NCBI GenBank assembly: GCA_028351415.1 | Contig: JAOMJV010000002.1 | Coordinates: forward strand, 34,410 to 98,409 | Origin: Candidatus Nitrosopumilus sp. | GTDB lineage: Archaea > Thermoproteota > Nitrososphaeria > Nitrososphaerales > Nitrosopumilaceae | Direction of reading: 5' to 3' | DNA length: 64,000 nt | Shown: piece by piece, positions 1 through 64,000 of the stretch | Numbering within the stretch: position 1 is the first letter of the stretch | Layout of the letters: each line of letters opens with the position of its first letter | Made by a program: the position numbers and the translations under genes | Notes under the pieces: generated by a model | What the model saw: the letters and a program-made list of their open reading frames with translations, nothing else | Database searches by the model: none | Told to the model about the DNA's origin: nothing

Positions 1-755
1 AGACCTCTAACGTAAACACATTGTTCTGGAGCAATTGCCATTTCTGAAGAATTAATTTTTCTATCTGTAAGTTTTGCTCCTGAATCTCTTACTATTGCAA
101 ATGGTCTTGATTCTGCACCTTCTCCCATCTTATGATTTGCAATTGTTGCAAGATTATCTACAACTGCTTGAAATGTAACTTTCAATGGATTTCCGTCTAG
201 ATCTTTTTTGGATCTCATATCTAAAACTGGTTCTATTCCTGCACATGATATTGCAACACCTGACGTTCCAATTCTCGCTGGCATTAATCTACTATCCACT
301 AAAATTACTCCAACATGAATTAGTAATTTCAAGAAAACTTTTCTTCGAATTTGTTCTGCAATTAGGTACGGTTCTGTTGGATATAGTATTGCTTTACCTT
401 TTTTTGCATTTGATTTATCAATTCCTGCATTAGGTGCCATGATGTTATCTGCTGATGTTATGACAAACCCTCCTATTCCTCCAAAAATTTTATCTGATTC
501 TCTAATTATTATTTCGGCAATTCCTGGTTTTAGTTGATATTCATCTGCTATCTTCATACCATATTCTGATGCTTTGATTTTCTCTAAATCAACAATTCTT
601 CCTTGTGAGTTTGAGATGTATTTTGTTGAAATTACTATGACGTCTCCTTCTTGTAATTTTGTTTCATTTTTTATCAAAGTATTTTCTAATTCCTCAAAAA
701 TATTAAATTCATTTTCCATTCTTTCTGCTAGTAGTGGTATTACTGTTAATTGCAC
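1..755 (-). CDS. cofE: Coenzyme F420-0:L-glutamate ligase (partial, runs off left edge)
   Basis: Not in ORF track (truncated). Minus-strand reading from GTG at 755: VQLTVIPLLAERMENEFNIFEELE...FVITSADNIMAPNAGIDKSN..., CofE-like PNAGID motif. Confidence 0.8.
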   Translation of the reverse strand, partial: MQLTVIPLLAERMENEFNIFEELENTLIKNETKLQEGDVIVISTKYISNSQGRIVDLEKIKASEYGMKIADEYQLKPGIAEIIIRESDKIFGGIGGFVITSADNIMAPNAGIDKSNAKKGKAILYPTEPYLIAEQIRRKVFLKLLIHVGVILVDSRLMPARIGTSGVAISCAGIEPVLDMRSKKDLDGNPLKVTFQAVVDNLATIANHKMGEGAESRPFAIVRDSGAKLTDRKINSSEMAIAPEQCVYVRG

Positions 756-828
756 AATATTCTTTAGGTTCTATTTCTTTTTTATTGTTCTGAAAAGCTT
801 TTAATCCTAAGAACAAACTTTTTGAATT

Positions 829-2100
829 ATGAATATAGTTGAGAAGATCCTTGCACGTGGATCAGGCAAGTCCTCAGTAGCACCTGATGATGTGGTTTTT
901 GCTGATGTTGATAAAGTAATGATGCACGATGTATCTGGACCTGGTGTTCTTAAGGTTTTTGACAAATTAAAAAAACAAGGAATTTCTGTTGATAAATTAT
1001 GGGATCCTACCAAAGTTTGGGTAGCTGAAGATCACTTTGTACCTTCAGCTGATAAAATGTCTGCTGAAAATATTGTAAAGTTGTCTAATTTTACAAAACA
1101 ATATGGTATTGAAAAACACTTCAAATATGGAATGGGTCAATACGGTATCTGCCATACTATCTCACATGAAGAAGCAATGGTAATGCCTGGTGATGTTTAT
1201 GTTGGCGGTGATTCCCATACAAACACAACTGGTGCTCTAGGGGCATTTGCATGTGGTTTAGGTCATACTGATATTGCATATGTCTTGTTACATGGAAATA
1301 TTTGGTTTAAAGTTCCTGAGACTTATTATTTCAAATTAAATGGAAAATTACCTGATCATGTAATGGCTAAAGATGTAATTCTAAAAATTATTGGGGATAT
1401 TGGAAATGATGGTGGTGCATACAGAACAATGCAATTTGGTGGAAGTGGAATTGATGAAATGTCTGTTGAAAGTAGATTGACTTTATGTAATATGACTACC
1501 GAAGCCGGAGCTAAAAATGGAATTGTAGAGCCAGATCAAAAAGTGGTTGATTATCTTTCCAAAAGAGGTGCCACAAATTTTAATTTAGTTACTGGCGATT
1601 CTGATGCCGAATATTCTAAAATATTTGAATATGAAAGTTCAGAAATGGAACCTATGATTTCAAAACCTTTCTCACCTGATAACACATGTGTTGTAGGTGA
1701 AGCTCCATCAGTTGAATTAGACAAATCATACATTGGTTCTTGCACTGGTGCAAAATACGAAGATTTAGAAGCTGCAGCAAAAATACTCAAAGGACGAAAA
1801 GTAAAGATTAGAACTGAAGTTTTACCCGCTGCCATTTCAATTTATCAACGTGCTATGGAAAATGGATTGTTGAAAATTTTCTTAGATGCTGGTGTTACAG
1901 TTGGTCCGCCTACTTGTGGTGCCTGCTGCGGTGCACATATGGGTGTGTTGGCAAAAGATGAAATTTGTATCAGCACAACTAATAGAAATTTTCCGGGACG
2001 AATGGGTCATGTTGACTCCCAAACCTATCTTTCATCCCCAATGGTTGCGGCAGCTTCTGCAGTAACTGGAAAAATTACTGATCCGAGGGATTTGCTATGA
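829..2100 (+). CDS. leuC: 3-isopropylmalate/homoaconitate-type dehydratase large subunit (423 aa archaeal type)
   Basis: GGDSHTNTTGALGAFACGLGHTD, YIGSCTGAKYEDL, PPTCGACCG aconitase-family motifs. Confidence 0.88.
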   Translation: MNIVEKILARGSGKSSVAPDDVVFADVDKVMMHDVSGPGVLKVFDKLKKQGISVDKLWDPTKVWVAEDHFVPSADKMSAENIVKLSNFTKQYGIEKHFKYGMGQYGICHTISHEEAMVMPGDVYVGGDSHTNTTGALGAFACGLGHTDIAYVLLHGNIWFKVPETYYFKLNGKLPDHVMAKDVILKIIGDIGNDGGAYRTMQFGGSGIDEMSVESRLTLCNMTTEAGAKNGIVEPDQKVVDYLSKRGATNFNLVTGDSDAEYSKIFEYESSEMEPMISKPFSPDNTCVVGEAPSVELDKSYIGSCTGAKYEDLEAAAKILKGRKVKIRTEVLPAAISIYQRAMENGLLKIFLDAGVTVGPPTCGACCGAHMGVLAKDEICISTTNRNFPGRMGHVDSQTYLSSPMVAAASAVTGKITDPRDLL

Positions 2101-2588
2101 GAGGAAATATCATAAAATACCCTCGTGATAACATTGACACTGATGTAATTATTCCTGGTCAATATCTCAAAGTACATGATTATGCGGAACTTGCAACTCA
2201 TGCTATGGAGGGACTGGATCCTGATTTTCATTCTAAAGTAAAAGAAGGTGATTTTATTTTATCTGGAAAGAATTTTGGATGTGGTTCTAGTAGAGAACAT
2301 GCTCCGATCGCATTATCTCATTGTGGTGTAAAAGCCATTCTTGCTTTGTCTTTTGCAAGAATTTTTTATCGAAATTCTGTTGATGGTGCATTCTTGCTAC
2401 CTATTGAAATTGATCAAGATGCATATGATGGAATTTCTGAAGGTGATGAGATTAATATTGATGTTTCAAAAAATGAAATAAAAAATATTACAAAAAATCA
2501 AACATACAAAATGAAACCTTTTTCTGAAATTATTGGAAAAATAATCGCAGCCGGTGGATTATTCAAGTATAAGCCAGATCAGGATTGA
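2097..2588 (+). CDS. leuD: 3-isopropylmalate dehydratase small subunit (163 aa archaeal type)
   Basis: [32 protein letters not shown] overlap with upstream gene. Confidence 0.88.
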
Positions 2589-2589
2589 A

Positions 2590-4005
2590 ATGGGAAAAAC
2601 ACTTTTTGAAAAAATTTGGGAATCTCATATTGTTGTTGAAAAACAAAATGAACCTGATTTAATTTACATCGATAGACATCTTGTACATGAAGTAACATCC
2701 CCTCAAGCATTTGACGGATTGCGTATGAATGATAGAAAAGTTAGACGTCCTGATTTGACCATTGCTACAATGGATCATAATGTTCCAACCACTGATCGTT
2801 CTTTACCTATGCTGGATCAAACTTCATCTATCCAAATTAAAACACTTGAAAATAATTGCAAAGATTTTGGAATCAAATTATTTGATATCAACAGCCCTAA
2901 TCAGGGAATTGTTCACGTGATTGGACCTCAATTAGGCATAACTTTACCTGGTTCTACCATTGTTTGTGGTGATAGTCACACCTCAACTCATGGAGCTTTT
3001 GGTGCACTAGCATTGGGAATTGGAACTAGTGAAGTTGAACATGTTTTGGCATCTCAAACGTTATGGTTAGAAAAACCAAAAACATTTGAAGTTAGAGTTG
3101 AAGGAAAACGAAAGAATACTCATGCCGTAACTGCAAAAGACATTATTCTTTCAATTATAAAAAATATTGGAACTGCTGGTGGAACTGGCACTGTTATTGA
3201 ATATCGTGGTGAGGGAATAAGTGATCTCTCTATGGATCAAAGAATGACAATTTGTAATATGTCCATTGAAGGAGGGGCACGTGCAGGATTAATTGCACCT
3301 GATGAAAAAACTTTTGATTATTTACGAAATAGAGAATACACTCCAAAAAATTATGAATCTCTTGTAAATTCTTGGAGAGATGATCTTAAAACCGACTCTG
3401 ATGCAACATTTGACAAACAATTTATTTTAGACATTAATGATATTGCTCCCCAAGTAAGTTGGGGAACTAACCCCGGAATGACTTGTGATGTGGATGAGCC
3501 TATTCCATCCCCTGATGAATTCTCCAACGGAGATCCTAATCAAAAGAAAGGTGCTGAAAAGGCACTTGAATACATGGATCTTAAACCTGGAACTATGATT
3601 GAAGATATTAAAATTGATAGAGTGTTTATTGGATCTTGTACTAATGCAAGATTAGAGGATCTTATTGAAGCATCTAAAATAATTCAAGGTCAAAAAGTTG
3701 ACTCAAATGTAAGTGCCATGGTAGTGCCTGGTTCACAGATGGTAAAAAAACAAGCTGAAGAAATGGGATTGGATAAAATTTTTATCGATGCTAATTTTGA
3801 ATGGAGGGAGGCTGGATGTAGTATGTGTCTGGGCATGAATCCTGATATTTTATCTCCTGGTGAAAGATGCGCTAGTACTTCAAATAGGAATTTTGAAGGT
3901 AGGCAAGGTAATGGAGGCCGAACTCATTTGGTTAGTCCCGTGATGGCCGCTGCTGCTGCAATTAATGGCCATTTTGTCGATGTTAGGAAATTGGATTTGA
4001 ATTAA
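2590..4005 (+). CDS. leuC: 3-isopropylmalate dehydratase large subunit (bacterial-type length)
   Basis: [17 protein letters not shown]...[20 protein letters not shown]; internal start at 2590 preferred over 2554. Confidence 0.9.
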
Positions 4006-4006
4006 A

Positions 4007-4591
4007 ATGAAACCATTTGAAAATGTAAAAAGTATTGTAACTCCACTTGATATGGTGAATGTTGACACTGATCAAATTATCCCAAAACAATTTTTAAAAT
4101 TAGTTCAAAAATCTGGATTTGGAAAATTCTTATTTTTTAATTGGAGATATGATGAAAATAAAAATATAAAATCTGATTTTATATTAAATGATTCAAAATG
4201 TGCTGGTTCAAAAATTCTAGTAGCCGGCGATAATTTTGGATGCGGTTCTAGTAGGGAGCATGCTGTATGGGCTTTAGATGATTATGGTTTTTCTGTAATT
4301 ATTTCTTCATCTTTTGCAGATATTTTCTTTAGTAACTGTTTCAAAAATGGAATATTGCCAATTTCATTGGACCCAAAAATAGTGGAAAAATTATTACAGG
4401 AAACTAATTCTGTTGAGGTTGATTTGGAAAATCAAATTATTAAAACTTCTTCTGAAGATATACCATTTCAAATTAACTCTCACAAGAAAAAAATTCTTCT
4501 AGAGGGATTGGATGATATTGCACAAACTTTTCAATTCGAAGATAAGATACGTGCATTTGAAGAAAAATCTATAATCCCATCTGTTTTATGA
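4007..4591 (+). CDS. leuD: 3-isopropylmalate dehydratase small subunit (bacterial-type)
   Basis: [31 protein letters not shown]. Confidence 0.9.
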   Translation: MKPFENVKSIVTPLDMVNVDTDQIIPKQFLKLVQKSGFGKFLFFNWRYDENKNIKSDFILNDSKCAGSKILVAGDNFGCGSSREHAVWALDDYGFSVIISSSFADIFFSNCFKNGILPISLDPKIVEKLLQETNSVEVDLENQIIKTSSEDIPFQINSHKKKILLEGLDDIAQTFQFEDKIRAFEEKSIIPSVL

Positions 4592-5288
4592 TTTTCGTTA
4601 CTAGTTTGTCGTTTCTCTCTAAAACCATTGGTGATTCTGCATCAATCCATTCTTTTTCTTCTATATCGTAAGCACTTACTTTATCCTCTTTTGATAATTG
4701 TTGTAGAATGTCATATGATAGATTGATCTGTTTTTCATTTTTCATTTTCTTTATTTTTGTAATGACGTCCTTTCCAAGAATATAGATCCCTAGACATTCT
4801 GATAATTGTAATTTCATTGTTGGTTTTTCTTTAAACTCTTTGATTATCCCATTCTCGACTATTGCAAAACCTGTTTCTTCTTTTCTTTTTGTTCTGGTGG
4901 CAATACATGCGGAACTATTTTTTTCTTTGAATATATTTCTCATTTTTTTTATATCTACTGCACATAGATTATCTACAAACCATAATAGAAATTCTGATTC
5001 ATCTTTGAGATCTTTCTCGATGTGAAGTAAATCCCCTCCCGTACCACTTTGCGAATCTTGAATAAATTTAATATTTTTTTGATTTCCATAGTAGTTTTTA
5101 ATTTGACCTCCTAGGCCCTCATAATCTGAAATTATGATTATTTCTTTTATGAAATTAAATGATTTTAGATATCTTACAACATAATCTACAATTGGTTTTC
5201 CGTTAATTGGAGTCATTGCTTTTGGAAAATATTCTGTATATGGTTTTCCTCTGGTGCCTTTACCACCTGCTAAAATTATAGCCTTCAC
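4569..5288 (-). CDS. Sugar-phosphate nucleotidyltransferase
   Basis: MKAIILAGGKGTRGKPYTEYFPKAMTPINGKPIVDY NTP-transferase signature. Confidence 0.85.
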   Translation of the reverse strand: MKAIILAGGKGTRGKPYTEYFPKAMTPINGKPIVDYVVRYLKSFNFIKEIIIISDYEGLGGQIKNYYGNQKNIKFIQDSQSGTGGDLLHIEKDLKDESEFLLWFVDNLCAVDIKKMRNIFKEKNSSACIATRTKRKEETGFAIVENGIIKEFKEKPTMKLQLSECLGIYILGKDVITKIKKMKNEKQINLSYDILQQLSKEDKVSAYDIEEKEWIDAESPMVLERNDKLVTKIIKQMGL

Positions 5289-5291
5289 AGT

Positions 5292-5741
5292 CTAACGGTA
5301 TGATTTCTGCTTTCTTCTTCTTGCACCAGGTCCGCCAAATTTCTTTGGTTCTTTTTGTCTGGCATCTCCACTTACTAGGTATTTATCAAAATCATCGATT
5401 CGTTTTCTTAAGTCCTCTCTAGTTGATTTTGGAAATGGATGGTCTTTTGGTTCTTTTTTAGATTTTGTCCAACCTATGAGTGCTCTAGTAATTCCAGTTG
5501 CAATTGCACTGGCTTGACCCATAAAGCCCCCGCCTGTTACTCTGACTGAGATATCTATTTTCTCTCTTAGATCCCCTGTAATTTCGAGTGGTGCTAAAAT
5601 AACTTCACGAGCAGTTTCTTGTGGGATCATTTCAACTGGAACATTGTTAATTCTAACTTTGCCGACACCTTTTGTAATGTACACATGTGCACTAGCTGTT
5701 TTTCTAGTTGCAAAATAAATTTCAGTTTTTGGAGTTGTCAT
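5292..5741 (-). CDS. rps9: 30S ribosomal protein S9 (uS9)
   Basis: RKTASAHVYITKGVGKVRINN...GGPGARRRKQKSYR. Confidence 0.95.
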   Translation of the reverse strand: MTTPKTEIYFATRKTASAHVYITKGVGKVRINNVPVEMIPQETAREVILAPLEITGDLREKIDISVRVTGGGFMGQASAIATGITRALIGWTKSKKEPKDHPFPKSTREDLRKRIDDFDKYLVSGDARQKEPKKFGGPGARRRKQKSYR

Positions 5742-6247
5742 TCAGTCCACCCTATTACTCTACATATCTCTGCTAATGGTGTATAATTAGATGCTGCTCT
5801 TGTGATTAGTGCTTTTTCAAATTGAATTTTTTCAATTGGTTTTGTGTCGTTTGGTGCTCCGATATATGTTCGAAGTCTTGCAAATGCTAGTTTACCTGAT
5901 GGTTTTCTATCAAATGGTAACATTTGCCGAATCATTTTTGCCATCATTGTATCTGGTCTTCTATAGTGGACTGGTCCGTGCTTATAGTTGATGATACTGT
6001 TAATCTCTAAAAATTCTCTATACTCTCTAATTTGTGTCTCTCTTTTTCCACTCATCATAATTTTTTCACAATTAACAACTGTAACTCTTTGTCCTTGCAA
6101 TAGTAATTTTGCAACATTTGATGCCAATCTACCTGCAATGTGATTTGTTGCATCGACAACAACTGGTCTATCTACTCTGATAACAATTTCTTGCTTAGAA
6201 GTATTTGAATTTCTTCCAGCAGGTTTGTTAATTCTTCCATTAGCCAA
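5738..6247 (-). CDS. rpl13: 50S ribosomal protein L13 (uL13)
   Basis: VVVDATNHIAGRLASNVAKLLLQGQRVTVVNCEK. Confidence 0.95.
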   Translation of the reverse strand: MANGRINKPAGRNSNTSKQEIVIRVDRPVVVDATNHIAGRLASNVAKLLLQGQRVTVVNCEKIMMSGKRETQIREYREFLEINSIINYKHGPVHYRRPDTMMAKMIRQMLPFDRKPSGKLAFARLRTYIGAPNDTKPIEKIQFEKALITRAASNYTPLAEICRVIGWTE

Positions 6248-6587
6248 GTAGTACGACTCCTTTACCTGTAGGGTTTTGTTTGATTAAATCTAAATATGAA
6301 ATTATTTTTCCACCATTTTCTAATACTTTAGCTGCTGCGGAGTTTGAAATTGAAAATGAACATAATGTAATTTTATGTGATATGGCTCCTGTTCCTAGAA
6401 CTTTGCCTGGAAATACAACTGTATCATTCTCTTTAGTTAGTTGACTGATTCTATTTACATTGATGTCTCTTCTTGCTATTGATGGTTTTAATGCATATTC
6501 TGCTAATTTACGCCAAATTGGGGCATCGTTTGTAACTGATGCTTTTCTAAGATCGCTTGCCATTCTAATAACAACTTGATTTGTCAT
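6240..6587 (-). CDS. rpl18e: 50S ribosomal protein L18e
   Basis: VNRISQLTKENDTVVFPGKVLGTGAISHKITLCSFSIS; operon context. Confidence 0.93.
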   Translation of the reverse strand: MTNQVVIRMASDLRKASVTNDAPIWRKLAEYALKPSIARRDINVNRISQLTKENDTVVFPGKVLGTGAISHKITLCSFSISNSAAAKVLENGGKIISYLDLIKQNPTGKGVVLLG

Positions 6588-6631
6588 GTGAATAATACGC
6601 CTTAAAACCCAAATATAATGTCTATGTTCTA

Positions 6632-7270
6632 CTATTCTTCAATTTTGTTGATCATGTCTTTGAATTCAACAATTTTGTTAGATACTTCTTCTACGCCTGC
6701 AAGGATAATTTGTTCTGGAGTTAATGCTCCTGTGGACTCTACTGTTAGAATTTTCTCATTTTCTTTATCTGAATCTATGAGTGTTGATATATTTGCTGAG
6801 TTCCATTTTGCATGTTCTGTTCCTCTTCCCAATCTTGCATAACATTCAATTTTAATTTCTTGACCTGGAGCTAATTGTATAATTGGAATTTTATCTGCAG
6901 ATGGTTTTACTGTATCGTCTTCAGATGATAATTCACCAGATAATACAGTTCTAGTTTCTTCTGATACTCCTGAGTCTAAAACTAGTAAAACTTTACAGTT
7001 TGAACAACCTGATTCGGTTTTACAGTCACACTTTGATGGTTCATTAAATCTTTTCAAATCTGTTTTTAATGGAATTAACCCTAATCTGTGTGCTAAACCT
7101 TCATCTGGTAATACTGATGTGTTTGAAATAATGTCTACTGTATCTACTGCAAAAACTGGAACACCGTTTAAGCATACACGTCTAAGTGCATTTGCATATT
7201 GTAATGGAACCCCTTTCAGCTTTATAGATATTTTTTCAGAATCTTTTGTAATTACGTCTAATGATGACAA
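6632..7270 (-). CDS. rpoD: DNA-directed RNA polymerase subunit D
   Basis: LKGVPLQYANALRRVCLNGVPVFAVDTV...NTSVLPDEGLAHRLGLIPL. Confidence 0.95.
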   Translation of the reverse strand: MSSLDVITKDSEKISIKLKGVPLQYANALRRVCLNGVPVFAVDTVDIISNTSVLPDEGLAHRLGLIPLKTDLKRFNEPSKCDCKTESGCSNCKVLLVLDSGVSEETRTVLSGELSSEDDTVKPSADKIPIIQLAPGQEIKIECYARLGRGTEHAKWNSANISTLIDSDKENEKILTVESTGALTPEQIILAGVEEVSNKIVEFKDMINKIEE

Positions 7271-7357
7271 ATCTTGTTAAAAATTAGCAAAGTGCACATA
7301 AAAATCTAGCTAGTTTTACGTATAGATAAATAGTAAATTAAAATATATAATTTAGAA

Positions 7358-8044
7358 ATGGCTGATACTACTTTAGTTAGATATTCTTTTGAAGGTGAAA
7401 AATTTGAGATTTTAGTAAAACCTGATCCTGCTTTGGAGTATAAGCTAGGTAAGAAAAAAGATCTTTCATCAGTTTTGATATCTGATGAAATTTACACTGA
7501 TTATGGAAAAGGCACTAAGCCATCTACTGAAAAATTACTTGCAGCTTTTAAAACTGAAGATAAAACTGAAATTGCTCAAATAATGTTTGAGAAAGGCGAT
7601 CTAAATCTTACAACCGATCAAAGAAGAAAAATGGTTGATCAAAAAAGAAAACAAATTGTTGAATTTATTGCTAAAACATATGTTGATCCTAGAACTCATT
7701 TGCCCCATCCTCCATTACGAATTGAATTAGCCCTGAAAGATGGTCGTGTCACAATCGATCCTCAGAAAGGTGTAGAAGAACAAGTATCTGAAATTGTGGA
7801 TAAACTACGTTCGATTATTGCTTTAAAATCTGAAAATCTACAATTGGAAATTATAATACCTGCACAATATGCTTCACAATCTTATTCTGTTTTGAAATCT
7901 GTTGGCTCTCTAAAAAAAGAAGAATGGCAAAATAATGGTTCATTAAAAGCAATACTTGAAATACCGGCAGCAGCCAGACCAAACGTGATTGATAAATTGG
8001 GTTCTATTACAAAGGGTTCTGCATCTGTTGAGGTAATGAAATAA
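7358..8044 (+). CDS. Ribosome maturation factor SBDS homolog
   Basis: VRYSFEGEKFEILVKPDPALEYKLGK...FIAKTYVDPRTHLPHPPLRIELAL. Confidence 0.93.
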   Translation: MADTTLVRYSFEGEKFEILVKPDPALEYKLGKKKDLSSVLISDEIYTDYGKGTKPSTEKLLAAFKTEDKTEIAQIMFEKGDLNLTTDQRRKMVDQKRKQIVEFIAKTYVDPRTHLPHPPLRIELALKDGRVTIDPQKGVEEQVSEIVDKLRSIIALKSENLQLEIIIPAQYASQSYSVLKSVGSLKKEEWQNNGSLKAILEIPAAARPNVIDKLGSITKGSASVEVMK

Positions 8045-8724
8045 TGGCAGATAGGAGAAAATATGTTATTCCTGGTGATGTTGTTACTAGTGGACCTTTC
8101 AGACCTGAACAAAATGTTATACTTGAAGGAAACGATATAATTTCTACAGTTGTTGGTATTTCTGAAATTTATGATGATTCTGTTAAAGTCATTCCTTTAA
8201 CTGGAAAATATCTTCCAAAAATTGATGATCTTGTTATTGGTAAAGTAGTTTCTCATACTTCATTGTCTTGGGAATTAGATATCAATTCATGTTATATTGG
8301 ATTTTTACCTGCAATGGATGTCTTTGGACGTGATTTCTCTACACATTCTGATGAACTTTCAAGTAAACTCAAAACGGGAGATCTTGTAGCTGCTAGAATT
8401 GCTAATTTTGACAGAACAAGAGATCCTCTCATAACCATCTCTGATAGGGACTTGGGTAAAATTGATGATGGTGTATTGGTAAAAATTTCAACAAGTAAAG
8501 TTCCACGATTAATTGGAAAGAAGGGTAGCATGATCCAGATGATTGAAAATGGTACAAACGCAGCAGTAACAATTGGTCAAAATGGCTGGGTTGTAGTTGC
8601 ATGTGAATCCGCTGAAGGCTTATCCAAAGCTAAAAAAGCAATTGAGATGGTTAATGAAAAAGCACATATTGCTAACCTTACTGATTTAATTCAAGATATG
8701 TTAAATGAAAAGGACGAATCATAA
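8044..8724 (+). CDS. rrp4: Exosome complex RNA-binding protein Rrp4
   Basis: S1/KH protein: YVIPGDVVTSGPFRPEQNV..., VPRLIGKKGSMIQMIE. Confidence 0.93.
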   Translation: MADRRKYVIPGDVVTSGPFRPEQNVILEGNDIISTVVGISEIYDDSVKVIPLTGKYLPKIDDLVIGKVVSHTSLSWELDINSCYIGFLPAMDVFGRDFSTHSDELSSKLKTGDLVAARIANFDRTRDPLITISDRDLGKIDDGVLVKISTSKVPRLIGKKGSMIQMIENGTNAAVTIGQNGWVVVACESAEGLSKAKKAIEMVNEKAHIANLTDLIQDMLNEKDES

Positions 8725-9458
8725 TGGGTGGAAGAGATGCAACCATGGTCCTATTGGACGAGAACGGCATTCGCTGTGACGGACGTAAAATAGATGAACC
8801 CCGAAAAATTGTGATTAAAGCAGGCGGATTAAAAAACGCTGACGGTTCTGCATATATTGAATTTGGCGATAACAAAATCTTAGTTGGTGTCTTTGGACCA
8901 AGAGATGTTCACCCAAAACACATGTCAAATACTGATACTGGAATTTTAAGAGTTAGATATCACATGGAACCATTTTCTGTTGGTGAAAGAAAAAGACCGG
9001 CACCTTCAAGAAGAGAAATTGAAATTTCCAAAGTAATCAAAGAAGCACTAGAACCTGCAGTAATGTTGGAGAAATTCCCAAGAACTGCAGTTGATGTATT
9101 TATTGAAGTTTTACAAGCTGACGGTGGAACTAGATGTGCTGCCCTTACTGCAGCATCTGTTGCATTAGCTGATGCTGGTATTCCAATGAGGGATATGGTT
9201 GCAGCAATTGCTTCAGGTAAAGTCGCAGATACTATTGTTCTTGATGTTAACAATGAAGAAGACCAAGCAGGTCAAGCCGACATGCCTATTGGATATATGC
9301 CAAGTCTTAAGAAAATTACATTATTACAATTAGATGGTGTTTTAACTCCTGAAGAATACAAAAAATGTGTAGATGTTGGAGTCAAAGGATGCGAAGTTGT
9401 TTACGAACTTCAAAAGAAAGCGCTACATGACAAATATTTTGGAAATAGGAGCAATTAG
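8724..9458 (+). CDS. rrp41: Exosome complex exonuclease Rrp41
   Basis: RCDGRKIDEPRKIVIKAG...VLQADGGTRCAALTAASVALADAGIPM RNase PH motifs. Confidence 0.95.
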   Translation: MGGRDATMVLLDENGIRCDGRKIDEPRKIVIKAGGLKNADGSAYIEFGDNKILVGVFGPRDVHPKHMSNTDTGILRVRYHMEPFSVGERKRPAPSRREIEISKVIKEALEPAVMLEKFPRTAVDVFIEVLQADGGTRCAALTAASVALADAGIPMRDMVAAIASGKVADTIVLDVNNEEDQAGQADMPIGYMPSLKKITLLQLDGVLTPEEYKKCVDVGVKGCEVVYELQKKALHDKYFGNRSN

Positions 9459-9460
9459 AT

Positions 9461-10279
9461 ATGGCTACTGTTTCTGTTATTGATGAATTAAAGAAAGCAC
9501 AAATTCTTGAATTATTAGAACAAGGAAAACGAGTTGACGGAAGAGCATTAGATGAGCCAAGAGAAATCAAAATTGAAATTAACGCAATTCCTAAAGCAAA
9601 CGGTTCTGCAAGAGTTTACCTTGGTGATACCGACGTTTTATGCGGAGTAAAAATCCAACCGGACAGACCTTTCCCAGATGTGGGTGACAAAGGCATGTTT
9701 ATGTGCACTGCTGAACTATTGCCACTTTCACATCCTACTGTTGAAACTGGACCACCACGAGATGATGTAATTGAATTGGCAAGAGTTGTTGATAGAGGAA
9801 TTAGGGAAAGTCATATGGTTGATGTTTCTCAGTTAGTAATTGAAAAAGACAAATCTGTAGTTGGTGTATTTGCTGATGTTGTGGCAATTGACTATGATGG
9901 AAATTACTTTGATGCATGCTCTTATGCTGCAACTGCTGCTTTGCTTACATCAAAAACTCCAACATGGGAGATGGTTGATGACCAACCTACAGTTGTTGAA
10001 GGTGGAGAAAAACAACTACCTACAAGCACAATTCCTGTATCTGTAACAATGGGAAAAATTGGAAATCATATCGTAGTTGATCCTAACGGCGATGAATGGG
10101 CTAGTATGGATTGTAGAGTTACAATAACTACTGATTCTGATGGACATATTGTTGCATTACAAAAAGGTGGTAGTGATGGATTTACTCAAGATGAAATTAA
10201 CCAATGTGGTGATTTATCTATTAAAGTTGGTGCAAAGATTAGAGAACAATTAAAATCAGCCCAACAGGAGAGTCAATAA
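9461..10279 (+). CDS. rrp42: Exosome complex protein Rrp42
   Basis: GKRVDGRALDEPREIKIE...; second RNase PH paralog after rrp41. Confidence 0.95.
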   Translation: MATVSVIDELKKAQILELLEQGKRVDGRALDEPREIKIEINAIPKANGSARVYLGDTDVLCGVKIQPDRPFPDVGDKGMFMCTAELLPLSHPTVETGPPRDDVIELARVVDRGIRESHMVDVSQLVIEKDKSVVGVFADVVAIDYDGNYFDACSYAATAALLTSKTPTWEMVDDQPTVVEGGEKQLPTSTIPVSVTMGKIGNHIVVDPNGDEWASMDCRVTITTDSDGHIVALQKGGSDGFTQDEINQCGDLSIKVGAKIREQLKSAQQESQ

Positions 10280-10280
10280 A

Positions 10281-10493
10281 ATGGCTAAAGCAAAGAAATC
10301 TCTAAAGGGTCTAGGTGCTCGTTATGGAATTAAACTTAGAAAACAATACACAAAAGTTCACTTTACATTAAAACAAAAAAGAAATTGTCCTGAATGTGGT
10401 TCTCAGACATTTGGCAGAGATGCTGTAGGAATTTGGTCCTGTAAAAAATGTAATTATAAAGTAGCTGGAACTGCATATGACATTAAACTATAG
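10281..10493 (+). CDS. rpl37ae: 50S ribosomal protein L37Ae (eL43)
   Basis: RYGIKLRKQ...CPECGSQTFGRDAVGIWSCKKCNYKVAG zinc ribbon. Confidence 0.93.
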   Translation: MAKAKKSLKGLGARYGIKLRKQYTKVHFTLKQKRNCPECGSQTFGRDAVGIWSCKKCNYKVAGTAYDIKL

Positions 10494-10722
10494 TGCAAAA
10501 ATCACCGTAGATGCTAAAGACAAAACAACTGCAATTTATGATTCTGTAAATGCTGACAATGAGTTTTATCCAGAAAATCCAGTTAAAACTAAAATAAAAC
10601 TAAATCAGAAATTAGTGATTTCTGTTGAAACTGATCAAATTACACATCTTAGAGCAAATTTGAATTCTAGTCTTCGACTCATTCAAGCCAGTTATGATTC
10701 CATTCAATCGGTAAAGATATAA
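10477..10722 (+). CDS. KEOPS subunit Pcc1-like
   Basis: 81 aa; LVISVETDQITHLRANLNSSLRLIQASYDSIQSV; exosome/prefoldin operon position. Confidence 0.8.
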   Translation: MTLNYSAKITVDAKDKTTAIYDSVNADNEFYPENPVKTKIKLNQKLVISVETDQITHLRANLNSSLRLIQASYDSIQSVKI

Positions 10723-10745
10723 TCTGATTAAATTTGTAAATAGAC

Positions 10746-11144
10746 ATGTCTTCTCCACAAATGCCCCCATGGCTTCAAGAACAAATTATGAAATTACAGC
10801 AATCTCAACAAAATTTACAATCTATTGTTACTCAAAGACAACACCTTGAAATGGAAAAAGCAGAAACTGAAAAAGCACTTGAAGAACTAAAGAAAGTTGC
10901 TGACGATGATTCTGTCTTTAAACAAGCTGGAACTGTTTTAATTAAATCTAATAAAAAAACACTAGTTGATGAATTAGAGGAAAAAGTTGAATTGGCTAAA
11001 ACTAGATCAACTGTTCTTGAGAAACAAGAAACCCGTGTAAAAGAATCTCTTAAAGAACAAGAAGCAAAAATTACCGAAATGATGAAAAGTGGCGCTACAC
11101 CTCCTCCACCTGCAACAACAACACCCGATAATCCTAGAAAATAA
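10746..11144 (+). CDS. pfdB: Prefoldin beta subunit
   Basis: Coiled coil with LQSIVTQRQHLEMEKAETEKALEELKKV core. Confidence 0.9.
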   Translation: MSSPQMPPWLQEQIMKLQQSQQNLQSIVTQRQHLEMEKAETEKALEELKKVADDDSVFKQAGTVLIKSNKKTLVDELEEKVELAKTRSTVLEKQETRVKESLKEQEAKITEMMKSGATPPPPATTTPDNPRK

Positions 11145-11188
11145 TTTCTCTAGATTATTTCATATAAGATATTAGTAATTAATTACAA

Positions 11189-11878
11189 ATGGTATTTGTG
11201 AAATTAGACCATCTTCGAATTATTGTAGATGAACGAGAACGAAAAAGTGGAATTCCTGATTTACTGAAATCTATTGGTATGGGGGTTGAAATGAAAACAC
11301 TCCCTATCGGTGATTATATTGTTGCACCTGAAACTATTGTCGAAAGAAAAAGTATCAAAGATTTAATGGCCTCTGTTTTTGATGGACGACTTTATGATCA
11401 ATGTACTAGACTCAAAGAAAATTTTGAACATCCTATTGTTTTGGTTGAAGGTAACGTTGATGAAATTGAAGAAATTACTGATAACCCTCTAGTTTTCTAT
11501 GGGGCCCTCTCTAGAGTTACACTTGAATTTAAAATTCCTATAATTCCTACACCCAGTGCATCTCATACTGCTAAATTATTGGTTGCACTCTGTTCTAAAA
11601 AAGATGGTCCTAAAGGACCTTATTTGAAAAAAATTAAAAAATCATCTAATTTGGAAACTCAGCAATTATCTACACTTTGCAGTTTGCCTGGAATCGGTGA
11701 AAAATTTGCAGTTAGGATGCTTGAGAAATTTGGTACTCCATTGAAAGTTTTTAGTGCAACAACTTCTGAATTGGCAAAAGTTGAAGGGTTGGGTGAATCT
11801 CGTGCAAAAAAAATTAAAAATATGTTAACTACTAAAAATAAACTTCAGAAAGAAAGTAATCAAAAGACACTAACATAA
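11189..11878 (+). CDS. ERCC4/XPF-family structure-specific nuclease with HhH
   Basis: IIVDERERKSGIPDLLKSIG...GDYIVAPETIVERKSIKDL; HhH LCSLPGIGEKFAVRMLEKFG. Confidence 0.92.
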   Translation: MVFVKLDHLRIIVDERERKSGIPDLLKSIGMGVEMKTLPIGDYIVAPETIVERKSIKDLMASVFDGRLYDQCTRLKENFEHPIVLVEGNVDEIEEITDNPLVFYGALSRVTLEFKIPIIPTPSASHTAKLLVALCSKKDGPKGPYLKKIKKSSNLETQQLSTLCSLPGIGEKFAVRMLEKFGTPLKVFSATTSELAKVEGLGESRAKKIKNMLTTKNKLQKESNQKTLT

Positions 11879-11930
11879 CTATCACTACCATTTCAAGAAT
11901 TTTTATAGTATCCCTCTTTTAACCAAATTT

Positions 11931-12749
11931 ATGGATAATCGTGTTAATATTGCAGTAATAGTTGGGGTTGTATTTGTTTTAGCCTTTGCTGTAACTTTAA
12001 CTCAAAGTGATAATCAGGTTGAATCTCAAATTAATGAAGATGATATTCCTGAAGAATTAATTTATGAATGGCTGAAAAAATATGATCCTTCTGAACAAAC
12101 CATCTCTGTTTCAGGTACTGCTACAGCCTCATCAAGCCCTGATACTTTGATTATTGTACTGGGAGTTGAATCTGTAGCCAAAACTGCTAATGAATCCCTA
12201 TCTGAAAACTCCAATTCATTAAATTCTGTAATCTCTTCCCTATCTGATTCTGGAATTTCTAAAGACGATATACAAACATCAAATTTTTCGATTTATCCAT
12301 TATACGATAACATAGAAGATTCCAATGGAAATTGGCAACAAATTGTAAATGGATATCGAGTTTCAAATATTTTGTCAATTCAAACGGAAAAAATTGATTC
12401 TGCTGGTGATATTATTGATGTAGCTGTTTCTTCTGGAGCTAATCGCGTTAATGATGTTTCTTTTCAATTATCTGATAATAAATTAGAAAAAATTAGTGAT
12501 GACTTGATTGCTGATGCAATAAATGATGCAACTCAAAAAGCAGAAAAAGCACTTGTTCCATTAAAACAAAAAATTGTTGGAGTAAAATCTGTAGTAATTC
12601 ATGATAATGTAGTTCCTTACTATGATAGTCCAATGAGAGCATCCTTTGATGGATTTGCAGAATCATCGATGAAATCTGCACCAATTATGTCTGGTGATGA
12701 AGAGATCACAACTAATGTTAGTATTGTATTTTATATCTCACCGCAATAA
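11931..12749 (+). CDS. SIMPL-domain (DUF541) secreted protein
   Basis: N-terminal hydrophobic segment; ISVSGTATASSSPDTLIIVLGVES...ISPQ. Confidence 0.82.
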   Translation: MDNRVNIAVIVGVVFVLAFAVTLTQSDNQVESQINEDDIPEELIYEWLKKYDPSEQTISVSGTATASSSPDTLIIVLGVESVAKTANESLSENSNSLNSVISSLSDSGISKDDIQTSNFSIYPLYDNIEDSNGNWQQIVNGYRVSNILSIQTEKIDSAGDIIDVAVSSGANRVNDVSFQLSDNKLEKISDDLIADAINDATQKAEKALVPLKQKIVGVKSVVIHDNVVPYYDSPMRASFDGFAESSMKSAPIMSGDEEITTNVSIVFYISPQ

Positions 12750-12760
12750 TTTTTTTATAA

Positions 12761-13240
12761 TTATTTTTTAATCAGTTTTCTTTTCAATGCAGTTCCACAA
12801 ATAGAGCATTCTTTTCCACCTTGATAACTTGCTTTACATCCTGGACAGTAGTGGATCCATTTTCCTACGTCCTTAATTCCTTTTGTCATGATTGGTACAA
12901 TAATCAATCCTATGTTTTTGGCAACATTGGAAATTGCAAAATCATCTGTGATGATTTGACCTTTTGTTTCTATCCCTAATGCAATAATCGAAATATCTTG
13001 TTTTGATAATTGTGGAAAATCTCCTGTTTCTTTTGCTGATTTAATTGCATTTTGTGTATGTTGCTCATCTGGTTCTCTAATTTTCAGCCTGTTTGTTTCA
13101 AGTAATGTTCCAAGTGCATCATGATTTTTCTTAATGTGTTGTATTTCCTCATAAACCAGAGTTGTTGTGTAGCATTCTTCAGATGATCTAAATGGAACTC
13201 CTGCATAAAATGCACTAGCATCTAAAATTCTAAAATCCAA
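12761..13240 (-). CDS. nob1: Nob1-like endoribonuclease (PIN + zinc ribbon)
   Basis: ILDASAFYAGVP, D...TDDFAISNVA, CPGCKASYQGGKECSICG. Confidence 0.9.
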   Translation of the reverse strand: MDFRILDASAFYAGVPFRSSEECYTTTLVYEEIQHIKKNHDALGTLLETNRLKIREPDEQHTQNAIKSAKETGDFPQLSKQDISIIALGIETKGQIITDDFAISNVAKNIGLIIVPIMTKGIKDVGKWIHYCPGCKASYQGGKECSICGTALKRKLIKK

Positions 13241-14045
13241 GTTTGCTCATTTGTCTTAATCCTCTTTTTTTCAATCTAATGAAGACTGCTGGACTTTTGT
13301 ATTTTTTAATAATTATTGATTCTTCATACCCTACAGATTTTACAACTTGTGCATCTATTGCTATGTTACAATCTTGAGAAGAGATGACTTCAATTTTTTC
13401 ATCTGGAACAACTAATGATGGTAATCTGTAAACTGGTGCAACTGGTGTGATAATTAAAACATCTAAACTTTCGTGTAATATTGGACCTCCTAATGAAAAT
13501 GAATGACCTGTTGATCCACTTGGTGTTGCAATGATCACTCCATCCATTTTTTGTTTTACTGTATCATTTTGAAATTTAATTTCAATTTCTGCAGTTTTAG
13601 TTAAGTTTGCTCTACTGATGTAAATTTCATTTAATGCTGGTGGAAATTCTTTTCCTCCACATAATGCTGTCACTCTAGTTCTTTTATCTAGAAAAAACTT
13701 ATCCTCTAAAATATCTTTTATTGCTTCATCAATTTCCTCAATTGTAATTTCTGCTAAAATGCCTCTGTTGCCTCCAACATTAATTGTTAAAATTGGTGTT
13801 TCATTTTCTAAATTTCGGAAAACTCTAAGTGTTGTTCCATCTCCTCCTAATGTAATTACTAAATCTAATTGCACATTTTTTATCTCTTCAAGTGTTTCCA
13901 TTTGTTTTGCACCTTCTACACTAACTGGTGAAATTGTGTATACTGTTGCTTTTGTTGCCAGTAATTTTTTAGCAACATCTCTTGCTGCACTTTCTGAATC
14001 TTTATTTCCAACTTTACTTACGATGGCAACATTTTCTAGTTTCAA
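13230..14045 (-). CDS. nadK: NAD kinase
   Basis: LVITLGGDGTTLRVFRNL, NVGGNRGILAEI, IATPSGSTGHSFSLGGPI. Confidence 0.92.
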   Translation of the reverse strand: MKLENVAIVSKVGNKDSESAARDVAKKLLATKATVYTISPVSVEGAKQMETLEEIKNVQLDLVITLGGDGTTLRVFRNLENETPILTINVGGNRGILAEITIEEIDEAIKDILEDKFFLDKRTRVTALCGGKEFPPALNEIYISRANLTKTAEIEIKFQNDTVKQKMDGVIIATPSGSTGHSFSLGGPILHESLDVLIITPVAPVYRLPSLVVPDEKIEVISSQDCNIAIDAQVVKSVGYEESIIIKKYKSPAVFIRLKKRGLRQMSKLGF

Positions 14046-14135
14046 GTATGCTTCTTTGAATTATGTTTACATAAAAATGATATTTTTCGGCTCATTTGTA
14101 AACAGAAATAAGTATGAGTAGGCAGTCATTGTATT

Positions 14136-14981
14136 ATGAGCTACGCACATCCTGAAGTTTTAGTCGATACTGAATGGTTATCCCAAAATCCTCCTAATGA
14201 AAATAGAAAATTAGTTGAAGTTGATTATGATCCTGTTAATGGATATCAAAAAGGTCACATCAATGGTGCAAGTTTGATTTGGTGGAAACGCGATATCAAT
14301 GATCCTGTAACTCGAGATATAATTAGTAAAAAAGAATTTGAGGCGCTAATGTCTAAAAATGGAATTACTGCTGATACTGAAGTTATTCTTTATGGTGATT
14401 TTAATAACTGGTTTGCAGCTTTTGTTTTCTGGGTTTTTAAAATTTATGGACATGAAAATTTAAAAATTATGGATGGTGGAAGAAAAAAATGGGAATTAGA
14501 AAATCGTGATTACACAATTGATGAACCACAAATTTCACCAACACAATACATTGCACAACCACCTGATGAGGGCTTACGTGCATATCTGTCTGATGTAAGT
14601 AGAGGAATTGGAAAAGAGGACACTGTTATGGTTGATGTAAGATCTCCTGCAGAATTTTCTGGAAAAATTACAGCTCCTCCTGAATACCCAATGGAACATG
14701 CACAAAGAGGTGGACACATTCCTGATGCAAATAATATTCCATGGGCAACTGCAATCAATGATGCTGATGGTACATTCAAAGGAGTTGAAGAGTTAAAACA
14801 AAATTATGTGCCAAAAGGTGTAACTCCAGATAAGGACGTAATTTGCTATTGTAGAATTGGTGAGCGTTCATCACACAGTTGGTTTGTTTTGAAATACCTA
14901 CTTGGATATCCCAAGGTTAGAAACTATGATGGTTCCTGGACTGAGTGGGGTAACATGATTGGAAACCCTGTGGAAAAATAA
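14136..14981 (+). CDS. Sulfurtransferase (tandem rhodanese)
   Basis: Two rhodanese domains; active-site loop CYCRIGERSSHSWFVLKYLLGYPKVRNYDGSWTEW. Confidence 0.9.
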   Translation: MSYAHPEVLVDTEWLSQNPPNENRKLVEVDYDPVNGYQKGHINGASLIWWKRDINDPVTRDIISKKEFEALMSKNGITADTEVILYGDFNNWFAAFVFWVFKIYGHENLKIMDGGRKKWELENRDYTIDEPQISPTQYIAQPPDEGLRAYLSDVSRGIGKEDTVMVDVRSPAEFSGKITAPPEYPMEHAQRGGHIPDANNIPWATAINDADGTFKGVEELKQNYVPKGVTPDKDVICYCRIGERSSHSWFVLKYLLGYPKVRNYDGSWTEWGNMIGNPVEK

Positions 14982-15294
14982 ATTGCTTTTAGACCTTCCA
15001 ATCCTTGAGAAAGGCTCTTTCTATTTTATCAAGGATGCTGACACTGATCTAATACTTGAGGATAAAACTAAACGTGGACTTGAAATTAAGGAAACATCTG
15101 TTGATGAAAAATTACAGGTCAAATCTGATAAAGGCATGATTCATGACATGGATGGAATTGGACATTGGGTTCCGATTCGTTGGTATTTTTCTAAAGATGC
15201 CTATGATTTACCTGCCGTTTTAATTCATGCAAATGCTATGGATAAGAAATATACTGAATTACGAGAACTTACTTGTCCTCAAGATGAAGACTAA
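14959..15294 (+). CDS. Conserved hypothetical protein
   Basis: ORF between rhodanese and ferredoxin genes; TTG at 14983 is an alternative start. Confidence 0.6.
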   Translation: METLWKNKLLLDLPILEKGSFYFIKDADTDLILEDKTKRGLEIKETSVDEKLQVKSDKGMIHDMDGIGHWVPIRWYFSKDAYDLPAVLIHANAMDKKYTELRELTCPQDED

Positions 15295-15330
15295 TAACCT
15301 TTTTAACTAAATTCTAATTACAAAAAATAG

Positions 15331-16278
15331 ATGTCATTACTTTTAAAAGATCGCGTCTGGACAATGGAGGACTCCCATGCAAAACGTGGTGTCTATCCGT
15401 TACACGGTTTTAAACTTGGATTATATCGATTACCTATTACACTTGAAGATCCCGTAGAACTAAAATCAATTCATGATGGTTTGAAAAAAGCATTTGAAAT
15501 GGACATGTATGCTGATAGAATTTACGCTACATATCGTTGGAAAGAACAAAACATGGATGATCCTGATGCAAAAGGATACGAGGAAGTTAATTTGTCAGTA
15601 ACTGTAGAAATTGTAACTGGCGAAGTTGTTGATATTATTTATCAAGTATTTCCAATTGAGAAATTTGGTGATCCTAATTGGGTTAAAGACTATAGAAAGA
15701 AAGCAGACCATTTTGCAAAAATGGTAATTGATACTATTTTACGTAATACTATTTTGGCAGATAAGATGATTTCACATCTTGCAAAATCTGAAAAGATTCC
15801 TGAACTTGCAGCTATTCAAAGACTTGAAGAGTTAACACCTTTGGCTAAAATTGTTCTTGGTGCTAAACCAAAACCTGTTGAAGCTACTGATGATGAGGAA
15901 GAAGAAGATGACGGTTCAATTGAAATTCCAGACGGGGCAAAACCTGGACCAATCGACGTTGATTATAAATCAAAAATTAAACCTTCTGCTGTATACGAAG
16001 CTCCTGAACATACTATCAAAACTTGGGGTCGTAAAGGTACTAGTAATGGTATCATGGGTGTTTGGGGAGAATTTGTTTCAGTAGATTATGATATTTGTAT
16101 AGCTGATGGTGGGTGTCTTGAGGCTTGTCCAGTTGGAGTCTATGAGTGGTTTGACACTCCTGGAAACCCTGCTTCTGAACAAAAACCGTTAATGTCAAAA
16201 GAACCTGATTGTATTTTCTGTCTTGCATGTGAGAATGTTTGTCCTCCACAGGCAATCAAAATCTACGAAGCAAAATAA
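15331..16278 (+). CDS. Ferredoxin-domain protein with large N-terminal domain and acidic linker
   Basis: C-terminal CIADGGCLEACPVGVYEW / CIFCLACENVCPPQAIKI; linker EATDDEEEEDDGS. Confidence 0.85.
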   Translation: MSLLLKDRVWTMEDSHAKRGVYPLHGFKLGLYRLPITLEDPVELKSIHDGLKKAFEMDMYADRIYATYRWKEQNMDDPDAKGYEEVNLSVTVEIVTGEVVDIIYQVFPIEKFGDPNWVKDYRKKADHFAKMVIDTILRNTILADKMISHLAKSEKIPELAAIQRLEELTPLAKIVLGAKPKPVEATDDEEEEDDGSIEIPDGAKPGPIDVDYKSKIKPSAVYEAPEHTIKTWGRKGTSNGIMGVWGEFVSVDYDICIADGGCLEACPVGVYEWFDTPGNPASEQKPLMSKEPDCIFCLACENVCPPQAIKIYEAK

Positions 16279-16317
16279 TTGCATTTCTTGCAACTATAAA
16301 TATCGACTATTGCTTTT

Positions 16318-18396
16318 GTGCAGCTAAAGATGGCTGGAAATCCTTTTACTCAATTAGTATTTGATTTATTCATTATTTGTGCAATTTTGATTACTGCGTA
16401 CACTTGCAATTTCTACTATCTTGTATTTCTTGCTAACAAAAGGAATCGTATTTTGCCAACTGTTGATTTAGGAACTCCTTCAGTTACAATTCAACTTCCG
16501 ATATACAATGAAAAATATGTTGCAAAACGACTAGTTGATTCTGTTTGCAATTTGGATTATCCTAAAGATCAAATGAATATTATGGTTTTAGATGACTCTG
16601 ATGATGACACTGTTGATTTACTAGAAAAAACTGTGAAATATTATAAAACTCAGGGATTTCAAATTGAGCATATACGACGTGGAACAAGAAAAGGGTACAA
16701 AGCTGGTGCTCTAAAACATGCAATGCAAATAACTGATTCTGAATTTGTAGCAATATTTGACGCTGATTTTATTCCGCCAACCTGGTTCCTTAAACGAGCA
16801 ATTCCACATTTTTCAAAACCAAATATTGGTTTGATTCAATGTCGTTGGGGTCATGTCAATGAAAATTATTCTACTATTACACAAGTACAGGCACTTAGCA
16901 TTGATTTTCATATGCTTATTGAACAAAAAGCAAAAAGTGATTCTCACCTGTTTATGAATTTTAATGGTACTGCTGGAATTTGGAAACGTGATTGTATTGA
17001 AGATGCTGGGGGTTGGCACACTGCAACTCTCGTTGAGGATCTTGATCTAAGTTATAGGGCACAAATCAAAGGATGGAAATGCGTCTTTTTACCTGACATT
17101 GTAGTCGATGCTGAACTTCCTGCTCAAATGAATGCTGCAAAAAGACAACAATTCCGTTGGGCAAAAGGATCTATCCAATGTGCAACAAAATTACTTTTAG
17201 ATATTAGTGTACAACGCAAAATCTCTGTTGAAACAAAAATTCAAGCTTTCATTCAACTGACCCGTCATATTGTTTATCCGTTAATTTTGATACAATTTTT
17301 AGCTATGCCGATTCTTTTGGCAGGTCAGGTCAATCTTTATGTTGTTAGTTTCCTACCTGCGATTACATTTGCAACATATCTTGCAATGGGGCCTGGTGCA
17401 TATGTTCTGATTATACGAAACATGTATGGTAAAACGTGGAAGTCTAAAGCTAAGCTGTTGCCTGCATTATTAGTTTACAATGCCGGAATGTCTGTAAATA
17501 ACACTGTTGCCGTATTTGATGCACTATTTGGCAGGAAAAATGAATTTCTTAGAACTCCAAAATATGGTATAATCAATAAAGAAGACGATTGGAAAGGCAA
17601 GGCGTATAATTTACCTTTTACACAAACTACGCTTTTAGAACTCTTTTTTGGAGTTTATGGAACGCTTGCAATTTTTATTTCAATTTTTTCTAATAATCCT
17701 GTCTTTGTACCTATTATTGCAATTCAAACTATTGGATTTTTCTATATTGCTTACATGGGCCTATCGCATACTCAATTTAAAAGAAATAAATCAAGTAAAC
17801 AACGTAAAATGACGAAGAAAGAAAAAATGGCAAATACTGTTTACAAATTATCTATGGTCGGAGTTTTAGCTTTAATTATTTTTGGAGGGGTTATGGCTAT
17901 CAATGGATATAATTCTGATATCTACCCTTTGGATAGGGTACGAGGACATTTTGATGGTGTTATAGGATCATCTGATCCTGACACTATTCGTACACATCTA
18001 ATTGCAATTCAGCTAGATTTGGAACCTTTGATTGAGAAATTACCTGAAACTATCGATGCTGATAATAACATTATTTCCAAAAATCCAGTTTGGGTTTTTC
18101 CAACCGAGTCCACTAATTTCATTAGAATTCATAATGACGTAACTTCCATGCTTCAAAGTATTGAAAATATATCTACTGTGTCCCAAGATAACGCTGCATA
18201 TCATACAGGAATGTTGGATGTTAACAACAGAGCCGATATTTTACGAACTAACATTATGGATGCGACTCCGTACATGTATGTGAGCATTACAAATGTATTT
18301 TCTAGTATAATCTGGATTGCTGTTATTGTTGGAATCTTTGCTGCATTAAAACGAAAGAGAACACAACTTAAAGAATCTGACGTAATTGGTGCTTAG
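16318..18396 (+). CDS. Family 2 glycosyltransferase, membrane-bound (cellulose synthase-like)
   Basis: VTIQLPIYNEKYVAKRLVDSV, LDDSDDDT, DADFIPP, QQFRWAKGS plus multiple TM. Confidence 0.9.
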   Translation: MQLKMAGNPFTQLVFDLFIICAILITAYTCNFYYLVFLANKRNRILPTVDLGTPSVTIQLPIYNEKYVAKRLVDSVCNLDYPKDQMNIMVLDDSDDDTVDLLEKTVKYYKTQGFQIEHIRRGTRKGYKAGALKHAMQITDSEFVAIFDADFIPPTWFLKRAIPHFSKPNIGLIQCRWGHVNENYSTITQVQALSIDFHMLIEQKAKSDSHLFMNFNGTAGIWKRDCIEDAGGWHTATLVEDLDLSYRAQIKGWKCVFLPDIVVDAELPAQMNAAKRQQFRWAKGSIQCATKLLLDISVQRKISVETKIQAFIQLTRHIVYPLILIQFLAMPILLAGQVNLYVVSFLPAITFATYLAMGPGAYVLIIRNMYGKTWKSKAKLLPALLVYNAGMSVNNTVAVFDALFGRKNEFLRTPKYGIINKEDDWKGKAYNLPFTQTTLLELFFGVYGTLAIFISIFSNNPVFVPIIAIQTIGFFYIAYMGLSHTQFKRNKSSKQRKMTKKEKMANTVYKLSMVGVLALIIFGGVMAINGYNSDIYPLDRVRGHFDGVIGSSDPDTIRTHLIAIQLDLEPLIEKLPETIDADNNIISKNPVWVFPTESTNFIRIHNDVTSMLQSIENISTVSQDNAAYHTGMLDVNNRADILRTNIMDATPYMYVSITNVFSSIIWIAVIVGIFAALKRKRTQLKESDVIGA

Positions 18397-19898
18397 GAAA
18401 TATTTAGATCATTTCTAATCTCATCTACTGCTCTAATCCCATAGATGTCTCTTACCTGTTGAATTCTAACTGATTCTTTTAACATGTCTCTTCCAATGGC
18501 ATTTGTTAGAATTGAGTATACGTCACTAAACCTGATCTCCCATTTGTCTGCACAATCTAAAATTTTACTTACTGCCCATTGTCTAACTTCATGCGGCAGA
18601 GGTATTTTTTCACCTGATTCAATTGATATTTTATCAAACAGGTTTACAATTTCTGATGTCATAGTTGCCATTTTTTCAAGATCTTTTGTTTCGCCATATT
18701 TTGATTCTGTATTCATTCTGATGTTTGATTGATATTCTGATAGTTTTAGTAATGCCATCATTTCTTTTGATGAATCACTAGAAGCTTTGTTTGTAACATT
18801 TCTAACTGATTGTATTTCTTGAAATAGTTTTTCAGATTTTTTGTGAAATTCTGCAGTAGACTCATCTTGTCTTTTTAGAGTATCTGATACTGAAACAATT
18901 TTTTGCTCAATGTTATCTGTTTTACCGTATACATTGGATTTGAAATTTGAGAAATCCTCTTGAACTAATTTTAGATTTTCTCCTACAAATGCTGTGGAGT
19001 CTGCTCTTTGTGATAACGATCCAATTTCTGTCTCGATTTTATCTATTTTACCTCCTAATTCTTTAATTGATTCTAGACTAATGTTGTCACTGGATTTTGT
19101 ACTTGCTGAGACTGTTTCAAATTCTTGTTTTAGGCCCTCAATTACTCCTCCTAGCGAGTCAATTTTTGATGCTTTTGCTGATACTGTATCTATTGTAATT
19201 TTGATTGCTTCTAATTCTGCGTTAAGACTTGATGTTGCAGCAATACCCTCAATTATTTTTTCAAACTCTTGTTTCAAACTCTCAACTACTTGTGTTCCTG
19301 TGCTGAGATTTTCTGTTTTACCTGAAATTTCTTCAATACTTTCTTTTAATTTATTCATCTCAGAACTAATTTCTGAAAATGAATTAGCTTTTCCAGACAC
19401 TTCTCTTAGATCATCTCTTACCTCATCAATTCTTTGAGCAATTTTTATGATCATCTGGGAATTGTTTGTAATGGAATTCATACTCTCTTCCACTTTTTGA
19501 GATATTTCTAGAGGTTTTGATGTTTTTTGTATCTCTGCAATTTGTTTTAATTCATTTTCAAGTTTTTCAGTTTGATTGTTGATTTTATCAATTAGATTGG
19601 ATTGTGTTCTGACTTGGTTTAACCCTGCATACAATTTCTGTGTGTCCTCTTCTATGCTGTTGATTTGTTTTGACTGTTTTTGAATATGTTCTAATGTTGA
19701 TGTTAGTGTATCTATCATCCCCTTCATTGATACTAGGACTTTTTGATTTTCCCCAAAAATCTTTGACATGACTTTAATTTCTTTTTGTAATGCTTTATTG
19801 GAATCTGAAACTGATGCTACTTTCTTTAAAATAACTGATGGATTTGGCTGTTTTTTTATTGGTTTGACACTCTTTTTCTTTATTGATTTAGATACCAT
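18393..19898 (-). CDS. Long coiled-coil protein with conserved C-terminal helical domain
   Basis: 501 aa heptad-rich; C-term WAVSKILDCADKWEIRFSDVYSILTNAIGRDML. Confidence 0.7.
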   Translation of the reverse strand: MVSKSIKKKSVKPIKKQPNPSVILKKVASVSDSNKALQKEIKVMSKIFGENQKVLVSMKGMIDTLTSTLEHIQKQSKQINSIEEDTQKLYAGLNQVRTQSNLIDKINNQTEKLENELKQIAEIQKTSKPLEISQKVEESMNSITNNSQMIIKIAQRIDEVRDDLREVSGKANSFSEISSEMNKLKESIEEISGKTENLSTGTQVVESLKQEFEKIIEGIAATSSLNAELEAIKITIDTVSAKASKIDSLGGVIEGLKQEFETVSASTKSSDNISLESIKELGGKIDKIETEIGSLSQRADSTAFVGENLKLVQEDFSNFKSNVYGKTDNIEQKIVSVSDTLKRQDESTAEFHKKSEKLFQEIQSVRNVTNKASSDSSKEMMALLKLSEYQSNIRMNTESKYGETKDLEKMATMTSEIVNLFDKISIESGEKIPLPHEVRQWAVSKILDCADKWEIRFSDVYSILTNAIGRDMLKESVRIQQVRDIYGIRAVDEIRNDLNIS

Positions 19899-19960
19899 CT
19901 TACTTGAATTAAGAAACTAATAATAAAAAAAGTTAGGTGTAAAATAAAAAATGTAAAGAG

Positions 19961-20068
19961 TCACTTGTTTACAACTTCTGGTTCATGAAGTAGTTCATGA
20001 AATGTCTTCTCAGCCAGACCTGTTGTTGTTTCTATGAATCCTCTTGGACAATATTCGCATTGAATCAT
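19961..20068 (-). CDS. 35-aa zinc-finger-like microprotein
   Basis: MIQCEYCPRGFIETTTGLAEKTFHELLHEPEVVNK; C-X2-C-X16-H-X3-H; below ORF-track cutoff. Confidence 0.55.
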   Translation of the reverse strand: MIQCEYCPRGFIETTTGLAEKTFHELLHEPEVVNK

Positions 20069-20070
20069 AT

Positions 20071-20091
20071 AGTACTGTACGGTACCGTACT
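20071..20091. promoter_or_regulatory. (GTACN)x4 palindromic element, candidate operator
   Basis: aGTACtGTACgGTACcGTACt with perfect 14-bp palindrome gtacggtaccgtac; 2 bp upstream of the 20068 start codon. Confidence 0.45.
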
Positions 20092-20326
20092 ATTAATGAT
20101 TAGGTTATCATGATGTAACCATAAATGCAGTCAGTTACCCCAGGTCATATCTCTTCATTTGAATCAGCTGACCTACTCATCACTCTGCAATTAGACTGAG
20201 ATTATTACGCATAAAGAAGTTTCAAACTGATAATCATTTGATCATCTTTTTTTGAATATTTTTACTAATTTTATTTTTAAATTCATGTTGCGTAATCATT
20301 TTTAATGAAAATTGTTAATCAATTGT

Positions 20327-21655
20327 ATGCAAAATCTTTCATTACAGATAGATTCCACTGTAATTCAAAACTCTCTGGATAACACTGTCAATACTTTGAT
20401 TGAACAAATAACTCCTGAACTTACTCATACGAGCTTTGTGACTGATTTAGCTTTTATCATGATTATTGGTTCTATTGTCACTCTTGCATTTTTTAAAATT
20501 AAACAACCTTTGATTATTGGATATCTTTTTGCTGGTATGCTTATTGGCCCGTTATCTCCTCTCTGGACTTGGATTTTACCTGAAGGTGGATCCGCTTCTG
20601 ATTCGTTGAATGCTGTTGGTATTTTATCCGATATTTCTGCACTGAATCTTTTTGCCGAAATTGGTGTTATCTTACTGCTATTTGTAATTGGTATTGAATT
20701 CCCATATGCTAAAATCAAATCAGTTGGACGTGTATCTGTTGGCGTAGGTTCTATTGGATTGTTTTCTACGCTGGGTGTTTTGTTTTATACTTCAACTGCA
20801 CTAGGTCTAGAATTTATGGATGCATTGTTTATTTCTGCAGCTTTATCCATTTCCAGTACTGCTATTATTGTCAAACTTTTAGAAGAAATGGGGAAAATTA
20901 AAAAAGGATCTTCTACTCTTGTTTTAGGTATTTTGATTGTAGAGGATATTATAGCTGTAATTTTAATTTCTACATTACAATCTGTTGCGTTAGTAGGATC
21001 TGTATCTTTGGAATCCATTGTTGTAATCGTGTTAGTTGCAGCTGGTCTTATCGTAGGAACATTTACTGTTGGAACACGTGTTATCCCTCCTCTAATTGAT
21101 AGAGTTGCAGCTGCAGAAAATCGTGAAATTTTACTAATGAGTGTCCTTGGACTCTGTTTTGGTTACGCTTTACTTGCAAACATTGTGGGATTGTCTGTAG
21201 CCATCGGTGCATTTTTAGCTGGTGTACTAGTTGCAGAATCAAAATCCGCCGAAGTTGCAAAATTACTTTCAAGTCCTATCAAAGACATGTTTGTGGCAAT
21301 ATTCTTCATCTCAGTTGGTGCATTGATGGATGTTTCACAACTTGAAAATTATATGCTCATTGCAGTTGTTTTGATTGCAGTTGCCACTGGTATGAAATTT
21401 GGTGGTAACATGCTGGGTAATTTTATTTTCAGACAAAAACGTGGAAAGGCACTTCGTTCTGCATTCACCTTAGCAGCTCCCCGTGGTGAATTCTCCATTG
21501 TAATTGTTAAAGTTGGAGTAGACATTGGTGCGGTAAGTGCATTTTTGTTCCCATTGGTTGGCATAATTTCAATTATTACTGCTTTCATTTCTCCATTTTT
21601 AATGAAAGCCAGTGACAAAATTGTACCTGCATTAGAGGAAAAAGAAGATGTCTGA
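20327..21655 (+). CDS. CPA2-family monovalent cation:proton antiporter (Kef-type)
   Basis: KIKQPLIIGYLFAGMLIGP, LGLSISSTAI-like ALSISSTAIIVKLLEEMG, GAFLAGVLVAES; ATG at 20327 preferred to TTG 20312. Confidence 0.88.
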   Translation: MQNLSLQIDSTVIQNSLDNTVNTLIEQITPELTHTSFVTDLAFIMIIGSIVTLAFFKIKQPLIIGYLFAGMLIGPLSPLWTWILPEGGSASDSLNAVGILSDISALNLFAEIGVILLLFVIGIEFPYAKIKSVGRVSVGVGSIGLFSTLGVLFYTSTALGLEFMDALFISAALSISSTAIIVKLLEEMGKIKKGSSTLVLGILIVEDIIAVILISTLQSVALVGSVSLESIVVIVLVAAGLIVGTFTVGTRVIPPLIDRVAAAENREILLMSVLGLCFGYALLANIVGLSVAIGAFLAGVLVAESKSAEVAKLLSSPIKDMFVAIFFISVGALMDVSQLENYMLIAVVLIAVATGMKFGGNMLGNFIFRQKRGKALRSAFTLAAPRGEFSIVIVKVGVDIGAVSAFLFPLVGIISIITAFISPFLMKASDKIVPALEEKEDV

Positions 21656-22076
21656 TGAATTACAAAAAATGTTAGACACTGTTCATGATGGAATTACAAC
21701 TTTTGATTTTGAAGGTAAGGAAACACCTTGTATAATAATTGAAGAAAAAAAGTACGGACTAATTCGAGCCAAAATTGAAGGGCAACCATTTTCTGTTAAC
21801 ACTGACCTTAACATTCTTCAAGATGGATTGGGAAATGTTTTTGTTGAAATTATTTTGACTTTTTCAGTGGGTAATGTTTCTGAAAAATTCCTTATCAATG
21901 CAAAAACTGATCTAGAATTCTTTGAAGTTTTAGCAAATACGTCTATGCTTGTACTTAATTCCCCTGAATCACCATATGGGCAAGATAATGTAATTGCAAT
22001 TCAATTACCTCGACCTGAAAAAGCACATGATGCACTTGAAATTATCAAAACTGGTTTAGTACCTAAAAATGATTAG
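21648..22076 (+). CDS. Conserved hypothetical protein
   Basis: 142-aa ORF overlapping antiporter stop. Confidence 0.6.
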   Translation: MSDELQKMLDTVHDGITTFDFEGKETPCIIIEEKKYGLIRAKIEGQPFSVNTDLNILQDGLGNVFVEIILTFSVGNVSEKFLINAKTDLEFFEVLANTSMLVLNSPESPYGQDNVIAIQLPRPEKAHDALEIIKTGLVPKND

Positions 22077-22080
22077 ATGG

Positions 22081-22154
22081 TGCAGTTACCGGGATTTGAA
22101 CCCGGGTCACGTACTTGGCAAGCACGAGTACTAACCAGACTGTACTATAACTGC
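22081..22154 (-). tRNA. tRNA-Gly (GCC)
   Basis: Reverse strand gcagtta...cgtgc-ttGCCaa-gtacg...ccgggttcaaatcccgg-taactgc-a; CCA at 22078-22080. Confidence 0.95.
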
Positions 22155-22218
22155 AACAATACGAAGGGTTGGATTTGCAGATTTAAGCGTTTTTAAGCTT
22201 TAATCGAAATGACTATTC

Positions 22219-22482
22219 ATGGATGATCTTCTTTTACAGAAAATTGAGCAAAAAATTCAAGATAGTATTTCAAACCAGGATGACATTAAAGAATTAATTA
22301 AATTACTTTCAACCATTGACAGTTCAAAATCTTTTGCGCTGGGGATTGTCGTTGGTAGATTGTACAACACGTTCTTCTATCAAACTAAAAGAATTCTCAA
22401 ACGAGATCCTACAAAAAAAGAATTTGAAGACTTTTTAAAATTTATTGAAAATAAGAAACCTGATTTAGAACATCTATGGTGA
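22219..22482 (+). CDS. Conserved hypothetical protein
   Basis: 87-aa ORF, convergent with rpl10e. Confidence 0.55.
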   Translation: MDDLLLQKIEQKIQDSISNQDDIKELIKLLSTIDSSKSFALGIVVGRLYNTFFYQTKRILKRDPTKKEFEDFLKFIENKKPDLEHLW

Positions 22483-22998
22483 TGCTTTATTCCATTCAAT
22501 GACTTTGATTAATGGTGTTCCTGGCAATTTTACACATGCTCCGTGAAGTGATTTTTTTGCTGCGTTTAGATGTGCCTCTCCGTTAACATACAATTCCATT
22601 ATACATTGCCCTTGTTTGATTCTTGCACCTAAACTAGTTGCTTTACCCCATGATCTTCTCATTCCTTCTGAAACCCTATCTGCACCTGCAGTGGCAATCT
22701 GTTTATTTTCTCTTAAGAGGTTATGTGGATAAATTCTAAGTCTTGAGTAATAGCCTGATTCGCCAGTTGTTTTTTCTAGTGTTTTGTTTGCTGCTAATCT
22801 GGTTGATTCAATTGCCATGTGTCTGATCTGAAGTTTTTCTTTTAGTAGTAATTGAACACAATACTCGTAAGTAGCTCTTTTACCTCCTTGAAATTTTGCA
22901 ATTTTAATTTGTGGTTTACCTTTGATGTATTCCTTTCTTGTGAATACTTGACCTCTTCCATATCTGTAATTTGCACCATGCATGATAATCTCAACCAA
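22474..22998 (-). CDS. rpl10e: 50S ribosomal protein L10e/L16 (uL16)
   Basis: RYGRGQVFTRKEYIKGKPQIKIAKFQGG...RLRIYPHNLLRENK. Confidence 0.92.
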   Translation of the reverse strand: MVEIIMHGANYRYGRGQVFTRKEYIKGKPQIKIAKFQGGKRATYEYCVQLLLKEKLQIRHMAIESTRLAANKTLEKTTGESGYYSRLRIYPHNLLRENKQIATAGADRVSEGMRRSWGKATSLGARIKQGQCIMELYVNGEAHLNAAKKSLHGACVKLPGTPLIKVIEWNKASP

Positions 22999-23081
22999 GA
23001 ATGCCCATATTTTAACGGTTAGTAACTATCTTGGCCCAATTTCCAATGCTTATATGGAAATCTTCCATTTTTGTGTTCATT

Positions 23082-23645
23082 ATGGATGAAACCCTTGAAG
23101 TTAGTGGTGATCTAATTTTAGATCAGGTCTATATTTCTAATAAGAACATGATCCGTGATCTGGAACAAAAGGGATACGGTGAAATTCAAAAGGAAAAATT
23201 ACTTCTCAAACAATTTGAAACTCTGTATTTGCTATACACTCATAAATTAATTTTAAAGAAAAATAAAAATCAAATTAATTTTGACACTTACATGAGTATT
23301 TGCCAAAAAACCAATTCTGAAATTCTTACAAAGTTCTTGATATTTCGTGATTTGAAAACTAGAGGGTATGTTGTAAAAGACGGTTTTGGATTTGGTTCTG
23401 ATTTTAGAGTTTATGAGCGTGGTCATTTTGGTGAGAAAGGTGCAAAATTTCTGATTTTTGGTCTCAATGAAGGTCAACAGGAGAAGATGAGTGTACTACA
23501 AAAAAAAATTGATGAAATAACCCAAATGGGAAAAGAGCCAATTATTGCGGTAATCGAAAGACGTGGAGAAGTAATTTATTATAAAATTAATAAAATGAAT
23601 TTTTTTGAAAATAAAGCAAGATTAGATGATTCTTTTGAATTCTAA
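23082..23645 (+). CDS. endA: tRNA-splicing endonuclease
   Basis: FRDLKTRGYVVKDGFGFGSDFRVYERG catalytic-region motif; start at MDETLEVSGDL preferred. Confidence 0.88.
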   Translation: MDETLEVSGDLILDQVYISNKNMIRDLEQKGYGEIQKEKLLLKQFETLYLLYTHKLILKKNKNQINFDTYMSICQKTNSEILTKFLIFRDLKTRGYVVKDGFGFGSDFRVYERGHFGEKGAKFLIFGLNEGQQEKMSVLQKKIDEITQMGKEPIIAVIERRGEVIYYKINKMNFFENKARLDDSFEF

Positions 23646-24298
23646 ACATGTGTCACCCATTTTGATGAATATTTTAAAAGATTATTTTCTTCTGCATACA
23701 TAAAATCCCAAACATCTACATACTTTGTTTTATTATTCCATAACTTCTCAAAATCTTTCATTTTTCTTTCAACCCTTGTTTTATCATTCCACGATGTAAA
23801 GACGTCCACTGATTCAAAATCCCTTGTTTGACTTGAAAATGATTCTTTTGATGTTCCTGTAAATGCAACTTGTCCATCCTTGTCATCTTTAAAAATTCCA
23901 ATTCTTTCTGAGAATGCATCTGTTATTTGTTCTGAATTTGGAATTGCAATTTTTAATTCAATTTGCCCATTATTTACTATGTCCTGCAATTTCTGAATTT
24001 TACTATTTTTTATGAATTTACCATCAAATGATTTTGTAAATTTTTCAGAAAATAGTTTTGTCAATAAATTGAGATCCTCTATCTTGAATCTATGTCCTGT
24101 TATCATTCGTAATTTTGCTTTACCTGAATTAAAATTATCAAAGGCCATTGATATTGTAGCTAGTGTTTGAATTGATAGATAATTTACACATCTGTCATAT
24201 TGGATGCAATTGCTCAAGCAAGGGAAGAAGAATTCTGCAATAATATCATCCACATCCGAACGATACTCTTCTTTGAGATTGATGTCCTTTAGACCCAT
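23642..24298 (-). CDS. Stand-alone PLD-like nuclease-domain protein
   Basis: VAFTGTSKESFSSQTRDFESVDVFTSWND...MKDFEKLWNNKTKYVDVWDF resembles PLD-like domain of SNF2/DEAD-helicase restriction proteins. Confidence 0.5.
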   Translation of the reverse strand: MGLKDINLKEEYRSDVDDIIAEFFFPCLSNCIQYDRCVNYLSIQTLATISMAFDNFNSGKAKLRMITGHRFKIEDLNLLTKLFSEKFTKSFDGKFIKNSKIQKLQDIVNNGQIELKIAIPNSEQITDAFSERIGIFKDDKDGQVAFTGTSKESFSSQTRDFESVDVFTSWNDKTRVERKMKDFEKLWNNKTKYVDVWDFMYAEENNLLKYSSKWVTHV

Positions 24299-24354
24299 AC
24301 TGTATGATCTATGATTTTGTTATTTAAGCCAATAACTTGCAAATTATCTAAAAA

Positions 24355-24429
24355 TGCTCCCATCGGGATTCGAACCCGAGTCTTTGGCTTGAGAAGCCAA
24401 AATGCTTAACCGGACTACACTATAGGAGC
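24355..24429 (-). tRNA. tRNA-Glu (CTC)
   Basis: gctccta...ttggc-ttCTCaa-gccaa...ctcgggttcgaatcccga-tgggagc-a. Confidence 0.95.
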
Positions 24430-24539
24430 TTGATAAAAAATAATCCAATCTTAATTTAAAGGAAATGTTTTGAGTTTGAATGAAGTTGTAAAAATTTATG
24501 ACTTAATTGGTTTATAGAAAAACTAGTTAATCTGATAAT

Positions 24540-25424
24540 GTGGATTTAAAAAAATTTATTGAAGTACAAGGATTAACTGATTTCCCTATTGGATTGGGTG
24601 GTTGTAGAACTGCCGGGTGCTTCTTTGATTCTTGTGATTACGATCTTATGGTGTTTGATGAAAGTTCTTCAGATAAACAAATTATTGCATTTGATGACAA
24701 TTTAATTACAGTTCATCATTCTTCCTTATCTGAAACCAATACAAAAAAACTTTTACAATATGACCAATTAGATATTCTTCAAGATGATTCCTGGAATTTA
24801 AGAATACTACTTTCTACAATTTCTGAAAAACGTAATTCCTTATTTTCTGATTCTGCAAAAAATTCTTTAATTGAATCTCTTTTTTGTTGTCAAAAAACTA
24901 AAGATGCAATTCAAACTAATGATGTGTTTGCAGCATGCTGGCAAAAATGTGCTTCATATTATTTAGCTGATTCTTTATCTTCTTTCAATCAAAGTCCGTC
25001 TAGTCCTTCACATACGCTTGATTCTCTTCGAAAATTTAAGAAAAGTTCTATCAATAATCATATTTCCGGTATTTTGGAAACTATTGGAATTGAGCGAGCT
25101 ACTCCTACATTACTTGAGCGTATGTTAAAATCCACTATTGGGTTTTCTGATTTAGTTGAGAAAAATAATCATTCTCAACTGATTAAACAAAAATATGATT
25201 ATTTCCTAAAAAACTCGATGCTTTCTGATTGTTATTTTTATTTAGTATATGTGAATAAAGATAATTTTATTAAAATTAAAGATAATTTAAACAAGGAACA
25301 GGATCTAATACACATTCTAAAAATTGCTTTTGACATCGAGTCTGATTCAAATCTTCTTCAACAACATGTAGAAACGATTCAAACTTCATGTAATGACATA
25401 CTTGAGATAATTTCAAAGACTTGA
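24540..25424 (+). CDS. Nucleotidyltransferase-fold protein, conserved hypothetical
   Basis: GGCRTAGCFFDSCDYDLMVFD resembles the NTase G-R-x-G...DYDL motif; GTG start. Confidence 0.55.
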   Translation: MDLKKFIEVQGLTDFPIGLGGCRTAGCFFDSCDYDLMVFDESSSDKQIIAFDDNLITVHHSSLSETNTKKLLQYDQLDILQDDSWNLRILLSTISEKRNSLFSDSAKNSLIESLFCCQKTKDAIQTNDVFAACWQKCASYYLADSLSSFNQSPSSPSHTLDSLRKFKKSSINNHISGILETIGIERATPTLLERMLKSTIGFSDLVEKNNHSQLIKQKYDYFLKNSMLSDCYFYLVYVNKDNFIKIKDNLNKEQDLIHILKIAFDIESDSNLLQQHVETIQTSCNDILEIISKT

Positions 25425-25474
25425 TTCAACATTCTGTACTAACCTTTTAAAACAAGTAATATCATTGAGTTATC

Positions 25475-25621
25475 ATGACAGATCAAGCATGTGGTTGCGA
25501 AGCTGATAGCGGCGACCCAGATTACTCATGCGACTGTGCAATGCAAGGAGCTTGTATTTGCAGCGCAGATTGCAAATGTTCAACTGACGTTTGTAAAGAA
25601 GCCGTTTCACAAATGAACTAA
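25475..25621 (+). CDS. Metallothionein-like cysteine-rich microprotein (48 aa)
   Basis: MTDQACGCEADSGDPDYSCDCAMQGACICSADCKCSTDVCKEAVSQMN; 9 Cys including four C-x-C pairs; TATA-like ccttttaaaac upstream; below ORF cutoff. Confidence 0.65.
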   Translation: MTDQACGCEADSGDPDYSCDCAMQGACICSADCKCSTDVCKEAVSQMN

Positions 25622-25657
25622 AACAGCTTATTAAAATCTCATTTTTTATTTTTTATT

Positions 25658-25825
25658 TTAATTATCTTCTTGCTCAAAGCCCCAAGATTTTACTAATTCT
25701 TTTTGGAACTTGTCTGCTTGTTTTTCATCTAATGGGAATCCACAATTTTTATGAGTAGGAACAACTGTCATTCCGTCTAATTTGAATTCAATTTCAAACA
25801 AGTGAGTTTTTGAACATTCGCACAT
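25658..25825 (-). CDS. Small hypothetical protein (55 aa)
   Basis: MCECSKTHLFEIEFKLDGMTVVPTHKNCGFPLDEKQADKFQKELVKSWGFEQEDN; below ORF cutoff. Confidence 0.5.
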   Translation of the reverse strand: MCECSKTHLFEIEFKLDGMTVVPTHKNCGFPLDEKQADKFQKELVKSWGFEQEDN

Positions 25826-25948
25826 TATACTTTTTTTAAAATATTCCTCTATATTTGCGTATTTGAGTTAAGTTTTGGTGTATTTTTTTAACATTATTTC
25901 ATTATTTGAATAACCTTTAACTATCGCTTTCGCCAATTTTTTTTAGAT

Positions 25949-27463
25949 TTGAAAGCAATTTTATCAATTCCCATTATTCTTGTATTATTTTTAGGCATAA
26001 CTGTCACTTCATCTGCATATGGGCAGATTGAAGCTGGTGGCGTAAGTTCTGATACGCTCCCACAAGGAACTACGTGGTATGCTGGTGAGGGACTACAAAA
26101 AGGTGATTTCTTTTCTTATTCAACATGTTTTGTTGATTACAAAGAATGTACAAATTTCCAAATGGATTTTTGGATTAAAGGTGATAAAATAGTTGGCAGT
26201 GAAACCAAGTGGTTATCCGAAGTTGTTGTTTATGATGGCAATAAAATAATTGTAGGTGAAATGGAGTTAGGTAAAATTGCTCCAGAACCTACTGGCGGTA
26301 CTCCCGAATTAGGTATTTACCGTGGTGCGTTCAAGTCATCTATTGCTTGGCTATCTGCTTTTGCAACATCTGATGGAAGTTCTGGAGGAAAAGGTCCTAA
26401 AGCATTCAGCGAAGTATCTTGGGGTAAAATTGGAAACATTGGTGGTCAACAAGTTGTTCCATTAGCTATTGAAACTATTACAGTCCCTGCAGGAACTTGG
26501 GAGACTGTGATAATGTCTTGGAAAACAGGTGGGGCTGTAAGTAAAGTTTGGATTGCAGATGATTTCCCTTTTCCAATAAAAGCTAAAACTTACACTCATG
26601 TTGCTGAAGGTATTCCTCCGCCAGAGTATGATTTTAAATTATTAAAGTATGAAAATAGATCAGACTCTCCATTTGTTGGAATTGTATCTACTGTAGATGA
26701 ATTAGCTGCTGCTGGATGTAATACTGATATCGAAAGGAATGTAATTCATAAAAGATCTAGCGATGATTTCAAATACCAAATTCATGTTTTCTATGGACCT
26801 GAAGATCCAGTTGTTGGTTGTGACATGCAATGGCTTGTTAATTTCTTAAAATTTAGTGACGAAACTGAATTTTTAAATCAAGTACAATATGATATTTTAG
26901 TTTTAGATAGTGATGGCAAAGTAAAAAGATCCATCGCAAATGAAAATGGTGAATCACACCTCTATTCTCCTTCTGGTCAAGCTCTAGTTGATTTTGTTGT
27001 TAAGGAGGATCCTGGAACTGCCAATTATACAATCATAATTTATGGATTATCTCCTAAGGGCGTTGCTCCTTCTGTAGCTCCTGATCTTCTTACAATAGAA
27101 GTTCCAATTTATGCTTCAGATGGAAGTATACCTGTTGCAAAAATTCCGTCCTGGATTAAGAACAACGCAGGCTGGTGGGCAGATGGAACTATTGACGATG
27201 AATCATTCGTTCAAGGAGTTCAATTCTTAATCAAAGAAAAAATAATGAAAATTCCAAAAACCACACAAGGTACTGGTGGAAGTTCTGATGACATTCCACC
27301 TTGGATTAAGAACAACGCAGGCTGGTGGGCAAATGGAGATATTGATGACGGTTCATTCATCAAAGGACTTCAATTCTTGATTAAAGAAGGTATTATGAAA
27401 GTCCCACAACCTTATCAGAGTAACACTTCTTCTGGTGCTGAACCTCCAGCCTGGTATAACTAG
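25949..27463 (+). CDS. Secreted protein with two C-terminal WIKNNAGWWA repeats
   Basis: Signal-peptide-like MKAILSIPIILVLFLGITVTSSAYG; two 38-aa repeats; TTG start. Confidence 0.75.
   Translation: MKAILSIPIILVLFLGITVTSSAYGQIEAGGVSSDTLPQGTTWYAGEGLQKGDFFSYSTCFVDYKECTNFQMDFWIKGDKIVGSETKWLSEVVVYDGNKIIVGEMELGKIAPEPTGGTPELGIYRGAFKSSIAWLSAFATSDGSSGGKGPKAFSEVSWGKIGNIGGQQVVPLAIETITVPAGTWETVIMSWKTGGAVSKVWIADDFPFPIKAKTYTHVAEGIPPPEYDFKLLKYENRSDSPFVGIVSTVDELAAAGCNTDIERNVIHKRSSDDFKYQIHVFYGPEDPVVGCDMQWLVNFLKFSDETEFLNQVQYDILVLDSDGKVKRSIANENGESHLYSPSGQALVDFVVKEDPGTANYTIIIYGLSPKGVAPSVAPDLLTIEVPIYASDGSIPVAKIPSWIKNNAGWWADGTIDDESFVQGVQFLIKEKIMKIPKTTQGTGGSSDDIPPWIKNNAGWWANGDIDDGSFIKGLQFLIKEGIMKVPQPYQSNTSSGAEPPAWYN
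27143..27406 (+). repeat. Two 114-bp direct repeats (27143-27256, 27293-27406) coding IPxWIKNNAGWWAxGxIDDxSFxxGxQFLIKExIMKxP
   Basis: Aligned by eye in translation and nucleotide. Confidence 0.9.
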
Positions 27464-27525
27464 AGCCTAAATTCTTGATGTTCTACATTCAAATTGTTGA
27501 TTTTTGATTAATATTTTGATAACAA

Positions 27526-27885
27526 ATGGTAGGTCTTTTCAAACAACCAAAACGTCGTTTAAAGAAGTTACTTCGAGATGGAGAGTACACTGATGCTATT
27601 GTATTTGGAAAAAATTTAGAATCTGAATACTCTGATGATTCTGATTTTATGTTCATTATGGGAAGTATCTATTTTATTGTAGACGATGCAAAAAATGCAT
27701 TACCTTATTTTGAAAAATCTTTTCAATTAAACTCAGAAGATGTTGAAATGCTTACTCTAAAAACTAATGTTCACTTATCATTACAACAAAAAGATGAGGC
27801 TATAGATTGCTGTAAGCGAATTATAAAATTAGAGCCAAAAAATTATGAAGCTCAATCTTTACTTGATCAATTAGAAAATATTTAG
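27526..27885 (+). CDS. TPR-repeat protein
   Basis: DAKNALPYFEKSFQLNSEDVEMLTLKTNVHLSLQQKDEAIDCCKRIIKLEP. Confidence 0.75.
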   Translation: MVGLFKQPKRRLKKLLRDGEYTDAIVFGKNLESEYSDDSDFMFIMGSIYFIVDDAKNALPYFEKSFQLNSEDVEMLTLKTNVHLSLQQKDEAIDCCKRIIKLEPKNYEAQSLLDQLENI

Positions 27886-27887
27886 AA

Positions 27888-28367
27888 TTACCTTTTCTTC
27901 TTCATTTGATATGCGTTTTCCATCAACCAATTACAAAATGTTGTTACCTTCTCATCAAATTCCGTCCATATGTGAACTGAATGAGGTAGGATGTCTATTT
28001 TCCAATTGTCTGTAAAAATTCTGACTCCCTCTTTATTTTCATACATGTACGCATCTTCTGTTTTTACATTCCCTAAAATTTCCACTGCTTTTTGTTTGAT
28101 GATTTCTCTGTCCATTGGAAATCTTTTCCTTTCATAATCTATAATTAAGCTTAAATCCCTTTTTCCATACATTTCAAATTCTTCTATTCTTCCTTCCTTT
28201 GGAAAGTTTACAATTAGTTTGATATTGTACATTTTACCTACTTCTTTTCCAATTTCTACTATTCTGTTGTATCCTAGTCCTGGATTTTTTTTAATAAGGA
28301 ATCTAATTTGGGCAAGTTCTTTTTTCAATTCATTTTGTAAATCTGTAATTAATTCTGTAAATATCAC
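27888..28367 (-). CDS. Conserved hypothetical protein
   Basis: 159-aa ORF. Confidence 0.55.
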   Translation of the reverse strand: MIFTELITDLQNELKKELAQIRFLIKKNPGLGYNRIVEIGKEVGKMYNIKLIVNFPKEGRIEEFEMYGKRDLSLIIDYERKRFPMDREIIKQKAVEILGNVKTEDAYMYENKEGVRIFTDNWKIDILPHSVHIWTEFDEKVTTFCNWLMENAYQMKKKR

Positions 28368-28448
28368 AATCAGTATCTAAAAAATTCCTATTATAATGAT
28401 TAATTTTATTCAAGATCAGTTTTTTTAGAACTATAATTAATTCAGAAT

Positions 28449-29093
28449 ATGGCGATGCCTGAAGGTTATGACGGAATTAGATCTGGAGATGAATCAGAAA
28501 GAACAGATGATCCTAATGAGTACAAGCGTACATGCATTGATTTTATTGAAGATATTTCTCATGATTATGAGGCCTGGGTTGATTATTACAAATTACCAGA
28601 GGATGAAGACAAACGAAGACGTGCAGGAATTAAGGCTACAATTAGTAGAACAAATGAATGGCTAGCAAAGGTTGCACAATCTATCAAAGCAGTAGATGTA
28701 ATCATGAATGATGGAATTCAAAAAATGGCAGAATCTACTGCTGGCAAACCTCTTGAAATTGGAGTTTTTGTAAATCAAAAATCAGGATACACTGAAACAA
28801 AACCTGGAATTATTGATGTAATTGTTAAAGGACATCCTAGGAACAATAGAAAAATGAAACTTGGATATCATTTCAAAGATGATAGATTTCGAATAGAATC
28901 TACATGTGGTGCATACTTGGAAGAAGTTAATTTGCCAACTGGAGAAGTTGATGACTTAGACATTCATCTAAAACTCCATGCAGAAAAGGGTAAACCCAGA
29001 GATGTCATTTCATTTACTGTTACTGTTAGTGAATTTGAAAATGAAGTTGAATTTGATAGACGTGGTGTTTCTACGGTAGTTCATTTAGTTTAG
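28449..29093 (+). CDS. Conserved hypothetical protein
   Basis: 214-aa ORF, good coding character. Confidence 0.65.
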   Translation: MAMPEGYDGIRSGDESERTDDPNEYKRTCIDFIEDISHDYEAWVDYYKLPEDEDKRRRAGIKATISRTNEWLAKVAQSIKAVDVIMNDGIQKMAESTAGKPLEIGVFVNQKSGYTETKPGIIDVIVKGHPRNNRKMKLGYHFKDDRFRIESTCGAYLEEVNLPTGEVDDLDIHLKLHAEKGKPRDVISFTVTVSEFENEVEFDRRGVSTVVHLV

Positions 29094-29109
29094 TTTCTAA
29101 TAATTTAAT

Positions 29110-29229
29110 TTAGATATAATCTGAAAACAAGTATAATCCGATTAATGTCATACCTACTGCCGCAAAACTTAATTTGACAATAAACACTTTTGATTTACTT
29201 AGTTGAGGAATTATTTTTTCTGCTTTCAT
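29110..29229 (-). CDS. Single-TM microprotein (39 aa)
   Basis: MKAEKIIPQLSKSKVFIVKLSFAAVGMTLIGLYLFSDYI; ATGA overlap with 29226..29495 ORF. Confidence 0.55.
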   Translation of the reverse strand: MKAEKIIPQLSKSKVFIVKLSFAAVGMTLIGLYLFSDYI

Positions 29230-29495
29230 TTTAGGTCTATTAGGACTCTCTTTGTTCCTCTATTAATGGTAATGTAAACCTGTTTTGGTTTGGATGTGAT
29301 CTCTTTAGATTTTTCTAAATATTTTACTTGAGTTCCTCTTACAGATGACAGAATTGTTTTCTCTCTTTTGAATAAGACTTTATTTTTTCTCTCTTCTTGG
29401 AAATTTTTAAATTCATTTCCTGCCCAATTGTAGTTTATTTTTTCATCTACTACTCTTTTTCCAGTTCCTCTTTTTGTAATTAATAGTAAACTCAT
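29226..29495 (-). CDS. Basic hypothetical protein (89 aa)
   Basis: ORF in tight array downstream of glnK. Confidence 0.6.
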   Translation of the reverse strand: MSLLLITKRGTGKRVVDEKINYNWAGNEFKNFQEERKNKVLFKREKTILSSVRGTQVKYLEKSKEITSKPKQVYITINRGTKRVLIDLK

Positions 29496-29507
29496 TATAT
29501 TTTACTC

Positions 29508-29633
29508 CTATAACATTGTCCAATAAGTCATAATTACTGGAGGAATTGTGATGATCCCTGCTATGATTGGAATTCTTAGATATTCATTTTTAGTTAATTT
29601 TGTCGTTCTAATTTTCTCAAATGATATTTTCAT
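29508..29633 (-). CDS. Single-TM microprotein (41 aa)
   Basis: MKISFEKIRTTKLTKNEYLRIPIIAGIITIPPVIMTYWTML; start 1 nt after glnK stop. Confidence 0.55.
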   Translation of the reverse strand: MKISFEKIRTTKLTKNEYLRIPIIAGIITIPPVIMTYWTML

Positions 29634-29634
29634 T

Positions 29635-29964
29635 CTAGATTACCTCTTCGCCTTCATTTCCTGATTTAATATCAATTGCACGTAGCATTTGTGAAATGAA
29701 AATTTTACCTTCTCTAGAATTTTTCTTAATTATGTCTACTGTTTTTTCTTCTTTTGATTCTGGAATCACTACCATTATTCTAAATTTATCTGCAAAATGA
29801 GGAACAAAAATTTCCATTCCTTTTGATGTGTGGATTTCAGCTGCAGTCTTTGCACCTCTTCCTCTAACTTTGATAACTGTTAATCCGCCAATTCCGATTT
29901 CTTTTAACCCTTCACTGATGTTCATTACGTCGTTTTCTGCAAGTATGATTTCAAGTTTTAACAT
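29635..29964 (-). CDS. glnK: Nitrogen regulatory PII protein
   Basis: LEIILAENDVMNISEGLKEIGIGGLTVIKVRGRG...FRIMVVIPE...GKIFI; divergent to amt. Confidence 0.88.
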   Translation of the reverse strand: MLKLEIILAENDVMNISEGLKEIGIGGLTVIKVRGRGAKTAAEIHTSKGMEIFVPHFADKFRIMVVIPESKEEKTVDIIKKNSREGKIFISQMLRAIDIKSGNEGEEVI

Positions 29965-30051
29965 GTTTGTTTTATTCTGTTAAAGTAAATAATAATTTAG
30001 AAATTGAATATCTTTTGATTATCATTGTTAATCAAATTGGAAAACTGTTAA

Positions 30052-31362
30052 ATGCAAAAACTTGATTTAATTAAAATTATGATAGATACTGGTGATACAG
30101 CATGGATGTTAATTGCTGGATGTTTAGTATTGTTAATGATTCCTGCACTTGGTCTGTTTGAATCTGGTTTATTGAGAAAGAAAAACGTAGTTTCAATTTT
30201 TATGCAAATATTTTTCGGAATGTCTTTACTTAGTGTAATGTGGTTTGTCTTTGGATTTAGTCTATCATTTGGCCCTTCTACTACTGGTGTGATAGGTAAT
30301 CTTGATTGGGCATTTTTGAAAGGTATTCCATGGGATGCACCTTTAGAACAATATGCTCCTACTATACCTGGAGTATTGTTTGTTAAATTCCAGTTAATGT
30401 TTGCATGTATTACTCCGCTATTACTTACTGGAACAATTGCTGAAAGAATGAAATTTAGTTCCTTTATCATATTCATATCTGCATGGACTATGCTAATCTA
30501 CTATCCAATCGTACACATGGTCTGGGGTGGCGGCTGGTTAGCACAACTAGGCGTTGTTGACTTTGCTGGTGGTATTGTTATTCACACCACTGTTGGAATG
30601 GCTGCACTAGCTGCTGCACTTGTACTTGGAAAAAGACGCGGCTTTGGTCCAGCTATAAACATTCCTCATAGCATCCCTCTTGCTGTATTAGGTTCATCAT
30701 TATTGTGGCTAGGTTGGTTTGGATTTAATGCCGGTAGTGCACTTGCTTCAGGTGGTGTAGCCGGAAATACTGTTATCGTAACTCACTTAGCATCTTCAGT
30801 TTCCGCTCTAATTTGGGCAGGATTATCTTGGATGCGTACTGGTAAACCATCAATTGTTGCTACCATTAATGGTGCAATTGCCGGACTTGCTGGAATTACT
30901 CCTGCATCTGGATACATTAGTGTAGAACACTCATTCGTTCTTGCAATCGCAATCGGTATACTATCTTATGGTGGAGTCGTACTCATTAGAGATAAACTAA
31001 GAATTGATGATGCCCTTGATGTAAGTTCTGTACACGGTATTGCCGGAATTGTCGGTGCACTTGGAATTGGTATCTTTGCAAGTACTTTGATTAATCCTTC
31101 TGGCGTTGATGGATTGTTATATGGTAATTATGATCAAATTTGGATTCAAGGAGTTGGTATTGCTGTAGCCGCTATAATGGGCTTTGGTGGAACTTGGATT
31201 CTCTTACAATTAATTAAACATCTTATTGGAATTCGTGTCACTCCTGAAGAGGAGGACATTGGTTTGGATATCAGCGAACATGCTGAGGAGGCTTACTCTG
31301 ATGAGGAGGAGTTTAAGTTTACTCCAAATGACTACATGCAGCCGTCTAACAAAGACGATTAA
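30052..31362 (+). CDS. amt: Ammonium transporter
   Basis: LFESGLLRKKNVVSIFMQ, FNAGSALASGGVAGNTVIVTH, DDALDVSSVHGIAGIVGALGIGIFA. Confidence 0.95.
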   Translation: MQKLDLIKIMIDTGDTAWMLIAGCLVLLMIPALGLFESGLLRKKNVVSIFMQIFFGMSLLSVMWFVFGFSLSFGPSTTGVIGNLDWAFLKGIPWDAPLEQYAPTIPGVLFVKFQLMFACITPLLLTGTIAERMKFSSFIIFISAWTMLIYYPIVHMVWGGGWLAQLGVVDFAGGIVIHTTVGMAALAAALVLGKRRGFGPAINIPHSIPLAVLGSSLLWLGWFGFNAGSALASGGVAGNTVIVTHLASSVSALIWAGLSWMRTGKPSIVATINGAIAGLAGITPASGYISVEHSFVLAIAIGILSYGGVVLIRDKLRIDDALDVSSVHGIAGIVGALGIGIFASTLINPSGVDGLLYGNYDQIWIQGVGIAVAAIMGFGGTWILLQLIKHLIGIRVTPEEEDIGLDISEHAEEAYSDEEEFKFTPNDYMQPSNKDD

Positions 31363-31415
31363 ATTAATTATTGATGTTGAATGACTGATGACAAAGATAA
31401 TGAAGAGAGACCTGA

Positions 31416-31805
31416 GTGGGAATGGCTGAAGAAATAGTAGCAGAACCTAATTACGAAAAACTTTGTTCTAACATTTTAAATTGTAATGAACATGTTCGTT
31501 TTGCAGGATTTGTAAATGATAAATCACAAATTTTATTCAGTTCACAAAAAGATAATCTTGATTCTCTTTTAAATGAAAATGAAATTGGAATGTCTATTCA
31601 ATATACGTTAGATAGATGGAGAAAGGCACAAAATTTTACATTTCGATTAGGTAAGGAAAGACTAACCCTTACTGAATATGATAATGTAACATTATTTACA
31701 ATTCCATTTAAAGGCAAATTATTACTTGTAAGTACTGAGCCCCGAATACACTATGATCCAGTTATAGAAAAAGTTAATTCTATCTTAACTGATTGGGCAA
31801 AATAA
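31416..31805 (+). CDS. Conserved hypothetical protein
   Basis: 129-aa ORF; MAEEIVAEPN at 31422 is an alternative start. Confidence 0.6.
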   Translation: MGMAEEIVAEPNYEKLCSNILNCNEHVRFAGFVNDKSQILFSSQKDNLDSLLNENEIGMSIQYTLDRWRKAQNFTFRLGKERLTLTEYDNVTLFTIPFKGKLLLVSTEPRIHYDPVIEKVNSILTDWAK

Positions 31806-31809
31806 TAAA

Positions 31810-32631
31810 ATGGAAAATGGTACAATTACCTATACTCAATTATTGAGAGAGGATTTAGGAATTTTTCGTGTTACTCCTGATGATGGAGTTCCTGATTTTA
31901 AGGCCGGTCAATTTTTGACTCTTGGATTGCCTCTTGAAAGTAAAATTGTTACCCGTGCATATTCAATTGCATCGTCTCCGGAAAATAAACAGTATATTGA
32001 ATTTGTAATTAGATGGGTTAGAAAACCACTTCCAGGAAGATTGACTAGTTTATTGTTTAATGCAAAAGAAGGTGACAAAATTAGTTTGACAAAACCTGCA
32101 GGCACTCTTACAATTAATGATACACTACCAAACGGTGAAAAAGATACAAGAAGAATTGTTTGTATTGGTGGCGGAACTGGATTGGCACCATTTGTCAGTT
32201 TTGCACAGCATCTTCATGATACCCATGATAAAAGAGAAATCATTGTTTTGCATGGTGCAAGTTACGTTGATGAATTAAGTTACAAGCAACTCTTGACTGA
32301 TTTAGAAAATGAGAGTATTGACAAAGGTACTGATAAATGGAATTTTAAATATCGTGCAGCAATTAGCCGACCACAAGAATGGACTAATCGTGCATGGCAT
32401 GGTCATAAGGGTAGAATTGAACAATTTTTGAGAACTAGCGATAGTGGTAAATCTCCGCTTGAGGAATTAGTTGGTGAAAAAATTACTAAAGACAATACGA
32501 TATTCTATGTTTGTGGATGGCAAGGAACTATTGATGGCGTTATGGATTATTTGAAAGCAAAAAACTTTGTAACTGAAAAAAATAAACGTGAGGATGGAAG
32601 TTACGAAGTCAAATTTGAATCTTATGGCTAG
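31810..32631 (+). CDS. FAD/NAD(P)-binding ferredoxin reductase-like oxidoreductase
   Basis: RAYSIASSPENKQYIEFVIRW, IVCIGGGTGLAPFVSF, IFYVCGWQGTIDGVM. Confidence 0.88.
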   Translation: MENGTITYTQLLREDLGIFRVTPDDGVPDFKAGQFLTLGLPLESKIVTRAYSIASSPENKQYIEFVIRWVRKPLPGRLTSLLFNAKEGDKISLTKPAGTLTINDTLPNGEKDTRRIVCIGGGTGLAPFVSFAQHLHDTHDKREIIVLHGASYVDELSYKQLLTDLENESIDKGTDKWNFKYRAAISRPQEWTNRAWHGHKGRIEQFLRTSDSGKSPLEELVGEKITKDNTIFYVCGWQGTIDGVMDYLKAKNFVTEKNKREDGSYEVKFESYG

Positions 32632-32666
32632 TCACAAACACGATAATTTTATTTAATTTGATGTAA

Positions 32667-32687
32667 AAATGATATGTAAATGATATG
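32667..32687. promoter_or_regulatory. AAATGATATG direct repeat at 11-bp period
   Basis: aaatgatatg t aaatgatatg, about 73 bp upstream of the PII-fusion ORF. Confidence 0.3.
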
Positions 32688-32759
32688 CATTTGATTACAA
32701 ATTATATTATTATGAAATTACCATTAACTTTAAAAAGATAATAGTTATGCTCAAAATTA

Positions 32760-33332
32760 TTGAAAAAGATTGAAGCCATAATTAATCGAAAAAATTACCC
32801 TGCAATTCGTGAAAAATTAGATGCTTTGGGTATTGATATTATTGATAAACGAAATTTAGAAGATAGTAGATTTACAAGTCAATCAAAAGGATCTAGAGTT
32901 GGTGGCTCTGTAGTTCGATCTACTATGCTTGCAAAAATTGAATTGGCAATGTCTGATAAAGTTGCAAGAGAAGTTGTAGATATAATTTCTGAAAACTCAG
33001 GCCTTCCAAAATCAATCAAAAGTAAAATTTTTGTCTTTGAAATGCAAGAAACAATTGATCTTAATACTCTAAAAGGAGAATCTGAAGTAGAATCTGAAGA
33101 TGAAATTCCTGTAACTCCAAAATTTATTACTAAACGTAATAGATTGGTTCCATTACAAAAAAGAACATTATACAATTTAGAACAATATTATGATAAACAT
33201 CATGAGGTTTTAGCATCTGATTACCGTATTCGCTCATTTAGTGATTTTGTTAATTACTGTATAATGAAATATTTGCCAACCCTTGATAAACAATTAAAGA
33301 ACCAGACAATTGTTTATGAGGATATTTTCTAA
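32760..33332 (+). CDS. PII-fold protein with C-terminal extension (candidate regulator)
   Basis: KKIEAIINRKNYPAIREKLDALGIDIIDKRN...MLAKIELAMSDKVAREVVDIISENSG...KIFVFEMQETIDL matches PII core order; extra ~80 aa incl. SFSDFVNYCIMKYL; TTG start. Confidence 0.6.
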   Translation: MKKIEAIINRKNYPAIREKLDALGIDIIDKRNLEDSRFTSQSKGSRVGGSVVRSTMLAKIELAMSDKVAREVVDIISENSGLPKSIKSKIFVFEMQETIDLNTLKGESEVESEDEIPVTPKFITKRNRLVPLQKRTLYNLEQYYDKHHEVLASDYRIRSFSDFVNYCIMKYLPTLDKQLKNQTIVYEDIF

Positions 33333-33367
33333 TTAAAATTATTTTATAATTAATACACTGCAAATTT

Positions 33368-33697
33368 TTATTTGTTAACTGAATCTAGTGTAACTTCTAT
33401 GGCGACTCTTTTTTCATCAGCTCGTTTCTCTCCTGGATACTTTAACTGTGAAATTTTTTGATTTAATTTTTCATCTGTAACTAGTGATGCCTTTCCTGTG
33501 AATTCTGTGTTGTTGTATTGAATTTTTACCTGTGAATTTGCCATTACATTTTGAAACCAATCTCCGTCTGGACGATGTCTTGAAAAATAAATTTTTCCAT
33601 TATATTTTACTGCTCTTAACCATACTGAATGCGCCTTACCTGTTTTTCTTCCCTTTGTAACTAAAATTGGCCTGAATCGTTCTTCTACTATTTCCAT
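33368..33697 (-). CDS. Split-barrel flavin/F420-dependent oxidoreductase-like (nitroreductase/PPOX type)
   Basis: FRPILVTKGRKTGKAHSVWLRAVKYNGKIYFSRHRPDGDWFQNVMAN. Confidence 0.6.
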   Translation of the reverse strand: MEIVEERFRPILVTKGRKTGKAHSVWLRAVKYNGKIYFSRHRPDGDWFQNVMANSQVKIQYNNTEFTGKASLVTDEKLNQKISQLKYPGEKRADEKRVAIEVTLDSVNK

Positions 33698-33847
33698 GTA
33701 TCTGATATTTTATCAAGTAATTTAACCTCATTGATGGCAATTTCTGATATTTCAAATAATGATAATACCTACAAAACTATTCTAAGAATAACTAAATGAG
33801 AATTTCATTTATCTGAATAGTTCTATTAGTTCCTTTTTTATTATATT

Positions 33848-33940
33848 CTACTTTTTTGCACACTTCACACAAACAGGCATTCCATCCTCAAGTGTTATCT
33901 CTATATTTGATGAGTGACATTTTTGACATAACCCTTTCAT
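33848..33940 (-). CDS. Zinc-ribbon microprotein (30 aa)
   Basis: MKGLCQKCHSSNIEITLEDGMPVCVKCAKK; CxxC...CxxC; TTTAAAAAG TATA-like upstream; below ORF cutoff. Confidence 0.55.
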   Translation of the reverse strand: MKGLCQKCHSSNIEITLEDGMPVCVKCAKK

Positions 33941-34013
33941 GTATTTTGTTCTCAAAATGCTCTTTTTAAATTTTTTATGATTGGATTATGATGTAATACT
34001 TAGCAATTTATAA

Positions 34014-35033
34014 TTGCCAAAGGAAATCGAATTATTGTCTTCTATTGAAACAAAATCTCTTACCAAATCCTTTGGAGATTTAGTTGCAGTAAACGACGTT
34101 TCTTTTTCAGTAAAAAAAGGTGAAATTTTTGGATTTTTAGGACCAAATGGTGCTGGAAAGAGTACAACAATGATGATATTCACTACTTTACTAAAACCCA
34201 CATCTGGAAAAGCTTTGATTGCAGGTTTTGACGTAATGAAAGATCCAAAACATGTTAGAGAGAATATTGGATTTGTTCAGCAAGAAACCACCGTTGATGA
34301 ATATCTTACTGGCCGTGAAAATCTATTACTACAATCAAAATTAAACCATATTCCAAAAAATGAAATTAATACAAGAATTGATGAGGTTTTGGAGTTAATT
34401 GAACTTTCAGATAAACAGCATCAAGCTGTCGTTACATATTCTGGTGGCATGAGAAAGAGATTGGATATTGCTGGAGGGCTTTTACATCATCCAAAAGTCT
34501 TGTTCCTTGATGAACCTACTGTAGGGTTGGATATTCAAACTAGGCGAAAAATTTGGCAATATATTAAAAAAATTCACACTGAATTTGAAATGACTATTTT
34601 TCTTACTACTCACTATATGGAAGAGGCAGATAATCTATGTGATAGAATTGGAATTATAGATGGCGGTAAGATTCAAGTTATTGATTCTCCTGAAAATATG
34701 AAAAATGCTTTGGGTAACGAAATTATTTCACTAGTTATAGAAAATAGTAAAAATCATGATTTGTTTTTAGCAGAATTAAACAAGATTGAATTTATCAAAA
34801 AAATTAACGATGAAAATTTAAAATTAATTCTTTTTACCTCAAATGGAACAGAAGTCATTCCAAAAATTTTTCAAATTTCATCTGATCTTGGAATTAAAAT
34901 TGTTACCCTATCTCTAACACAACCCACACTTGATGATGTTTTCATTTCTTACACTGGACATGAAATTAGAGATGACAAATCAAAGTTTAATCGAAAAATC
35001 GAACATGCAAAAATGAAGAGGTTGAGGGCATGA
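34014..35033 (+). CDS. ABC transporter ATP-binding protein (DrrA-like)
   Basis: GFLGPNGAGKSTTMMIF, YSGGMRKRLDIAGGLLHHPKVLFLDEPTVGLD. Confidence 0.95.
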   Translation: MPKEIELLSSIETKSLTKSFGDLVAVNDVSFSVKKGEIFGFLGPNGAGKSTTMMIFTTLLKPTSGKALIAGFDVMKDPKHVRENIGFVQQETTVDEYLTGRENLLLQSKLNHIPKNEINTRIDEVLELIELSDKQHQAVVTYSGGMRKRLDIAGGLLHHPKVLFLDEPTVGLDIQTRRKIWQYIKKIHTEFEMTIFLTTHYMEEADNLCDRIGIIDGGKIQVIDSPENMKNALGNEIISLVIENSKNHDLFLAELNKIEFIKKINDENLKLILFTSNGTEVIPKIFQISSDLGIKIVTLSLTQPTLDDVFISYTGHEIRDDKSKFNRKIEHAKMKRLRA

Positions 35034-35815
35034 ACAGTATCATGTATGATACATATACGATTTTTTGGCGTGAGTTAAAGAGATACAAAAAATCTAGAAG
35101 TGGAGTTTTAATTAGATTAATTCAACCTGCCATTTGGATAATTGTAGTTGGAAATATTTTTTCAGAAACTCAACCATTAATTCAATCTGTAGGATTTGAA
35201 GGCGAATATATTGAATTTATGGCTCCTGGCGTTATTATTTTGACTGCCATTTTTACAAGTATTTTTGGTGGAGTTAACACCCTTTGGGATAGAAGGTATG
35301 GTTTTATGAACAAGGCATTGACTTCTCCAATCTCACGTTCTGCAATTGCTTTGGGAAAAATGTCTGCTATTTCTTTAATTGCTGCCTTACAGGCAAGTTT
35401 GATTATTGGAATTGCTTTGGCAATAGGTGTCACATTTCCAAACCCTTTGATGATTATTCCAATAATGGGGATTGTTATTTTATTCTCACTGGGGTTTTCT
35501 GGAATATCTGTTACTCTTGCAGCAACTGCAAAGTCTCAAGAGACTTTTTGGGGGATGATAAATTTACTTGGAATGCCATTGTTCATGTTGAGCCCTGCAT
35601 TATTCCCATTAGAATTATTGCCAAACTGGCTTGCAGTAATTGCAAAATTAAACCCTGTTACCTACACTGTTTTACTGGTTAGAGAATTAATGACTGGTGT
35701 TTCTGAAGGTGGTGTTCCTATATGGATCAGTATTGCTGTGCTGTTTGGATTTGTACTTGCTATGGTGGCCGTTACAAGTTATGTTTTTACTCGAGAAGTA
35801 AACAAACCATTTTAA
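35030..35815 (+). CDS. ABC-2 type transporter permease
   Basis: FAPGVIILTAIFTSIFGG-like region, multi-TM, coupled to ATPase gene. Confidence 0.9.
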   Translation: MNSIMYDTYTIFWRELKRYKKSRSGVLIRLIQPAIWIIVVGNIFSETQPLIQSVGFEGEYIEFMAPGVIILTAIFTSIFGGVNTLWDRRYGFMNKALTSPISRSAIALGKMSAISLIAALQASLIIGIALAIGVTFPNPLMIIPIMGIVILFSLGFSGISVTLAATAKSQETFWGMINLLGMPLFMLSPALFPLELLPNWLAVIAKLNPVTYTVLLVRELMTGVSEGGVPIWISIAVLFGFVLAMVAVTSYVFTREVNKPF

Positions 35816-35925
35816 TTTTTTTCCAAAATACCCTCAAAGAAAAATATTTGCGATCAACTGTTTCTATATAGAACAATATACTTTATGAGGATGAACCTTA
35901 ACATCAAAACACACTTGATCTTATT

Positions 35926-36555
35926 ATGGGACAATGGTTATCATGGGTAAAATCTAATGAAAAAGAACTTTTATCACTTTTAACTAATTTAGCAAAAAAA
36001 TCCGTTGAAACCTCTGAAGCAGTTGTTGTTTTATTTGATGACCTTAATAATGCTGAACAATCTCAAAAAATTCATAGACTTGAAACAGAAGCCGATGTTT
36101 TAACAAGAGATATTTTTTCTGAACTAAATAGAACTTTCATTACTCCATTAGATCGTGAAGACATGCAAAGAATTGCATCAAAAATAGATGATGTGATTGA
36201 TTTCATGGATGGTATTGCTGCTAGAGTGTATAGTTACAAAATTACTTCTCCTCCACCATACTGTAAAGAAATGGCCATAGAGTTGGTCAAGGCTACCAAA
36301 GAAGTTGAATATATGGTTTCAAAATTACAACGAATTAAAGATCCTAAAGATATGATTCAACATTGCCGAAATACTAGTGATATTGAACACACTGTTGATG
36401 ATTTGTATCGGGAATCAATTAAAGAACTATTTGAAAGTGATGATCCAATTAAAATCATCAAACTAAAAGATATCTACGAAACGATGGAAACTGCCTCAGA
36501 CAGATGTGTTGATGTTGCAGATGTTGTTGAAGATATCGTACTGAAATATACCTGA
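35926..36555 (+). CDS. DUF47/PhoU-like phosphate transport regulator
   Basis: IHRLETEADVLTRDIFSELNRTFITPLDREDMQRIASKIDDVIDFMDG. Confidence 0.92.
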   Translation: MGQWLSWVKSNEKELLSLLTNLAKKSVETSEAVVVLFDDLNNAEQSQKIHRLETEADVLTRDIFSELNRTFITPLDREDMQRIASKIDDVIDFMDGIAARVYSYKITSPPPYCKEMAIELVKATKEVEYMVSKLQRIKDPKDMIQHCRNTSDIEHTVDDLYRESIKELFESDDPIKIIKLKDIYETMETASDRCVDVADVVEDIVLKYT

Positions 36556-36564
36556 GATGATTAG

Positions 36565-37551
36565 ATGTTAGAGATAGCAATAGGCGCAATTATAGTAGCA
36601 TTAATCTTTGATTTTGTAAATGGGTTTAATGACTCTGCAAATTCAGTTGCCACAGTAATTGGGACTCGTGTTTTAAAACCACTCCATGCTGTAACTTTAT
36701 CTGCTATAATGAATTTCATTGGTCCACTAATTTTTGGAGTTGCAGTTGCAACAACAATTGCAAAAGGAATTGTTCAACCCGATGACGTTACCGTGTACAT
36801 AATCATAGGTGGATTGGCAGGTGCAATTGGATGGAGTACACTTTGTACTTATTTTGGATTGCCAATTTCTAACAGTCATTCTTTAGTAGGTGGAATAATG
36901 GGTGCGGGAATTGCAGGATTAGGATTTGAAAAATTAGTTTATGGTGGATTATCAAAAGTTTTTGCAGGAATTGTAATTGCTCCAATTGGAGGACTAATTG
37001 TTGGTCTTTTGTTAACTGGCTTAATAATAACAATATTTGCAAATCGTAAACCTGCGCCTGTAAACAAAACATTTGGTAGATTGCAAATTATTTCTTCAGC
37101 ATGGTTTGCTTTAACTCATGGTGCAAATGACGGCCAAAAAACTATGGGTATTATTGCTTTAATTTTATTTTCTACAGGAATGATTCCTGAACTTGACATA
37201 CCTCTTTGGGTAATTTTTGCTGCAGCAGCTGCCATGGGACTTGGTACTTTCTTTGGTGGATACAAAGTAATCAAAACATTGGGAGTTAAAATTACTAAAC
37301 TTAAACCATATCAAGGATTTGCAGCAGAAACAGGTGGCGGTATAATGTTGGCAGCTTTTGCAGTATTGGGAATACCTGCCAGTACCACTCATGCTATTAC
37401 AGGAACAATTATGGGATCTGGTGCTGCTAGACGAAAACGAGCTGTAAGATGGAAAGTAAGCAGACAAATTATTTTCTCATGGATAATTACTATCCCTGGT
37501 GCAGCTGGATTGGGAATTGGATTTACTTATCTGATTCATCTCTTTGTATAG
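36565..37551 (+). CDS. PiT-family inorganic phosphate transporter
   Basis: DFVNGFNDSANSVATVIGTRVL, THGANDGQKTMGII, GIPASTTHAITGTIMG. Confidence 0.95.
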   Translation: MLEIAIGAIIVALIFDFVNGFNDSANSVATVIGTRVLKPLHAVTLSAIMNFIGPLIFGVAVATTIAKGIVQPDDVTVYIIIGGLAGAIGWSTLCTYFGLPISNSHSLVGGIMGAGIAGLGFEKLVYGGLSKVFAGIVIAPIGGLIVGLLLTGLIITIFANRKPAPVNKTFGRLQIISSAWFALTHGANDGQKTMGIIALILFSTGMIPELDIPLWVIFAAAAAMGLGTFFGGYKVIKTLGVKITKLKPYQGFAAETGGGIMLAAFAVLGIPASTTHAITGTIMGSGAARRKRAVRWKVSRQIIFSWIITIPGAAGLGIGFTYLIHLFV

Positions 37552-37597
37552 TTTACATTGATTTTTATTTCAGCAATTTTTTCCACAAACATTACTA

Positions 37598-38683
37598 ATG
37601 GATATTTTACAACTAATCCAATCGAATCTTCTTACTCCGATAGTTCTATTTTTTCTATTTGGAATAATTGCAGCAAGAATAAAATCTGATTTAAAAATTC
37701 CACAGGCAATATCTGAATTCTTACCAATCTATCTTCTTGCAGCAATTGGACTTCATGGAGGAATCCAGATGAGAACTACTGGATTTGAAAATATGCTTGT
37801 TCCTATGTTGGTTGCAATTGCACTTTCATTGTTGTTTACCTTAAACCATTATCAAATTTTACGTAAATTAGGAAAATTCAATATTTTTGACTCTTATGCA
37901 TTGGCATCTACTTACGGTGCAGTAGGCGCTGTAACCTTTTCAGTTGGATTATCTTTTCTTAAAAATCAGGGAGTAACATCTGAGGGTTACCTTGCAGCTG
38001 TTTTAGCAGTTTTAGAACCTGTTGCGTTTATCTTGGCAATCTTTTTGACAAATATGGCAGTATCTAAACAGATTAATGCTAAAAAACAATCTTTCACTAC
38101 TGATTCTAAATCTGATATTGATGTCGGATTACACGAAACAAAAGTAAAACTTTCCAAAATACTACGTGAATCCGTTACTGGCAAAGCTATAGTTATCTTA
38201 CTTGGTAGTATTGTGATTGGATATATTATTGGTAAAGAGGGGTTTGGTCCTATCAAAATTGTTTTTGATGATTTGTTTACCGGGGCAATTGTGATTTTTA
38301 TGATTGAAATGGGAATCATTGCAGGTCAGAGATTGGATGATCTCAAAAAAGTTGGCATTTTTCTTATTTCATTTTCTATAATCATGCCTACTTTTAATGG
38401 AATTATTGGAGTTGTAGTTGCCACTTTGATGGGTCTCAGCATGGGAGGCTCCGTTATGTTTGGACTTCTTTTAGCCAGTGCTTCATTTATCGCAGCTCCA
38501 GCTGTTTTGCGTAATGCAATTCCACAAGCTAATCCTAGCCTTTACATTACATCTGCGTTGGGAATTACTTTCCCATACAATATCATTGTCCTATTGCCAA
38601 TCATGTTTGCAGTATCTTCATTATTGCATGATCCTGAAGGATCGATAGACTTATTCCGTTACTCGTTAAAGGATTTAATATGA
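37598..38683 (+). CDS. sbtA: SbtA-like sodium-dependent bicarbonate transporter
   Basis: LKIPQAISEFLPIYLLAAIGLHGG, SYALASTYGAVGAVTF, 10-TM pattern. Confidence 0.8.
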   Translation: MDILQLIQSNLLTPIVLFFLFGIIAARIKSDLKIPQAISEFLPIYLLAAIGLHGGIQMRTTGFENMLVPMLVAIALSLLFTLNHYQILRKLGKFNIFDSYALASTYGAVGAVTFSVGLSFLKNQGVTSEGYLAAVLAVLEPVAFILAIFLTNMAVSKQINAKKQSFTTDSKSDIDVGLHETKVKLSKILRESVTGKAIVILLGSIVIGYIIGKEGFGPIKIVFDDLFTGAIVIFMIEMGIIAGQRLDDLKKVGIFLISFSIIMPTFNGIIGVVVATLMGLSMGGSVMFGLLLASASFIAAPAVLRNAIPQANPSLYITSALGITFPYNIIVLLPIMFAVSSLLHDPEGSIDLFRYSLKDLI

Positions 38684-38982
38684 AACTTTATCCTGTAAAA
38701 CTACTTACAATTACTTGTGAAATTCTTGCACAAAAAAATATTATAGAAATTCTAAGCAAGCACAAAATTACTGGTTATACAACTTATGAGGTAAGTGGTA
38801 GCGGTGCACGTGGATTACGTAGTGAGGGTTTAACAAATGAAAAAAATGTTAAAATTGAAATAATTTTACGTGAAGAAAAGTTGCAGGATGTTGTTGAGGA
38901 AGTTTCTAGAACTTTATTTGCAAATTTTGCTGTAGTGCTTTATGTTAGTGATGTTGGCGTATTGCGTACTGAAAAATTTTAA
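38680..38982 (+). CDS. SbtB-like PII-family protein
   Basis: ITCEILAQKNIIEILSKHKITGYTTYEVSGSGARGLRSEG...VLYVSDVGVLRTEKF; ATGA overlap with sbtA. Confidence 0.75.
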   Translation: MKLYPVKLLTITCEILAQKNIIEILSKHKITGYTTYEVSGSGARGLRSEGLTNEKNVKIEIILREEKLQDVVEEVSRTLFANFAVVLYVSDVGVLRTEKF

Positions 38983-39278
38983 CAACATCCTTCGTCTAAA
39001 CAAAGATTCGGCATTTCTTTTGATGTTTTTTTAACTTTTGTGATTAATTCTGATAATTGATTACTTGAAATCATGTACATTGCTTTTTTTCCTTCATCTC
39101 TTGATTTGACAATGCCGCATTTTTTTAATGTCTTTAGATGATGTGATACTAACGGTTGATCTTTTTTTAATTCATTTACAAAATCATTGACACATAATTC
39201 ATTATTTTTTTGTAATAATTCTAAAATTTCAAATCTGGTTTCATCACAAATACATTTTAAAAGACTAATTCCATTCAT
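38979..39278 (-). CDS. arsR: ArsR-family transcriptional regulator
   Basis: ICDETRFEILELLQKNNELCVNDFVNELKKDQPLVSHHLKTLKKCGIV; C-terminal CLDEGCC. Confidence 0.85.
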   Translation of the reverse strand: MNGISLLKCICDETRFEILELLQKNNELCVNDFVNELKKDQPLVSHHLKTLKKCGIVKSRDEGKKAMYMISSNQLSELITKVKKTSKEMPNLCLDEGCC

Positions 39279-39306
39279 ATCAATTTAAATTTATATAAAC
39301 TGATAT
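39277..39306. promoter_or_regulatory. arsR-arsC divergent promoter with ATATCA-N18-TGATAT dyad
   Basis: atatcaatttaaatttatataaactgatat. Confidence 0.4.
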
Positions 39307-39318
39307 TTATGTTATATT

Positions 39319-39732
39319 GTGAATTTACCTAAAAATATTCTATTTGTGTGCGTAGAAAATGCTGGAAGGAGTCAGATGGCTGAAGCATTTTTTAAAAAAT
39401 ATGCTAAAAATCAATTTAATGTTATTAGTGCTGGAACCTCCCCATCCCCCAATCTTAACCCTGTTGTTGTTTCTGCAATGAATGAAATTGGAATTGATTT
39501 GAAAAATCAACAACCGCAATCATTGTCAATATCCATGATTAAAAATTCTAATAAAACTGTCAATATGGGGTGCATGGATAAAGAATCATGCCCATCATTA
39601 TTTGTAAAAGGTGTGGATGATTGGAATATGGATGATCCAAAAGGAAAATCTCTTGACGATGTAAGAAAAATTCGTGATCAGATTAAACATAATGTTTTGA
39701 TTTTACTTGATTCTCTTGAATGTGATGATTGA
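39319..39732 (+). CDS. arsC: Arsenate reductase (LMW-PTP fold, thioredoxin-type)
   Basis: FVCVENAGRSQMAEAF P-loop; NMGCMDKESCPSLFVKGVDDWNMDDP redox Cys region; GTG start. Confidence 0.85.
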   Translation: MNLPKNILFVCVENAGRSQMAEAFFKKYAKNQFNVISAGTSPSPNLNPVVVSAMNEIGIDLKNQQPQSLSISMIKNSNKTVNMGCMDKESCPSLFVKGVDDWNMDDPKGKSLDDVRKIRDQIKHNVLILLDSLECDD

Positions 39733-40436
39733 TGACTTATTCCAATTTACAAATTTTTACCGTAGAGTTGATTGGAACTTTTATTCTTGTAGTTTTTGCA
39801 ACCGGTTCTATTGTTTATGACGTTGAGTTCTTTGATGGTGATTTGGGAATTCCTTTTGCAGCGGTTGCACCATTTATTGCATTATTGATTGGAGTTTATT
39901 CTTTTGGAAAAATCTCTTTGGCTCATTTTAATCCTGCAGTGACCCTTGGATATTATGTTACAGGACATATCACAAAAATTCAAGTTTTATATTATTTAAT
40001 TGCAGAAATTATTGGAGCTTTATTGGGTTCTCTTTTTGTTTTAAGTTTTCTTGGTGAGAAAGCAAATCTTGGAGCTAATGCACCTAATTATGATTTTTCA
40101 ATCTTTATAATATTCCCCGTAGAAGTTTTAGCTTCTACAATGCTAATGGGTGTAATTTTCTATGTTGTATACACAAAAGGTTTACGTGGATTTAGTGGTA
40201 TTGCAATTGGAGGGATTGTTGCATTAGATATTTTATTTTTAGCTTTCATTTCTGGTGCATCTATGAATCCTGCTAGGGCACTTGCGCCAGCACTATTATC
40301 TGGAACTTTTGGTGATTTATGGCTATATTTGACTGCGCCCTTTATTGGCACTTTGATTGCTGCATTTCTATTTCGTGGAAAATTTCAAGCACAAAGGGCA
40401 CAAATTAGGAATAATAATGACCGTATTGTAGATTGA
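39729..40436 (+). CDS. MIP-family aquaporin/aquaglyceroporin
   Basis: Two NPA boxes: AHFNPAVTLGYYVTG and ASMNPARALAPALL; overlaps arsC by ATGA. Confidence 0.9.
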   Translation: MMTYSNLQIFTVELIGTFILVVFATGSIVYDVEFFDGDLGIPFAAVAPFIALLIGVYSFGKISLAHFNPAVTLGYYVTGHITKIQVLYYLIAEIIGALLGSLFVLSFLGEKANLGANAPNYDFSIFIIFPVEVLASTMLMGVIFYVVYTKGLRGFSGIAIGGIVALDILFLAFISGASMNPARALAPALLSGTFGDLWLYLTAPFIGTLIAAFLFRGKFQAQRAQIRNNNDRIVD

Positions 40437-40438
40437 TT

Positions 40439-41716
40439 ATGTCTGCATCTAGAAAATTATTCAATGATTCAAAAAAAGTAATTCCTTCAGGCGTAAATAG
40501 CCCTGTTAGGTATTTTGAACCTTATCCGTTTTTTACAAAAAAAGCAAATGGTGCATATATTTGGGATGAAGATAATAGACGTTACATTGATTTCTGTAAT
40601 GCCTATGGTGCTTTACTTTTAGGACATCGTAGAAAAGAAATTATGAATTCTGTATCTAAACAACTTTCAAAAGGAACTTTGTATTGTACTCCAACTGCAT
40701 CTGAGATTGAATTATCTAAATTAATTATTGGAAATTTTCCTTCTATGGATAAAGTACGATTAATGAATACCGGTGGTGAAGCTACAATGACTGCAATTAG
40801 ATTAGCTCGTGGTTTTACAAAAAAGAAAAAAATTATTAAATTTGAGGGGTGTTATCATGGTGCACATGATTCTGTTTTAGTTAAAGCAGGTTCTGGTTCT
40901 GCACATAATGGTATTTCTGTTTCTGATGGGGGATTAGATGAGGTCTCAAAGAATACCTTGGTTGTAGAGTATAACAATATTGAAGATCTGCAAAAAACAA
41001 TTTCTAAAAATAAAGATATTGCGGGTGTTATAGTTGAACCAATTTTAGCTAACATGGGATTAATTTTACCTGAAAAAAACTTTCTTTCAGATATGAGAAA
41101 AATTACTAAAGAAAATAATATTCCATTAATTTTTGATGAGGTTGTTACTGGTTTTAGAGTATCACCTGGTGGAGCACAAGAATATTTTGGTATTAAACCT
41201 GATATTACAACTTTAGCTAAGGCCTTGAGTAACGGATTTACAATATCTGCAGTTGGTGGTAAAAAAGAAATTATGAATTTACTTTCTCCTGGGGGAAATG
41301 TTTACCAAGCAAGTACATTTGCTGGAAATCCTGTATCTGTTAGTGCTGCAATTAGTTCTATAAAGACAATAAATAAAATTAAAAATAGGCTCTACTCAAA
41401 ACTTGAACGATTCAATTTACTATTTTGTAAAGAATTGGATGATATGGCTACTGATATGAAAATTCCTCATCAAATCAATTTTACGGCATCAATGTTTCAA
41501 ATTTTCTTTACAAATACGCCTGTAACTGACTACAAAACATCAAAAAAAGCAAATGGGAAAAAATTCCAAAAATTATTTAAAACTTTATTGAAACAAGGTG
41601 TCTTTATTCCGCCTTCCCAATTTGAAGTTGTTTTTTTATCTGATGCTCACACTCAAAATGATTTAAACAAAACATTAGATGCATATCATGCTGCATTAAA
41701 GTCGGTGAAAAATTGA
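40439..41716 (+). CDS. hemL: Glutamate-1-semialdehyde 2,1-aminomutase
   Basis: PSGVNSPVRYFEPYPFF, KFEGCYHGAHDSVLVKAGSG, LSNGFTISAVGGKKEIM. Confidence 0.95.
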   Translation: MSASRKLFNDSKKVIPSGVNSPVRYFEPYPFFTKKANGAYIWDEDNRRYIDFCNAYGALLLGHRRKEIMNSVSKQLSKGTLYCTPTASEIELSKLIIGNFPSMDKVRLMNTGGEATMTAIRLARGFTKKKKIIKFEGCYHGAHDSVLVKAGSGSAHNGISVSDGGLDEVSKNTLVVEYNNIEDLQKTISKNKDIAGVIVEPILANMGLILPEKNFLSDMRKITKENNIPLIFDEVVTGFRVSPGGAQEYFGIKPDITTLAKALSNGFTISAVGGKKEIMNLLSPGGNVYQASTFAGNPVSVSAAISSIKTINKIKNRLYSKLERFNLLFCKELDDMATDMKIPHQINFTASMFQIFFTNTPVTDYKTSKKANGKKFQKLFKTLLKQGVFIPPSQFEVVFLSDAHTQNDLNKTLDAYHAALKSVKN

Positions 41717-42648
41717 AATATGTAGTTGGTGCGAGGGGCAGTAAATTATCTATGGCTCAAACTAATTGGATTATTTCAGAATTAAAAAAAGTAAACCCTG
41801 ATTGTGAATATGAAATTAAACCAATTACTACTAAGGGTGATACTGATACGAGACCCTTATTTGCTATTGATCAAAAAGGAATTTTTGAAAAAGAAATTGA
41901 TAAAGCCGTTGCAGAAAAAGAAATTGATTTTGCAGTACATAGTCTAAAAGATGTTCCTTCCCAATTGGATGATGATCTTATAATTGCATCCGTTCCAAAA
42001 CGTGAAATAGTAAATGACGTGTTTATTTCATCTGATGGTTCGTCCTTAGATGAGATTAAACCTAACTCTGTAATTGGAACTAGTTCTTTAAGACGTGCTG
42101 TTCAGGTTAGGCGAAAAAGATCTGATGTCACTGTTAAATCTATTCGAGGTAATATTGAAACTAGAATTAAAAAAATATCTGGAGATAATTATGATGCTAT
42201 AGTGCTTGCACATGCAGGAATTTCTAGATTGGGAGTTGATGTGACCTTTACTTCTTTATCTACTGAAGATTTCTCTCCTTCACCTGGTCAAGGTGCTATT
42301 GCAATTGTTGCACGGATTGATGACTCTCAAACAATTAGAATGTTAAAAAAAATTGAAGACCCTGATACTAGATTGGAAATTGAGGCTGAACGTGCTTTAT
42401 CTGATTTTATTGATTCTGGTTGTAGATTTCCTTTGGGTGCATATGCTACGTCCGATGGCTCTAAAATGACATTAACTGTATATGCATTTTCTGTTGATGG
42501 TGAACAATCTCTACAAGTAACTCGCTCTGGAGATAAAAATAATCCAAAATTATTGGGTAAATTAGTTGGTGAGGAATTGCGTAGTAAAGGAATTAATGAT
42601 CTTGCATTAAATTGGAGGGAGAAAGTAGATGAATGGAATACGACATGA
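41713..42648 (+). CDS. hemC: Hydroxymethylbilane synthase (porphobilinogen deaminase)
   Basis: VGARGSKLSMAQTNWI, AVHSLKDVPSQL, GTSSLRRAVQVRR, SGCRFPLGAYA. Confidence 0.95.
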   Translation: MKYVVGARGSKLSMAQTNWIISELKKVNPDCEYEIKPITTKGDTDTRPLFAIDQKGIFEKEIDKAVAEKEIDFAVHSLKDVPSQLDDDLIIASVPKREIVNDVFISSDGSSLDEIKPNSVIGTSSLRRAVQVRRKRSDVTVKSIRGNIETRIKKISGDNYDAIVLAHAGISRLGVDVTFTSLSTEDFSPSPGQGAIAIVARIDDSQTIRMLKKIEDPDTRLEIEAERALSDFIDSGCRFPLGAYATSDGSKMTLTVYAFSVDGEQSLQVTRSGDKNNPKLLGKLVGEELRSKGINDLALNWREKVDEWNTT

Positions 42649-43385
42649 CTGGTAAAGTATATCTTGTTGGAGCAGGGCCTGGAGATGCCAAATTAATTAC
42701 TCTAAGAGCTGTTGAATTGATCGAAAAAGCTGATGTTGTTTTGTATGATAGGCTAGTCAGCAAAAAAATTATTTCTATGATTCCTAAAACTGCAAAAAAA
42801 GTCTATGTTGGGCGTGCGGTAGGTGATGACACCACTCATCAAAAAGGCACTAATGATTTAATGGTAGAATACGCAAAATCTAAAAAAAATGTTGTTAGGC
42901 TAAAAGGTGGAGATCCAATTATTTTTGGACGTGGTGGTGAAGAAGCTGAATTTCTCAAAGATCATAAAATAAAATATGAAATTGTTCCTGGAATTACTTC
43001 TGGGATTGGTTCTGCAACCTATGCTGGAATTCCTTTAACTCATAGAAAATATGCCTCATCCGTTGTTTTTGTTACGGGTCATGAAGATCCTGAAAAGAAA
43101 GAAGAAATTGTTAAATGGAAAAATCTTGCAAAATCCGTGGATACTATTGTTATAATGATGGGCTTGTCTAGAATTGATATTATTTGTAAACAACTAATTT
43201 TGGGAGGTATGGATAAAAAAATGCCAGTAGCTGTAATTCAAAATGGAACAACTCCACAACAAAAAATGATAAAAGGAAATGTTACAAATATTGCAAAAAA
43301 AATTAAAGAAAACAAAATTACTCCTCCTACAAATATAATTGTTGGTAGGGTGGTTGATCTATCTGATGTTATTGGGTGGAAATAA
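42633..43385 (+). CDS. cobA: Uroporphyrinogen-III C-methyltransferase (SUMT)
   Basis: VYLVGAGPGDAKLITLRAVELI, VRLKGGDPIIFGRGGEE. Confidence 0.95.
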   Translation: MEYDMTGKVYLVGAGPGDAKLITLRAVELIEKADVVLYDRLVSKKIISMIPKTAKKVYVGRAVGDDTTHQKGTNDLMVEYAKSKKNVVRLKGGDPIIFGRGGEEAEFLKDHKIKYEIVPGITSGIGSATYAGIPLTHRKYASSVVFVTGHEDPEKKEEIVKWKNLAKSVDTIVIMMGLSRIDIICKQLILGGMDKKMPVAVIQNGTTPQQKMIKGNVTNIAKKIKENKITPPTNIIVGRVVDLSDVIGWK

Positions 43386-44185
43386 TGCTTAGTGGAAAAA
43401 CTATTGCCATAACTCGTTCAGAAGATGACGCTTCAGAATTTATCTCACTTGCAAAAGAAAATAATGCCACTCCTGTTCCCTTACCTACAATAGAATTGGT
43501 AAGTAAAGGTGAAAAAATAGTTGATGAATTTTTAGAATCTGTTTCTAAATACAATCCTGATTATTCTGTTTTTATGAGTTCAAAAGCTGTAAAATTATTA
43601 TTTAATACTGCCAAGCAATTAGGAAAACTTGAAAAACTACAATTGGCAGTTGCCAATACTATTGTAATGTCTGTTGGACCTAAAACATCTCTTACACTTG
43701 AGGCTGAAGGAATTAAAGTAAATCATCAACCTACAACTTTTTCATCAGTCGGTGTGGGTGAAGAATTTACAAAACTTAATGCTGTTGGAAAAAAAGTTAT
43801 TGTTCCACGTAGCGGTGCGTCAACTCCTTTTCTAAAAGAATTACTTTCCAAAATTGGAATTGATGTGTTGGAAATTCATCTGTATGATGTTTGTGCTTTT
43901 AGAGACACTACTCAATGGAACGGATTTAGAGAACTATTTTCTCAAAATAAAGTTGATGGCATTGTATTTACCAGCGCATCAACTGTTAGGGGTTTTTTTG
44001 AAATAATGTCTAAAGACTATGCTATGAATCTATTACTTGATAATCTTACAAAATCATCGGTAGTTTCAATCGGTCCCTTCACTTCGGACGAATTAAAAAA
44101 ATTCAAAGTTAAGAATACTGTTGCCGAGGTTCATACTGTTGCAGGTGCTTTTGATGCTATGAAGACTACTCTGGACCCGATCTAA
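43376..44185 (+). CDS. hemD: Uroporphyrinogen-III synthase
   Basis: IAITRSEDDASEFISLAKENNATPVPLPTIEL; VFTSASTVRGFFEI. Confidence 0.9.
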   Translation: MEIMLSGKTIAITRSEDDASEFISLAKENNATPVPLPTIELVSKGEKIVDEFLESVSKYNPDYSVFMSSKAVKLLFNTAKQLGKLEKLQLAVANTIVMSVGPKTSLTLEAEGIKVNHQPTTFSSVGVGEEFTKLNAVGKKVIVPRSGASTPFLKELLSKIGIDVLEIHLYDVCAFRDTTQWNGFRELFSQNKVDGIVFTSASTVRGFFEIMSKDYAMNLLLDNLTKSSVVSIGPFTSDELKKFKVKNTVAEVHTVAGAFDAMKTTLDPI

Positions 44186-44261
44186 TCAAAATTTAGCTTA
44201 AGCTATTTAGCTCTCCCTATTTTTCCTCATGTATTTATAATATAACGGAGTTATCTTTGAC

Positions 44262-45662
44262 ATGACAACAGAAAACCTAGATATCGATTATACAAAATAT
44301 GATTTTAAAGACTCTACAGAAATGTATGTCCACCTCAGTAAGAAAGGAATTTCCAAAAACACCGTAATTGAAATTAGTAAAATGAAAAACGAGCCACAGT
44401 GGATGCTGGATTTCAGATTACGTTCTTATGAAATTTTTATGCAAAAACCAATGCCAACTTGGGGTGGTGATCTTAGTACTATTGATTTCCAAAATATCTA
44501 TTATTATGCCAAAGCATCTGATGGTGTAGCAAAAGATTGGGATGACGTTCCAGATAATGTCAAAAAAACTTTTGATAAACTTGGAATTCCAGAAGCTGAA
44601 AAGAAATTTTTAGCAGGTGTCGGTGCACAATACGAATCTGAAGTTGTCTATCACAGTTTAAGAGAAGATTTAGCAAAACAAGGTGTTTTGTTTTTAGACA
44701 CTGACCAAGCCTTAATTGATCATCCTGAATTATTCAAAAAATACTTTGGTAAAATTATTCCTCCAGAGGATAACAAATTTGCAGCACTAAACAGTGCTGT
44801 ATGGAGTGGTGGCTCATTTATCTATGTTCCAAAAGGTGTTCATATCGACATGCCTTTACAAGCATACTTTAGAATTAACGCAGAAAACATTGGTCAATTT
44901 GAAAGAACACTAATCATTGTTGACGAAGGTGCAGAAGTACATTACATCGAAGGTTGTACTGCTCCTGTATATTCTTCTGAATCACTTCACTCTGCTGTTG
45001 TTGAACTTGTTGCACACAAAGATGCAAAATTAAGATACACCACTATTCAAAATTGGAGCTCTGATGTTTACAACCTTGTAACAAAACGTGCTTATGCATA
45101 CGAAGGTGCAACCGTTGAATGGATTGATGGAAACATTGGAAGTAAATTAACAATGAAATACCCTGGTGTGTATCTTATGGGCGAAAGAGCTTATGGTGAA
45201 ACACTATCTATTGCATTTGCAGGTAAAGGTCAACACCAAGATACTGGAGCTAAAATGGTACATCTTGCACCAAACACAACTTCTAAAGTTACATCCAAAT
45301 CTGTAAGCAGATTAGATGGACGTTCAACTTATAGAGGAATGTTGAATGTTGCAAAAGGTGCAACTGGTGTAAAATCCACTGTTAGATGTGATGCATTGTT
45401 AATGGATGATACTTCAAAAACTGATACTTACCCGTATATGGTAATTGATCAAGAGGATGCAACAATCACTCACGAGGCTACTGTTGGAAAAATTGGAGAT
45501 GAACAAATTTTCTATCTTATGTCTAGAGGATTTAGTGAAGAAGATGCATTATCATTAATCGTTAACGGGTTTATGGAGCCATTTACAAAAGAATTGCCAA
45601 TGGAATATGCAGTTGAATTAAACAGACTCATTAAATTAGAAATGGATGACTCTGTGGGATAA
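44262..45662 (+). CDS. sufB: Fe-S cluster assembly protein SufB
   Basis: [56 protein letters not shown]. Confidence 0.97.
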
Positions 45663-45687
45663 ACTCCCAATCTTTATCTGATTAATC

Positions 45688-47088
45688 ATGTCTCAAGAAA
45701 TACTTTCAAAACTAAATACTTCTCATGTTGAAGAAATTTCTTCATCCATGAATGAGCCTGAGTGGTTAAAAAATTATAGAAAAAATTCTTTATCCATTTA
45801 TGATAGTCTTCCAATTGAGACATCTCCGTTATACAACAAGTATACTGATGCAAAAAAAATGGATCCAGAAAAAGTATCCCTTTCAAACACTACTACTGAA
45901 ACAGTACCTGCTTTTCTTAAGAAAAGATTAGGTGAATTAGAAAATGAAATTTGTATTATTCAAATTGGAACTAATATTCATAGAATTAATCTACCTGATG
46001 AATTAAAATCAAAAGGACTTGTAATTTCTTCAATCTCTGACGCTATTCAAAATAATTTTGAATTAGTAAAAAAGGCATTAGAGGCATCAGATTCTGGTGA
46101 TGATAAATTTACGGCTTTGAATAATGCTGCTTTTAATTCTGGAATATTTATCCACATACCACGTAATTTTATTTTAGATAAACCAATTTACTTTTTGACG
46201 TGTCTTTCTGAAGATGGACATTCAACAATTTCTAGAAATATTATTTTTGCAGATGAAAGCAGTAAATCTACACTTGTTCAAGAATTATATTCTGCAAATA
46301 TTCAAACGCAGCAAGCATATCTTGAATTAATGAACACCAATGTCGCTGCAAATGCTCAATTGGATGTTACTACTTTACAAATGATGGACCAACATGCTGT
46401 AACTTTTTCAACAAAACGTACTGACCTGGGACAAGATGCTAAGGTAAACTGGTATTCTGGATTATTTGGTTCAATGCTATCTCGATATAAAATTGAATAT
46501 TTTCTTAATGGTTCTGGTGCATCTTCAAATGACTCTGAAGTTATTTTTGGAAATAATGAACAATCATTTGACATTCAAACTAATGTAAATCACGAAAGTC
46601 CATCTACTGAAGGGCGTGTAGTTGAAAAATCTATTCTTCGAAATAAGTCTAAATCTCTTTTCAAAGGAATGATTAGAATTAAGGAGAATGCATCCAAATC
46701 AAATTCTTTCTTATCTGGCCGTTCAATTTTATTAGATCCTGATGCAAAATCTGACGCAATTCCTGGATTGGAGATATTTACCAATGATGTAAAAGCAACT
46801 CACTCTGCATCTGTTGCACAAATTGACGAGGAGCAACTCTTCTATCTAAAAACTAGATGTCTTAGTCATGCAGAAGCTGAAAGAACTATTGTCGAGGGTT
46901 TCTTAGAACCTCTTTCAAGAAAAATGTCTTTTCAAGTTAGAGCATGGATTGCATATCTTATTGAATCTAAATGGGACAATCGTGAACTTACTATTAACAC
47001 AGATGAGGAATTAGCAAAGTTTGTTGAAATTGAAGAAACTCGTTATGATGAAAATTCTGAAGTTGAGCAACACTACAAGTATCGGTGA
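45688..47088 (+). CDS. sufD: Fe-S cluster assembly protein SufD
   Basis: SufB paralog, HSASVAQIDEEQLFYLKTRCLSHAEAERTIVEGFLEPL. Confidence 0.95.
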   Translation: MSQEILSKLNTSHVEEISSSMNEPEWLKNYRKNSLSIYDSLPIETSPLYNKYTDAKKMDPEKVSLSNTTTETVPAFLKKRLGELENEICIIQIGTNIHRINLPDELKSKGLVISSISDAIQNNFELVKKALEASDSGDDKFTALNNAAFNSGIFIHIPRNFILDKPIYFLTCLSEDGHSTISRNIIFADESSKSTLVQELYSANIQTQQAYLELMNTNVAANAQLDVTTLQMMDQHAVTFSTKRTDLGQDAKVNWYSGLFGSMLSRYKIEYFLNGSGASSNDSEVIFGNNEQSFDIQTNVNHESPSTEGRVVEKSILRNKSKSLFKGMIRIKENASKSNSFLSGRSILLDPDAKSDAIPGLEIFTNDVKATHSASVAQIDEEQLFYLKTRCLSHAEAERTIVEGFLEPLSRKMSFQVRAWIAYLIESKWDNRELTINTDEELAKFVEIEETRYDENSEVEQHYKYR

Positions 47089-47402
47089 TTCTTATGTCTG
47101 AATGGATTAAAGCCTGCAACTTAGATCAAGTGAAAAAAGGCGAATTATTTGGTTTTGTTAAAAATGATATGAAACTTCTCATAGCAAATCTTGATGGCAC
47201 AATTCATGCTACTGATTTAATTTGTACTCATGCTGATGCAGATCTTTCTACTGGATTTCTGAGCAAAGAAGGTGTTAGATGTCCATTACATCTTTCAGTT
47301 TTTAATTTAGTTAATGGTAAGCCAAATAACCTTCCAGCTGAAACTGCTCTTAAAGTATATCCAGTTAAAATTGATAACAACGAAATTTTTGTGGAGGTTT
47401 AA
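47085..47402 (+). CDS. Rieske-type [2Fe-2S] ferredoxin
   Basis: CTHADADLSTGFLSKEGVRCPLHLSVFNLVNGKP. Confidence 0.92.
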   Translation: MILMSEWIKACNLDQVKKGELFGFVKNDMKLLIANLDGTIHATDLICTHADADLSTGFLSKEGVRCPLHLSVFNLVNGKPNNLPAETALKVYPVKIDNNEIFVEV

Positions 47403-47405
47403 AAA

Positions 47406-48650
47406 TTGCAAAGTACTGAAGACTCTTTTGAAAATCTTAGAAACGACTTTCCAATTCTAAAAAGAACTGTTAGGGATAACAAACGTCTTGTTTATCTGGA
47501 TAATGCATCTACAACTCAAAAGCCTAATCAGGTAATTGACGCTATTACTGATTACTATAGAAACCATAATGCAAATATTCATCGTGCAGTATATGCTCTT
47601 GCTGAAGAATCAACTGAAGCTTATGAGGGAGCTAGAGATAAAATTGCAAAATTTGTTAATATTAAAAATCGCCAAGAACTTATTTTTGTTAGAGGCACTA
47701 CTGAAGCAATTAATTTAGTTGCATATGCATGGGGACGACCTCATATCAACGAAGGTGATATTATTGTCACCACCGAATACGAACATCATAGTAATATCGT
47801 CCCATGGCAATTGCTTACCCAAGAAAAACGTGCAAAATTAGAATATATTGGAATGAATGACGATGGACAATTAAATTTAGATGATCTTGATAAATATCTT
47901 GCAACTGGTAAAGTAAAACTTGTAACTTTTAGTTTGATGTCTAACGTTCTTGGAACTATTACCGATGCTGCAAAAATTATTGCAAAATGTAAGGCTGCAG
48001 GTGTTCTTACTTTGATTGATGGTGCACAAGCCGTACCTCACATGAAAGTTGATCTTGATACTTTGGGCTGTGATTTCTTTGCATTCTCTGGACACAAAAT
48101 GTTGGCTCCTACTGGAATTGGTGTTTTATGGGTTAGAAAATCTGTATTGCAAACAATGAATCCATTTCATGGTGGCGGTGATATGATTAGAGAAGTTCAC
48201 AAGTATGAAACTACTTGGAATGATTTACCTTACAAATTTGAAGCAGGAACTCCAAGTATTGCAGAAGTTATAGGATTTGGAGCTGCAATTGACTATCTTA
48301 CAAAAATTGGAATGGATAATGTGAGACAACATGAAATGGAATTAACTCAATACGCTATAGATGAACTTTCAAAAATTCCTGGACTTGAAATCTATGGAAC
48401 TAAAGATATTACAAAACGTGGCGGTGTCATATCATTTAATTTCGCAGATGTACATCCTCATGATGTTGCTGACATTATTGATAAAGAAGGAATTTCATTA
48501 CGTTCTGGTCATCATTGTGCTCAAGTATTGATGGAGAGACTAAACGTTGCTGCAACTTCTAGAGCTAGTTTCTATATTTACAATACAAAGGCTGATGTTG
48601 ATGCCCTAATCAATTCATTAAATATAGTGGCCAAGGTGTTTAAGTTATGA
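47406..48650 (+). CDS. sufS: Cysteine desulfurase
   Basis: YLDNASTTQKP, TEYEHHSNIVPWQ, FSGHKMLAPTGIGVLW, SLRSGHHCAQ. Confidence 0.97.
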   Translation: MQSTEDSFENLRNDFPILKRTVRDNKRLVYLDNASTTQKPNQVIDAITDYYRNHNANIHRAVYALAEESTEAYEGARDKIAKFVNIKNRQELIFVRGTTEAINLVAYAWGRPHINEGDIIVTTEYEHHSNIVPWQLLTQEKRAKLEYIGMNDDGQLNLDDLDKYLATGKVKLVTFSLMSNVLGTITDAAKIIAKCKAAGVLTLIDGAQAVPHMKVDLDTLGCDFFAFSGHKMLAPTGIGVLWVRKSVLQTMNPFHGGGDMIREVHKYETTWNDLPYKFEAGTPSIAEVIGFGAAIDYLTKIGMDNVRQHEMELTQYAIDELSKIPGLEIYGTKDITKRGGVISFNFADVHPHDVADIIDKEGISLRSGHHCAQVLMERLNVAATSRASFYIYNTKADVDALINSLNIVAKVFKL

Positions 48651-49087
48651 GCGGCACTGACATCTACCATGAAATGATTGTTGATTATTCAAGAAACCCT
48701 ATCAACTATGGGGAAATTGAAAATCACGATGTTACGTTTCATGATTCCAACCCTCTATGCGGTGATAGTATTGACATTGATATGAAAATTGATGATAACA
48801 AAGTCACTGATATTAAATTTCATGGAAAAGGCTGTGCAATTTGCATGGCTTGCACTTCTGTTCTAACCGAGATTACTAAAGGAAAATCTCTTGATGATGT
48901 AAGAAAAATTGAGAAACATGATGTCTTAAGTGAATTGGGTCTTGAACATTTACAGGCTGTTAGAATAAAATGTGCTTTGTTATCTCTTAAGGTGCTAAAA
49001 TCTGCATTGTATACCTACCTTGGTTCTAATTTGAAAGATACAGCAGATGTAGATACGCTAAAAACAGAGGCCGAGAATCTGTATTAG
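48647..49087 (+). CDS. sufU: Fe-S scaffold protein SufU
   Basis: NPLCGDSIDIDMKI, GKGCAICMACTSVLTE. Confidence 0.95.
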   Translation: MSGTDIYHEMIVDYSRNPINYGEIENHDVTFHDSNPLCGDSIDIDMKIDDNKVTDIKFHGKGCAICMACTSVLTEITKGKSLDDVRKIEKHDVLSELGLEHLQAVRIKCALLSLKVLKSALYTYLGSNLKDTADVDTLKTEAENLY

Positions 49088-49088
49088 T

Positions 49089-49436
49089 ATGAGTGATTTT
49101 ACACCTTTAATTCCAATTCAATTACAAATAAGAAAAATTATTTTTGAAGAATTTAATGACATTGATACAAAATTTACCAATGATCAAATTTTTGAAATTC
49201 TCAAATCCAATGGTGATATTGATTCTTCTTGGATAATTGATGATACTGAATTTTTGTTCAATGATCTTTGTGATTCTGGTCTTATACGAAACATAGCTCA
49301 GAATTTTACTACTATTTTTCTAAAATTATTTGATACTGTTGAAAAACTTCACTGTAATTCTTGTAGTAACGATATCTATGTTGGAACTTCTGAAGAAAGA
49401 ACTTGTCCCAACCCTTCTTGTAAATCTTCTATTTAG
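49089..49436 (+). CDS. Hypothetical protein with C-terminal zinc ribbon
   Basis: LHCNSCSNDIYVGTSEERTCPNPSCKSSI. Confidence 0.65.
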   Translation: MSDFTPLIPIQLQIRKIIFEEFNDIDTKFTNDQIFEILKSNGDIDSSWIIDDTEFLFNDLCDSGLIRNIAQNFTTIFLKLFDTVEKLHCNSCSNDIYVGTSEERTCPNPSCKSSI

Positions 49437-50637
49437 ATCTGTATTTTTCTGCAGCATCTTCCAATGCCTTCATCATTGGAAGCTTTTCTCCAGTTAGGTA
49501 TAGTACCAATGCCCCACCTGCAGTACTGATGTGATTGATTTTATCTGCTAACCCTTGTTGCTTTAATGCCGTTGTTAAATGTCCGCCACTGACAATTGTC
49601 GTTGCCATTGAATTTGATACTGAAGTAAGCATTTGTGTTGTTCCATATTTGAAATTCTCTCTTTCAAAAAATCCTGCAGGACCGCTGATGAAAACAGTTC
49701 CAGCACCTGCAATTAATTTTGAATAATATTCAATTGTTTTAGGACCTAAGTCAAAAATTTTATCTTCTTTTTCTATCTCTCTGACATCCATTTCTACTCT
49801 TTGACCATCTTTATCAATTGCAACATCTACTGGAGTTGCAAATACGTCAGGGTAATCCCCAATTAATGAATGAGCTTTTGCTACTACTTCGTCTTCATTT
49901 TTAATTCCTAGTGGCGACTTAATTCTGGCCTGAGCACGCATGAACACATTTGCAATTAACCCTGTAAGTAAAACATGGTCTGCTCTTCCGTTTTGAATTA
50001 GTAATTTTATTGCCTCTAATCTATCTGGCACTTTGGATCCTCCTAGAATAATTACGTGCGGTGCCTTTGCAACTGTCATTATTTCATCCAAATTCCTCAC
50101 TTCCCTTTCTACAATTCGCCCTGCGCATGCTGGTAGTACTTGTGTAAATCCTACAATTGACGGATGTGATCTGTGTGCACTTGGAAATGAATCCAATACA
50201 CAAAGATCAAATAGTTTTGATAATCTTGATACCATTATTGTTTTTGCGGCATTTTCTGGTCTAAATTCATAATTCTCTTCAGCACATAATCTTAAGTTGT
50301 CTAAAAGTAATATTTCTCCGTCTTCTAAGTTTTTAATTGCATTTTGTGCGGCTTCTCCGATAGTATCTTCAACATATTTTATTTTTCTATTCATTAATTT
50401 TTCGAGAACTTCTGCATGCTTATTCATCCCTGTATATTCATTATTTCCTACTCTTCCTTGATGGGATGCTATCACTACTTTGGAATCTTTTAATGCCTCT
50501 AGAGTTTCGATTGACTCTTCAATTCTTTTTGTACCTAAAATTTCATTAGTTTCTGGATCTATGGGACAATTCATATCCATTCGAACAAACACCGTTTTCC
50601 CCTTTAGATCAAAGTCATCTAATGTGAGTATTTTCAC
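49429..50637 (-). CDS. pgk: Phosphoglycerate kinase
   Basis: VFVRMDMNCPID, VVIASHQGR, LLLDNLRL, ILGGSKVPDRLEAI. Confidence 0.95.
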   Translation of the reverse strand: MKILTLDDFDLKGKTVFVRMDMNCPIDPETNEILGTKRIEESIETLEALKDSKVVIASHQGRVGNNEYTGMNKHAEVLEKLMNRKIKYVEDTIGEAAQNAIKNLEDGEILLLDNLRLCAEENYEFRPENAAKTIMVSRLSKLFDLCVLDSFPSAHRSHPSIVGFTQVLPACAGRIVEREVRNLDEIMTVAKAPHVIILGGSKVPDRLEAIKLLIQNGRADHVLLTGLIANVFMRAQARIKSPLGIKNEDEVVAKAHSLIGDYPDVFATPVDVAIDKDGQRVEMDVREIEKEDKIFDLGPKTIEYYSKLIAGAGTVFISGPAGFFERENFKYGTTQMLTSVSNSMATTIVSGGHLTTALKQQGLADKINHISTAGGALVLYLTGEKLPMMKALEDAAEKYRSK

Positions 50638-50777
50638 AACTTTTCTAGTATATCCTTGGTTAAAATCTTTGAGCCGATCATAATTATTTTTATAAATTTT
50701 GTTTGTATCATACGGATTATTTTTTAAAAGTTATCTATTAATGTAAATTGAAATGTGTCTAGTTGAGGTTTAATTAG

Positions 50778-51446
50778 TTGAAAAATTGGCTTTTTGATAT
50801 TCGGTCGCGTTCTTTTGTATTGTTGACTGTACTTTTCCTTTTTTTGACATCTCTAGTATTTTTTGAATTAACTGATGATTTTGATCAAAGTGTAGTTCTT
50901 TTCATTTCCGAGAATATTGGAAATCCTACTTTTGACTTATTTATGCAATATCTTACTGAGACTGGAGATGTTTTTAACCTGATGATGTTCGCAATTATAT
51001 TATTAATAATTCCAAAAACTCGTAGAGTTGGAATTACTCTTTTAATTTTAATTGTAATTTCTACTCTCCTTACAGGATACATCAAATGTGGTGTTGACAG
51101 GGATAGACCTGATTATGATTATCTTGGAGTTGAATTCCCTGTACAAATTAGCCGTGATACATTTTCATTATTTTGTGAAGGTGGATTTGATGCTTCATAC
51201 CCATCTGGACATGCAGCTAACTCTATGATATTTGCAATCATCTTGGGATATGCTTTGTCTGAGCGATTCCCTCGAGGTGTATACTTGATATTTATTTATC
51301 CTGCGATGATTTCCTTTAGTAGATTATACGTTTTACAACATTTCCCTATGGATGTGATTGGTGGAACCATTATTGGAATAATGCTTGCTGGTGTAATGGC
51401 TAACAGAACAAAATTATATCAAATTTTTGATAAATCAAAAACCTAG
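50778..51446 (+). CDS. PAP2-family membrane phosphatase
   Basis: KCGVDRDRPDYD, ASYPSGHAANSM, SRLYVLQHFPMDVIGG. Confidence 0.92.
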   Translation: MKNWLFDIRSRSFVLLTVLFLFLTSLVFFELTDDFDQSVVLFISENIGNPTFDLFMQYLTETGDVFNLMMFAIILLIIPKTRRVGITLLILIVISTLLTGYIKCGVDRDRPDYDYLGVEFPVQISRDTFSLFCEGGFDASYPSGHAANSMIFAIILGYALSERFPRGVYLIFIYPAMISFSRLYVLQHFPMDVIGGTIIGIMLAGVMANRTKLYQIFDKSKT

Positions 51447-51746
51447 TTCTGTTAGAGTTGAATTATCAATTAAAACAATTGCAAAATGATCTTCGTTATG
51501 ATGATACGTCCAATACTTGACATCTCTTGTTTCCTCTTTTTCTCCAAGTCCTTTTGTCACACCCGTGGTAACCGTATATCCTATTCTTTTTGCAATTTTA
51601 GTTTCTTTTGGCATTAAAACTTTGTAACCTGCTTTTTTATCTTTAAATCCTAAATTTACCATGTCTTCTACTGCTTGCATTGCCTCATTTTCATTTTTTA
51701 CATCATAAGTTTTTGATATTGGCAGATCTTTTGGATGAAAATCCAT
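51435..51746 (-). CDS. Conserved hypothetical protein
   Basis: 103-aa ORF. Confidence 0.6.
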   Translation of the reverse strand: MDFHPKDLPISKTYDVKNENEAMQAVEDMVNLGFKDKKAGYKVLMPKETKIAKRIGYTVTTGVTKGLGEKEETRDVKYWTYHHNEDHFAIVLIDNSTLTELGF

Positions 51747-51882
51747 GGTTTTACTAAACTATTGTCACTAATATTTTTTAAAAAAATCCTTTTTTCCATT
51801 AATGTTAGTTAATTTTCTTAACCCAAAAGTCAAATCCTGATCATGTTAACAACTTAATCTCCTCCTTTATTTGAGATAGACA

Positions 51883-52593
51883 TTGGAATCATTAGAACAA
51901 ACAGTAATTCAATTACGTCAAAAAAAGAAAGCAGCAATACAAGCAAAACAAAATGCTGAGAACGAACTGCGTCTACTTCAATCTATTGAAAAACGTTCTT
52001 CCACTGGATTACATAATGTTGATAAAAAAATTGAATCTGAGAAAGAGAATGTTTCAGATGTTTCAGATAATCTTGCTAGAAAAAATGCTCAAGTTGAAAG
52101 TATTCAAAGATTGGTATCTTTTGCTGAAGACCGTATTAATGCTGAAAAAGAGATAATTGAACAAACTGAGCAAGAAATTGAATTTGCTGAAACTCCTGAA
52201 GAAAAACAAAATGCTGAGGCTAGATTACGATCATTAAACAATCATCTTCAGGAACTTATTTCTGAAATTAAAATTAGACAAAAAACACTAAAAAAAATAA
52301 CCAGTGAAGTTTCCACATTTGATGAACTTAAATCCAAAATTACAACACAAATTAAAAAACAAACTCAATCAAAGCCATCTCTACGTACTAAGTTAACTAC
52401 CAGTCATAAGACTGCTGTAAAGGTTATACAAGATATTGAAAGAATCACTAAATCTGAAGAAAATATTACAAAGACACTAGATAGAGCAACATCAAAATTA
52501 AAAGAATATCTTGCAAAGAAAACTGCAGCTAAAAGAAAACCAGCAAAGAAAACTGCAGCTAAAAGAAAACCAGCAAAGAAAACTAGACGTTAA
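51883..52593 (+). CDS. Coiled-coil protein with Lys/Ala/Pro-rich histone H1-like tail
   Basis: TTG start; C-term AKKTAAKRKPAKKTAAKRKPAKKTRR. Confidence 0.7.
   Translation: MESLEQTVIQLRQKKKAAIQAKQNAENELRLLQSIEKRSSTGLHNVDKKIESEKENVSDVSDNLARKNAQVESIQRLVSFAEDRINAEKEIIEQTEQEIEFAETPEEKQNAEARLRSLNNHLQELISEIKIRQKTLKKITSEVSTFDELKSKITTQIKKQTQSKPSLRTKLTTSHKTAVKVIQDIERITKSEENITKTLDRATSKLKEYLAKKTAAKRKPAKKTAAKRKPAKKTRR
52513..52572 (+). repeat. Two perfect 30-bp tandem repeats gcaaagaaaactgcagctaaaagaaaacca
   Basis: Units 52513-52542 and 52543-52572 read identically; partial third follows. Confidence 0.97.
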
Positions 52594-52651
52594 ATTTTTT
52601 AGTATTGCCTAATGTATTTTATAATAATTAAGACCATCAATAATTTTTAAC

Positions 52652-53257
52652 ATGAAAAAATACGGGCCTATTATTGCATTTGTTGGTTTTAGTTTGATTT
52701 TGATGTCACTTTTAATTGCAGTTTCTAGTGTACCTTCTGATATTTCAGAAGATGAAACTTTTTTGGTATCTTCTCTTTTTGAAGGAATGTTTGATGATGT
52801 TTCTGAAACTTTTCAAATCATGCCTGGGGATGTAATCTATACCTCATACACTACCTCTTTATCTGATGTTCCTTTATTGTGGGGAATTCAAATAATTGAT
52901 TACCAATATGGTGATATGTTATACATACAAATTTCAAATATTTTTGGAGATTCCTATGGGGAATTCATTCAAAACGATTCTGTTTTATTTACAACAACTC
53001 TAATTGATCAATCTGACACACTAAATTTTCAAATTGAAAATACTGGTACTAGAATAATTGACACTGTTGTTATGTTTTCTGAGGATCCTGAAAATTCTGA
53101 TGTATTTTCAAATCCTAATTCCCCCATGGTGGACATGCTTTTAGCTTTAATAGTTTCAGGATTTTTAATTATCCTTGGAATTCTAATTCTGCTAATTGGC
53201 ATAATCATAACGATATTAGATTTAAAAAATAAATTAGATAATAAGCGAAATTATTAA
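52652..53257 (+). CDS. Membrane protein, two terminal TM helices
   Basis: N-term and C-term hydrophobic segments. Confidence 0.65.
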   Translation: MKKYGPIIAFVGFSLILMSLLIAVSSVPSDISEDETFLVSSLFEGMFDDVSETFQIMPGDVIYTSYTTSLSDVPLLWGIQIIDYQYGDMLYIQISNIFGDSYGEFIQNDSVLFTTTLIDQSDTLNFQIENTGTRIIDTVVMFSEDPENSDVFSNPNSPMVDMLLALIVSGFLIILGILILLIGIIITILDLKNKLDNKRNY

Positions 53258-53568
53258 GGATTGATATTCATCTTACCAAATTTTCCTTTGGTTAGGGATA
53301 CTTCACCTTTAAACTCATTTGTGTAACCATTTTCTATTTGGACTTTATCTCCGACATTAACTGCTTTGATATCGTCACCCCACAATGTGAGTTTCATTTG
53401 GTTTTCTTCAGTTCCATCAGCATTAGATATTACTGCATCACAAACATCTACTGTTCCGCCAGTTTTGAGATTTACCGTTCTTGGTTCTCCTTTAGAAATA
53501 ACTTCAGCTTCAACATTGACACCACTTTTGGTTTTCTTTGCTTCTGAAATTGGTATTGATTCTGACAT
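53254..53568 (-). CDS. OB-fold nucleic acid-binding protein (RPA/SSB-like)
   Basis: VNVEAEVISKGEPRTVNLKTGGTVDVCDAVISNADGTEENQMKLTLWGDDIKAVNVGDKVQIENGY. Confidence 0.8.
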   Translation of the reverse strand: MSESIPISEAKKTKSGVNVEAEVISKGEPRTVNLKTGGTVDVCDAVISNADGTEENQMKLTLWGDDIKAVNVGDKVQIENGYTNEFKGEVSLTKGKFGKMNINP

Positions 53569-53677
53569 GTGTTTTTGAATAACCCTTTCGATTATAAGCT
53601 TTGTTAAAAAATTTCTTAAAAAATGATTCTGTAATTACAATAGTAATTAAAAAATATCGGAATAATCTAGTATTGTT

Positions 53678-53778
53678 GCAGAGGTATCGAAGCCTGGTCA
53701 ACCGAGAGGGACTCAAGATCTCTAATATAGGAAATCCCTTCTCTTAGGAGTTCGTGGGTTCGAATCCCACCCTCTGCA
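53678..53778 (+). tRNA. tRNA-Leu (CAA), probable 16-nt intron 53718-53733
   Basis: gcagagg...aggga-ctCAAg|atctctaatataggaa|a-tccct-tctcttaggagttc-gtgggttcgaatcccac-cctctgc-a. Confidence 0.9.
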
Positions 53779-53951
53779 CTATTATTTTATTTTTTAATGC
53801 TTCGTTGAAAAAATTAGTTCTAAAAATTATACAACTATTGTTTTTACTTTAGTTACTGAGTGATTTGAAATTTTTTTGTGTATTTCAGCTAAATTATCAT
53901 CTTTAAATGATAAATTGCATCTAAAACACTTCCAAATTAGCTCTGTCATAC

Positions 53952-53971
53952 GTAAATTATGCATAATTTAC
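53952..53971. promoter_or_regulatory. Perfect 20-bp palindrome GTAAATTATGCATAATTTAC next to TATA-like ttataaag
   Basis: Direct reading; reverse complement identical. Confidence 0.45.
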
Positions 53972-54129
53972 TTATAAAGATATTGCATGATTGATCCAAT
54001 TTCTTACAAAAGATGATCATTGTTTTCAGAAACATGTAATTTTTTGGTTTTTTTAGTTCATTATCATATTATTTGCCGACTAAACATGAATCAAAGGGTT
54101 TAGAAACAAAATAGTTGTATAATTTTTCA

Positions 54130-54753
54130 ATGGTATTGGATATTTTTGAGCTTTTTGGTGAATTTTCCTATTTTGGAATTTTTCTTATATTGATTGGTGT
54201 AAATGCATCACCGATCTTAATGCCTCCTAGTTGGATTGTTTTGACATCTTTTTACCTTCTTGACCCTACTTTGAATATCGTACTTCTTGCTGTAGTTGGC
54301 GCCACCGGTGCCACTATTGGTAGATTTTTTCTAAAAAGAATTAGTGGATTATTTAGAAAATTTGTTGGAGAAGAACAGAAATCTAATCTTGATATGATTG
54401 GATCTTACTTGAATAAGAAAAAACATGGCTATCTAATTGCGTCTTTATTGTTTGGTGCAACCCCTCTCCCAAGTAATATTTTATTTATCACATACGGTCT
54501 AATGCGTGCAAAAAGTGTTGGTATCTATGTTGGATTTTGGATTGGTAGAACTATTTCTTATATTGTAATGATATATTTTGGAAATACTGTTTTAACTCCC
54601 TTTTTAGAAATGTTTGAGGATCGTCTTACTGGAATTCTCCTAATTGATGGTATTGGAATTATATTGATTATTTTATTTGCATGTGTTAATTGGACCGTAT
54701 TACTTACTCAAAGAAAAATTAAATTTGTTAAACCCAAAATATGGAGATTCTAA
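54130..54753 (+). CDS. VTT/DedA-like membrane protein
   Basis: Multi-TM; GATGATIGRFFLKRISG..., LFGATPLPSNILFITYGLMR. Confidence 0.6.
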   Translation: MVLDIFELFGEFSYFGIFLILIGVNASPILMPPSWIVLTSFYLLDPTLNIVLLAVVGATGATIGRFFLKRISGLFRKFVGEEQKSNLDMIGSYLNKKKHGYLIASLLFGATPLPSNILFITYGLMRAKSVGIYVGFWIGRTISYIVMIYFGNTVLTPFLEMFEDRLTGILLIDGIGIILIILFACVNWTVLLTQRKIKFVKPKIWRF

Positions 54754-55374
54754 ATGAAAGTCCTTGATTCTATAAAAAGTGAAGTAATTAAAATAATGGA
54801 TAATGATCCTGCCCATGATTTTGAACATGTTATGCGAGTTTACAATAATGCTCAAAAAATAAGTAAAAAAGAAAAAGCAAATCAAAAATTAATTCTTAGT
54901 GCTGCATTACTGCATGATATTGTTTCATACCCTAAATCTAGTAAACGTTCTAAACTTTCTTCTATAGAAAGCTCAAAAAAATCAAAATTAATTTTAAAAA
55001 AATATGAATTCACTGATGAAGAAATTATTGTTGTTTCTAATGCTATTGCCGATCATAGTTTTTCTCAAAATAAAATTCCTCAGACTCTTGAAGGCAAAAT
55101 ATTGCAAGATGCTGATAGGTTGGATGCTTTGGGTGCTATAGGGATTGCAAGGGTTTTTGCTACTAGTGGTTCTCTTAATCGACCTTTTTACAACATAGAT
55201 GATCCTTTTTGTGCTAAAAGAAATCCCGATGATAATCTTTGGGCTGTTGATCATTTTTTCAATAAATTACTCAAACTAGAATTTATGATGAATACAAAAT
55301 CTGGTAAAATTGAAGCTAAAAAAAGAACTAAAGTACTCAGGACATTTTTAAAAGAATTAAAAAATGAAGTTTAA
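54754..55374 (+). CDS. HD-domain phosphohydrolase
   Basis: AHDFEHVMRVYNNA, LSAALLHDIVSYP, ILQDADRLDALGAIGIAR. Confidence 0.93.
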   Translation: MKVLDSIKSEVIKIMDNDPAHDFEHVMRVYNNAQKISKKEKANQKLILSAALLHDIVSYPKSSKRSKLSSIESSKKSKLILKKYEFTDEEIIVVSNAIADHSFSQNKIPQTLEGKILQDADRLDALGAIGIARVFATSGSLNRPFYNIDDPFCAKRNPDDNLWAVDHFFNKLLKLEFMMNTKSGKIEAKKRTKVLRTFLKELKNEV

Positions 55375-55682
55375 CCATAATCTACATATCTATCGTATCT
55401 AGTTTCTATTTCATTATTTTCACCTGAAATTATTTTTTCATATTCCAGTTTTTTTCTAGATTCTATGTATTTGGAAATTTCTTCAAAATCCTCATTTTTT
55501 GGGTATGCATCAAAAACCGGTTCAATCATTTTTAGATATTCTAACGTTTTCTCTCTGAATTCTTCTCTTAGTGGTTTTCTAATCCCCTGCATTCTGAACC
55601 ATACGGCTGTCCAACTTGCTCCTACAACATGTGGCAATAAGTCAAATGCCCTTTGTATTTCAAATCGTTCGTCGTTTCTCAT
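55371..55682 (-). CDS. Conserved hypothetical protein
   Basis: 103-aa ORF overlapping hemB stop. Confidence 0.6.
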   Translation of the reverse strand: MRNDERFEIQRAFDLLPHVVGASWTAVWFRMQGIRKPLREEFREKTLEYLKMIEPVFDAYPKNEDFEEISKYIESRKKLEYEKIISGENNEIETRYDRYVDYG

Positions 55683-56659
55683 GATTCCTGAAGAAATCTT
55701 GATGCTGATTTTGCAAAATATGTGACTATCATATCTGCACCTGCTCTTTTAATTGAATGAAGAATCTCTAATGTGATGTCTTTTTCATTTACATATCCTA
55801 ATTTGGATGCAGCTTTTACCAGTGCATATTCTCCAGAAACACTATAAGCTGCTACTGGAATATTGTATTTTCTTCTGGTCTCTGCAATTAAATCCAAATA
55901 TGCTAATGCTGGTTTAATCATTACAATGTCTACGCCTTCATTGATGTCCGTTTCTACTTCCATCATTGCCTCTCTTGCATTTGTAAATGGAACTTGGTAT
56001 GTTTTTCTATCTCCAAATTTTGGTGCACATTCTGCAGCATCTCTAAATGGTGCATAAAAATTTGAACGATGTTTTGCTGAATGTGACATTATAGAAACAT
56101 CTGTAAATCCTTTATCGTCTAGAGCTTTTCTTATTGCGGCAACTTGACCATCCATCATTGCAGATGGTGAAACTGTATCTACTCCTGCTTTAGCTTGACT
56201 AATAGCAATCTTTGCAAGTATGTCCAAACTTGTATCGTTATCAATTTTATCACCTTGAATAATTCCACAATGGCCTGTAGATGTAAATTGACATAAACAA
56301 ACATCGGCCATGATTACTATTTTGTCACCAAATTCTTTTCTGATTTGACTAATTGCTTTTTGAACAATACCGTTATCATCAAAAGCTGAACTTCCCACTT
56401 CATCTTTTTGTGTTGGGATTCCAAATAACATGATTGCAGGAATTCCTAAATCTATAATTGTTTTAACTTCATCATTTACCTCTTCCAATGGCAATCTTTC
56501 AATTTCTGACATTGATTCAACTTTGATTCTTGTTTTAAGATCCTCTTGAACAAATACTGGACAAATGAAATCTTTGGGTGTTAATGTGGTTTCTTGAACT
56601 AATTCTCTCATTTTCTCTGAGATTCGTAATCTTCTAAGACGTTTAGTGGGAAATGACAT
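55679..56659 (-). CDS. hemB: Delta-aminolevulinic acid dehydratase
   Basis: LTPKDFICPVFVQE, SPSAMMDGQVAAIRKAL, DIVMIKPALAYLD. Confidence 0.97.
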   Translation of the reverse strand: MSFPTKRLRRLRISEKMRELVQETTLTPKDFICPVFVQEDLKTRIKVESMSEIERLPLEEVNDEVKTIIDLGIPAIMLFGIPTQKDEVGSSAFDDNGIVQKAISQIRKEFGDKIVIMADVCLCQFTSTGHCGIIQGDKIDNDTSLDILAKIAISQAKAGVDTVSPSAMMDGQVAAIRKALDDKGFTDVSIMSHSAKHRSNFYAPFRDAAECAPKFGDRKTYQVPFTNAREAMMEVETDINEGVDIVMIKPALAYLDLIAETRRKYNIPVAAYSVSGEYALVKAASKLGYVNEKDITLEILHSIKRAGADMIVTYFAKSASRFLQES

Positions 56660-56690
56660 GTTTAAAATTAATTCTGGCTAAAATATAATC

Positions 56691-57962
56691 CTAGTCAGCC
56701 TGATTCTGTTTTTTATAGTCAAATAACTTACTGGCTAATTCTAATACACCTGGTTGACCTTGTTCTGATGCTTTTCTGATATTATTCATTGGGGTTGACA
56801 CAATACTCTCTACCACTGCTTTTGTTAATTCTTCAATAATTTTAATTTTTTTCTCATCTTTCTCACCTAACATTTGTAGCGCTTTTTGTAGTTCTTTTTC
56901 TCTGAGATCCTCTATACTTTTGAATACGTCCGTTACAAGTGGTTCTGCATCTAATCTTTTCATTGAGGCTTCTAATACTGATACTTCTTCTCTAATTATA
57001 TTTTCAACGTTTTTCACCTTGTTTAATCTAGCATTCATGTTTTTTTCAACCATTTCTGCAATTTGATCTAAATTCATTAGTTTAACTCCTCCAATGGTTG
57101 CTACTTTTTCATCTACCGTTCTTGGATTTGATAAATCTAGTATCATCATTCCATTATTTTTATTTTTCATTGCGTCTGTGATTCTTTCTTGTGTTACCAG
57201 AAAGTATGGTGCAGTTGTTGCAACAAATATTATATCATATCTATTAAATCCTGAGAGAACTTCTTCAAACTTAATTGGCTTTCCTCCCATTGTTTCACAA
57301 AATGTCTCTGATCTTCCAATAGTTCTACTTGTAACATTAAATTCATACCCTCTTCTTTGTAATGATTTTGCAACTAGGGTTGATACTTCTCCAGTTCCAA
57401 TCAAAAGAATTTTCTTTGTTTTTAATTCATCAATATTTTCTTCTGCAAGTTTTACTGCCATTGATCCTACTGATATTCCACCTTTTCCAATCCCACTAGA
57501 ATTTCTAATCCTAGTTCCCATTCTGATTGCCTTATCAAACAATGTGTTGAGATGCTGACCTGATGCTTTTACTTCTCTAGCTGATGTTATAGAATTTTTT
57601 ATTTGGCCTAAAATTTGTTCTTCACCTAATACCATTGAATCTAAGCCTGACGTTAACTTTAACAGGTGATGAATTGCTTCCTGATTTTCTACAAATTCTA
57701 TATTTTCATTAAATGTTTCTTCATCAAGTCCTGTTATGCTTGCCCATGTTTTTTTAATTTTATCCATGTTGTCTGATTTTGATTTTGCAAATAATTCAAT
57801 TCTATTGCAAGTTTGAATTATTACACATTCATCTAATTCTGAATGTTTTTTAAATTGTTGATATGCGTTTTCAATATCTTTGATAGTAAATTTCTCTAAA
57901 ATATGAATTGGTGAGTTACGAAAAGTTACACGTGCATTTATGATTTTTTGATTCATTTCCAT
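56691..57962 (-). CDS. hemA: Glutamyl-tRNA reductase
   Basis: VIIQTCNRIELFA, LTSGLDSMVLGEEQILGQIK. Confidence 0.97.
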   Translation of the reverse strand: MEMNQKIINARVTFRNSPIHILEKFTIKDIENAYQQFKKHSELDECVIIQTCNRIELFAKSKSDNMDKIKKTWASITGLDEETFNENIEFVENQEAIHHLLKLTSGLDSMVLGEEQILGQIKNSITSAREVKASGQHLNTLFDKAIRMGTRIRNSSGIGKGGISVGSMAVKLAEENIDELKTKKILLIGTGEVSTLVAKSLQRRGYEFNVTSRTIGRSETFCETMGGKPIKFEEVLSGFNRYDIIFVATTAPYFLVTQERITDAMKNKNNGMMILDLSNPRTVDEKVATIGGVKLMNLDQIAEMVEKNMNARLNKVKNVENIIREEVSVLEASMKRLDAEPLVTDVFKSIEDLREKELQKALQMLGEKDEKKIKIIEELTKAVVESIVSTPMNNIRKASEQGQPGVLELASKLFDYKKQNQAD

Positions 57963-58606
57963 TTTTTTAGTATCTCTATTGCTCGCTTTTCAGCTTTTTT
58001 TATCTGCCCGTCTTTTATTAACTGATCAATATGACTATCAGTCATGATGCTGCGTAGACATTCTTTTCGCTCAAATTGAGTGGGAATAATTTCTTTAGAT
58101 AGTTCTCGTGATATTTTTTGTATTTTAATTTGAGAAATATCCTCTTTTGAAATAACTTTTTTTAGTGCAATTTCAGCTTTTGATTTAATTTTTTTTGCCA
58201 TTATTGGACTCCTACCTCCAGTGAAAATTGCAACTTGAATCATTTTTTGAAAATCAATAATGGCTGCATTTGCAAAATCACTATCTTCAGGATTATCTGA
58301 ACTATATGCTATTATTTTATTTTTCTTTGCATAGTTGATTATTTTTTGATTAATTTTTTTATCATTTGTTGTTGTAATTATTAAATCTGGTTTTGATTCT
58401 AAAATAAATTTTATATTTTTAATTTTTTGTTTTTTTAATGTAATTTTTTTTGTTTTTACTAATTTTGAAATCTGGGCATTTACAGAATCGCTAATAACCA
58501 TAATTTCACATTTTTCATTTACTATTGATTTTATTCTTTTTTCAGCCTCATTTCCTCCCCCTACAATAATGATTTTTTTACCTTCAAGATTTAGATTTAT
58601 TATCAT
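57953..58606 (-). CDS. Precorrin-2 dehydrogenase/ferrochelatase-like (CysG N-terminal/Met8 type)
   Basis: LNLEGKKIIIVGGGNEAEKRIKS, DFANAAIIDFQKMIQVAIFTGGRSPIMAKKIK. Confidence 0.88.
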   Translation of the reverse strand: MIINLNLEGKKIIIVGGGNEAEKRIKSIVNEKCEIMVISDSVNAQISKLVKTKKITLKKQKIKNIKFILESKPDLIITTTNDKKINQKIINYAKKNKIIAYSSDNPEDSDFANAAIIDFQKMIQVAIFTGGRSPIMAKKIKSKAEIALKKVISKEDISQIKIQKISRELSKEIIPTQFERKECLRSIMTDSHIDQLIKDGQIKKAEKRAIEILKKWK

Positions 58607-58676
58607 CGATCCAAAACACTGTGGTTTCTATTTATGTATTAAAAATCACTGTGTGAAATACTAGCTACATTTTTAA

Positions 58677-59720
58677 TTGAATCTCCGATTAATTCACTTA
58701 TTGTCTTCTTTAGGTGAATCTGATAAGGAACTTCTAAATGAAATTCAATGGACGTTCCCATTAGTTACTAGACCCTTTGATGCCATTGCAAAAAAATTTG
58801 ATACTACTCCAGAAATTATTAAAGAAAATTTGAAAAATCTTAAAGAAATTGGCGTGTTAAGACAATTGAGTGCAATTTTTGATACTCGAAAACTTGGTTA
58901 CACTAGTTCATTGGTTGCAATGGAAATTGAACATGATGAATTGGATCATGTAGCTAGTCAAATCAATCGTCATCCTGGAGTGAGTCATAATTATGAACGT
59001 GATCATCAGTTTAATCTCTGGTTTACATTAGCTGTACCTCCCGGTGCTGATCTAAATGATGAGCTTGAAAAATTTAATGTTCTAAAAGGAATTAAAAAAG
59101 TTAGAATGCTTCCAACTTTACAATTATTCAAAATAGGTGTAAAGCTTGACTTGGTAGATGATAAGAAACATGACATTGCACCATCTGAAGAAAAGAAAGA
59201 AATTAAAAATACTGAATTCAAACCTACAGAAGAAGACAAAGATTTTATCCGTGAATTACAAAAAGATATGGAAATTATTGATGAGCCATTTGTAAAGGCT
59301 GCAAAAAATCTTGGTATTACCGAAGATGAAGTGTTTGCAAAAATGAAACACTATGAAGATGTAGGTGTCATGCGAAGATTTGCAGCCATTTTGAGACACA
59401 GACAAGTCGGATTCACTGCAAATGGTATGATTGTCTGGAAAGTTCCTGAAGATAGGATTACTTCTGTTGGCGAAACACTAGGATCATTTCCTCAAGTTAG
59501 CCATTGTTATGAGCGCCCTACTTACGATGATTGGCCATACAATGTATTTTCAATGATTCATTGTAAAACACACGATGAGGCTTATGAGGTAGCTAAAACA
59601 ATTCAAGACCAAATTAACGTTGATGAATACAAAATCCTTTTCAGTTCTCGTGAATTTAAAAAAACTCGAGTTGAATATTTTGTTGAAAATTCATTTAGTT
59701 TAGAAGATACTGCTGCTTAA
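58677..59720 (+). CDS. Fused siroheme decarboxylase (AhbA/AhbB-type, Lrp/AsnC-like)
   Basis: Two homologous halves, GVLRQLSAIFDTRKLGYTSSLVAMEI / GVMRRFAAILRHRQVGFTANGMIVWKV, and SHNYERDHQFNLWFTL / SHCYERPTYDDWPYNVFSMI. Confidence 0.88.
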   Translation: MNLRLIHLLSSLGESDKELLNEIQWTFPLVTRPFDAIAKKFDTTPEIIKENLKNLKEIGVLRQLSAIFDTRKLGYTSSLVAMEIEHDELDHVASQINRHPGVSHNYERDHQFNLWFTLAVPPGADLNDELEKFNVLKGIKKVRMLPTLQLFKIGVKLDLVDDKKHDIAPSEEKKEIKNTEFKPTEEDKDFIRELQKDMEIIDEPFVKAAKNLGITEDEVFAKMKHYEDVGVMRRFAAILRHRQVGFTANGMIVWKVPEDRITSVGETLGSFPQVSHCYERPTYDDWPYNVFSMIHCKTHDEAYEVAKTIQDQINVDEYKILFSSREFKKTRVEYFVENSFSLEDTAA

Positions 59721-60055
59721 ATTTCATTTTTATCGTGCCCAACCACATGAATGTTACAAAAATACTGATCATTCATGTTGCAATAGTATAGTGAATTTTT
59801 CCCACATTCTTTACATGGTGGTTTTTCATCCTCTAGTGATAATTTGGTGTGATAGATTTTACTTCTAGTTGTGACGCTTGAATTTTTATAAATTCTAGTT
59901 AAATTTGAATAATATTTTAATTCTTCTGGATTTAAGATTTGTTCATTTTTAATTTTTTTAATTATCAATTGCCATTTTTTATATTTACCAATTTTGGCAA
60001 GTTTCATCCTCTCTATGATCTCTATAGTTTTTTCTGAATTTATTGGAGCATCCAT
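59717..60055 (-). CDS. Hypothetical zinc-binding protein
   Basis: C-term PPCKECGKNSLYYCNMNDQYFCNIHVVGH. Confidence 0.6.
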   Translation of the reverse strand: MDAPINSEKTIEIIERMKLAKIGKYKKWQLIIKKIKNEQILNPEELKYYSNLTRIYKNSSVTTRSKIYHTKLSLEDEKPPCKECGKNSLYYCNMNDQYFCNIHVVGHDKNEI

Positions 60056-60062
60056 TTAGAAG

Positions 60063-61061
60063 TTAGTTTGTTTGTGGTGTTGCTTTTAATTCATAAGATG
60101 GCCATGTACTGTAAATTTCTTCAATTTCTTTCATATCTGATGCTGAAATATATCCCCCTTTAGTCATTTCAACATAATTCACAATTTCTTCTTCACTAAT
60201 TACTGTAGGAAACACTGATGCAAATCCTTTCTTTGACATGATAAATTTCATTGATAATTCTGTGATGGTTAAACCTGTTCTTTCTGCAATTGGTTTGAGC
60301 ACTTCTACCTTTGCTAATGATGCTTTAACCCATTCTCCTTTTCTTACTGATCTGTGATCTTTTTCATCAATTTTTGTCTTAGCGTTAACTTTTCCTGTTA
60401 GTATTCCTGATGCTTCTGGAACTCTAACTAGAATTCCTACATCTTTTTCTTCAGCTTTTTTCATTAATTCATTGCCTGGTGATTGTTCTAAAATGTTGTA
60501 TACTGTTTGAACTGCACTTACATTTGGCCTTTCCATTGCTTCCATACCTTCTTGTGTCCATCCAATTGCGGGACCTAAAGCTACTTGATATGTGCTAATT
60601 GATTTATCTGCAACAAAACTATCCAGTACATCAAAAATTGAATTATCTCTGATGTGATTTAATTTTGGATTATGTAATCCATACATGTCTAAATGATCTG
60701 TTTGCAATCTTTTCAAACTATCTCTCAATGCTTTTCGAGTAAAATCTTCATCAAACTTTTGAGGTAATTCCTTGTGTCCTATTTGCTCTACTTCTGAAAA
60801 ATCATATCCGTATTTTGTAGATATTACAACTTCGTCTCTCATATCTTTGAAAACTTCGCCAATGAGTCTTTCACTTAACCCTTTTCCATACATGTCACCA
60901 GTTTCAAAAAAGTTAATACCTAAATCATATGCCTTTTTGAGCATTCTTTTTGCTTCATCCTCTTCAATTTTTTTGCCCCACCAATCTAATGCAATGGACC
61001 ATGCGCCAAATCCTATTTCTGATACTTTGATGTCTGTTTTTCCTAGCTTATTGTAATTCAA
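60063..61061 (-). CDS. Aldo/keto reductase
   Basis: NKLGKTDIKVSEIGFGAWSIAL, FFETGDMYGKGLSERLIGEV. Confidence 0.93.
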   Translation of the reverse strand: MNYNKLGKTDIKVSEIGFGAWSIALDWWGKKIEEDEAKRMLKKAYDLGINFFETGDMYGKGLSERLIGEVFKDMRDEVVISTKYGYDFSEVEQIGHKELPQKFDEDFTRKALRDSLKRLQTDHLDMYGLHNPKLNHIRDNSIFDVLDSFVADKSISTYQVALGPAIGWTQEGMEAMERPNVSAVQTVYNILEQSPGNELMKKAEEKDVGILVRVPEASGILTGKVNAKTKIDEKDHRSVRKGEWVKASLAKVEVLKPIAERTGLTITELSMKFIMSKKGFASVFPTVISEEEIVNYVEMTKGGYISASDMKEIEEIYSTWPSYELKATPQTN

Positions 61062-61139
61062 TTCTCATTTACTTATTTGGAATTTCATCATTTATGTTTA
61101 TGCAAGATTCTAATTACTGATATTTTGTTTTAGTATTTC

Positions 61140-61814
61140 TTATCCTAAACTTGTGATTAGCGGAATGATATCTTTTTTTACACATACGATCATTGGAATG
61201 TCATTTTTTACGTATGTTGAAACTTGAGTTTCTCTTAAATCCATGATTAAATCTTGAAAATCTCTGATATCATCTACCTCAAATGCTAGCATGAAATCTT
61301 CATCGTGAATTCCAAATGAATACGTGGTATTGAGTACTATTTGTGGGTATTTCCTGCTAACTGCTATGTGTTCATCCATTATTTCTTGACGTTTTTCCTT
61401 TGGCAGTAGATACCATTCTCTTGTTTTTGTAAATGGATAAACTATGACATGTTTTTTCTGATTATCTCCTTTAATGAAACCTAATGTTTTCTGGTCTTGT
61501 ACATAAAATGATGGTCTTGTACATGATAAATATGTCATTGATGGAATGATATATTTTCCAAATACCGTTTTGTATAATTTTTCAATTACTGTTTGAATTT
61601 CTTCAACTGTGGGTGCTGCAAACCAAAACAAAAAATCTGTATCATCACGTAATCCTAAATTAGAATAGGTTCTAAACATTATTCCTGAATTTTTGATAAT
61701 GTTTTCTACTTCTTTTGCAGATTCCTCTTTTGCCAAATCTGCCATCCATCTCCATTTTGGATCAACTTTGAAAAATGAGAAATTAAAAAAATACTGTTCA
61801 CTCTTTTCTGACAT
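61140..61814 (-). CDS. Chlorite dismutase-family heme protein (ChdC/HemQ-like)
   Basis: YLSCTRPSFYV, KTREWYLLPKEKRQEIMDEHIAVSRKYPQIVLNTTYSFGIHDEDFMLAFEVDD. Confidence 0.85.
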   Translation of the reverse strand: MSEKSEQYFFNFSFFKVDPKWRWMADLAKEESAKEVENIIKNSGIMFRTYSNLGLRDDTDFLFWFAAPTVEEIQTVIEKLYKTVFGKYIIPSMTYLSCTRPSFYVQDQKTLGFIKGDNQKKHVIVYPFTKTREWYLLPKEKRQEIMDEHIAVSRKYPQIVLNTTYSFGIHDEDFMLAFEVDDIRDFQDLIMDLRETQVSTYVKNDIPMIVCVKKDIIPLITSLG

Positions 61815-61861
61815 AATTTTTAATTTCTAAAACCCTATTTAAATAAAAAACATGTTATTTA

Positions 61862-62125
61862 CTATGACATTTCTATGATTTTTTCTTTAGATTTATGACC
61901 TGATTTGATTTCTATTGCTGTTGTAGATATTGCAAAATATTTTGCAATTTTTTTAATGATTTCTTTATTTGCCTCGCATTTGATTGGTTTTGATTTAATT
62001 CCCATAGATATTTGATCTTTTTCAATTTTTAAGAAATCTTTAGAAAATTGTACTTGAACTTTGTAAATCAATATTTTTTTAAAATTTGGTTTAGATTTAA
62101 TTATGCTGTTTTTTCTAAAGCCCAT
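61862..62125 (-). CDS. DUF167/YggU-family protein
   Basis: GIKSKPIKCEANKEIIKKIAKYFAISTTAIEIKSGHKSKEKII. Confidence 0.75.
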   Translation of the reverse strand: MGFRKNSIIKSKPNFKKILIYKVQVQFSKDFLKIEKDQISMGIKSKPIKCEANKEIIKKIAKYFAISTTAIEIKSGHKSKEKIIEMS

Positions 62126-62871
62126 TCGTAACCTTCGGCTTCTAGTTTTTGTGCAAGAGATGCATCCCCTGTTTGTAGAACTTTACCTTCTGCAAATACA
62201 TGTACAAAGTCTAACTTATCTAAGAAATTTAGAATTCTGGCATAGTGAGTAATTATAATTACTGTTGCGTCTTTTGTTGATACTTTACTTATTGCTTGAG
62301 CTACTGATTGAACTGCATCAATATCTAATCCTGAATCTGGTTCATCTAAAATTGAAATTTTGGGTTTTAAAACTGCCATTTGTAATACTTCTGCACGTTT
62401 TTTCTCTCCTCCTGAAAAACCTTCATTTAGATATCTTGATAGAAACTCTTCTCTTAATCCTACTTTAGCTATGTTTTCCTTAAGATATTTTTGAAATTCT
62501 CTTACGGTGATGAACACTTCTCTGTCATCTCCATCCATTGCTTTACTTAGAGAATTATATGCTGTTCTTAGAAAGTGAGAAAATCCTACTCCTGAAACTT
62601 CAGTTGGATATTGAAATGCTAAAAACAATCCTTTTTTTGCCCTTTGATCTGCTGTTAATTCTAAAATACTTTCACCATCTAATAGAATATCACCTTTAGT
62701 GACTTGATATTTTGGATGTGCTAGTAATGTGTAAGCTAGTGTACTTTTTCCTGAACCGTTTGGGCCCATAATGGCATGTACCTCTCCAGGACCTGTTTTT
62801 AGATTGACCCCTTTGAGAATTTCTTTATCCCCTATTGACACGTGTAGGTCTCTAATTTCTAATACTACCAT
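62101..62871 (-). CDS. sufC: Fe-S cluster assembly ATPase SufC
   Basis: IMGPNGSGKSTLAYTLLAHPKYQVTKGDILLDGESI, NEGFSGGEKKRAEVLQMA, LDEPDSGLDIDA. Confidence 0.96.
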   Translation of the reverse strand: MVVLEIRDLHVSIGDKEILKGVNLKTGPGEVHAIMGPNGSGKSTLAYTLLAHPKYQVTKGDILLDGESILELTADQRAKKGLFLAFQYPTEVSGVGFSHFLRTAYNSLSKAMDGDDREVFITVREFQKYLKENIAKVGLREEFLSRYLNEGFSGGEKKRAEVLQMAVLKPKISILDEPDSGLDIDAVQSVAQAISKVSTKDATVIIITHYARILNFLDKLDFVHVFAEGKVLQTGDASLAQKLEAEGYEWALEKTA

Positions 62872-62969
62872 AACTAAAATATTTTTGATTCTCTATATAA
62901 TACCGACGAAATTTAGCTAATCCTAATTGGTATTTTAATAATGAAATGAAAAGGGGTGGGGGGTGTGTG

Positions 62970-63929
62970 TTAACATTTGGCCAGAGATGGTCTCAATGTA
63001 ATTTTGAGTTTATGACTTGTTAGAATCTCTTTACATCTGTTTCTGATAGTAACTTCTGTAACTCCTGCAACACTTGAAACGTCTCTTTGTAGGATATTTT
63101 GTCCAAGTAGTACTGATGAAACATACAGATACGCTGCAGCAATCCCATTTGGTGATTTTCCATCTGTAATGCTGCTATCTTTTGTTTTTTCAGCAATTTC
63201 TAAGGCTAATCTTTCTACTCTAACCTCAGTCTGCGTAGTATTTGCTATCTTTGAGATGTATTTGTCCATAGTTAGTACTGGAGCTTTTAATGAGCCCATT
63301 TCCATTACCATGGTTCTGTAATATCTTGCTGCAAGTTTTGTTTTTGATTTAACATCTTTTCCTGGAACAATTCCTCGGCAAATTTCTTCTAATGATCTTA
63401 CTACGTCACATTGTTTGCATGCCATGTAAATTGTAGCTGCTGTGATGCAAACTACTGATTTTCCTTTAACATCTATGTGTCCGTCTAAATTTCTGTATAT
63501 CATTGAAGTAGTTTCTAACACATTCTTTGAAAGATTAAGTGATTCGCATGTTTCGCCCATTTTTGCTAAAACATTTGCAAGTCGTCTTTCTTTTGGTGTT
63601 GACACTCTTACTCTTTGTTGCCATTTTCTGAGATGATTCATTTGGTTTTTAACTTCATGGTTGATGGTTTTACCACTAAAGTCTTTTGAACTAATTGAAA
63701 TCTCAGTTGTTATTCCCAAATCATGTTGAGAATAGGTTGTTTGTCCTGTTGCTCTTGCAAGCTTCATTTTATCTTCGAGATTCGAACTTATTGTTTCTGG
63801 ACCACAATCTGCAATCTGATCGTCGACAACTATTCCACAACCAGAACAGATTAGTTCGCCATTCTGCATGTCATCAACTAATGATGATGATCTGCATTCC
63901 GGACAGTTTTGGGTTTGTAATATGTTCAT
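62970..63929 (-). CDS. tfb: Transcription initiation factor B
   Basis: CPECRSSSLVDDMQNGELICSGCGIVVDDQ zinc ribbon; two cyclin-like repeats. Confidence 0.96.
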   Translation of the reverse strand: MNILQTQNCPECRSSSLVDDMQNGELICSGCGIVVDDQIADCGPETISSNLEDKMKLARATGQTTYSQHDLGITTEISISSKDFSGKTINHEVKNQMNHLRKWQQRVRVSTPKERRLANVLAKMGETCESLNLSKNVLETTSMIYRNLDGHIDVKGKSVVCITAATIYMACKQCDVVRSLEEICRGIVPGKDVKSKTKLAARYYRTMVMEMGSLKAPVLTMDKYISKIANTTQTEVRVERLALEIAEKTKDSSITDGKSPNGIAAAYLYVSSVLLGQNILQRDVSSVAGVTEVTIRNRCKEILTSHKLKITLRPSLAKC

Positions 63930-64000
63930 CTTCTATTTCTCCTAAATCTTTTTGGTGTAGTTGCAGCAGATTGCTCAAACATGAAAACCTTTTTTCCAAC
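63926..64000 (-). CDS. C-terminus of CDS running off right edge; possibly Gar1
   Basis: Minus reading ...VGKKVFMFEQSAATTPKRFRRNRR* overlapping tfb start by ATGA; Gar1 only suggested by basic tail and tfb adjacency. Confidence 0.4.
   Translation of the reverse strand, partial: VGKKVFMFEQSAATTPKRFRRNRR

What the first reader, a model, noticed from the sequence alone, without database searches (positions are those of the whole stretch)
25475..25621. Metallothionein-like 48-aa, 9-Cys microprotein missed by the ORF cutoff
The peptide CGC...CDC...CIC...C.C....C has four C-x-C pairs and one more Cys in 48 aa, resembling metallothionein architecture. A TATA-like ccttttaaaac about 25-30 nt upstream fits a leaderless transcript. 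Ammonia oxidizers have a high copper demand, so a Cu/Zn buffering role is plausible.
Basis: partly seen in the sequence, partly recalled or inferred. Interest (0 to 1): 0.7.

Follow-up and report, generated by a model that had tools for sequence, protein, structure and literature searches.

The report
Conserved nine-cysteine metallothionein-like archaeal microprotein
A tiny, previously unclassified cysteine-rich protein found in almost every ammonia-oxidizing archaeon of the Nitrosopumilaceae, both free and as the inner tail of a membrane protein, looks like a metal-holding (metallothionein-like) module, though which metal it binds has not been shown.

Summary
The ORF is real. Window 25475-25621 (+) encodes 48 aa with nine Cys (CxC-x10-CxC-x5-CxC-x3-CxC-x4-C). 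It lies 25-27 nt downstream of a TATA box at a spacing kept in all 114 distinct upstream regions examined, which fits a leaderless transcript. Relatives occur in 164 of 172 sampled Nitrosopumilaceae genomes and essentially nowhere else. In 146 of 147 distinct peptides, aligned without a Cys filter, all nine Cys are kept, and the gene order is conserved. Several non-Cys residues are also invariant.

That protein's family tracks archaeal amoA, and in the copy read closely all of its Cys lie in this domain. Free and tethered domains have exchanged sequence. In one related genus, two extra free copies flank a homolog of the membrane protein, next to a second amoA.

No Pfam, NCBIfam or PDB family matches, and no paper in the searched library describes it. 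Best reading: a convergent metallothionein-like M(II)3Cys9 or Cu(I)-thiolate module that holds metal in the cytosol and at the membrane. Metal identity and function are inferred. A structural Zn3Cys9 interaction domain is the main rival.

The parts
25475..25621 (+). 48-aa, nine-Cys metallothionein-like microprotein gene (stop codon included)
   Evidence: family-wide homologs; nine Cys kept in 146 of 147 distinct peptides
25445..25452 (+). TATA box TTTTAAAA; TTT|AAA centre 26 nt upstream of the ATG, consistent with a leaderless transcript
   Evidence: spacing 25-27 nt in 114 of 114 distinct upstream regions
25435..25444 (+). TGTACTAACC directly upstream of the TATA box: BRE plus an extended element conserved in Nitrosopumilus and near genera, not in the more distant ones. 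The exact 16-mer TACTAACCTTTTAAAA occurs once per genome in the seven genomes that have it
25642..25659 (+). T-rich tract just after the stop codon, probable archaeal terminator (inferred from sequence only; no stem-loop terminator was found)
24540..25424 (+). Upstream conserved neighbour, 294 aa, no family match; gene order kept across the family (start codon inferred)
25658..25825 (-). Convergent conserved neighbour, 55-aa protein starting MCEC; not detected in Nitrosopelagicus-like relatives

Best explanation
A convergent, Nitrosopumilaceae-specific metallothionein-like module. The nine thiolates of this ~5 kDa cytosolic protein wrap a small metal cluster: M(II)3Cys9 for Zn, or a multinuclear Cu(I)-thiolate cluster. 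Expressed from a strong-looking leaderless promoter, the free form holds or buffers exchangeable cytosolic metal, most plausibly Cu(I) in these copper-dependent ammonia oxidizers, with Zn(II) as the alternative. A second copy of the domain, fixed to the inner face of the membrane as the tail of a single-pass protein, holds the same metal at the membrane, so free and tethered forms may exchange or compete for it. Shown: the gene, its conservation, the nine Cys, promoter geometry, the tethered copy, and domain exchange between the two slots. Inferred: metal binding, cluster stoichiometry, metal identity, buffering or relay function, topology.
For: Nine Cys kept in 146 of 147 distinct peptides even at 45-60% identity. 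Four CxC plus a final Cys is the same order of motifs as the mammalian MT beta-domain (comparison from general knowledge), which binds three metals with nine Cys (C9M3; PMC7614390). There is no signal peptide on the free form. In the membrane form the only nine Cys of 474 residues lie in the tail, after the transmembrane helix and a basic flank, so on the inferred cytosolic side where thiols stay reduced. The membrane protein family tracks archaeal amoA: families f1, f2, f3 and f8 have both, and the families without amoA have neither. In genome G166 two extra free copies flank a homolog of the membrane protein beside a second amoA, and in G219 a decayed copy lies directly behind the second amoA. 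The Cys-rich copper store Csp (DUF326) occurs in 11 Nitrososphaeraceae-type (f8) genomes but in only one family-f1 genome of the same 221. Csp rises under copper limitation in N. viennensis (PMC7785015).
Against: No metal-binding data, no transcript or protein data, and no homology to any described metallothionein. Many non-Cys residues are invariant, and Tyr17 is present in all close relatives, which is atypical for metallothioneins that only sequester. AlphaFold2 gives no confident fold (mean pLDDT 50). The extended promoter element resembles the core of the N. viennensis copper-limitation motif (TTCSGSMTTTGWACYANT), but the shared 7-mer is no more frequent than chance in the window and the link is post hoc. 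The conserved free gene is not next to known copper genes.
Confidence: 0.6

Rival explanations
1. A structural Zn3Cys9-type domain (as in Bud31) whose role is protein-protein interaction rather than metal storage: zinc makes it fold, and its conserved surface docks a partner, both free and as the tail of the membrane protein.
For: Strong conservation of non-Cys residues. A nine-Cys, three-zinc structural cluster exists in Bud31 (PMC7614390). The best, though non-significant, PDB match is the zinc-binding UBR box (E 0.02). The tail slot of the membrane protein also carries a zinc-ribbon-like tail in another lineage.
Against: The loop between the first two CxC pairs varies by a residue, and types A and B differ strongly outside the Cys while both occupy the free and tail slots. 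The UBR match is driven by Cys composition and shares no full pattern.
Confidence: 0.22
2. A dedicated Cu(I) chaperone that hands copper to a specific membrane or AMO assembly partner, rather than a buffer.
For: Invariant non-Cys surface; near-universal in this ammonia-oxidizer family; tethered twin at the membrane; linkage to a second amoA and a membrane-protein homolog in one genus.
Against: Known Cu chaperones use one CxxC or CxC site, not nine Cys. The canonical gene is unlinked to amo genes, and the amoA link rests on one intact and one decayed case.
Confidence: 0.1
3. A thiol-redox or Fe-S protein (redox buffer or small ferredoxin-like carrier).
For: Cys-rich cytosolic protein in an aerobe that handles reactive nitrogen species.
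Against: There is no CxxC motif at all in the window protein, and no ferredoxin spacing. Nine strictly conserved Cys do not match a 4- or 8-Cys Fe-S pattern. No family match.
Confidence: 0.05

Closest known systems
Mammalian metallothionein beta-domain (C9M3 cluster)
   Same: Nine Cys; four CxC followed by one Cys; small; cytosolic (architecture compared from general knowledge; C9M3 from PMC7614390)
   Different: Longer loops (x10, x5, x3, x4), Tyr and often His present, no alpha-domain, no detectable homology, many invariant non-Cys residues, and a membrane-tethered version exists
Bacterial metallothioneins (SmtA/BmtA type, Pfam Metallothio_Pro)
   Same: About 50 aa, Cys-rich, prokaryotic, cytosolic
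   Different: No match to any Pfam metallothionein family; different Cys spacing, without the zinc-finger-like fold residues known for SmtA (general knowledge)
Csp copper-storage proteins (DUF326, PF03860)
   Same: Cys-rich cytosolic metal store; reported copper-responsive in the ammonia-oxidizing archaeon N. viennensis (PMC7785015)
   Different: Csp is a larger four-helix bundle (general knowledge); its family profile hits 11 f8 genomes but only one f1 genome, an almost reverse distribution
Bud31 (structural Zn3Cys9 protein)
   Same: Single cluster bound by nine conserved Cys (PMC7614390)
   Different: Larger eukaryotic splicing protein with a structural rather than storage role; no sequence similarity found

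Membership tests
Metallothionein (general definition) | Low mass and high Cys content (10-30%) with CxC or CxxC repeats | tested here: met
   48 aa, 9 Cys (19%), four CxC
Metallothionein (general definition) | Metal-ligand Cys conserved among homologs | tested here: met
   146 of 147 distinct peptides keep all nine
Metallothionein (general definition) | Aromatic residues few or absent, little conserved outside the Cys | tested here: not met
   Tyr17 and many non-Cys residues invariant in close relatives; relaxed in diverged genera
Metallothionein (general definition) | Binds d10 metals in metal-thiolate clusters | not testable with these tools
   needs ICP-MS, native MS or 113Cd NMR
Pfam metallothionein families | Profile match above cut-off | tested here: not met
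   no metallothionein family listed up to E 10; NCBIfam none up to E 1
Csp / DUF326 | Match to PF03860 repeats | tested here: not met
   one search lists no family for the protein; one search finds no DUF326 in the window genome
UBR-box zinc domain | UBR zinc-ligand pattern and significant similarity | tested here: not met
   E 0.02-0.4, partial and composition-driven

The most novel reading that the evidence does not exclude
A two-form metal-thiolate system that, as far as found, is not described: the same nine-Cys module as a free cytosolic carrier and as the inner tail of an ammonia-oxidizer-specific membrane protein, passing or comparing metal (probably Cu(I) for ammonia monooxygenase and related enzymes) between cytosol and membrane. 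The two copies are interchangeable enough to be overwritten by each other, and it replaces Csp-type storage in Nitrosopumilaceae.
Probability: 0.22. Interest if true: 0.8.

Novelty: new variant of a known kind. Interest (0 to 1): 0.62.

Why it matters
Nitrosopumilaceae are among the most abundant marine microbes and rely on copper enzymes, yet how they hold and distribute intracellular copper is poorly known. The N. viennensis copper study proposes that N. maritimus likely uses a chaperone other than CopC to deliver copper (PMC7785015). A near-universal nine-Cys protein that no searched database has classified, with a membrane-tethered twin in a protein family that tracks amoA, is a concrete candidate for that missing component. 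It would also be a metallothionein-like family in Archaea; the searched library holds no paper with the phrase 'archaeal metallothionein'.

Tried and rejected
Chance ORF: rejected by family-wide conservation, low pN/pS, synteny and promoter spacing.

Virus or mobile origin: no relative in IMG/VR viral contigs, and fixed synteny across the family.

Known family: Pfam, NCBIfam and PDB (sequence and profile) gave nothing significant.

Structure: AlphaFold2 of the free domain (pLDDT 50) and of the membrane protein (pLDDT 39) too poor to use. A PDB fold search of the latter gave no match at E<=0.001 and is not interpreted.

Copper regulon by promoter: the exact promoter core occurs once in each of seven genomes, so no regulon appeared. 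Similarity of TGTACTA(A) to the core of the N. viennensis copper-limitation motif is only a lead, because the 7-mer is not enriched in the window.

The Cys conservation came from a Cys-requiring pattern and was redone without that filter.

The N. maritimus copper-stress transcriptome paper is not in the library.

Full report
OBSERVATION. Window 25475-25621 (+) encodes a 48-aa protein with nine Cys arranged CxC-x10-CxC-x5-CxC-x3-CxC-x4-C. The reverse strand of the exact interval has stops in the complementary frame, and the other small overlapping ORFs listed have no support. The TATA box TTTTAAAA (25445-25452) is centred 26 nt before the ATG.

CONSERVATION. A search of 101 genomes found relatives in all 61 genomes of the window's genus. 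A draw of 301 genomes of the class gave 164 of 172 genomes of the window's family and one borderline hit outside. A profile search of 400 genomes of the phylum gave 64 of 64 family genomes and 0 of 336 others. Named records are Nitrosopumilus, Nitrosarchaeum, Nitrosopelagicus and Cenarchaeum-type organisms, so the family is Nitrosopumilaceae. No relative was found in viral contigs.

Aligned without a Cys filter, 146 of 147 distinct peptides keep all nine Cys; the exception is a partial third hit in G178. Diverged orthologs in other genera (about 45-60% identity) keep the nine Cys while the loops change. Among close relatives DQACGCEA, GDP, Y17, CDC, MQG and CKEA are invariant (one search used a Cys-requiring pattern, so only its non-Cys columns are informative). 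pN/pS over all pairs of 19 species is 0.17, with synonymous sites near saturation in many pairs.

PROMOTER AND SYNTENY. In 114 distinct upstream regions the TATA centre lies 25-27 nt before the ATG, the geometry of a leaderless archaeal transcript (general knowledge; no transcript was tested). TGTACTAACC precedes the TATA box in Nitrosopumilus and near genera, but not in Nitrosopelagicus-like genera. The core 16-mer, with one mismatch allowed, occurs once in each of seven genomes searched. The gene sits between a conserved 294-aa gene and a convergent conserved 55-aa gene across the family; the latter was not detected in the Nitrosopelagicus-like loci.

A SECOND, MEMBRANE-TETHERED FORM. Most Nitrosopumilus genomes encode the domain again as the C-terminus of a ~460-480-aa protein. 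The window's genome has it at G000:C34 (L031:2320-3744:-). It has an N-terminal hydrophobic signal-like segment ending near AFGAQ, a ~290-residue Cys-free region, one transmembrane helix (about 314-338) followed by a basic stretch, a Gln/Pro-rich linker and the nine-Cys domain. The only nine Cys of its 474 residues are in that domain. Signal segment outside and basic flank inside place the tail in the cytosol (inference). The tail-less part of this protein is found in families f1, f2, f3 and f8 of the order, the same families that have archaeal AmoA (PF12942) in the same 221 genomes, and not in the families lacking AmoA.

Other lineages carry different tails: a short conserved SMPKGWKP end, a different domain in G034 (L210), or a zinc-ribbon-like tail in G166.

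DOMAIN EXCHANGE. Two sequence types exist: type A (DQACGCEADSGDPDYSCDC...) and type B (DAACGC.A....NG.ECDC...). Type A is the usual free form and type B the usual tail, but some deep-branching Nitrosopumilus have type A tails that include the free gene's initiator Met, and some genomes have type B as the free gene in the same syntenic place. In isolate B12T1B11 free and tail copies are 96% identical in DNA, closer to each other than to any of the other copies compared, consistent with recent conversion. So the two slots accept the same module.

LINK TO AMMONIA OXIDATION. In genome G166 (another genus of the family) two extra free copies flank a homolog of the membrane protein, and the first lies about 480 nt downstream of a second amoA gene (AmoA confirmed by Pfam). 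In G219 of the same genus a broken relic of the same gene lies just downstream of its second amoA. Four other second amoA copies in that genus have no recognisable Cys-rich ORF beside them. This is suggestive, from one intact and one decayed case. In the same 221 genomes DUF326 (Csp copper store) occurs in 11 f8 genomes and one f1 genome, nearly opposite to the present family; many f8 genomes lack a DUF326 hit too, so the replacement idea is only a correlation. Csp is copper-responsive in N. viennensis (PMC7785015).

WHAT IT IS NOT. No Pfam, NCBIfam or PDB relative; the UBR-box match (E 0.02) is partial and Cys-driven. AlphaFold2 gives no confident model and the fold search is uninformative.

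INTERPRETATION. The motif order (four CxC and a final Cys; nine Cys) equals that of the mammalian beta-domain, which binds three metals with nine Cys (C9M3; PMC7614390), with longer loops and no detectable homology, hence convergence. A cytosolic metal-thiolate module is the best reading. Copper is favoured over zinc by physiology and by the amoA associations, but only weakly. The invariant non-Cys residues and the tethered copy argue for a specific fold or partner, so a structural Zn3Cys9 interaction domain (as in Bud31, same source) remains the chief rival. Metal binding, metal identity, expression and function are untested.

LITERATURE. Searches pairing metallothionein with Nitrosopumilus or with Thaumarchaeota, and for 'archaeal metallothionein', returned nothing describing such a protein. 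A survey of Haloferax mediterranei reported finding no metallothioneins there (PMC9240420). The library is open-access only, so prior annotation elsewhere is possible.

Noticed in passing
window 25658-25825 (-): Convergent 55-aa protein (MCECSKTHLFEIEFKLDGMTVVPTHKNCGFPL...) is highly conserved beside the nine-Cys gene in most of the family, with a CxC near its start and an HKNC; no family match.
   Followed up: partly
window 25949-27463 (+): Secreted-looking 504-aa protein with two WIKNNAGWWADG/NG...GVQFLIKE repeats near its C-terminus and no Pfam match; conserved neighbour in most loci.
   Followed up: no
L198-L212 (membrane-protein homologs; L210 for the odd tail): The cytoplasmic tail of this ammonia-oxidizer-specific membrane protein family is modular: nine-Cys domain, a conserved SMPKGWKP end, a different domain in G034, or a zinc-ribbon-like tail in G166.
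   Followed up: partly
L188/L212 (G166:C12): A second amoA gene lies near a nine-Cys gene, two predicted secreted proteins (one with His-rich HASAHLHG near its signal cleavage site), a membrane-protein homolog, a TPR protein and a second nine-Cys gene.
   Followed up: partly
L243:1780-1934 (-): Decayed relic of the nine-Cys gene directly downstream of a second amoA in G219, with a multicopper-oxidase/NirK-like gene nearby.
   Followed up: partly
class-level searches: The ~400-aa signal/single-TM membrane protein family occurs in the same taxonomic families as archaeal amoA and has no Pfam name: a candidate ammonia-oxidizer signature protein.
   Followed up: partly
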